Below, one piece after another: positions 1-32,164 of a stretch of 32,164 nucleotides of DNA. A program made the position numbers and the translations under genes. The notes beneath the pieces were generated by a model. The model made no database searches and was not told where the DNA came from. It was given only the letters and a program-made list of their open reading frames with translations. Origin of the DNA: a bacterium (GTDB taxonomy: Bacteria > UBP14 > UBA6098); assembly GCA_003645085.1 (NCBI GenBank), contig QNEE01000008.1, forward strand, positions 1 through 32,164. The letters run 5' to 3'. Each line of letters begins with the position of its first letter. Positions within the stretch are counted from its first letter, which is position 1.

Positions 1-399
1 GCCCTATTTATCGCGATTTCTATTGGTGGCTGCTATACACAAATAAAACTAACCAAACCTTCCGAAAAGACGCACAAAAACTGGGAAGACAGTTGTTCGC
101 GCCGCTATCACGAGCCATGCCGGTGGTGTTCGGGTTGGCATTACTATTATTATTATCCGTGGTGGCTCGACCAGATATGGTGGTGGGAAAAATACTCCGA
201 CGAGCCGGAGATAGAACGCCGCCGCGAGCGTTTCGAGCGCAGGCGCGGACTCGGCACAGCTTTCGACGCTATTATCCGGGGACTCGAGCGTATCGGCGAC
301 GACGACGATAGCGACGATTCTGACGACGACGATGATGACGAAAACCACGACGGCAACAATGAAAGAGAAAACCGCCCAGAACGCAGGCGCGGTTTATAA
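1..399 (+). CDS. Putative lipoprotein, 5' truncated by window, Tyr/Trp-rich segment and Asp-rich tail
   Basis: Frame 1 is open from base 1 to TAA 397-399: ALFIAISIGGCYTQIK...HYYYYYPWWLDQIWWWEKYSDEPEIERRRERFERRRGL...DDDDSDDSDDDDDD...RRRGL*. IGGC lipobox-like motif. Not in ORF track because the start lies outside the window. Confidence 0.65.
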   Translation, partial: ALFIAISIGGCYTQIKLTKPSEKTHKNWEDSCSRRYHEPCRWCSGWHYYYYYPWWLDQIWWWEKYSDEPEIERRRERFERRRGLGTAFDAIIRGLERIGDDDDSDDSDDDDDDENHDGNNERENRPERRRGL

Positions 400-414
400 T
401 CGAAAGGCACTAAA

Positions 415-1686
415 ATGAGAAGCGAAGTTTTACTTTTTATCCTTTTACTTCCGGCGCTCGGATGCGCGCAGATATTGAGCGGCGACAGTATCGCCGACCC
501 GGTTCTTCCAGCGGATAGACATTTGCCTATGGGTATCCGCTCCGCCGGGATGGGTGGCGCTGGGGTGGCAATTGCCGAAGATTACTCCTCGCTTTTTTAC
601 AATCCGGCTAATCTGGCGTATATATCTCGTTTCGAAGCCGCGGGCGCGCTGCAATTCGATATCCTTAATTATAAAGGCACGCTCGACGGCGACGCCTCGA
701 GTGAAGGTTCGGATAATTATATCAAGCTACAGAGCGTCGGCGGCGTTATTCCAGTTCCAACCTCGCGCGGAGGATTGGTTTTCGGTATAGGCTTTGCGCG
801 AACGAACACGTTCGACCGGCGAATAAGATTTAAGGGAGTCGGCGACGATGGTTTAATCTACGACGGCGACGAATCGGTCAAGGGCGGTCTCGGCAAATTC
901 TGTATCGGCGGGGGTATTCAGGTCTCGCCATACGCCGCCCTCGGAATGAGCCTCGATTTCTACGCTGGAGGCGAAAGGTATAGCTGGTATTACGACCGTG
1001 TAAATCCAGGCGGAACCGATTGGCCGGACACTGTCGAAAGGAAAACCATCCTCGACGATATTCGCGACGAATACTCCGGTATCGGCGCGCGGTTCGGGAC
1101 TTTGATAGTTCCGAACAGGTTCGTTCAGATAGGTGCGTATATCTCGACGCCGACGCTGATAAATATCGACGAGGAGGGCGTTCTGCGTTTCGATTCACTG
1201 ACCACGGGTTGGGAGGTTTATCAGGAGGATTACGATTATATCGAGTCTATCGAACTAACACTACCATGGCGATTCGGTGCCGGACTTGCGATTCGTCCGA
1301 CCGATTGGCTTGTGTTCGCCGGAGACGCCGAATATGTCGATTGGCGTCAAATCGAATACGACGAGCCGGCGTGGATGCTTTATCAAAACCGCTTGATGGA
1401 CGACGATTTCCGCCCGACACTGCGCTGGTCTGCAGGCGGCGAAGTTACTATCCCTGTCGCAGCGATAAGACTCCGCGGAGGTTTCTCGCAGGAGCCTATT
1501 CCATATCAGGTTCAGGGCGGAGACCGCGTCCGTAACACGATTTCCGGCGGAGCAGGATTCATTCTCGGCGACCTAGTCTCGCTCGATATGGCGACCCAAT
1601 TCTCCAACTGGAACGCCGACGGCGAACGCCTCGACGAAGAATACCGTCTGGCGCGTATCTGGCTCGGATTAAGTTATAGATTTTAA
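415..1686 (+). CDS. Outer membrane protein, OmpP1/FadL/PorV-like beta-barrel
   Basis: Signal peptide, then RSAGMGGAGVAIAEDYSSLFYNPANLAY, typical of OmpP1/FadL-type N-termini; ends in aromatic ...LGLSYRF. Confidence 0.75.
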   Translation: MRSEVLLFILLLPALGCAQILSGDSIADPVLPADRHLPMGIRSAGMGGAGVAIAEDYSSLFYNPANLAYISRFEAAGALQFDILNYKGTLDGDASSEGSDNYIKLQSVGGVIPVPTSRGGLVFGIGFARTNTFDRRIRFKGVGDDGLIYDGDESVKGGLGKFCIGGGIQVSPYAALGMSLDFYAGGERYSWYYDRVNPGGTDWPDTVERKTILDDIRDEYSGIGARFGTLIVPNRFVQIGAYISTPTLINIDEEGVLRFDSLTTGWEVYQEDYDYIESIELTLPWRFGAGLAIRPTDWLVFAGDAEYVDWRQIEYDEPAWMLYQNRLMDDDFRPTLRWSAGGEVTIPVAAIRLRGGFSQEPIPYQVQGGDRVRNTISGGAGFILGDLVSLDMATQFSNWNADGERLDEEYRLARIWLGLSYRF

Positions 1687-1718
1687 TCGATAATTAAAAC
1701 CAAACCACGGAGGAAAAA

Positions 1719-2492
1719 ATGAAATTCGCAGCAATCATCGTTTTATTGGCCGTTATCGCCGGATGCACAGGAGCGAATACGGCAGAGTCCAGCGGCAGAC
1801 TGGTGTCGGTAGCTGTCGTTACCCAGTGTTGCGATGTGAAGATGGCATACAAGGGTGGGAACACGTTTTTCGCGGCACCTATCGGCGAGGAATACACTAT
1901 CGTGGTGAAAAACCGCACCAACAAGCGGATACTCGTTGTGCCAACTGTCGACGGCTTGAATGTTATCGACCGTAGCAAGGGAAACTGGGACGGTTCGGGT
2001 TATGTGCTCGACGCCTACGAAAAGGTCGAGATACCCGGTTTCCGCAGGAGCGACGATTTCCAGTATGTCGAGAGATTTACGTTCAGTGAGGCTCGGTTCT
2101 CATTGGCGAATCGCATCGGCAACGTGCGCAATGTGGGCGTGATAGGCGTAGCGGTTTTCGAGGAATATGTGCCACCGCCAGAGCCGGTCTATAGTTACGG
2201 TTTGAGCGCCGAATCGATGGACGCGAAAGAGGAAGCGGGCGCGAGAGGCAAATCGGCTGCTCACGCTAGACGCGCAGGAACCGAAGCGGGACGCACAGTC
2301 CGTGACCCAGTCCGCAGAGTGAACTTTCAGAGAGCTTCCGATATGCCCGCTGAGATTCTGGCGATGTATTACGACACGGAGGAGAACCTGATTTCCGCGG
2401 GGATACTTCCGCCAACCTACAACCCGCCTCCGATAGGTTTCCTATCACCCTTCCCTTCGAATTATATAAGAGGAACCTATGTGACGGATTAG
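1719..2492 (+). CDS. Conserved hypothetical lipoprotein
   Basis: RBS ggagg before ATG; lipobox VIAGCTG; 257 aa ORF. Confidence 0.7.
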   Translation: MKFAAIIVLLAVIAGCTGANTAESSGRLVSVAVVTQCCDVKMAYKGGNTFFAAPIGEEYTIVVKNRTNKRILVVPTVDGLNVIDRSKGNWDGSGYVLDAYEKVEIPGFRRSDDFQYVERFTFSEARFSLANRIGNVRNVGVIGVAVFEEYVPPPEPVYSYGLSAESMDAKEEAGARGKSAAHARRAGTEAGRTVRDPVRRVNFQRASDMPAEILAMYYDTEENLISAGILPPTYNPPPIGFLSPFPSNYIRGTYVTD

Positions 2493-2518
2493 CCTTGCGG
2501 AGACAGGACTCCCCTGCC

Positions 2519-2556
2519 AAAAGCCCCCAACCTTTGTGGATGGGGGTTTTCTTTTG
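2519..2556 (+). terminator. Rho-independent terminator
   Basis: aagccccca...tgggggtttt hairpin followed by T-rich tract, just after the 1719-2492 CDS. Confidence 0.75.
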
Positions 2557-2598
2557 CTAAATACTAGTGACTTTGGCAAGATTGTATTACTCCGTAAA

Positions 2599-2689
2599 AG
2601 CGATTGAAATCGCTCTCCCTCAGCAAAGCCACTGAAATGGCTAACTCGATATATAAAAAACTATTAGCAATCCACGATTAAAGTCGTGG
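2599..2689. repeat. Cluster of three short REP-like palindromes
   Basis: agcgattgaaatcgct (2599-2614), agccactgaaatggct (2627-2642), ccacgattaaagtcgtgg (2672-2689); similar TGAA/TTAAA loops. Confidence 0.6.
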
Positions 2690-2767
2690 GCTTGGCTTAT
2701 CCGATTTAAAGAGAAAATATAAAGATTATACACGCCCCAATAGCGACGTTGCCGATAATACTGCGTC

Positions 2768-2869
2768 GGCTGGCGCGAGGGTGGTCTTTGGGTATTGGTT
2801 GGGAGTCCGTGCGTCCGCTATAATGTATTCGATAATCTTTATAAGGACTTCGCACGGAGCGTGCCAGCC
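2768..2869 (+). repeat. Dispersed structured hairpin repeat, copy 1
   Basis: GGCTGGCGCG...TCCGTGCG...CGCACGGA...CGTGCCAGCC; nested stems shared with copies at 27387, 28177 and 31464. Confidence 0.75.
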
Positions 2870-3759
2870 GGGCCGGAAAAGCCCTTTCCTTTAAACCGAC
2901 GATATACATAAGGCGCGAGAATATAGCAAATCAGGCCGAGTCCGGCGCCATAGATAACGTCGACGGCGTAATGGAAACGGCCATAAACGGTCGAAAGGAA
3001 AATGGCGAAAGACATTATTGCTACGAATTTCGCGCCTTTTGGGATATCTTTGATGGAGTTGGCCATAACAAGCGCGGAAACGCCGCAGTGACTCGACGGG
3101 AACGCCGCGCCAAAAATGCGGGCTGTTCTGAAAAGCCACCTAAAAAACGGGGCGAATAAATAACCATTTCTGGGAATGCTAGCGGCCTCGGGTATTTGCA
3201 CGCGAGGGCCCTGCACCGGCAATAGTATAAAGATAAAATAGAAGACTGTGAACGTAAAACTTAAATCGAAAACCCGTCGCTGGACCATATCGGGACGTCT
3301 ACGGAACCACCATACGAGCGGCAGAAGCACGATTATTATAAAGTAGGAGAAGTAACCCGCGTGCATAATCTCCGAAAACCACGCCGAGCTAAACCTGGTC
3401 GCGAAGTCGATATAAGGTTGGCAACCGAAGAGGATACGGTCCCATTCGGCAAAATAAAAATCTAAAGGCCTCACAAAAATTACCTGGTCTAAATCGTGTG
3501 TTTCACGATACATCGAACCGAAAAGGAGAATGGGATAGAATAGTCTCAAAAACGAAAGCAGGTTTCGTTTCAATGCACCGAACTTGATTATAAAAATAGG
3601 TAAAATCGTTAAAACTAACAAATGGTGCAGGAAATAGCGCCACCAGTTTTCGAGTCGGCACGATACGCCCGCGGCAACTATAAAAACCGCGACAACGAGA
3701 TAATAACCCAGTATTATTATATCCGACGGACTGAATTTAGTTATTGTTTTAGCGCGCAA
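2839..3759 (-). CDS. PAP2-superfamily membrane phosphatase (paralogue 1)
   Basis: Multi-TM; AAFPSSHCGVSAL and YGRFHYAVDVIYG match PAP2 motifs. Last ~10 codons lie in repeat copy 1. Confidence 0.8.
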   Translation of the reverse strand: MRAKTITKFSPSDIIILGYYLVVAVFIVAAGVSCRLENWWRYFLHHLLVLTILPIFIIKFGALKRNLLSFLRLFYPILLFGSMYRETHDLDQVIFVRPLDFYFAEWDRILFGCQPYIDFATRFSSAWFSEIMHAGYFSYFIIIVLLPLVWWFRRRPDMVQRRVFDLSFTFTVFYFIFILLPVQGPRVQIPEAASIPRNGYLFAPFFRWLFRTARIFGAAFPSSHCGVSALVMANSIKDIPKGAKFVAIMSFAIFLSTVYGRFHYAVDVIYGAGLGLICYILAPYVYRRFKGKGFSGPAGTLRAKSL

Positions 3760-3914
3760 TATTACCTCAATTGTGTTAGTCGGTTTGCATAATACCGTTT
3801 TCTCATCGCGATGTCCAGAAATTTTTTATCCGCAATCGGACATAAAACGCTTGAATTTTCTTAATTTGTAGTTAATAATTATAAGCGTTACCACATCGTC
3901 GGGTTATATATATC

Positions 3915-5192
3915 TTGAAATTCCAATTGAGATATTATCTTTTATCTTCCGCCTATTTGCTGGCGGCGTTGGCCTTGTGCGCCTACGCTGATTGGGAACC
4001 GCTTTTTAACAACCCGTTGCCTTTCGTCTTTTTTCTCACGTTATTTACAGTTGGGACATTTCTCCATATCGATATCGGTAGCAGCAGCGTTTTGACGCTC
4101 AACGACGCTATCGGTTTGGCCGCACTTTTAGCTTTTGGCCCCGCTTTCGGGGCCGCAGTATTTCTTGTCGGGATGATGATTCATATTATCTACGAACGGC
4201 GGGTGATTTTCCGACGGTTAGTATTTCTCTCCATCGGGATTGTAGAATTCTTCATCGTCGGATTGGTATATTTCGAAGTTTTAAACGGTTATAAGGGGCT
4301 CGCCGGTGGACCCAAAGACCTTCTTGCCGCAATCGTTGCCGGTTTCGTCTTATGGTTGTTCGATAGGGTCAGCGCGTTCGGGATTTTGGCTGCGATGGGC
4401 GTTCGTGCGATGACCAGTTTCTTCAATAAACTGAAACCGTATGCTGTGAGCCTGCCCCCGCTTTATATCTGGGGAATGATTATGTCCTTCGTTTTTCATA
4501 ATGGTGGATATGTTTTCACGGCGGTTTTGATGGTTCCGCTGCTCGTAATCTACGCCTTTTTCCGTAACCAAAAGGTATATCAGGACACCCTTCGCGAGAC
4601 GATATTCTCTCTCGCTAAAATGATAGACGCGCGAGATTCATACACCGCGTTGCACTCCGAGGGTGTCGCGGAAAACTCCAGAAAAATAGCGGCGAAAATT
4701 GGACTATCCGAAGAAGAGGTCGACGGTATTTACGAAATCTCCCTTCTGCATGATATTGGGAAGGTCGGCATTCACGACGCTATTCTTCTTAAACCAGGAC
4801 CGTTGGACGACGCCGAATGGGAATTAATGCGCGAACATCCAATTATCGGAGCCAATCTTGTCAAAAATCTAAGGTTTCTCGCCGGCTCTTGCGACGCCAT
4901 CCGGCATCACCACGAACGTTGGGACGGCAAAGGCTACCCCGACGGGCTTAAAGGCGAAGAAATACCGCTCTGGGCCAGGATTATCGCATTATGCGATGCG
5001 TGGGATGCCATGAGGACCGACCGACCATATCGTAAAGCGTTACCGCCCGAAGTAGCTCTCGGGGAGATAAAAAAAGGAAGCGGGACACAATTCGACCCTA
5101 AATTAGTTCCGGTAGCCTTGTTCGTTTTCGGTTCAGAGGGTATCGAATTGAAAGAGAACGAGGAGGAGCCGATAATTAAAAAGTCGGTATAA
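3915..5192 (+). CDS. Membrane-anchored HD-GYP domain protein (putative c-di-GMP phosphodiesterase)
   Basis: N-terminal TM region; HDIGKVGIHDAILLKPGPLD, HHHERWDGKGYPDGLKGEEIPLWARIIALCDAWDAM. TTG start. Confidence 0.9.
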   Translation: MKFQLRYYLLSSAYLLAALALCAYADWEPLFNNPLPFVFFLTLFTVGTFLHIDIGSSSVLTLNDAIGLAALLAFGPAFGAAVFLVGMMIHIIYERRVIFRRLVFLSIGIVEFFIVGLVYFEVLNGYKGLAGGPKDLLAAIVAGFVLWLFDRVSAFGILAAMGVRAMTSFFNKLKPYAVSLPPLYIWGMIMSFVFHNGGYVFTAVLMVPLLVIYAFFRNQKVYQDTLRETIFSLAKMIDARDSYTALHSEGVAENSRKIAAKIGLSEEEVDGIYEISLLHDIGKVGIHDAILLKPGPLDDAEWELMREHPIIGANLVKNLRFLAGSCDAIRHHHERWDGKGYPDGLKGEEIPLWARIIALCDAWDAMRTDRPYRKALPPEVALGEIKKGSGTQFDPKLVPVALFVFGSEGIELKENEEEPIIKKSV

Positions 5193-5208
5193 AATCTCCG
5201 GGAATAAC

Positions 5209-6174
5209 CTAATTACCTTTCACCCACTCGCAGGACCTATCGCTGGTATCGGCCTTTATCCGTTTTTTACACCACCATCTATCGAGCTTCGGGGAGACAA
5301 AATAAACGAATATCGCCAGAGCGAAACCTGCGAGTATATCGATAACGTAATGGTGGCGAAGATAAACAGTCCCTAAAATCAGGCCGACCGCTATCGGCAA
5401 AAATGCCCAGAACATCGTCCGAGCATGTTTGAACGCGTATATCATCGCCAGCAATGTCGTGCCACAATGGAGGCTTGGAAAAGCCGCACGGCTGCTCGCC
5501 GCGGAGATAATAACCGTCCGCTGGGCGGCATCGAAAAAATAGCCGTAGAAATTCCTTGTGAATTGGTCGGCGAGCACCAATCTCGGTGGAGCCGCCGGGA
5601 AAGCGATATATAAAAAATACCCGAAATAATAACTCAAAACAACCCCCAGCAAAGCCTCGCGATATTCAAAATATTTTCTCCTAAAATAGAGCGTAAAAGG
5701 AACAACCAACGGGATTATAAAGTAGTTCATATAGCAGAAGCTGAAAAATTCCGTCAAAATCGGATGATAGAACTTCTGCGCCCAGAGCACCGGCTGAACA
5801 CCAAACATCCAAGCATCGATTTTTATAAGAATATCGTGAATATCGTGCGGGTTGACAAAGTAGATAGTATCGTGCAAATTCGTATAGATAGCTACTGCGA
5901 GACCGAACGGCGCAGCCTCCCGAATAAAGCAGTAGATTTTTCCGCCGGGATTCCATTTCCGTAATGCGATAAACACCGCAATAAGAAAAAAAACGGCGAT
6001 AAGCCGCTGAAGGTCGCCCCGAATGTATTTCGGGATGTTACCGCCCGCAGAGAAATAGCCGTGCGCCCGAAGTGTAATAACGACCATAGGTAAAAGGAAT
6101 ACGACCGCTACTAACTCCTCGAATCTCAAACGAAGAGCCAGCCGTTTTATTTTTGTATAAATAACCGCTGCCAT
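5209..6174 (-). CDS. PAP2-superfamily membrane phosphatase (paralogue 2)
   Basis: AAFPSLHCGTTLLAM and YLRHHYVIDILAG motifs. Start moved from 6348 to internal ATG 6174 (MAAVIYTKIKR) because the longer N-terminus runs through the 6254-6421 cloverleaf. Confidence 0.8.
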   Translation of the reverse strand: MAAVIYTKIKRLALRLRFEELVAVVFLLPMVVITLRAHGYFSAGGNIPKYIRGDLQRLIAVFFLIAVFIALRKWNPGGKIYCFIREAAPFGLAVAIYTNLHDTIYFVNPHDIHDILIKIDAWMFGVQPVLWAQKFYHPILTEFFSFCYMNYFIIPLVVPFTLYFRRKYFEYREALLGVVLSYYFGYFLYIAFPAAPPRLVLADQFTRNFYGYFFDAAQRTVIISAASSRAAFPSLHCGTTLLAMIYAFKHARTMFWAFLPIAVGLILGTVYLRHHYVIDILAGFALAIFVYFVSPKLDRWWCKKRIKADTSDRSCEWVKGN

Positions 6175-6253
6175 TGTGCCGAATAATAGTTTTATTCGCG
6201 CGGTATGGCAATAGGAATTTGAATGGCCAGTAGTAAAGGTCGAAATGTTATCA

Positions 6254-6421
6254 GGGGCGTCGGCGCGACCTATAGGTCGCAAGAGCAGATTACCCGAATA
6301 AAAATTTACCAGACAACCAGACGGCGCGCGGGTAATCTGCTCTTCCACCGCGTTGAATCCGAAAAGGGTTACGGTTATGTCGAAAGTCGCGGCATGGATT
6401 CAACGCGGCAGCCGACGCCCC
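6254..6421. repeat. Cloverleaf-like element: 11-bp outer stem enclosing three perfect hairpins
   Basis: ggggcgtcggc (6254-6264)/gccgacgcccc (6411-6421); gcgacctataggtcgc (6265-6280); aagagcagattacccg (6281-6296)/cgggtaatctgctctt (6329-6344); ccgcgttgaatcc (6348-6360)/ggattcaacgcgg (6396-6408). All arms perfectly complementary. Confidence 0.85.
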
Positions 6422-6652
6422 GAAATCGGCAATCCGTCGGATATTTGCCCTCGGGCGTTTTTCTCACCAGGATTAACGGAGAAGATTTAATTAAAAAAAT
6501 AGTCCTTTATATAGTCCTTGAATAAGATAAATAAAAATCGCTTTGCTTAACATTTCATATTCCGTATATTTAATTGTATTAGGTTTATTTAGTTTAGTCT
6601 TGAACTTGAAACGTAAAATAATAAAAAAACCATTCTCGCAAGGAGGAAAAGA

Positions 6653-8341
6653 ATGAGAAAGACGTTGATTTTCGGTCTGTTTATGTTCGGAGTAGTATCG
6701 GTTTTTGCCGCTATTCCGCAGCTTATCTCTTATCAGGGATTGCTGACGGACGATGTAACCGGCGACCCGGTCCCCGACGGTTACTACGATATAACATTCA
6801 GGATTTACGATTCAGAAAGCGGCGGGACCGCCTTATGGACAGAGGCTCACGTTGGAATCAGTCAGGTCTTCGTCGAGGACGGTCTGTATAAAGTAATGCT
6901 CGGTTCGCTCGTCCCTCTCGACTTGCCTTTCGATGAAACATATTGGCTCGGCGTTCAGGTTGGCATCGACCCTGAGATGTCCCCGCGCTACTTGCTGGGC
7001 GCGAGTCCCTATGCCCTCCGCGCGGCTGTCGCGGACAGTATGCACGGCGGCGGGAACTATATTACGAGCGATGCTCCGGATATAATGACCGCAACGACCT
7101 CCGGGAACCTTCTTACAGTGGACAATCCCGGAAACGGAAGAGCTATCTACGCGAAAACGGGTTCGACTACGGACTATATCGCGGCGATAAAAGGCGAGGC
7201 CACGGGCGTAACCGGAGCGGTTCAGGCGCTTGCCGGGTGGATTCAATCGACAGCCGACGAAGCGTGCGGTGTCTATGGTGTCGCGACATCATCGACCGGC
7301 GCCGCCGATGGAGTTGTCGGGCAAACCTTGAACTCTGACGGTTACGGCGGGTATTTTATGGGTGGTAAGGGTCTTTATGCCTCGGATATCGTATGCCCGG
7401 GTCAAGCCGCTGTCGGGACGACGAATCCACTCGCCAGATTACACGTCGAAGAGGACGCTACAGCCGACCCGTTGAGAGTGCGCGTGGCCGGACTAACGAA
7501 ATTTATCGTCAAGAACGATGGCAATGTCGGCGTAGGTGTATTATCTCCACAGAACAAACTCGATGTCGAGGGCGCGATGGTCGTCGGGACAAGCTTTTCA
7601 GGCACGAGCGTGGCACCGTCCAGCGGACTTCTCGTCCAGGGCAACGTTGGACTGGGGACCGACGACCCCGGGCTGCACAAGCTCTATGTCGAATCATCCG
7701 GCAGCGGGACGTCAGGAACCACTATCTATGCGGAAAATACCAATTCGAGCGGAATCGCCGCACATTTTCTTAACGAGTCGAGCGACGTAACGCTACTGGT
7801 TACTAATAAAAGCGATGGGGACGTTTTCCGCTGCGATAGCTGGCACAGCGGAAGCTGGGAATGGGTTTTCAAGGTCGATAAGGACGGGAAGGCGATATGC
7901 AACGTGCTCCAGATACTCGGCGGTTCGGACCTTTCCGAGCAGTTCGATATCGAGGATTCCGATGTAATCGAACCCGGTATGGTCCTGATTATCGACCCTG
8001 AAAATCCGGGAAAACTCAGGATTTCGGATACTGCATACGACCGGCGAGTCGCGGGAATAGTCAGCGGCGCGGGAGATATCGAGACCGGAATGCTTATGGG
8101 CCAAAAAGGTTCCGTCGCCGACGGTTCTTATCCGGTGGCTCTTACCGGCCGTGCTTATGTTCTGGCCGACGCGTCGAATTCTCCTATCGAGCCGGGGGAT
8201 TTGCTTACGACATCCGATATACCCGGATACGCGATGAAAGCCACGGATTATGAAAAAGCGCACGGCGCGGTTATTGGAAAGGCTATGACTCCGCTTACCG
8301 GTGGGAAGGGTCTCGTTCTTACCTTAATAACATTGCAATAA
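6653..8341 (+). CDS. Secreted/surface protein (YQGLLTDDVTGDPVPDGYYDITFRIYD family)
   Basis: RBS aaggagg; signal peptide; Ala/Gly/Ser/Thr-rich repetitive body. Confidence 0.65.
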   Translation: MRKTLIFGLFMFGVVSVFAAIPQLISYQGLLTDDVTGDPVPDGYYDITFRIYDSESGGTALWTEAHVGISQVFVEDGLYKVMLGSLVPLDLPFDETYWLGVQVGIDPEMSPRYLLGASPYALRAAVADSMHGGGNYITSDAPDIMTATTSGNLLTVDNPGNGRAIYAKTGSTTDYIAAIKGEATGVTGAVQALAGWIQSTADEACGVYGVATSSTGAADGVVGQTLNSDGYGGYFMGGKGLYASDIVCPGQAAVGTTNPLARLHVEEDATADPLRVRVAGLTKFIVKNDGNVGVGVLSPQNKLDVEGAMVVGTSFSGTSVAPSSGLLVQGNVGLGTDDPGLHKLYVESSGSGTSGTTIYAENTNSSGIAAHFLNESSDVTLLVTNKSDGDVFRCDSWHSGSWEWVFKVDKDGKAICNVLQILGGSDLSEQFDIEDSDVIEPGMVLIIDPENPGKLRISDTAYDRRVAGIVSGAGDIETGMLMGQKGSVADGSYPVALTGRAYVLADASNSPIEPGDLLTTSDIPGYAMKATDYEKAHGAVIGKAMTPLTGGKGLVLTLITLQ

Positions 8342-8358
8342 TCCCCGAGAGGTATGAA

Positions 8359-10002
8359 ATGAAAAAGCCAATTAAATATCCTAATGTCCGCCCGGGGATT
8401 TGGTTACTAATACCGATTATAGCCCTGTCCTCCGTTGCATACGCAGAAAAATTACCAGCCCGAATAGTAGCCGCAGCGGTGCAAACCTGGGTTAGGGATG
8501 TTACCGCGGACAACAAACCGGATGCTGTTATTGAACGGATAGAACCTTATGTAGCAGACGGCGATACAGTAGCCTATATCGCCCATATCGCCGGCGGTGG
8601 TTTCTGCATCTGTGGAGCGGATAATATGTTCCTGCCGGTTTATCTTTATAGCCCCGGTGGCACTTACGACCCCGAAAAACCACATCATAAGCATTTTCTC
8701 GCGGATATCGTCAGGAGAGCGCGGCTAATTTCCGATGCCGAATCGAAAGACGACGGGTCACTCGATAGATTTGCAGAAACTTTCGAGGCGCGTGCGGCTT
8801 ATTGGGAAGCACTAGCGAACGGAACAATCCCTAAAAGGAACGCAAGGCCGCGCGGTTTGTGGGAAGGCCCCGATTCGATGTCCTGCCATCTGACCTCACT
8901 ATGGAACCAATGGTCCCCCTATAACGACCTCTGTCCAGAGCTAACCCCCGGTGCCGACGAGCACTGTGTTATCGGGTGTGTAGCCGGTGCGGGCTCGGCG
9001 ATAATGCGGTATTGGGAATGGCCGAATACAGGCGTCGGAAACGACAGCACAATCTATAACTATAGATGGCGCACAACATGGGATACCGAACCGTTAAGCT
9101 TCTATCCATTCAAGGAGGATTTTAACACGGCTGGATGGAGCAGTCGCTTGAAATGGGTCGCGACGGCGGGAGGCAGGCTCGAAATGAACGGCTACTGGGA
9201 TGGCAGCGTCTATAATTCCGCCAGAGAACAGCTCGACACGGTAAGCAGCGCCGACAGCACAGCGTTCTTTACTGCCCTGGATAGCCTATGGAACAGATTA
9301 ACGATGAGTTCGAAAACCTGCAGGGCGGATTTCGGCACGACTACATATCGGTGGGACTTAATGGAGGATATCCACGACGATGCTATCCACGATGCTGGCG
9401 ATACCGCGGTAGCCACTCTTTGTTACAATGTCGGCGTGGCATGCGAGATGGATTACGGTATATGGGGCTCCGGCGCGTGGGAATGGCCAATGGTCGGCGC
9501 TTACGAGGACCATTTCCGATACGACCTCGACGTCGATTACGTTGTCAGGGATACCGGTGATTACGCATCGGGGACTAACGATATGATAGACGAGTTCCAG
9601 TGGCTCAGACCGGTGCAGTATTACGGCTGGGAGATGGTGCATTCGTGGGTAATATACGGCTACAACCGAACCTTCCTGCCCGATTCGGTGCAGTTCCATA
9701 TGAACTCCGTTAACGGTGATACCGATTGGGTCCAGTGGGACGAGGTTTATCCGAACCATTGTTTTATCTGGCATATCGCGCCTCAAAGTGTAGTCAGGTT
9801 CATAGGTGATACGAACCCCGGCGATGGTTCCCCGGACGACCCGTATCAGAATATCGAGGAAGCGATAGCGGATTTATCGATACCGGACGGAGCGAAATGG
9901 ATATTCAAAGCCGGTTCGGTTAACACATTCGCGGCAAGCTCGATAACGATTAACAAACCCTGCACACTTATAGGCAGGAACGCGATTATACGGAAAGAAT
10001 AA
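8359..10002 (+). CDS. Putative C10 (streptopain-like) cysteine peptidase with C-terminal beta-helix-like tail
   Basis: Prodomain-like GGGFCICGADNMFLPVYLYS; SPYNDLCP...GCVAGAGSAIMRYWEWPNTGVG (Cys motif); HSWVIYGYN (His motif). Confidence 0.7.
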   Translation: MKKPIKYPNVRPGIWLLIPIIALSSVAYAEKLPARIVAAAVQTWVRDVTADNKPDAVIERIEPYVADGDTVAYIAHIAGGGFCICGADNMFLPVYLYSPGGTYDPEKPHHKHFLADIVRRARLISDAESKDDGSLDRFAETFEARAAYWEALANGTIPKRNARPRGLWEGPDSMSCHLTSLWNQWSPYNDLCPELTPGADEHCVIGCVAGAGSAIMRYWEWPNTGVGNDSTIYNYRWRTTWDTEPLSFYPFKEDFNTAGWSSRLKWVATAGGRLEMNGYWDGSVYNSAREQLDTVSSADSTAFFTALDSLWNRLTMSSKTCRADFGTTTYRWDLMEDIHDDAIHDAGDTAVATLCYNVGVACEMDYGIWGSGAWEWPMVGAYEDHFRYDLDVDYVVRDTGDYASGTNDMIDEFQWLRPVQYYGWEMVHSWVIYGYNRTFLPDSVQFHMNSVNGDTDWVQWDEVYPNHCFIWHIAPQSVVRFIGDTNPGDGSPDDPYQNIEEAIADLSIPDGAKWIFKAGSVNTFAASSITINKPCTLIGRNAIIRKE

Positions 10003-10219
10003 TCGATATATCGACGCGATTTACAAAATAGAAATGTCCGCTATAGCCTCTTTTGCGGAATAATCGCGTTTTGTAGTAACGCTCCTGCCCATTCGGCGAT
10101 GGATTGGGGCGAGAGCGAGTTTATATCCAACCAGAAAAGGCATAACAGGGTTTATTCCGCGCACGAAATAACCAGGGCAACAAACTATCGCGGGAAATTC
10201 GGGAATAGAATAGGAGCGT

Positions 10220-10525
10220 TCACTCGTTCGTGCGTGAATTCGTAGAACGTATGTCGTCGCCTCCGGTAACCAGTGTAACACGGTAGTTGGTTCCGGCGAC
10301 GAGGACATCGGGCGTCGCTCCAACGCAAGGTATCTCTTGAGTCGCTCCGGGGGGCACTACGGTCGCCACAAGGGAGTGCCTCTCTCCGAGACATGGCTCT
10401 AATGGCTCCCCTTCGTTTTCGTCCCGCCTCCCAATTTGCCATTTTCTCTGTCCTCCTCGACAGAATAACCCCTTATTTTCTAAAACAAGGTGGGTACCAT
10501 ATTCCTTTGCCCGACAACTCGACCG
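10220..10525 (-). other. ATG-less ORF, 101 codons; possible gene remnant
   Basis: Antisense frame open between stops: RSSCRAKEYGTHLVLENKGLFCRGGQRKWQIGRRDENEGEPLEPCLGERHSLVATVVPPGATQEIPCVGATPDVLVAGTNYRVTLVTGGDDIRSTNSRTNE*. Confidence 0.4.
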
Positions 10526-10535
10526 TTATTTGGAG

Positions 10536-10564
10536 TTGACATTTGCTAAAAGGGTAAGTATAAT
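10536..10564 (+). promoter_or_regulatory. Consensus sigma70-type promoter
   Basis: TTGACA (10536-10541), 17-nt spacer, TATAAT (10559-10564); 36 nt before the GTG at 10600. Confidence 0.8.
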
Positions 10565-10599
10565 AAAATATTGTAAAATCGACATAGAGGAGGCATCAC

Positions 10600-11862
10600 G
10601 TGAAAAAATATCTCATTTTAGCCCTTTCCTTTGCAATAATAATCATAGTTGGTATATCTTGCGCTTCCGCGCCGAGCGCCGAAGAGATTGCCGCGCAGGA
10701 AGAAGCGCGTAGAAACGCAGAACAAGCCCGAAAAGATTCGCTCGAACTCGAAGTCAGAATCGCCCTTTCGCTTGGTAGGGAATACCATAAAAATGGGCAA
10801 TACAGAGACGCTATTCCTCATTTTAGGAGAATAATCGAGGAGCTTAACCCGGAAGAAGAACGCGCCTGGAAATACCTGGCCGATTGCTATACGCGACTCG
10901 GTCAACCCGACAGCGCGTTTGCCGTCTATACTCAGGGCATCGAGAAATTTCCAAAAGCGGGATACCTTCATAGAGGCCTGGGGGTTTATTATCAACAGAT
11001 GGCTGGCGAATTCCCTGACCGCAAAGACGAATACTTAGACAGCGCTCTTGTCGAATACAAACGCGCTTACGAGCTTAATTGCAAAGATTGTTACAGCGCA
11101 GACCGATGCGCCGACCTTCATCTGGCGCGCGCCGAACTCGACTCGGCAATACTATGGTATCGGGCTGCTGTATCGGCGGATTCAAACGACGCGGATGCCT
11201 GGGAAAAGCTTGCCGAATTGTATCACTATCGGGGAAACTGGAATGGTGTCAGGGAAGCCTATCGTAGTCTCCATCGTATAGCTCCGGAAAACGCCGAATA
11301 CCTGCTCGAGCTGGGACGCGCTCTGGCGAACACGAACGATTACGAAAATGCCGTTGCGACTTTAGATGAATACATCGCCGCAAATCCGGAAGATTATAGG
11401 GGTTATCAGTATATGGGCCTTATCCATGCCGCCAACCGGAAATATACCGAAGCTATGAAGTCTTTCGCGGAGGCAGAAAAAATCGCGCCCGATAATGTTA
11501 AGTTACTGCTCGATATGGCGGATACCTACGTCGATATGAAACAATTCGGTTCCGCAGAACGCTACCTTAACAAAGCCAGACGTATCGACCCTCGGTCCTG
11601 TCAGGCGATAGTTGTCGAGGGTAACCTATGTGTCGCAAAAGCCAGGGCGGCAGTTCCCGAAGAGGGTATCGGCGTTCGCGAAAAACTCGGTTTCGAGTGC
11701 TGCTATAATATCTACAAACGCGCCGACCATGCCGGTTGCGAAAAATGGCAGGCGGTAGCCAGGATTAAGCTCGATTACCTCGACCAATATCTTCCTACAG
11801 AACAAGAGCGTAAAGAGTTTTTCTTCATACACCCCGAACTCGAGGGAAAAATCTGTCAATAA
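10600..11862 (+). CDS. TPR-repeat lipoprotein
   Basis: gaggagg RBS, GTG start, lipobox IVGISCAS, multiple TPRs. Confidence 0.85.
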   Translation: MKKYLILALSFAIIIIVGISCASAPSAEEIAAQEEARRNAEQARKDSLELEVRIALSLGREYHKNGQYRDAIPHFRRIIEELNPEEERAWKYLADCYTRLGQPDSAFAVYTQGIEKFPKAGYLHRGLGVYYQQMAGEFPDRKDEYLDSALVEYKRAYELNCKDCYSADRCADLHLARAELDSAILWYRAAVSADSNDADAWEKLAELYHYRGNWNGVREAYRSLHRIAPENAEYLLELGRALANTNDYENAVATLDEYIAANPEDYRGYQYMGLIHAANRKYTEAMKSFAEAEKIAPDNVKLLLDMADTYVDMKQFGSAERYLNKARRIDPRSCQAIVVEGNLCVAKARAAVPEEGIGVREKLGFECCYNIYKRADHAGCEKWQAVARIKLDYLDQYLPTEQERKEFFFIHPELEGKICQ

Positions 11863-11888
11863 CGATTTAATCATAAACCAAATAACGT

Positions 11889-12647
11889 GTGGTTAAAATG
11901 AATCGAATTTATAAAATATCACTTGTAACGATAATCCTGACTCTCCTTCTTTCCGGTTGCTGGACGAGCAAACGAGAGAAACAGTATTTACTTGCCAAAC
12001 CGCACTATGAAGCCGCTTTTGCATATCACAGAGAGGGTAAAATCCCGCAGGCCAAAGAGGAAATACTCGTTGCTCTCGACGAATACCCCGAGTTCGTCGA
12101 GGCGCACATTTTCTACCAGAAACTCCGTGCGAAAGAGGTCAAGCCGGAAGAACTTCTCGACGAATACGACCGACTCCTGAAACAAAACCAGAGCAATCCC
12201 CGATTTCATTTTCTCTACGGGCGCTTGCTCGGCGAACTCGAGAAACAGGAGGCGGTCTATAAACGTGCACTCGAACTCGACCCGGAGAACCCGTGGGGAT
12301 ATTTCGGCCTCGGTTGGGTCGCTTTTAAGCGTAGCGAATACGATGAAGCCGCAGAATATCTGGAAAAATGTATCGAACTCGAACCGGAGAACCCGCTGTT
12401 TCACTGCGACCTGGGAGGAATTTATTATTATATGGGAATCTATGACGACGCAATCGCCGAACTGACAGTCGCACGGGAATTAAACCCTCTATATCCGACC
12501 GCGTATGCCAATCTGGCTACGGCCTATTACCAGCGCGGGGATTTCGATATGGCCGTAACGATGCTCGAGGAGTATATCCGACTCGCGCCCGCCGCCGATG
12601 ATGTAGAGGAAATGCAGCGTAAACTCATCCAATTGAGGGGGAAATAA
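11889..12647 (+). CDS. TPR-repeat lipoprotein
   Basis: LLLSGCWTS lipobox; TPR motifs (ALELDPENPWGYFGLGWVAF). Confidence 0.85.
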   Translation: MVKMNRIYKISLVTIILTLLLSGCWTSKREKQYLLAKPHYEAAFAYHREGKIPQAKEEILVALDEYPEFVEAHIFYQKLRAKEVKPEELLDEYDRLLKQNQSNPRFHFLYGRLLGELEKQEAVYKRALELDPENPWGYFGLGWVAFKRSEYDEAAEYLEKCIELEPENPLFHCDLGGIYYYMGIYDDAIAELTVARELNPLYPTAYANLATAYYQRGDFDMAVTMLEEYIRLAPAADDVEEMQRKLIQLRGK

Positions 12648-12750
12648 CGTTCAGGTTCGGATTTTAGGAACCGAAATTGGGTAAATTAGAGAATAACGGG
12701 GGCGGGAGTATTTTTGCCTTCTAACACTTAATCTCGATTTATATTAAACT

Positions 12751-14094
12751 ATGCCTTTCGGCGGCACAAAACTCCGCGGCAGTTTTCTCGGAACCCTCGT
12801 TAAATGGGTAGCGATAGCTATCGCACTCGTCCTCATAGCTTTTAATATCGGTAATCTCCTGTTGTATAATAAACTGGAGCCTCTGCTATCCGAGCAGATG
12901 GGCAAAACTCAGGCCTTTACTGCGCAGGCTATCGCGCGGGGATTAAGACCGAGCCGAATCCGGTCGTTCGTGGCCGACCCCGACGGTATCTACGGGAAAT
13001 CTCTCGCCGAATATCTCGATGAATTCAGAGAAGACGGCGCTTTCTCCTCGATAAATCTCCTCGATACGATGGGAATCGTTATATATTCATCGGGCGGTGG
13101 CTATGAAAGCGGAGAGTATTTTTATTATCTCGGTATCGACAGGGCGGCATATAATTCTGCCCTGGCGGGAATTGCCGATTATACGGAGCTTTACGAAAGC
13201 GGAGGTAATTACCTGCGCGGTTCGTATGCCCCCGTTCTCGACGAACTCGGCGAGGTAGCCTGGATTATCGGAATCGAGGCCGGTGCAGAATACTACAGCA
13301 TCCTGGCAACGCTCCGCAGAAATCTTCTGCTTTTCTTTTTCCTGACTATCGTCGTCGCTATTGCCGCCGGCGGAATACTACTTTCCGCAGCGATGGAACT
13401 TAATCGGATGGAAAAAAGGTTGCTTCAGGCCTCCGCGTTGTCGTCCATAGGGGAGATGGCTGCAGGTGTCGCTCACGAGATTAGAAACCCGCTCGCTATA
13501 ATACGGGGTTCTGCCGAAAGACTGTCCTCTGCCGAAGAGGAAAATCGCGATAAACTCGTGGGTTTTATTACTGAAGAGGTCGCACGTATCGACGAAATAC
13601 TGACTGGATATCTTTCTTTCGCGAAACCTGCCGACGGGGATACCGGACCGATTTCGCTCGGTAAAGTAGCGCGCGATGTAGCCGAAAGAGTCCGAAAACG
13701 TGCAGAAAAAAGCGGGGTCGTAATAAATGTCGAACCTGGCGACGAGGTCGAGGTCGTCGCACCGGAAAGCGCAATTCGTAGAGCTTTATTGAATTTGTAT
13801 CTCAACGCGATAGAGGCCATCCCCGAAGGGGGTAATATCGAAGTAACTACCCGCAGTGTCGGTAATTGGGTCGAACTCGATATCGTCGATAACGGAATCG
13901 GTATGGACAAAAAAACTACCGAACGAATATTCGATGCGTTTATGACGAATAAACCGAACGGAACCGGCCTCGGTTTGACGCTTAGTAAGAGTATTATCGA
14001 GGACGCCGGCGGGAGTATCACTGTCGAGAGCAAACCGGGTGTGGGCACGGTTTTCAGAATATTACTACCGGTATCGAGAACTTCCACGGAATAA
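12751..14094 (+). CDS. Membrane sensor histidine kinase (HisKA + HATPase_c)
   Basis: GEMAAGVAHEIRNPLAIIRGSAERL (H box); NLYLNAIEAIPEGG (N box); DNGIGMDKKT; NGTGLGLTLSKSI. Confidence 0.92.
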   Translation: MPFGGTKLRGSFLGTLVKWVAIAIALVLIAFNIGNLLLYNKLEPLLSEQMGKTQAFTAQAIARGLRPSRIRSFVADPDGIYGKSLAEYLDEFREDGAFSSINLLDTMGIVIYSSGGGYESGEYFYYLGIDRAAYNSALAGIADYTELYESGGNYLRGSYAPVLDELGEVAWIIGIEAGAEYYSILATLRRNLLLFFFLTIVVAIAAGGILLSAAMELNRMEKRLLQASALSSIGEMAAGVAHEIRNPLAIIRGSAERLSSAEEENRDKLVGFITEEVARIDEILTGYLSFAKPADGDTGPISLGKVARDVAERVRKRAEKSGVVINVEPGDEVEVVAPESAIRRALLNLYLNAIEAIPEGGNIEVTTRSVGNWVELDIVDNGIGMDKKTTERIFDAFMTNKPNGTGLGLTLSKSIIEDAGGSITVESKPGVGTVFRILLPVSRTSTE

Positions 14095-14225
14095 TAAGCG
14101 ATAGCGGGCATATATTTTGCAATGTTATTCCAACGAAAGCGGAAATCCGGATAGATTGGAGAGCGGTTCACCGCTGGAAATCGAGAACGACGGAACACGC
14201 AAATAAATAGTTATATCCCGGCAAT

Positions 14226-15803
14226 TTGGTTATGAAAAACACCCCGAAATATATATTATTATTGGTGCTTATATTCGTTGTATACGGGCAATCTGCCTCT
14301 CCAGACAGCCTTTTTCCGCCTAAAACCACAGGAACCGGGCCCGACAGCATACAGCGTTCGCGGCCTCCGGTCGAGGAAATCGCCGCCCCGGCAAATCTCA
14401 CAGAGGTCAATTCCATATATTCCGATTTTGCGCCTTATGTTTCCGCGGCGGGCGACAGGCTCTATTTTTCCAGCGTTCGTCAGGGCGACCAGGAGGATTT
14501 CTACGTATCCGAATTCGTGAATAATCGTTGGGGAACACCGCATTCACTGGGTCCTCCGATTAACACCGAAGCCAACGAGGGTAGTATGGCTATTTCTTCC
14601 GACGGCAACTTTATAGTATTTACCGCTTGCGGTCGGACGGACAGCTACGGCGGATGCGATTTGTATTTATCTGAATTCGTTGTTGACGGTTGGAGCGAAC
14701 CGCGCAATCTCGGCAGATATATCAACAGTGCCGGTTGGGACGGACATCCCTCGATATCTTCCGACGCGAAGTGGCTGTATTTTTCGAGCGAGCGTTATGG
14801 CGGTTTCGGTGGAAGAGATATCTGGCGGGCGCCGCGCAAGGAAAGCGGCTGGGGCAAACCAGAGAACCTGGGCTATCCTATCAACAACGCCCGCGACCAA
14901 ACCAGCCCGTTTATCCATCCCGACGGTGTAACGCTATATTATGCCAGCGCCGGGCACGGCGGCCTCGGGATGCTCGATATATTCAAATCCGAGATGGATT
15001 CGACCGGCAGATGGTCAGAGCCGGTAAATCTCGGTCCGCCGGTCAATACGCCCGGCTCCGATTATTTTTTCAGCATCCCGGCAAGCGGAGAGTTAATATA
15101 TTTCGCCAGCGACCGTCCCGGCGGATACGGTGGTTTCGATATATACTGGTTGCCGCTTTCCGAGGCTCTAAGGCCAAAAATCGTGGCGACATTATCCGGC
15201 ACAGTAACCGATAAAGAGACCGGCCTTCCGCTGGACGCCGAAATCACTATCGAACGCATCGCCACAGGCGAGGTTCTGGCGACGCCGCGCACAAATCCCG
15301 AAACGGGGGAGTTCTTCCTGGTTTTGCCCGCAGGAGAAACTTACGGTATAAGCGTATCCGCTAAAGGTTACGCCTTCTCGAGCGAGCGCTACGAGATACC
15401 GGTCGAGGAGGGCTATCAGGAACTCCGAATGGATTTTAAGCTTAGCCGTATCAAGGTCGGCGAGCGTGTCGAGCTTCATAATATATTCTTCGATTTTAAT
15501 TCCGACTCGCTTAAACCGGAGTCCGAATCGGAGCTTATGCGGGTTGTCAAACTTCTGAACGAATACCCCGATATGCATATCGAGATACAGGGACACGCCG
15601 ATTCACTCGGCACCGAGGCTTATAACCTCGCGCTTTCCGAACGCAGAGCGACGGCTGTCTTACGCTGGTTAGTCGATAACGGCGTTTCATCGGGCCGGCT
15701 CAAAGCAGTAGGTTACGGCGAGGTCGTCCCGGTCGCGGATAATATCTCCGAGGAGGGCCGCCGAAAGAACCGTCGCACCGAGTTCCATATCATCGGAAAT
15801 TGA
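14226..15803 (+). CDS. PD40 beta-propeller repeats + OmpA/Pal C-terminal domain protein
   Basis: Repeated DAKWLYFSSERYGGFGGRDIWRAPRK units; HNIFFDFNSDSLKPESESEL...IQGHADSLGTEAYNLALSERRATAVLRWL. Confidence 0.9.
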   Translation: MVMKNTPKYILLLVLIFVVYGQSASPDSLFPPKTTGTGPDSIQRSRPPVEEIAAPANLTEVNSIYSDFAPYVSAAGDRLYFSSVRQGDQEDFYVSEFVNNRWGTPHSLGPPINTEANEGSMAISSDGNFIVFTACGRTDSYGGCDLYLSEFVVDGWSEPRNLGRYINSAGWDGHPSISSDAKWLYFSSERYGGFGGRDIWRAPRKESGWGKPENLGYPINNARDQTSPFIHPDGVTLYYASAGHGGLGMLDIFKSEMDSTGRWSEPVNLGPPVNTPGSDYFFSIPASGELIYFASDRPGGYGGFDIYWLPLSEALRPKIVATLSGTVTDKETGLPLDAEITIERIATGEVLATPRTNPETGEFFLVLPAGETYGISVSAKGYAFSSERYEIPVEEGYQELRMDFKLSRIKVGERVELHNIFFDFNSDSLKPESESELMRVVKLLNEYPDMHIEIQGHADSLGTEAYNLALSERRATAVLRWLVDNGVSSGRLKAVGYGEVVPVADNISEEGRRKNRRTEFHIIGN

Positions 15804-17272
15804 ATTTGAGTAGCCGCACGGAAAAGGTTATAGTTATTACATTAGCCGCGGTTTCGCTATTTTCGGCGTTCGGAATGCGTTTCGCTTTCTGGGGGGACGA
15901 AGCGGGCACTTTCGAGATTATTAGCGAATCCTGGCACGGTTTCTGGCGGTGGTTTGTCGAGGGTGAACCGCACCCACCACTGTATTTTGCGCTTCTGAAA
16001 ATATGGGCGATTATTTTCGGCAAGTCGGAAATCGCATTAAGGATGCCCTCGGTATTATTTTACCCGCTCGTCGTGTATTTAACGTGGCTTCTCTCGCGTA
16101 AAATCGGACTATCACAGACCGGGAGGCTATTCGCAGTCGGTATAGTAGCATTACATCCATCCCTGTGGATACACTTCCGGATGGCGCGCTACTATTCTAT
16201 GACGACTTTTCTATTTTTATATAACACGATTTTATTATTCGAGGTTATGGAGAAAGGCAAATGGCGATGGGTGGTCTATGGAATCTGTCTCGCCCTCTTA
16301 TTCTGGACGAATTTCCCGGCCTATATCGTTGTTCCTTTACATTTCTTTATAATAATTCTGCGTGATAGAAAGAGAGTTGGGATGTGGGTTGTTTGTAACG
16401 CTTTAGCTCTTATTTCCGCGGCCCTGCCGTTACTTTTTTTAATCAAAACTACAATTAGCTACGGCGAAGATGCGATGCCCTCTATAATTAGCCTACTGAT
16501 GAGCCTTTTATATGGTGTTTATTCTTTTCTTATCGGCGAAGCGCGATATCCGTGGCAGGTCGCCACCGCAATCGGTCTTATTGCAGCGATTTTTCTCGCT
16601 ATAAGAGGAATGGTTATGCGGCCGAAGGATTCTCTGGTTTTGTTCGTTGGACCGGTTATTGTGAGCCTGTCTATTATTAGTCTGGTTTTCCAGAAGTTGG
16701 GGTTCATCTATATAAACGCGCGGCTTTCCTTTCTTTTTCCAATGGTTGCGATTGGCATGGCATTTGGAACGGAAAGATTGCGCAAAGGTTTCCTGATGAT
16801 TATAATGGTCATGATTGGTGTAGGTTATATTTGGGGGATTTCTGGAGTGATAACCGGCAAAGATTATCACAATGCGGTTTATGTTATGCCCTGGAAGGAG
16901 ATAGTAAATGAAACCAAGTTGTTAGGTGTAGAAGCGGGTATATGTAGAGACTGGGGAGCAATACATTATATAAAGCAAAAGATGGACGGCTATCTTATGA
17001 GGGATTATATGTATCGGGATTTACCCGATGGAAAAATAGCTTTTATTTCCAGGTCGGGAGCCTTCAAAATGCTGGGTTGGAACGAAAACGTTTATAAGGA
17101 ACTCGAGACCGGCCGTGGCAAACCGGTAGCGAAGTTAGAATATATTAAAGAAAATCCGATAGTATTATGTTTAAAAAAACAATTTTTGAAATACGATTTC
17201 CCCGATTATATTACTACAGTGTATATATTCCCAGAAATAGAGGTTAATAATGTGTCTCGCGTATCCCGGTAA
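15800..17272 (+). CDS. GT39/ArnT-like membrane glycosyltransferase
   Basis: FWGDEAGTFEIISESWHGFWRWFVEGEPHPPLYFALLKIW; multi-TM; TTG start overlapping upstream stop. Confidence 0.8.
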   Translation: MNLSSRTEKVIVITLAAVSLFSAFGMRFAFWGDEAGTFEIISESWHGFWRWFVEGEPHPPLYFALLKIWAIIFGKSEIALRMPSVLFYPLVVYLTWLLSRKIGLSQTGRLFAVGIVALHPSLWIHFRMARYYSMTTFLFLYNTILLFEVMEKGKWRWVVYGICLALLFWTNFPAYIVVPLHFFIIILRDRKRVGMWVVCNALALISAALPLLFLIKTTISYGEDAMPSIISLLMSLLYGVYSFLIGEARYPWQVATAIGLIAAIFLAIRGMVMRPKDSLVLFVGPVIVSLSIISLVFQKLGFIYINARLSFLFPMVAIGMAFGTERLRKGFLMIIMVMIGVGYIWGISGVITGKDYHNAVYVMPWKEIVNETKLLGVEAGICRDWGAIHYIKQKMDGYLMRDYMYRDLPDGKIAFISRSGAFKMLGWNENVYKELETGRGKPVAKLEYIKENPIVLCLKKQFLKYDFPDYITTVYIFPEIEVNNVSRVSR

Positions 17273-17504
17273 GGTCGTCAAAATCGACGGAAACGACGGC
17301 GAGGTCGATTTCGGCGGGTTCACGAAAAAAGTAAATCTGATGCTAATGCCCGAGATAAAAATCGGGGATTATGTCCTTGTGCACGCCGGTTTCGCTATAT
17401 CGAAGACGACCGAGGAAGACGCAATCGAAACGCTAACCGCGCTCAAAGAGATACGCGACGCGTTCTATGAAGAACGACGAGAAATACATAAGGAAGGCGT
17501 TTAA
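17250..17504 (+). CDS. hypC: HypC/HupF family hydrogenase maturation chaperone
   Basis: MCLAYPGKVVKIDGNDGEVDFGG...GDYVLVHAGFAISKTTEEDAIETLTAL: conserved N-terminal MC and VHAGFA. Confidence 0.9.
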   Translation: MCLAYPGKVVKIDGNDGEVDFGGFTKKVNLMLMPEIKIGDYVLVHAGFAISKTTEEDAIETLTALKEIRDAFYEERREIHKEGV

Positions 17505-18555
17505 ACTCGGCGCTAAAGGCAAAGGTTCGACTTTCCCCAATCCACCGGTAGGAGCGGTTATCGTAAAAGATGGCCGTATTATCGGGCAGGGCTGGCACCG
17601 TAAGAAAGGAGAGGCGCACGCCGAGGTAAACGCGATAAACGACGCTATCGCCTCCGGCGAAGAAATCCGAGGCGCGACGATGTTCGTTACTCTGGAACCT
17701 TGCTGCCACTACGGCAACACTCCACCCTGCACCGACGCGATTATCGCCGCCCGGATATCGAGAGTCGTTATATCCTGCCCGGATGAATTCGATTCGAGAG
17801 TTTCCGGGGAAGGGATACGTAAATTGAAGGATGCCGGTATCCGCGTCGATACCGGTATTCTCGCGGATACCGGAGCGGAGCTTATCGAGCAATACATAGT
17901 CCAGCGGCAGCAAAAACGTGCATTTCTTTCGGTTAAATGGGCGCAAAGCATCGACGGTTATATCGCCACGGCATCCGGAGACTCGCGCTGGATTAGCGGC
18001 GAAAGGTCGCGGAAATTCGCTCACAAACTACGCTCAGAACACGGTGCGGTAGCTGTCGGCGCGAGAACAGCGCTAATCGATAATCCCCGATTGACTGTCC
18101 GAGCAGTTCGGTCGCACCACAAACCCGCGCGGATAGTCATTGCGGGAGATACGAAATTGCCGCACGAATTAAACGTTCTCTCCGGCAGGCCACGAACTAT
18201 CGTCGTCTATAATAATGAAAAGCCTATCGCCGGGGAACGCGCGTCGAACGTCGAGTTGCTGAAGATACATTCCGGTAAAAACTTCTGGCAAAGACTACTC
18301 GAAAAACTACCAGAACTCGGTATCGGGTCGATACTTCTCGAAGGCGGGGGTAAGGTTATAGCATCGGCGTTTAAAGAGGGGGTTGTCGACAGGGTTTATT
18401 GCTTTATCGCACCTATGATTATGGGGGAAGGAATAAAGCCTGTCGGCGATATCGGGATAGAGCATATTAAAAATATTTTAAGGCTGGAAAATCCAAAAAC
18501 CCGCCGTTTCGGGCAGGATATTATGATAACAGGGAGATTAAATAATAAAAGCTAA
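17467..18555 (+). CDS. ribD: Bifunctional diaminohydroxyphosphoribosylaminopyrimidine deaminase / 5-amino-6-(5-phosphoribosylamino)uracil reductase
   Basis: NPPVGAVIVKDGRIIGQGWHRKKGEAHAEVNAI; TLEPCCHYGNTPPCTDAI; reductase domain KWAQSIDGYIATASGDSRWISG. Confidence 0.93.
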   Translation: MKNDEKYIRKAFKLGAKGKGSTFPNPPVGAVIVKDGRIIGQGWHRKKGEAHAEVNAINDAIASGEEIRGATMFVTLEPCCHYGNTPPCTDAIIAARISRVVISCPDEFDSRVSGEGIRKLKDAGIRVDTGILADTGAELIEQYIVQRQQKRAFLSVKWAQSIDGYIATASGDSRWISGERSRKFAHKLRSEHGAVAVGARTALIDNPRLTVRAVRSHHKPARIVIAGDTKLPHELNVLSGRPRTIVVYNNEKPIAGERASNVELLKIHSGKNFWQRLLEKLPELGIGSILLEGGGKVIASAFKEGVVDRVYCFIAPMIMGEGIKPVGDIGIEHIKNILRLENPKTRRFGQDIMITGRLNNKS

Positions 18556-18621
18556 AACAACGCCAATTCACAGCTAAAGCTGCTCGATTTTTTATTAGAT
18601 AGCTTCTCGAAATCCTCGCGC

Positions 18622-18654
18622 TTGACAGTTCGTATCTAATGTAATATATTACAT
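18622..18654 (+). promoter_or_regulatory. Sigma70-type promoter with overlapping 16-bp palindrome
   Basis: TTGACA (18622-18627), 17-nt spacer, TATATT (18645-18650); ATGTAATATATTACAT palindrome at 18639-18654. Confidence 0.75.
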
Positions 18655-18671
18655 AAAATACTGGAGGTCCT

Positions 18672-21023
18672 ATGAGAGAAATACATATCTATCTGTTAAT
18701 CTTGCTCGCCGCTGGTTTGTCGATGGGCTATTCTTTCCGTCTGGGGATAGACTTCTACGACTCGCCGATGGATGTGGCATCTTGCACAGTCGGTGTCGAC
18801 CCCACAGCGACTAACGGCTACGATTTAGGATTGGATGTTCCAGCTCCGCCGCCGTTTATGATGTTCGATGCTCAAATAATTCCCGAGGATGCAGTATTTA
18901 ATTACCACGTCGATATTCGGTCGGACGCAGACACGCTTCAGGTCTGGCAAATCCAGTTCTGGAACTATACCGCGCCTTCGATTATCGCTCGCTGGGCGCC
19001 GTCGGAGGCGCCGTCCGACAGCATCAGAAAAACCTATATCGGCCACGGGCTCGCTCCCGATACCACGGTCGTTTGGGTCGATATGTCGGTCGAGGACAGC
19101 CTCGTTACCCCAGTCGGTTATCTTGCTTTTGTGAAATTTACTCAGGATATCGAACCGCCTCCACTCGATTCTGTTCCACCCGTAATTTCGGATTGGATTC
19201 CCAATGACGGGGACACGGCGGTTCCGGGTTCGACGCACGTTATCTTTACCGCAACCGACGAAACCGAGCTCGATACGAGTTTCGGCGCAACACACCTTTG
19301 GGTCAACGGAATGGACGTCTTCCTGGCTTCCACAAGAACGCCGGTTGCTGGAGGGGTTAGGGTAGATTATGCGCCATTTACGCCTTTCGGCGCAGGGAGC
19401 ACTATAACGGCGATTGCCGAGGTCCGCGACAGGGGGACACCGCCGAACGTTACGACAGATACAATCGTATTCACGATATCCGACAGCGGCGGGACGGTCG
19501 ATACGCTACATACCCTTCGAGTCGAGGTTATGCTCGCTCCGCCCCCGATGACCTTATCCGGCTCGAAGGTCGATATAATCGAGCTTTCTCTCAGCGACAC
19601 GACTAATATGATGGGGATGGCCACTTTCGACTCTCTTGCAGAGAACACATACACCGTCGTCGCTAGCCGCGTGGATTATTTTAGCGCTGGAACGACGGTT
19701 ACTATGGATAGAGATACACTTATTCTCTTTACACTCGAGGAAGACACGACCGGCGGAGGCGGTGGACTTACGGTCTCGGGTGTAGTCTCACTGCTCGGCA
19801 CCTCCGATTATTCGGGCAGTATAGTCGAGTTGATGGATATAATGGGCGATTCGACGGTTGGAACGGATACCACCGATATCAGCGGGTATTATACGATAAC
19901 TGGTATAATGCCGGGGCTTCATAAAATTACGGCGTCGCACGACGGGTATGCGTCCGATTCAGCTTTCCTGCTCCTTTTCTTCGAGGATACGACGGTTAAT
20001 TTCGAGCTGGCGATGTCCGACTCCGGGTATTTGCTTATTATCGACTGGGATAACGGCGAGGAGCTTGTGCCGTTCGGTATCGGCCCCGCCGAATGGCTTT
20101 ACGAAGTTTTTTCGGCAAGCGCATTTGGCGCGGGTATCAGTTTATCCTCGCAGGACCCGGATATTACGGAACTCGACCTATCCGGTTATATAGCGGTCGC
20201 GCTGGTAACACCGACGCGAGTTGGGCTGACATCGGTTGTCGATGACAGCTCGCTTCAGGCTTTGATAGACTATGCCGACAGTGGGGGCAATATATACTGG
20301 GAAGGTCCGGACGCCGGAACCGACTACGGCGACGGCAGCGCGGTCGGCAGGGATTTCTTTGCGCTTTTCGGAGTGGATTACGCCGCCGAGGGTTTTTCCG
20401 CAACGACGGGAAATATCGAAGAAATAGCATTATCTGTCTACGGCGAATGGGATACGGTAGGTTACGCTTTCCAGACCGGGGCGGACCATTATATCGACGA
20501 GTTGACCGTTACAACCGGTTTTCAGACGGCCTATTCTGTTGGCGGGCCGGCGCCCGCGGTAAGCTCGACTCGGACGGTATGGTTTGACGATGGCCCTTTC
20601 AGGAGAAGGTGTATCAGCACTTTTTACTTAGCCGCGGTCGATAGTGGCGAGGTTCGAGATAACTATACTCATTGGTTTCTCTATGACTTGCTCGAAATGA
20701 CCGGTATAACTGAACACCACTATCCTGAAGATGTTTCTCTAATCACTGTCGAGCCGAACCCGTTCAATGCGGCGTGCAAGATAACGGTTTCAGGGTTCGG
20801 GGTTCAGGTTTCGGGTATCGAGATATACGATATTAGCGGGAGAATTGTCGAGAATATCCCCATAAGGGCAGGTCTGAGACCTGCCCAGGATGGGTCCGAG
20901 ACCCACCCCTACGAAGTTATCTGGAATCCAGAAAGCTCTTTGCCGTCGGGCGTCTATCTCGCGATTATCCGCGGCGCGGACGGCAATATCGAGACAGGGA
21001 GGCGGCTATTCCTCGTGCGCTGA
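18672..21023 (+). CDS. Secreted multidomain protein with carboxypeptidase-regulatory-like repeats and T9SS type A-like sorting domain
   Basis: VSGVVSLLGTSDYSGSIVELMD...; C-terminal VEPNPFNAACKITVSG...IEIYDISGRIV...LPSGVYLAIIRG. Confidence 0.75.
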   Translation: MREIHIYLLILLAAGLSMGYSFRLGIDFYDSPMDVASCTVGVDPTATNGYDLGLDVPAPPPFMMFDAQIIPEDAVFNYHVDIRSDADTLQVWQIQFWNYTAPSIIARWAPSEAPSDSIRKTYIGHGLAPDTTVVWVDMSVEDSLVTPVGYLAFVKFTQDIEPPPLDSVPPVISDWIPNDGDTAVPGSTHVIFTATDETELDTSFGATHLWVNGMDVFLASTRTPVAGGVRVDYAPFTPFGAGSTITAIAEVRDRGTPPNVTTDTIVFTISDSGGTVDTLHTLRVEVMLAPPPMTLSGSKVDIIELSLSDTTNMMGMATFDSLAENTYTVVASRVDYFSAGTTVTMDRDTLILFTLEEDTTGGGGGLTVSGVVSLLGTSDYSGSIVELMDIMGDSTVGTDTTDISGYYTITGIMPGLHKITASHDGYASDSAFLLLFFEDTTVNFELAMSDSGYLLIIDWDNGEELVPFGIGPAEWLYEVFSASAFGAGISLSSQDPDITELDLSGYIAVALVTPTRVGLTSVVDDSSLQALIDYADSGGNIYWEGPDAGTDYGDGSAVGRDFFALFGVDYAAEGFSATTGNIEEIALSVYGEWDTVGYAFQTGADHYIDELTVTTGFQTAYSVGGPAPAVSSTRTVWFDDGPFRRRCISTFYLAAVDSGEVRDNYTHWFLYDLLEMTGITEHHYPEDVSLITVEPNPFNAACKITVSGFGVQVSGIEIYDISGRIVENIPIRAGLRPAQDGSETHPYEVIWNPESSLPSGVYLAIIRGADGNIETGRRLFLVR
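20866..20909. repeat. Tandem REP-like palindromes inside a CDS
   Basis: gggcaggtctgagacctgccc (20866-20886) then tgggtccgagaccca (20891-20905), encoding RAGLRPAQDGSETHP in the sorting domain. Confidence 0.8.
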
Positions 21024-21823
21024 CGATAATAATACTCACATCCGCGGTCTTAATTTGGGGTTGCGCCGGAACCAAGACCATCACGGATTTCGCTCCTGCG
21101 GCAATCGGCAGGAACGCGCTTGTAGATACTTTGATTACGCGGGATGCTCGCCTCGATAACATTATGGGGCGAGTTTCTGTCGAAATCGAAACGGCGACGC
21201 TCGAGGCCGCTTTTTCCGCGGACTATTATTTCTCCGCACCGGACAGTTTTCGGGCAGATATCCACGGCCTTCTCGGAACAACCGCAGGCGCGATGATTTC
21301 TATCGGCGATTCGGCTGTAGCCTATTTCCCGAGTAAGGGGACATTGTTTGTCGCTGTCGGCAACCCCGAAGAGGAAAACCCCGTGCTCGGATTGAGATTC
21401 GGCTTCTCCGACCTTATGAAAGCTATGATAGGCTTTAGCGGAATCGGCAAAGAAGACTCGCTTGTCCTGTTCGACTCTGATGGAGAAATTTATGAATTAT
21501 CTTTCGACCGCGGGCCGGAGATGATTAGACTGGAAGTTTTGCCGACGGTGTGGGTGCCGAGCAGTAAGCAGGTTTTCACAAAAGACGGGGTTTCGACGCT
21601 GGATATCGGTTATTACGATTTTATCGAGTCCGAAGGTTCGATACGGGCAAAAAGAATAATAATTACTAACCCCGTTCGCGGCGAGGTTGTGAAAATGAGT
21701 ATCGAGAAGGAATATATCGGGAGAAAATTACCGGAAGGTCTATTCGAAATCGACGTCCCCGACGATATCGAAATATGGAAACTGACTCAGGGAGTCCATC
21801 GTGAGAAAAAAACAGCTTACTAA
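21008..21823 (+). CDS. Putative lipoprotein, possibly LolA/DUF4292-like; proposed ATT start
   Basis: Frame of ORF 21131-21823 extends upstream: (I/M)PRALTIIILTSAVLIWGCAGTKTITDF, a full lipoprotein signal. AGGGAGG (20996-21002) lies 5 nt before ATT 21008. Confidence 0.6.
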   Translation: MPRALTIIILTSAVLIWGCAGTKTITDFAPAAIGRNALVDTLITRDARLDNIMGRVSVEIETATLEAAFSADYYFSAPDSFRADIHGLLGTTAGAMISIGDSAVAYFPSKGTLFVAVGNPEEENPVLGLRFGFSDLMKAMIGFSGIGKEDSLVLFDSDGEIYELSFDRGPEMIRLEVLPTVWVPSSKQVFTKDGVSTLDIGYYDFIESEGSIRAKRIIITNPVRGEVVKMSIEKEYIGRKLPEGLFEIDVPDDIEIWKLTQGVHREKKTAY

Positions 21824-22193
21824 TTACCCGCAAGCGGTTCTTATAGGTGTGGCAATCGGAATTCTTCTTGTCTTAATAACACCTCGATGCGAAAAGGCAA
21901 CCTCGGGTGATGTCGATAGGGTATTGAAAATAGAGGCCGACCCGAGTCTCACTTTCGTTATCGATTCTATGCGTGCCGAAGGTTACTCCGTGGAAAACCA
22001 TTTCCCGATATATATCAGGTTCATTAAACACAGGGTTAGCGGAAATGCGGAACAGAATGCTATCTCCATTGCTAAAGCGTTACGCGAACACACCGGTATC
22101 GACGTTAACGTCCAGGTCGATTGCAACAATGTAACGTATTTCGCCGACCATAACGGTATTATAGACCCACAGAAAGCGGTTAGGCCGCATTGA
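21801..22193 (+). CDS. Hypothetical membrane-anchored protein
   Basis: GTG start overlapping upstream CDS; single N-terminal TM segment. Confidence 0.6.
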   Translation: MRKKQLTNYPQAVLIGVAIGILLVLITPRCEKATSGDVDRVLKIEADPSLTFVIDSMRAEGYSVENHFPIYIRFIKHRVSGNAEQNAISIAKALREHTGIDVNVQVDCNNVTYFADHNGIIDPQKAVRPH

Positions 22194-22200
22194 TATTAGC

Positions 22201-23052
22201 TTACCGGTTAAGGATTTTATTCATCCCCATACGGAAAAGCTGACCCACCATATCCGCGCGATATTCGCGTGTCGACCGAAAATCGGTTATAGGCGTGCAT
22301 TCGGCGATTAAGACGGGAGTGGCTTCTTCTATGAGGTTTCTCTCTAACGGATGCGTTTCGAGAAGCCTCTCTGTTTTCGGTGAACGGATGACTCTCGGAG
22401 CCACCGCAGATAATGCGATGCGGACCTCCGAAAACCTGTTGCCATACATATTCGCGGCCAGCGCTACGCCGACCTTTGCGATACTGACCGCCGCGCGCGA
22501 ACCGAGTCTCTCGTAAAAACCGACGAAATTCTCCGAAACGACCGGTATCGAGAAACCGGTTATAATCTCACTATCTCCTATTGCGGATTTGCCGGGGCCG
22601 AGATGAAAATCCACCACGGGCATCGTTCTTTTTCCCGAAGGAGAGATTAAAACTATTTCCGCTCCGTGAGCTATAAGTGTCGGCAACGATTCCGCCACCG
22701 GGCTGGCATTGGCGACATTGCCGCCGATAGTCGCACGGTTGCGAATAGCGGGGCTACCCATTATGCTGCTACTTTTTGCGACAAGCGGCGCGCACTCCAT
22801 TATAAGGGGAGACTCGCTAATAGCGGTATGCGTTTCCGCGGAACCTATCCAAAGATATTGGCCATCGCGGCGGATACCTTTAAGTTCAGCTAATAACGAC
22901 AGGTCGAGAAGCGATGCGTGTTTGCCGGAATCGGTCAACTGGACCAAAACATCGGTGCCGCCGAGAATAGGCCGTAACCGAGGGTTTTCTGTAAAAACAT
23001 CGAGGGCCTCCGGCAATGTTTTGGGACGATAAACTCCATCTATTCTGAGCAC
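22201..23052 (-). CDS. Molybdenum hydroxylase FAD-binding subunit
   Basis: PKTLPEALDVFTENPRLRPILGGTDVLVQL; GSPAIRNRATIGGNVANASP. Confidence 0.92.
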   Translation of the reverse strand: MLRIDGVYRPKTLPEALDVFTENPRLRPILGGTDVLVQLTDSGKHASLLDLSLLAELKGIRRDGQYLWIGSAETHTAISESPLIMECAPLVAKSSSIMGSPAIRNRATIGGNVANASPVAESLPTLIAHGAEIVLISPSGKRTMPVVDFHLGPGKSAIGDSEIITGFSIPVVSENFVGFYERLGSRAAVSIAKVGVALAANMYGNRFSEVRIALSAVAPRVIRSPKTERLLETHPLERNLIEEATPVLIAECTPITDFRSTREYRADMVGQLFRMGMNKILNR

Positions 23053-23834
23053 GGTCGGACCTCCTCGATACGGTTTCTTACGGCGAGCATTTCGCCAACG
23101 ACCGCAACCGCTATCTCGCCCGGTTCGACCGTTCCAAAATTAAGACCGATAGGGGCACGAACCGATTCGAGACGTTCTCCGCCGAGACCGGCTTTATCGA
23201 TGTTCTTATGAACCTGCGCAACCTTTTGTTTGCTTCCCATCATACCAACGTAGACGGGCCAGACCTCGCGTTTGATTAACTCTGCCAGAACCGTTTCATC
23301 GCCGAGATGGCCTGCGGTTACTATAACGACTGAATCGCGTTTGGAAATCGGGAGAGACGCGGCGAGTTCCGGATAGTCGCCTGTAATGTATTCGGCAGCC
23401 TCGGGAATGTTATCGGCACAAGCCATTTCCGGGCGGTCATCCACAGCGACAACGAACCATCCGGCGACGGACGCCACTTTCGCAATCTCTCTGCCGACAT
23501 GTCCCGCGCCGAAAAGCCACAGTTTCGGTTTCGGGTTGACCGGCTCGAAATACATAATGGCTTTGCCGCCGCACTCTGCGGCAAGAGGTCCGTCCACACC
23601 CATATTGTATTCGACAAGTCCTTTTTCGCCGCTGTTATAGCGCTTCAACGCTTCTTTGGCGGCTTCGGCTTCGAGTGCACCGCCGCCGACCGTTCCGATT
23701 GTTTTCCCGCCGGGAAGAACCGCCATTTTCGCCCCGGGACGCGCGGGTGTCGAACCTTCGACCTCCACGACCAGAACCAGGACTCCGCCGGGGCGAAGGA
23801 TTTCAGAAATCTCCGTCCATTCGAGAGCGCTCAC
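23040..23834 (-). CDS. XdhC/CoxI family maturation protein
   Basis: GSTPARPGAKMAVLPGGKTIGTVGGGALEAEA; LWLFGAGHVGREIAKVA; VGMMGSKQK. GTG 23834 preferred over ORF start 24011. Confidence 0.88.
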   Translation of the reverse strand: MSALEWTEISEILRPGGVLVLVVEVEGSTPARPGAKMAVLPGGKTIGTVGGGALEAEAAKEALKRYNSGEKGLVEYNMGVDGPLAAECGGKAIMYFEPVNPKPKLWLFGAGHVGREIAKVASVAGWFVVAVDDRPEMACADNIPEAAEYITGDYPELAASLPISKRDSVVIVTAGHLGDETVLAELIKREVWPVYVGMMGSKQKVAQVHKNIDKAGLGGERLESVRAPIGLNFGTVEPGEIAVAVVGEMLAVRNRIEEVRPCSE

Positions 23835-24301
23835 CGTTTCTCCTTTATTTTTTTTGAGGCCAGCAGAACGGCTTCGATAATCTTCGTATAACCGGTGCAG
23901 CGGCACAGATTGCCGGATAATGCCGCACGGATTTCGCTTTCCGTCGGTTCCGGATTTGAACGCAAAAGGGCGGTCGAAGCGACTATGAAACCGGGAGAGC
24001 AGAATCCGCACTGGATTGCTCCGGACTCACAGAAGGCGTCGATAAGAGCTTTACCGATTTCGGTTTCACGAAGGCCTTCGATTGTCTCCACGGAGCGGCT
24101 GTCGACCTGAAAAGCGGGGACGAGACAGGAATTTACCAGAGCACCGTCCAACAGGACCGAACACGCGCCGCATTCGCCCTCGCCGCAGCCTTCTTTGGTG
24201 CCGGTCAGGTCGAGGTTTTCCCGAAGAATATCCAGCAGTCTCGCGCTGGGGTCTATTTCCATATTCACAGGATGGCCGTTGATGGTAAATTCAATCCTCA
24301 T
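23831..24301 (-). CDS. Molybdenum hydroxylase [2Fe-2S] subunit
   Basis: GCGEGECGACSVLLDGALVNSCLVP and QCGFCSPGFI...GNLCRCTGYTKI. Confidence 0.95.
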   Translation of the reverse strand: MRIEFTINGHPVNMEIDPSARLLDILRENLDLTGTKEGCGEGECGACSVLLDGALVNSCLVPAFQVDSRSVETIEGLRETEIGKALIDAFCESGAIQCGFCSPGFIVASTALLRSNPEPTESEIRAALSGNLCRCTGYTKIIEAVLLASKKIKEKR

Positions 24302-26573
24302 TATCGAGGCCTTTCAATTCTGGCCACACCTTTTCGGGTGTAAACGGCTGTTCACGAAATCGAATTTTCACGGCGTCGAAAATCGCGTTTGCGATTGCCG
24401 GGGCTATCCCCATAAGAGGTTGCTCGCCGAAACCTTTCGCGCCGAATGGGCCTTTATCGTAGGCGGATTCGACGATTATCGGTTCTATCGTTGGCGCGTC
24501 CTCGGTTGTCGGGATATAATAGAACGAGAGCTTCGGATTGAGTGGTATGCCGTTTTCGTCGATTATGTATTCCTCGGTCAAGCCGTAGCCCATTCCCTGA
24601 ACGGACCCGCCTTCTATCTGGCCCTCGACCAGAGTCGGGTTTATAGCTTTTCCGATGTCGTGAGCGGCCCAGAGTTTTTCGAGACGGACCTCGCCGGTGC
24701 GTGTATCCACGGCGACTTGAGCTATATTAGCACACCATGAATAGACGACATAGGCGTCCCCCTGTCCGGTTTCGGGATTCCAGCTAGTCGGAGGACTCGA
24801 GTCGTGCGCGACTACTGTTAATTCGGCCTTCTTATCGAAAGCGATAGCGGCCAATTCGTTCCAGGGTATAGTAATATCGGGATTATCGGTTCTAATAGCT
24901 TTGCCGGCGGCGATATTAACTATTCTGTCCTTGGTTCCCCATTCGGCTGCGGCAACTTTTGCAAGATTTCTCTTAAGGTGCGTGCAAGCCTGAAGCAGGG
25001 CGCGACCGCTCATAGTCGTTGCGCGCGAGGCCACTGTGGGACCGCTATCTGGAACACGGCTCGTATCGACCGGAAGACAGGAAACTTTCTCGAACGGTAT
25101 TCCGAAAGCCTCCGCTACGATTTGTCCCAGGACGGTGCGCATACCCTGCCCCATCTCGGTGGTTCCGACCGCGAACTGGACGCTGCCGTCTGGTTGTATG
25201 CTGACATAAGCCCCGGTGCGAGCGAGTTTTGTGCCTCCGGCGCCGAGTCCCATACCGTAAAAAATTGTCGATATACCGAGCCCGCGTTTAACCGGGCTAT
25301 CTTCGGAGTGGAGTTTTTTGCGAAGATTAATGAAATCGCTGGCTTGAACAGCCCTTTCAAGACATTCTTCAAGGCCGCAGGAGGAACGTATTTTCTGGCC
25401 GGTTACGGTTTTATCGCCCTTTTTCAAAATATTTATCCTGCGAAATTCTACCGGGTCGATATCGAGTTTATAGGCGAGTTCATCGATAGCCGATTCTATC
25501 GCGAAAAGGGTTTGCGGGCTGCCGAATCCACGATATGCGCCGCACGGAACCTTGTTCGTCGCGACCGCGCGAGCATCGATTTTTACCGCGGGAATTCGAT
25601 ACGGTCCGCAGGCGTGAACAGTCCCTCGCCAGAGAACTACGGAGCTTAAGGTAGCGTAAGCCCCGGCATCGAATAGGATATCGACCTCGGCTGCGACGAG
25701 TTTCCCTTTCTTATCGGCTCCGAGTTTTATATGCGTTCTGCTCGGATGTCGTTTGCTCATAGAAATAATATCTTCGGAGCGGTCGAGAATGAGCTTTACA
25801 GGACGGTTTGCTTTAAGCGCGAGAACCGCAGCCCAACCTGCTACGAGCGACGGAACATCCTCCTTGCCGCCGAACGCGCCTCCGGTAGTAGTCTGGATTA
25901 TGCGGACTTTCGATTGCGGCAAACCGCAGACCGTTGCCACAGCGCCGTGAACATAAAACGGGCATTGCATCGAACCGTATATATCGATTCCGCCCTCCTG
26001 AGTGGGGACGGCGAGCATACCTTGTGTTTCGAGATAGGCGTGTTCCTGATAGGTTGTGCGGTAGGTTCGTTCGATAACGATATCGGCTTTGCCAAAGGCG
26101 ACGTCAGTTTTACCACGTCTGATTTTATGGTGCGCGAAGATGTTGTCCTTGCCAGAGAGCCTTGGAGAATCGGGGTCGGCGTATTTTTCGGGGTCGGTGA
26201 GAGGAGGCAGTTGCTCTATTTGCAGGTTCATCGCTTCGAGAGCGTCCTCGACGGCACTTCTCGATTCGGCCGCTACGAGGGCTATCGGTTCCCCGGTGTA
26301 TTTAACCTCGCCATTCGCGAGTAACGGCATATCGTCGATAACGATGTGGCAGATATTTCCCCCGGGGATATCTTCCGCGGTAACGACAGCGCGGACACCC
26401 GCGATTTTTCGGGCGGAATCGATATCGAGATTCGTAATTCTCCCACGAGCAACAGGAGAATGGAGAACCCTGCCGACAAGCATTCCGGGCATCGACATAT
26501 CGGCGACGTATTTCGCCGAACCGTCGGCTTTAGCTCTCGCGTCGACTCGAATTACTCTTTTTCCGACAGCCAT
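24291..26573 (-). CDS. Molybdopterin-binding large subunit, xanthine dehydrogenase-like
   Basis: TTGGAFGGKEDVPSLVAGWAAVLA; VPCGAYRGFGSPQ; GPFGAKGFGEQPLMGIAPAIANAI. Confidence 0.93.
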   Translation of the reverse strand: MAVGKRVIRVDARAKADGSAKYVADMSMPGMLVGRVLHSPVARGRITNLDIDSARKIAGVRAVVTAEDIPGGNICHIVIDDMPLLANGEVKYTGEPIALVAAESRSAVEDALEAMNLQIEQLPPLTDPEKYADPDSPRLSGKDNIFAHHKIRRGKTDVAFGKADIVIERTYRTTYQEHAYLETQGMLAVPTQEGGIDIYGSMQCPFYVHGAVATVCGLPQSKVRIIQTTTGGAFGGKEDVPSLVAGWAAVLALKANRPVKLILDRSEDIISMSKRHPSRTHIKLGADKKGKLVAAEVDILFDAGAYATLSSVVLWRGTVHACGPYRIPAVKIDARAVATNKVPCGAYRGFGSPQTLFAIESAIDELAYKLDIDPVEFRRINILKKGDKTVTGQKIRSSCGLEECLERAVQASDFINLRKKLHSEDSPVKRGLGISTIFYGMGLGAGGTKLARTGAYVSIQPDGSVQFAVGTTEMGQGMRTVLGQIVAEAFGIPFEKVSCLPVDTSRVPDSGPTVASRATTMSGRALLQACTHLKRNLAKVAAAEWGTKDRIVNIAAGKAIRTDNPDITIPWNELAAIAFDKKAELTVVAHDSSPPTSWNPETGQGDAYVVYSWCANIAQVAVDTRTGEVRLEKLWAAHDIGKAINPTLVEGQIEGGSVQGMGYGLTEEYIIDENGIPLNPKLSFYYIPTTEDAPTIEPIIVESAYDKGPFGAKGFGEQPLMGIAPAIANAIFDAVKIRFREQPFTPEKVWPELKGLDNED

Positions 26574-27188
26574 CTATTCTCCGGGAAAAGGCCCGATATA
26601 TTTCTCGTAATCTTCGGGCGTATTAATATCGATTGCGATTCCGGGGTCGTCGACTGGAACGAAACGCCTTCTGTCGGGATTCGCGCGAACAACGTGTCTT
26701 GCCCCGATATCGAGCGGTGCGTCGGCAAGTTCCTCGAATAAAATCCGAGGGAAAATGACAGGGTGACCCCCTCGACCTTTATAAACCGGCGAGATAATGC
26801 ATCCGGGGAAACGATAGTGTTCTTCGATGAGGGCGCGAAATGTCGACGTCTCGACAAGCGGGTAATCCACGTGCGCGATAAGCGCGCCGGTATGATACTC
26901 TTTCGCGCCGGCGATTCCCACAAGTATCGAGGATAGCATATCGTTCTCGGGGTCAGGGTTAATCACGACCTCCATATTCCGGGGAATATACGGGAGGACC
27001 TTCTCGCGGTGATACCCGACGACAACCTTGATTTCGAGTAGTCCGGCGATTCGCATTTTATCCGCTATCCGCTGCAGAAAATTCCCCCCATCTATATGCA
27101 AGAGGGCTTTTGGTCGGTCACCCATTCTTTCGCCTGAACCAGCCGCCAGTATCAATCCGAATATATGTTTATCTGATTGCTGTTCCAT
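26574..27188 (-). CDS. MobA-like nucleotidyltransferase (putative molybdenum cofactor cytidylyltransferase)
   Basis: GLILAAGSGERMGDRPKALLHIDGGNFLQRI; next to the molybdenum hydroxylase large subunit. Confidence 0.85.
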   Translation of the reverse strand: MEQQSDKHIFGLILAAGSGERMGDRPKALLHIDGGNFLQRIADKMRIAGLLEIKVVVGYHREKVLPYIPRNMEVVINPDPENDMLSSILVGIAGAKEYHTGALIAHVDYPLVETSTFRALIEEHYRFPGCIISPVYKGRGGHPVIFPRILFEELADAPLDIGARHVVRANPDRRRFVPVDDPGIAIDINTPEDYEKYIGPFPGE

Positions 27189-27386
27189 ATACAGGGTTCG
27201 TTGGAATACTTTTTATATAATAATAATCTTAGGATGGAATGTCAATATCGGTATTAAAGGTATTTCCACGAAAAAAAAATCGAGCGATATATGGGTAAAT
27301 AGGTAAACCGGTGATTAGTTTACCATACTGGAATACGAATGACTCATGACTCTGGGTATATACCAACCTGAACATATTAGACCAAA

Positions 27387-27463
27387 GGCTGGCGCGAGAG
27401 AAGTGTCTTTGTTGGGTTAGGAGTCCGTGCGCCCGAAGGGCTTTGCACGGAGCGTGACAGCAG
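27387..27463 (+). repeat. Dispersed structured hairpin repeat, copy 2
   Basis: GGCTGGCGCGAGAG...GTGTCTTTG...TCCGTGCGCCCGAAGGGCTTTGCACGGAGCGTGACAGC. Confidence 0.75.
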
Positions 27464-27486
27464 CGTTTCTACGACAGAGAAAACGG

Positions 27487-27786
27487 TTACTTGATTCGTA
27501 TCCTGTAACTAATATACATCGTAACGATGGCGATTACTATCGGACTGGGCATCCAGCCAAAATAGATTTTCGGGATATCGAAGAATTTTATTAGTGCTCT
27601 GAAAAGAACAAAAACGACAAACCCGAATATGCCTCCGAGCATACCGTCGTAACTGGCGCGATAAAATATCGCAATTTGACGTTCGTCGCCGTTGCGTTTT
27701 ACTTTCCGAAGCTCGAGTGCTAACCAGATAAAAATGATAAAAAGCACCAGCGCGTATATAACGAGGTATATATTGATAGCTTCCAT
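27487..27786 (-). CDS. Small integral membrane protein
   Basis: 99 aa with about three TM segments; near a small HTH regulator. Confidence 0.65.
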   Translation of the reverse strand: MEAINIYLVIYALVLFIIFIWLALELRKVKRNGDERQIAIFYRASYDGMLGGIFGFVVFVLFRALIKFFDIPKIYFGWMPSPIVIAIVTMYISYRIRIK

Positions 27787-27857
27787 AATTCTCTCCGGCA
27801 GTATTCTTACGGGGTATTATTGGTTATTTGAAAATAACGGCTTATAAAAAATGCCTT

Positions 27858-28076
27858 TTATTTTCCATTTTCCTCTTCGAATTCAAAAAGCTCGTCCACA
27901 GTCATCCCAAGAACCCGCGCTATTTTCAACGCCAATTCGACACTCGGCGTATAGCGGTATTTTTCTATAGAGATAATCGTCTGGCGGGTGCAACCGACCG
28001 CTTCCGCAAGTTGTTCCTGTGTCATATCGAGGCGCGCCCGATGCATCTTTATCCAGTTGCGTAGCTTCTCGCTCAT
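27858..28076 (-). CDS. XRE-family HTH regulator
   Basis: RARLDMTQEQLAEAVGCTRQTIISIEKYRYTPSVELALKIARVLGMTVDELFE. Confidence 0.92.
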   Translation of the reverse strand: MSEKLRNWIKMHRARLDMTQEQLAEAVGCTRQTIISIEKYRYTPSVELALKIARVLGMTVDELFEFEEENGK

Positions 28077-28176
28077 CGTAATTAAAAACCCCCATAAAAA
28101 ACGATAAGGACTTAATACAAAATGTCAAGTTATTTTTACATCCCATTAGAATAACTTCTCTCATTGTTCCGCTGAA

Positions 28177-28278
28177 GGCTGTCACGCTCCGTGCTACGCC
28201 CTCATAAGGTTAATTGAAAACATTAATATCGGGCGCACGGATTCCCTGCGCCACAAAGACACCACTCTCGTGCCAGCC
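28177..28278 (-). repeat. Dispersed structured hairpin repeat, copy 3 (inverted)
   Basis: Reverse complement GGCTGGCACGAGAGTGGTGTCTTTG...TCCGTGCGCCC...GGGCGTAGCACGGAGCGTGACAGCC. Confidence 0.78.
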
Positions 28279-28409
28279 GCTATTTTCATTAACGGCCTTT
28301 TCTGTCGTTTCGGTTAATTTCGATACCGAATTTAGCTTTAGGCTTGCGGCAGGTTTTTTATTCAGTTATAATAAATAATAGTAGTATTTGAATCTTGAAA
28401 GGATTGTTT

Positions 28410-29555
28410 ATGAAAAGGGTAACAATACTGGGCTCGGCGGGTTCGATAGGTCGACAAACGCTGGATGTTATTTCTCGTATGCGGGATGAGTTTTCGGTTT
28501 ATGGGCTTGCTACATTAAATGAGGTGGAGGTTTTAGTCAGGCAAATCGAGGATTTTAGGCCCGATGTTGTCGCGATAGGCGATAAGAGTATATCGAACGA
28601 ACTCCGTGAGGCACTAAGGGAGAATACACCGGAGATACTGTCGGGAGACGAAGGCGTTATTGAGCTGGCCTCGCGGGAAAACGCCGATATAGTTGTAAAT
28701 GCGATAGTCGGTGCCGCGGCTTTGAAACCGAGTCTCGCTGCGATACGCCCCGGAACACGGCTTTGCAGTGCGAATAAGGAGTCGCTGGTTATCGCGGGGC
28801 ATCTGATTATGCCGAGAGTCGCCGAGGTCGGCGCGGAACTTATACCGATAGATAGCGAACACTCGGCGCTGCTTCAAGCCTCCCTTGCGGGAAGATACGA
28901 CGAAATTAAACGGCTTATTCTAACAGCTTCGGGCGGGCCTTTTCACGGGAAAAATATCGATTTCGAGACCGTTACGGTCAACGACGCCCTGAAACACCCG
29001 AATTGGGCTATGGGCGCAAAAATCACCGTCGATTCTGCGACAATGATGAATAAAGGACTGGAGGTTATCGAAGCACATTGGCTTTTCGATATACCGTCCG
29101 ACCGGATAGATGTGCTTGTCCATCCGGAAAGCATAATTCATAGCATAGTCGAATTTGTGGACGGCTCGCAGATAGCTCAGGCGGGTTTACCGGATATGCG
29201 TCTTCCGATACAATATGCTTTGACCTATCCCGACCGTTTACCGGGCGCGGTGCCGTCGCTTAATCTAGCCGAGGTCGGCCAACTGAATTTCTCGGAGCCG
29301 GATTATCGACGTTTTCCCTGTCTGCTGATTGCGTATGATGCTCTCGATGCCGGCGGTAGCGCGCCGTGTGCAATGAACGCCGCAAACGAAGCAGCGGTGC
29401 GGCTTTTTCTCGAAGGCCAAATATCTTTCGCCGAGATACCACGTCTTTTGAACCGCGCGCTGACAAAACACGCCGTTATCCCCAAACCCACTATCGACGA
29501 TATTTTGGCGATAAATAAAGAGGTTTTCGAGGAAACCGTCCGGTCGGTTGAATGA
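28410..29555 (+). CDS. dxr: 1-deoxy-D-xylulose 5-phosphate reductoisomerase
   Basis: MKRVTILGSAGSIGRQTLDVI; ANKESLVIAGHLI; IPIDSEHSALLQ; LTASGGPF. ATG 28410 preferred over TTG 28395. Confidence 0.95.
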   Translation: MKRVTILGSAGSIGRQTLDVISRMRDEFSVYGLATLNEVEVLVRQIEDFRPDVVAIGDKSISNELREALRENTPEILSGDEGVIELASRENADIVVNAIVGAAALKPSLAAIRPGTRLCSANKESLVIAGHLIMPRVAEVGAELIPIDSEHSALLQASLAGRYDEIKRLILTASGGPFHGKNIDFETVTVNDALKHPNWAMGAKITVDSATMMNKGLEVIEAHWLFDIPSDRIDVLVHPESIIHSIVEFVDGSQIAQAGLPDMRLPIQYALTYPDRLPGAVPSLNLAEVGQLNFSEPDYRRFPCLLIAYDALDAGGSAPCAMNAANEAAVRLFLEGQISFAEIPRLLNRALTKHAVIPKPTIDDILAINKEVFEETVRSVE

Positions 29556-29852
29556 ATTTTTTGCCGAATTCGGCGATAAAATATGGTATTAGTTATAATA
29601 AAATATAAATAAGTAAATGAAATAATCGATAAGATTTATAGGTGTTCTAAACATCATAACTTATTGAGGAACAAATTATTAGAAACTTACCAACAATCGA
29701 TATGGGTATCATTTTTTGAAAAAACGCGTCAACACTAAAGTTCGACGATTGTGATAATATTCACACAAACTTTTTTTGTTCGTTATCCCCTTGAAGTTCA
29801 GACAGATAGGTGCGGAAATGCCGATGTTGATAACTTTTCTCGAAAAAAATTC

Positions 29853-29880
29853 TTGTTTTCTTTCGTAATATAAATATATT
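29853..29880 (+). promoter_or_regulatory. Candidate promoter for large ncRNA
   Basis: TTGTTT (29853-29858), 16-nt spacer, TATATT (29875-29880), just before the structured region. Confidence 0.5.
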
Positions 29881-29885
29881 AACCT

Positions 29886-31279
29886 ATGCCTTCGGGAAGG
29901 TGCTTAAGGCATCTTTGAAAATGGGAACACGAGAAAAGGTTCTTCGGGACCTTTTTAAGGAACCCAAGCCAAAGGTCGCTCGTGGGAGCTGCCCACCGGC
30001 GGCATTGAAAACGGACTAAGGAACCCAGTGCCACAGGGCGGCGTGTAGAAACGCCGCAATCGGTCGACGACGGTTTCGAACCCCTCGCGGGTGCGCAAAG
30101 GGATACCCGATGCGCAAGCAAAATCGAAACAGGAGAAAACCGAGCCCCAAGGTGGACCCGGAATATTCCGCTCGATATAGCGCACTAAAAACGCGCTGGA
30201 AACATCGGAAATCGACGGGAACGCTGTAGCCTTCGGGCTGTCTATCGGGAGAAAAACCCGCGGTGAAAAAGCGGAAACGGAGATTCTGAAATATCGAAAG
30301 GACCCGACACCCGTGCCTTCGGGCACTACGCGAGAAACGCGCCCTTCGGGGTCGTTCGAGGGTAACCTCGAACGGGCAACGCGAGTTTTTCACGGAAAAT
30401 GTCGCCGGGAAGGCGCCAACGCGGCATTTCGGATATAACGTCTTTCGCGCCCTTCGGGGTTCGTTATCGGGAACGGTAACGAGGTAACGCAGAAAACGTA
30501 AAATCCGACCGAACATTCGAAACGAGTTCCGCCTCCTTTAGGGGAGAGAAACCGCCGAAAGGCGGTCGAGGCAACGCGGAATACTCGTAAACCGAGTAAT
30601 CGGAAGCCGCAAAGTTTCACGGTTAACACGCCCTTCGGGGTCGAGTCGACGAAAGAACTCTCGGGCAACGCGAAAAACCGTAAGAAATAAGCGCTTCCCT
30701 GTTCCGAACACGGTAAACGCGCCTTCGGGTGAAGCTGTCTAAAGGCAGTTTCGGAAACGCGAGAAACCGTAAGCTCGGTAGGTCTAACGCAAGGCACGGA
30801 TGACGCGCCCTTCGGGGTCGAGTCGACGAAAGAACACTCGGGCAACGCGAAAACTCGAAAGCCAAACGGCGGAAACCTGAAAAGCAGGCGGAGCAAGCGC
30901 CTTCGGGTCGGCCGATAGGAATATCGACCGGTTAAAGCTAAACTCCGAACCGCAATTCTGAAAATTCCGGGCGCAAACCGGGAACCGGTCGGGAATCGAA
31001 TCGGGTCGAAATATACTCGACAAGATAACCGAATAGGCCGGCAAGCGAAAAAATCCGCAAACGGCAACGCATTATACAGAATGCGTTTGCAAGCCGGGGT
31101 TACGAAGGAACCGAGCCCTTCGGGGCCTGCGGAGAAATACCGCAGGGGAAACCTCGGAACACGTAGAAACCCGGACCGCTGAAGGATTGTCGGAAATCAA
31201 ACCCCTTCAATCCGGTATATGGCCGAAAAATCCTGCCCACGAGCATTAGAGGGTCGTCTTCGGACGACCCTCTTTTTTT
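29886..31279 (+). ncRNA. Large, highly structured, modular noncoding RNA of unrecognised family
   Basis: No credible CDS; about 12 cUUCGg hairpins, GNRA-type loops, A-rich linkers, repeated three-way-junction modules, terminal intrinsic terminator on the same strand. Confidence 0.8.
31248..31279 (+). terminator. Strong intrinsic terminator ending the ncRNA
   Basis: agagggtcgtc (31248-31258) UUCG gacgaccctct (31263-31273), then a T run. Confidence 0.92.
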
Positions 31280-31463
31280 ATCGCGCGGATTATAAGGATT
31301 GTAAGGATTATAGAAGTAAAAAGAGCGATAGAATAAGAATTTCCCGGAAGCAGGCCATACAAAGAGTAGTTACCCGAAAAAGTGTGGATTACTGGAATTC
31401 GCGATTCGTAGATGATAACTCACAACCTCGGTTGCGGGAGTAGAGATACGACTGCAAATTCAA

Positions 31464-31562
31464 GGCTGGCGCGGGTGTGGAGTGGTGTCCCGGTAGGGGT
31501 TTTTGCGTTCGGAAATAATATATTCCATAACCTTACCGAACATTGCAAAAACCGTGACAGCC
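31464..31562 (+). repeat. Dispersed structured hairpin repeat, copy 4 (divergent, covarying)
   Basis: GGCTGGCGCG...GTGGTGTC...GGTTTTTGC GTTCGG...CCGAAC ATTGCAAAAACCGTGACAGCC. Confidence 0.75.
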
Positions 31563-31653
31563 CGGTTTCCGCTAAGCCAATTAGGAATTCTCGTAGTAGA
31601 TTGCGTTACACGATATGTTTCGTAAATCATAAGGAAACCTTCATAAAAAACCA

Positions 31654-32164
31654 CTAATTATCCGGCAAAAGGCCGATGGTCTCCTTCGCGGTCAAAATCC
31701 GCGCCACGGCTTCTTCGAGACGTTTCCGCGGAATGATGCCGTCACAAACCGCGTTTTCAATTCCTGCAACTACCGCGTGCGCCTCTTCGGGATTCCCAAT
31801 AATAAACGCATCCGCTCCGGCGATGATACTATATATTGCGGCGTTTACAGGATTATCGCCGGCAGCTTTCCACGTGATATCGTCGGAAATAGCTATACCC
31901 GAGAAGCCGAGAGAATCTCTTAAGACGCCGTAAAAAAAAGGTGAATATGGGACAGGCAGCGAATCGATGCCCGGATAAATAAAGTGCCCCATTATGCAGG
32001 CCGCGACACCCGCTACCGCGGCGGAACCGAATGGCACAAGCTCTCTTCCGCGAAGGACGTCGTAGCTCTGTGCAACCACTGCGATAGGCTCGTCGCGATT
32101 TTCAGGCGGGTTATGCCCGGGGAAATGTCTTGCCGCACACAAAACGCCCGCGGATTGTATGCCC
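31654..32164 (-). CDS. GH3 / NagZ-like beta-N-acetylhexosaminidase, 5' truncated by window
   Basis: RHFPGHNPPENRDEPIAV; CIMGHFIYPGID; LRDSLGFSGIAISDDI; GADAFIIGNPEEA. Frame stays open to the window edge. Confidence 0.8.
   Translation of the reverse strand, partial: GIQSAGVLCAARHFPGHNPPENRDEPIAVVAQSYDVLRGRELVPFGSAAVAGVAACIMGHFIYPGIDSLPVPYSPFFYGVLRDSLGFSGIAISDDITWKAAGDNPVNAAIYSIIAGADAFIIGNPEEAHAVVAGIENAVCDGIIPRKRLEEAVARILTAKETIGLLPDN

Follow-up and report, generated by a model that had tools for sequence, protein, structure and literature searches.

The stretch of bacterial DNA analysed here (the window, 32,164 nt, contig QNEE01000008.1 of assembly GCA_003645085.1) holds, upstream of two divergent genes, a sequence in which a sequence-only reading had noticed a perfectly paired four-way cloverleaf, and the question raised by this locus is whether such a structure is a nonautonomous palindromic element, a structured RNA or something else. 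Each of the stems could be re-read exactly as claimed, with 11 bp in the outer stem, 16 bp in the middle stem and 13 bp in the third stem, all of them perfect (Table 1). The unpaired nucleotides at the junction are, in order, none, none, CCA and CA (0, 0, 3 and 2). Folded as single-stranded DNA, the window copy reaches -55.6 kcal/mol, compared with -30.9 ± 3.3 kcal/mol in 200 shuffles (z = -7.4), and none of the shuffles (0/200) was equally stable. Together with the multicopy family described below, this bears out the claim that the arrangement is very unlikely by chance.

Table 1 Features of the window copy and of its surroundings (positions in the window)
Feature	Position	Strand	Remark
Four-way palindromic element, window copy	6254..6421	+	Canonical orientation: short-loop hairpin first
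Outer arm 5' GGGGCGTCGGC	6254..6264	+	Contains the CGTC motif; partner 6411-6421
Hairpin 1, palindrome GCGACCTATAGGTCGC, 16 nt	6265..6280	.	GCGACC TATA GGTCGC
Middle stem 5' arm AAGAGCAGATTACCCG	6281..6296	+	
Middle-stem loop, 32 nt	6297..6328	+	Corresponds to the sorting-domain core, in decayed form
Middle stem 3' arm CGGGTAATCTGCTCTT	6329..6344	+	
Third stem 5' arm CCGCGTTGAATCC	6348..6360	+	
Third-stem loop, 35 nt	6361..6395	+	
Third stem 3' arm GGATTCAACGCGG	6396..6408	+	
Outer arm 3' GCCGACGCCCC	6411..6421	+	Partner 6254-6264
100-codon ORF, type IX sorting domain relic	6223..6525	+	IKIYQTTRRRAG ... LPSGVFLTRINGEDLIKKIVLY
PAP2 phosphatase gene (PF14378)	5209..6174	-	Start ~6174; element not included
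Downstream gene	6653..8341	+	No match in Pfam

The element had been placed in a divergent intergenic region, with the reservation that homologous loci might show it to be the coding N-terminus of the PAP2 gene. In a related genome, the homologue of the PAP2 gene aligns only from window position 6153, on the minus strand, which indicates that the element is not PAP2 coding sequence, as the homology stops short of it. The location outside the PAP2 gene therefore stands, but the region is not plainly empty, since the plus strand contains the relic of a type IX sorting domain, which the sequence-only reading had missed, together with the coding nature of most copies in the same genome. The ORF in question resembles the 3' end of a sorting-domain gene in a state of decay, with the other parts absent; it has no in-frame PNPFN start, and the sorting-domain models give no match to it. 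The middle loop of the window copy encodes IKIYQTTRRRA, at the place where coding copies have IEIFDITGRLVA.

BLAST of the window region against its own genome (G000) returned the region itself and 11 other sites, with 67-84% identity, and the exact outer arm GGGGCGTCGGC is present there as 13 inverted pairs. Once arm variants were allowed, 18 four-way copies could be parsed in G000, and ~47 more in relatives of the same family, located through the core GGCG(T/G)CGG (~22 in G002, ~24 in G004 and 1 in G003). This amounts to about 65 copies over four related genomes, all numbers being lower bounds (G000 is a fragmented MAG of 268 contigs, ~90% complete). In total, 66 structures were parsed, of which the second one in L145 is a chance match, while a few more, among them one copy of G002, depart somewhat from the regular form. 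With a covariance model of 16 G000 copies, used to search the relatives, the family was detected in G002, G003 and G004, and neither the 12 class-level genomes nor G001 of the same family gave a match. A pattern scan over wider taxa found genuine copies only in two family-level MAGs, UBA6098 (UBP14) and SpSt-1142 (Ca. Zixiibacteriota), which are already counted among the three relatives. A wider taxonomic spread was rejected, the remaining single matches, mostly in GC-rich genomes, being without the three-hairpin interior. Copies elsewhere in the genome and in relatives, which the sequence-only reading had proposed to look for, are thus present and dispersed, in G000 and in three relatives.

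Gene contexts, based on simple ORF calling, show the copies in both directions with respect to genes, and the element carries no gene of its own. The majority of those in G002 and G004 are intergenic, in unidirectional, divergent and convergent settings, and two copies of G000 (C73 and C198) have no sorting domain around them. We also observed in G000 a larger four-way element of 224 bp (L170 1497-1720, G000:C149), with an identical outer arm, longer loops and unrelated arms.

Apart from the chance match and the less regular structures, the copies are built alike: the outer arm (GG)GGCGTCGG(C) is followed by a short-loop hairpin, a middle stem enclosing ~32 nt, a third stem and, at the far end, the tag in inverted form. 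The first 10 positions of the outer arm are invariant in 16 of the 16 aligned G000 copies. Hairpin 1 is mostly GCGACC, CCGACC, GCGAG, GCGCG or GGCCG, with loops of 3-4 nt, stem lengths range from ~5 to 20 bp across the family, and the loop of the third stem is long in G000 and part of G002, and short in nearly all G004 copies and in the rest of G002. The sequences of the arms vary between species, yet their pairing is kept. In the 16 G000 copies 97.3% of cells are paired, against 32-43% in slid controls, and the changed cells are two-sided in 47 cases and one-sided in 2. Two-sided changes are found in 20 pairs, compared with 6.6 in shuffles, and none of 500 shuffles reaches 20. In the stems of G004 two-sided changes dominate too, with few one-sided cells. 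The covariance analysis that had been suggested shows the pairings preserved, with compensated changes above those of all shuffles. Relative to the commonest pair, the window copy has seven changed pairs, all compensated (7/7), including the one that closes the short hairpin loop. Its coding sequence has decayed and yet every change in its stems is compensated, which indicates that pairing outlived the protein.

G.T accounts for only 0.7-1.8% of the stem pairs in the four genomes. An RNA helix would be expected to contain more G.U, and the scarcity of these pairs points to a DNA structure rather than an RNA. Few G.T pairs and two-sided changes would fit either folding on both strands or arms copied from one another. 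In addition, the outer stem runs on into the locus-specific flanks beyond a swapped-flank null in G002 (4.0 vs 1.3) and G004 (4.0 vs 2.5), as would be expected if palindromes grow by a putative copying process; in G000 this extension is not above the null. The parsed copies are inverted pairs by design of the search, but the tag count in G002 is independent of that: 1.18 Mb of this genome contain 185 GGCGTCGG sites, of which 57 are matched by an inverted one within 50-250 nt, and lone tags with a hairpin number only 7.

Fourteen of the 18 copies of G000 lie in frame within C-terminal type IX secretion sorting domains (Por_Secre_tail), in one orientation and one frame. The host proteins are otherwise unrelated and include an M1 peptidase, a CocE/NonD hydrolase, an amidase and a golvesin-domain protein. 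SprA_N was found in all four genomes tested (4/4). The genome of the window and its relatives have from ~60 to >180 sorting-domain matches each, a large type IX secretion repertoire.

An empty domain of the same genome reads PNPFN...VEIFDINGR...IWKPEASVGGGVYLVR, and the carrier domains read PNPFN...RGVGATDRSQGQ-VGLEIFDITGRLV-ADLPFSRTES...DSVRxPTP-LIWTPDES. This comparison shows that the arms occupy two zones flanking the core strand, which itself forms the loop of the middle stem, where the coding copies have the sorting-domain motif IEIFDITGRLV. The insertion is in frame, and splits the sorting-domain profile by ~30 extra residues that are absent from empty domains of that family. The carriers that were scanned match Por_Secre_tail (PF18962 / TIGR04183), several of them with scores under the curated threshold, as would follow from a profile interrupted by the insert. 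AlphaFold gave a model of moderate quality (mean pLDDT 65.8) with low confidence in segments 25-49 and 71-89, which are largely the inserted peptides and form loops flanked by strands of the domain. A literature search, limited in extent, for palindromes in type IX sorting domains turned up nothing.

The domain core held in the loop is 77% identical among carriers, whereas carriers and empty domains share 60% (p = 0.0002). In the sequence outside the element, carriers are more alike by 3.7 points on the downstream side (p = 0.055) and by 7.5 points on the upstream side (p = 0.001). With the similarity of the core so high and the excess just outside much smaller, the cassette and the domain core seem to travel together. 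Copy L148 of G002 is likewise placed inside a sorting domain whose core lies in the middle loop. In G003 there is a sorting domain with the left half only, whose hairpin is identical to that of L148 and whose arm resembles one in G000, which indicates that halves can persist alone. In a separate observation, the sorting domains of L258, L277, L266, L251 and others contain a second palindrome, GTAGGGGC...GCCCCTAC, which occurs separately in the zones before and after the core strand.

The loops of non-CTD copies show no detectable relation to the domain core. We considered them as decayed domain cores and rejected this, given a mean z of ~1 in a profile test and an inconsistent strand preference; among the copies compared, no intermediate links the intergenic form with the domain form. 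Captured target DNA was also rejected as the source of all loops, since those of G004 share a consensus and therefore belong there to the element. Regarding insertion, direct flanking repeats in G000, G002 and G004 are no longer than in swapped flanks, so no target-site duplication was detected. The relatives provided no clean site before and after an insertion event, their genes being ~65-80% identical and their intergenic regions impossible to align. In the 1.18 Mb of G002 used for empty-site comparison, synteny is often broken and the flanks are too diverged. The same divergence prevents reading of the junction at one G004 site that is without the element in G002, and at the PAP2 orthologue of G002, which is 70% identical, has another upstream neighbour and lacks the element. 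The cognate transposase or recombinase that had been proposed as a search target did not appear: neither a RAYT nor a Y1 gene adjoins any copy, and the seven loci with a Y1 transposase (Y1_Tnp, PF01797) in five genomes have no GGCGTCGG site.

Other repeats were observed in the course of this work. The repeat GGCTGNCACGCTCCGTGC occurs in the window at 2852-2869, 27445-27462 and 28177-28194 and at 58 sites of the genome (≤1 mismatch), with a partner motif AGTCCGTGCG near it, and one of its copies lies ~110 bp downstream of a Y1 transposase-like gene (G000:C94), possibly as an element-enzyme pair. At ~1501 of L378 (G000:C60), a RAYT-like Y1 transposase domain lies in frame inside a methylase-like ORF of 1648 residues, surrounded by in-frame GTAG-tagged palindromes GTAGGACAGACATTCTTGTCTGTCC. 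Window positions 30618-30861 contain a 67-nt sequence three times, with a spacing of ~89 nt.

The most probable explanation, in our view, is a family of REPIN-like, CGTC-tagged, non-autonomous palindromic elements with a four-way junction fold. This reading builds on direct observations: the architecture, a tag common to the copies, their dispersal, the in-frame residence in type IX sorting domains and the changes compensated in both arms. In its structure the element is a head-to-head pair of REP-like units, each made of a GGCGTCGG tag and a hairpin, joined by a spacer whose ends pair around the ~32-nt loop, according to the REPIN plan. Copies may have moved as single-stranded or recombinational intermediates, through an enzyme acting in trans and without target-site duplication. 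The pattern of changes suggests that the arms are kept matched mainly through template switching at the palindrome, one arm being copied onto the other, which would keep the pairing even in the dead gene end of the window. Template switching has been documented for hairpins (PMC8794818) and quasipalindromes (PMC7202029). Sorting domains may accumulate the element as a result of where its peptide comes to lie, in two disordered surface loops, and among sorting-domain genes the cassette seems to be handed on as one piece, including the domain core strand in its loop.

Several known systems resemble this element. REPINs (Bertels and Rainey 2011, PMC3116915) are likewise inverted pairs of palindromic units with a spacer, non-autonomous and dispersed in the genome, and the repeated inverted pair with spacer is found here. 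In contrast to the REPIN/RAYT system, there is no GTAG tag, no RAYT gene is flanked by the element or lies beside any copy, and the spacer forms a stem of its own, giving a four-way junction instead of the single hairpin of a REPIN. CGTC-tagged REP units have an unpaired CGTC tag, stems of 8-9 bp that almost always begin with complementary AT, loops of 4-5 nt and mostly a CCA tail, and a dedicated transposase was reported absent (Di Nocera et al. 2013, PMC3733652). Our element shares with them CGTC at the outer ends, head-to-head dimers, complementary spacer ends, members within ORFs and the lack of a dedicated transposase (PMC3733652), but its CGTC pairs with GACG of the opposite arm inside the outer stem, its stems have ~5 to 20 bp, the CCA tail is absent and the three-hairpin interior is kept across genera. 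Head-to-head dimers are thus present, whereas the unpaired tag and the unit of AT-start stem, loop and CCA tail are not, and since this defining unit structure fails the element is not filed as a member of the CGTC-tagged REPs.

Rickettsia palindromic elements (RPE, as described in PMC3733652) are also palindromic repeats in frame in protein genes, and in-frame insertion in otherwise homologous proteins is what we found; RPEs are reported in varied proteins, whereas here the copies are concentrated in one export domain with its core strand in the loop. Coding palindromes and template-switch hairpins (PMC6649704, PMC8794818) share the perfect inverted repeats in coding sequence and the compensatory changes in two arms, but are not dispersed multicopy bacterial elements with a shared tag. 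MITEs have terminal inverted repeats, no genes, a size of ~70-300 bp and a dispersed distribution, as is the case here, but the present family has no target-site duplication above the null, a conserved junction interior and no parent transposon that we could find.

A bolder version, which we regard as possible but rather unlikely, is that a foldable cassette captured the core strand of the export domain in the loop of its junction and homes by that sequence into genes with the same domain, adding arms on both sides. The element may also not be mobile by itself, but descend from a palindrome that long ago inserted into one sorting domain and was spread by duplication and recombination of domain-bearing gene ends, with the arms as passengers. 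This would account for the orientation, frame and domain common to 14 of the 18 G000 copies, for the left-half domain of G003, which points to an old insertion, and for the upstream PNPFN stretch, which is also somewhat more alike among carriers. We consider it unlikely, given that G002 and G004 have ~45 copies, mostly intergenic and with loops unrelated to the domain, that C73 and C198 stand without a surrounding domain, and that the similarity among carriers drops beyond the outer stem.

It is less probable still that the family represents a functional DNA site under selection, i.e. a junction or cruciform recognised by some host protein, for instance in recombination, chromosome organisation or transcription termination. 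In favour of such a site, the plan and the outer arm are strongly conserved across genera, and the near absence of G.T pairs suggests that folding is needed on both strands, but the copy number varies from ~1 to ~24 between species of one genus, no fixed relation of the copies to genes was seen, the window copy is still paired in a dead gene end, and those of G000 are mostly confined to one protein domain. The RNA half of the initial proposal, a structured or cis-regulatory RNA, now appears very improbable: strong fold and covariation are compatible with it in principle, but genes are found on either side of the copies in both directions, some copies lie within ORFs, G.T makes up a mere ~1% of pairs, one-sided changes are almost nil, and Rfam gave no covariance-model match at the gathering score. 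The other half, a nonautonomous palindromic element, is upheld by dispersed copies on a conserved plan, in either orientation and with no gene. The likelihood of a chance or coding-composition artefact is negligible, and it is already refuted by copy number; the outer-arm pattern does match by chance in GC-rich genomes, but such matches are without the three-hairpin interior, and neither the fold (z = -7.4), nor ~65 copies on one plan, nor the covariation (0/500 shuffles) would be explained.

The preferred reading, a REPIN-like element, is thus of a known kind, and what is notable in it are the four-way plan, the concentration in one protein domain and the domain core in the loop. The family is of interest because a compact bacterial group has ~65 copies with a fixed four-way architecture in gene-borne and intergenic forms, and because surface loops of exported proteins are populated by palindromic repeats. 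As the arms are still matched in a dead gene, selection and template-switch copying become directly testable against each other. If the homing cassette were true, it would be a mobile palindrome that spreads via protein-domain homology, with its arms renewed by template switching.

Follow-up and report, generated by a model that had tools for sequence, protein, structure and literature searches.

A candidate family of large, ornate non-coding RNA next to dxr: conserved core, expandable periphery

Immediately downstream of dxr, a GC-rich island of about 1.4 kb located between AT-rich DNA and a terminator carries a non-coding RNA gene, at 29886-31279(+) of the 32,164-nt stretch of DNA analysed here (the window), which comes from an uncultured bacterium of, or near to, candidate phylum UBP14. 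This locus very probably corresponds to a real, stand-alone structured RNA and, more likely than not, to a new family of large, ornate non-coding RNAs which are transcribed independently and combine a conserved core with an expandable scaffold periphery. The dxr-linked RNA matches no described RNA and, ribosomal RNA apart, ranks among the largest structured RNAs of bacteria. Its secondary structure is extensive and is supported by covariation in three parts: (i) a 5' domain; (ii) a set of modules; and (iii) a long-range core.

Very few bacterial RNAs other than ribosomal RNA are near or above 800 nt, and those that have been solved are RNA-only assemblies (PMC12286853). The dxr-linked RNA exceeds 800 nt in all five genomes of the family that were searched, with a core that is near-invariant and a periphery that expands modularly. 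The family is a natural experiment in the growth of giant RNAs; it also lends itself readily to cryo-EM and to the question of which role chromosomally encoded giant RNAs play.

Gene boundaries, strand and distribution

A sequence-only reading of this DNA had already placed a structured RNA here, and the coordinates, strand and content that it gave are correct. The GC-rich island is present as described, flanked by AT-rich DNA and the terminator. Some 12 UUCG hairpins had been reported: the + strand holds 12 copies of CUUCGG (0 on the - strand; 0.87 in dinucleotide shuffles) and 11 UUCG loops closed by three pairs or more (1 on the - strand; 0.50 in shuffles). Likewise, CCUUCGGG occurs 10 times at the locus, against 0.06 in dinucleotide shuffles, and both UUCG and GNRA loops are strongly asymmetric between the strands. 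The minimum free energy of the window RNA, -542.6 kcal/mol, is lower than that of shuffled sequences (-481 +/- 10, n = 40; z = -6.2). Nevertheless, since the reverse complement reaches an equally low value, folding energy does not discriminate between the strands and the + polarity assigned earlier rests on the UUCG/GNRA loops, the promoter and the terminator, which all concur.

The promoter (Table 1) is sigma-70-like (TTGnnn-N16-TATATT), ungapped in the five genomes and located few nucleotides before the first structured base; a generic consensus scanner did not list it. The start expected from this conserved promoter is 29886, the very start that had been proposed. At the other end, the terminator hairpin lies few bases 3' of the P0 3' arm, and its strong stem and T run, conserved in 5/5 genomes, uphold the earlier terminator call. 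Both sequence elements, promoter and terminator, are the RNA's own and are conserved throughout, and the RNA is presumably transcribed independently from the former.

Further upstream, the perfect TGTGA-N6-TCACA palindrome TGTGATAATATTCACA is the sole copy in the window's 2.67-Mb genome and occupies the same place in four of the five genomes. Its sequence suggests a CRP/FNR regulator, although a search with HTH_Crp_2 returned weak or partial matches only. A DnaA-box-like sequence, TTATCAACA (TTATCCACA in G004), is found at -199 to -201 relative to the RNA in G001-G004, and a site of this kind lies in the window at about 29825 on the reverse strand; as four copies of the 9-mer cluster near dnaA in G002, DnaA might conceivably control the RNA promoter. 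Such sites, together with mnmE/yidC-like genes nearby in G002, also prompted the idea that the AT-rich spacer could be a replication origin. This was rejected because, in G002, dnaA and four clustered TTATCAACA boxes (C11:174.2-174.6 kb) are about 147 kb away, and because no GC-skew turn is present here.

Table 1. Features of the dxr-linked RNA locus, in window coordinates.
Feature	Positions	Strand	Evidence or remark
Large structured ncRNA, whole predicted transcript	29886..31279	+	UUCG statistics, folding, homologues in 4 other genomes, no Rfam match
dxr, 1-deoxy-D-xylulose 5-phosphate reductoisomerase	28410..29555	+	Pfam; always upstream neighbour, synteny 5/5
Palindrome TGTGATAATATTCACA, TGTGA-N6-TCACA, CRP-site-like	29750..29765		~120-135 nt upstream of RNA
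Promoter TTGTTT, 16-nt spacer, TATATT	29853..29880	+	Alignment A1, invariant TTG and TATATT columns
5' domain, helices P1, P2, P3, P4	29888..29977	+	Covariation counts
P0 5' arm GCUCGUGGG, partner 31236-31244	29978..29986	+	100% paired 5/5, one G-U variant
Pc hairpin, invariant CACC loop	29988..30003	+	3 pairs with compensatory change
Near-invariant core strand AUUGAAAACGGACUAAGGAACCCA, mostly unpaired in model	30004..30027	+	Invariant 5/5, runs into GUGC
P0b 5' arm GUGCC, partner 31214-31218 GGUAU	30028..30032	+	Compensatory C-G to U-A in G003
Module a, three-way junction	30338..30383	+	Alignment A8, fold, R2 match L001:1965-2022, E 8.6e-5, non-seed
Module b, three-way junction	30446..30490	+	Fold, alignment A8
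Module c, long hairpin-1 type	30524..30586	+	Covariance model R2, seed member
Module d, three-way junction	30627..30672	+	Direct repeat D1, A8
Module e, three-way junction	30713..30768	+	R2 match, non-seed
Module f, three-way junction	30804..30849	+	90% identical to module d
Module g, 3'-proximal three-way junction	31111..31157	+	Recognisable also in G001, G003, G004
3' core: P0b 3' arm, AUGG, CCGAAAAAUCCUG, P0 3' arm CCCACGAGC	31214..31244	+	Near-invariant 5/5
Intrinsic terminator, 11-bp stem (31248-31273), UUCG loop, T run	31248..31279	+	Conserved 5/5

By blastn, the RNA was found once in the window's genome and also in all four other genomes of the same family that were searched, which together represent three genera. 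It is single copy in each of the five; its upstream neighbour is always dxr, and its downstream neighbour varies (GH3, SNase-like, pilin-like and others). The predicted lengths are 1394 nt in G000, 1846 in G001, 1083 in G002, 1205 in G003 and 994 in G004. In GTDB genomes, an 18-mer core pattern recovered three records: CSMAG_3036, SpSt-1142 and UBP14_UBA6098. The second of them (L016) is titled Candidatus Zixiibacteriota, yet the RNA groups it with the UBP14-titled genome, possibly a taxonomic mislabel. In the window itself, the approximately 370 nt from the terminator to the GH3 gene (31280-31650) are apparently non-coding and of intermediate GC, and a minus-strand cluster at 22201-27188 comprises a molybdopterin-type dehydrogenase large subunit, an FAD subunit, XdhC and a MobA-like protein.

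In the five family genomes, R1, a covariance model built on the 5' domain, reaches 154-183 bits. No homologue was detected outside the family in 12 other genomes of the class and about 370 wider genomes; in the rest of the class and a wider set of 386 genomes, R1 gave no more than weak matches, of at most 24 bits. Two of these were inspected and rejected as coding, one lying in a ferredoxin/dehydrogenase-type gene (L039) and the other reading as tatA (L053); the remaining ones align poorly and, in consequence, are treated as chance. Among the genomes searched, the evidence supports an RNA family that does not extend beyond one bacterial family and keeps its synteny with dxr, on a sample of five sequences, apparently all from metagenome-assembled or fragmented draft genomes.

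Conserved core and variable middle

In alignment A5, which covers P1-P4 and Pc, 94% of cells are paired, compared with 36-53% when the partner strand is slid, and 8 pairs are changed on both sides, compared with 3.4 in shuffles. Within this domain, GCCUU has two candidate partners: (i) the distal AAGGC of P1; and (ii) the AAGGC in the P2 loop, which would form a pseudoknot. A compensatory change in G004 fits both, and either or both pairings may form.

The two ends of the RNA are joined by long-range helices. P0 (9 bp) pairs GCUCGUGGG with CCCACGAGC in the five genomes, with a G-U once, in G003; as the helix is nearly invariant, its support consists of complementarity plus that single change, and not of true compensatory covariation. 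P0b pairs GUGCC with GGUAU, GGCAC and variants across the genomes; besides P0b and the Pc hairpin, the pairings CGG/CYG and CC/GG are found inside P0. For the long-range core as a whole, pairing amounts to 96.7% of cells (at most 42% when slid), with 4 double changes against 1.2 in shuffles. A local GUGGG-CCCAC pairing inside the core, which would compete with P0, was considered and rejected: P0 together with Pc is preferred because only Pc has compensatory changes. Two stretches, AUUGAAAACGGACUAAGGAACCCA and GAAAAAUCCUG, are near-invariant in 5/5 genomes and mostly unpaired in the core model, a pattern that would be expected of a binding or active site.

Between both ends, the middle region (about 0.8-1.7 kb) is made up of hairpins and repeated three-way junctions and is not alignable as a whole. 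The plan of a module includes: (i) a closing stem, often CGCG/CGCG; (ii) a hairpin 1 with a UUCG-type loop; (iii) a hairpin 2, often GNRA-capped; and (iv) a G(R)NAA linker. Long and short hairpin-1 types were split because a joint MAFFT alignment misaligned them. In seven modules of the long type, 11 of 17 pairs are changed on both sides (4.4 in shuffles), and 89% are paired (at most 54% in slid controls). Visual reading of 18 modules gave 98% pairing in closing stems and hairpin 2, against 52% once 3' arms had been exchanged between modules, the former value being partly built in because the arms were assigned by inspection.

When R2, a covariance model of the best-conserved module type, was run against 17 whole genomes of the class, its matches were confined to the RNA locus: five in G001 and one or two in each other family genome, with non-seed matches in G000, G002 and G003. 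The number of modules differs between lineages, and growth of the periphery by module duplication is consistent with these data.

Proposed way of working and alternative readings

According to the proposed mechanism, the RNA would be transcribed alone, from the promoter just downstream of dxr, up to the intrinsic terminator. The 5' domain would fold first and the modules would then fold locally; as the 3' core emerges, P0 and P0b would close the RNA just before the terminator. Both ends would in this way meet, via these two helices, in a near-invariant core with unpaired conserved strands, and, once the core is closed, its invariant strands would engage a protein, a different RNA or a second copy of the giant RNA, while the UUCG/GNRA-capped modules would serve as scaffold. 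We infer, then, that the core is the working site, whether it binds protein, RNA or another copy of itself or catalyses a reaction, and that the capped modules form a rigid scaffold folded around it.

Some readings deny that the locus is a separate, chromosomal RNA gene. It is improbable that the island is a very long 3' UTR or a cis-regulator of dxr: dxr precedes the RNA throughout the five genomes, at a distance of only about 320-330 nt, but the promoter keeps a fixed spacing in 5/5 genomes and is followed by the RNA's own terminator. Moreover, no such island was found at seven dxr loci examined outside the family, two of which are truncated at contig ends, and we know of no precedent for a cis-regulator of about 1.0-1.8 kb. 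Hardly any credit can be given to a minus-strand coding sequence or pseudogene, for which a stop-free stretch of 268 codons on that strand in G000 would speak. The longest minus-strand frames vary among genomes, a Pfam search of those at the locus gave no match, and the helices co-vary. Similarity across genomes follows the same blocks of conserved nucleotides in several frames, on either strand, and therefore reflects nucleotide conservation and not coding. As stop-free stretches on the + strand of the window RNA reach 87 codons at most, the earlier statement that no plausible CDS is present stands, and the locus is non-coding. Finally, phages and prophages carry large ornate RNAs like GOLLD and ROOL (PMC12286853), and a mobile or phage-derived element with an ecology of that sort, or else a remnant intron, might be imagined. 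This is very improbable for a single-copy RNA syntenic with dxr in 5/5 genomes: blastn against 50,697 phage records gave no match to the RNA, nor did a plasmid collection yield one, and the exact core patterns are absent from IMG/VR. A 17-mer core pattern did lead to 10 viral contigs, which were rejected, as their R1 scores are at chance level and none has the rest of the core.

Other readings accept a stand-alone RNA and differ as to its task. The most serious one is a ribozyme or RNA-processing ribonucleoprotein of RNase P-like design, with the two-end core as active site and the modules as optional periphery, since a conserved core with a variable periphery resembles RNase P. The most conserved nucleotides (AUUGAAAACGGACUAAGGAACCCA and GAAAAAUCCUG) remain unpaired in the model and do not vary among the five genomes, and the variation in length, from 994 to 1846 nt, sits in the periphery, as it does in RNase P and group I introns. 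Against it, the RNA resembles no Rfam ribozyme, the five genomes have their RNase P, and four of them their tmRNA, at other loci, and conserved unpaired strands are equally expected of protein or RNA binding sites; this reading is thus unlikely, and a ribozyme-like core, the second likeliest way of working, is to be regarded as only slightly less so. Similarly doubtful is the broader proposal that the locus defines a new class of large RNA, catalytic or serving as an RNP core, of RNase P-like design, with an invariant two-end core and a cassette-duplicating periphery. If true, duplication of three-way-junction cassettes would yield, inside a single bacterial family, functional RNAs of 1.0-1.85 kb. 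A regulatory or antisense RNA with conserved unpaired strands that base-pair with other transcripts would agree with the long invariant unpaired strands and with the regulated expression suggested by the conserved palindrome and promoter; it has little probability, given that elaborate structure, needless for a base-pairing regulator, makes up most of the RNA.

Relation to known large RNAs

At gathering cut-offs, cmscan with Rfam 15 returned zero matches in the window and in the four homologues, for a set of families that includes OLE, GOLLD, ROOL, HEARO, raiA, group I and II introns, RNase P, tmRNA, 6S and all others. At E values up to 10, the window gave four sub-threshold matches of 10.7-15.7 bits, that is, at chance level. 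The earlier view that no known family is recognisable holds at gathering and relaxed thresholds for the window, and the homologues are likewise devoid of matches. That reading had named a Rfam match and a lack of covarying homologues as what would speak against it; both were looked for and neither was found, as homologues with compensatory changes exist in four other genomes. Altogether, the absence of Rfam matches, the homologues and the compensatory changes support its description of a large, ornate, structured non-coding RNA. In the published literature searched, no description of a giant dxr-linked RNA was found.

RNase P RNA (RF00010; 208-220 bits) is encoded away from the RNA locus in 5/5 genomes, and tmRNA (RF00023; 166-178 bits) in 4/5, the fifth genome being 80% complete; hence, neither of them is represented by a divergent copy at the locus. 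In G004, the tmRNA gene (L014:3375-3732) lies on the opposite side of dxr from the giant RNA. With type A RNase P RNA there is an analogy of design only, as in both RNAs long-range helices bring distant strands into an invariant core surrounded by a variable periphery. However, bacterial RNase P RNA of this type measures about 350-460 nt, is a separate gene in the five genomes and has no covariance-model match at the locus.

Among the large bacterial RNAs, three invite comparison. OLE RNA (Rfam RF01071) is also a large, ornate, independently conserved non-coding RNA with highly conserved unpaired nucleotides, and it is genetically near isoprenoid biosynthesis genes, just as the giant RNA adjoins dxr. 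Nevertheless, OLE, known from Gram-positive bacteria with the partners OapA, OapB and OapC, has about 600 nt (PMC9723947), as against 1.0-1.85 kb here, where it has no Rfam match. Among the genes next to the dxr-linked RNA, none stood out as a candidate for such a partner. GOLLD is likewise giant, ornate and hairpin-rich, with one conserved and one variable region; many of its members are longer than 800 nt, it is found in phages and prophages, frequently close to tRNAs, and its 3' region is conserved, its 5' region less so (PMC12286853). Unlike GOLLD, the dxr-linked RNA, which has no Rfam match, is conserved at both ends and variable in the middle, and is chromosomal, by dxr. ROOL, likewise a large structured non-coding RNA, builds RNA-only cages of eight chains; it differs in being phage- or prophage-encoded, as GOLLD is (PMC12286853), and in having no covariance-model match at this locus. 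OLE, ROOL and GOLLD all assemble into RNA-only oligomers (PMC12286853), and OLE in addition makes up a ribonucleoprotein with its protein partners (PMC9723947). By analogy, a ribonucleoprotein or oligomer scaffold of the OLE/ROOL/GOLLD sort would be the likeliest way of working for the dxr-linked RNA, a preference that we hold tentatively.
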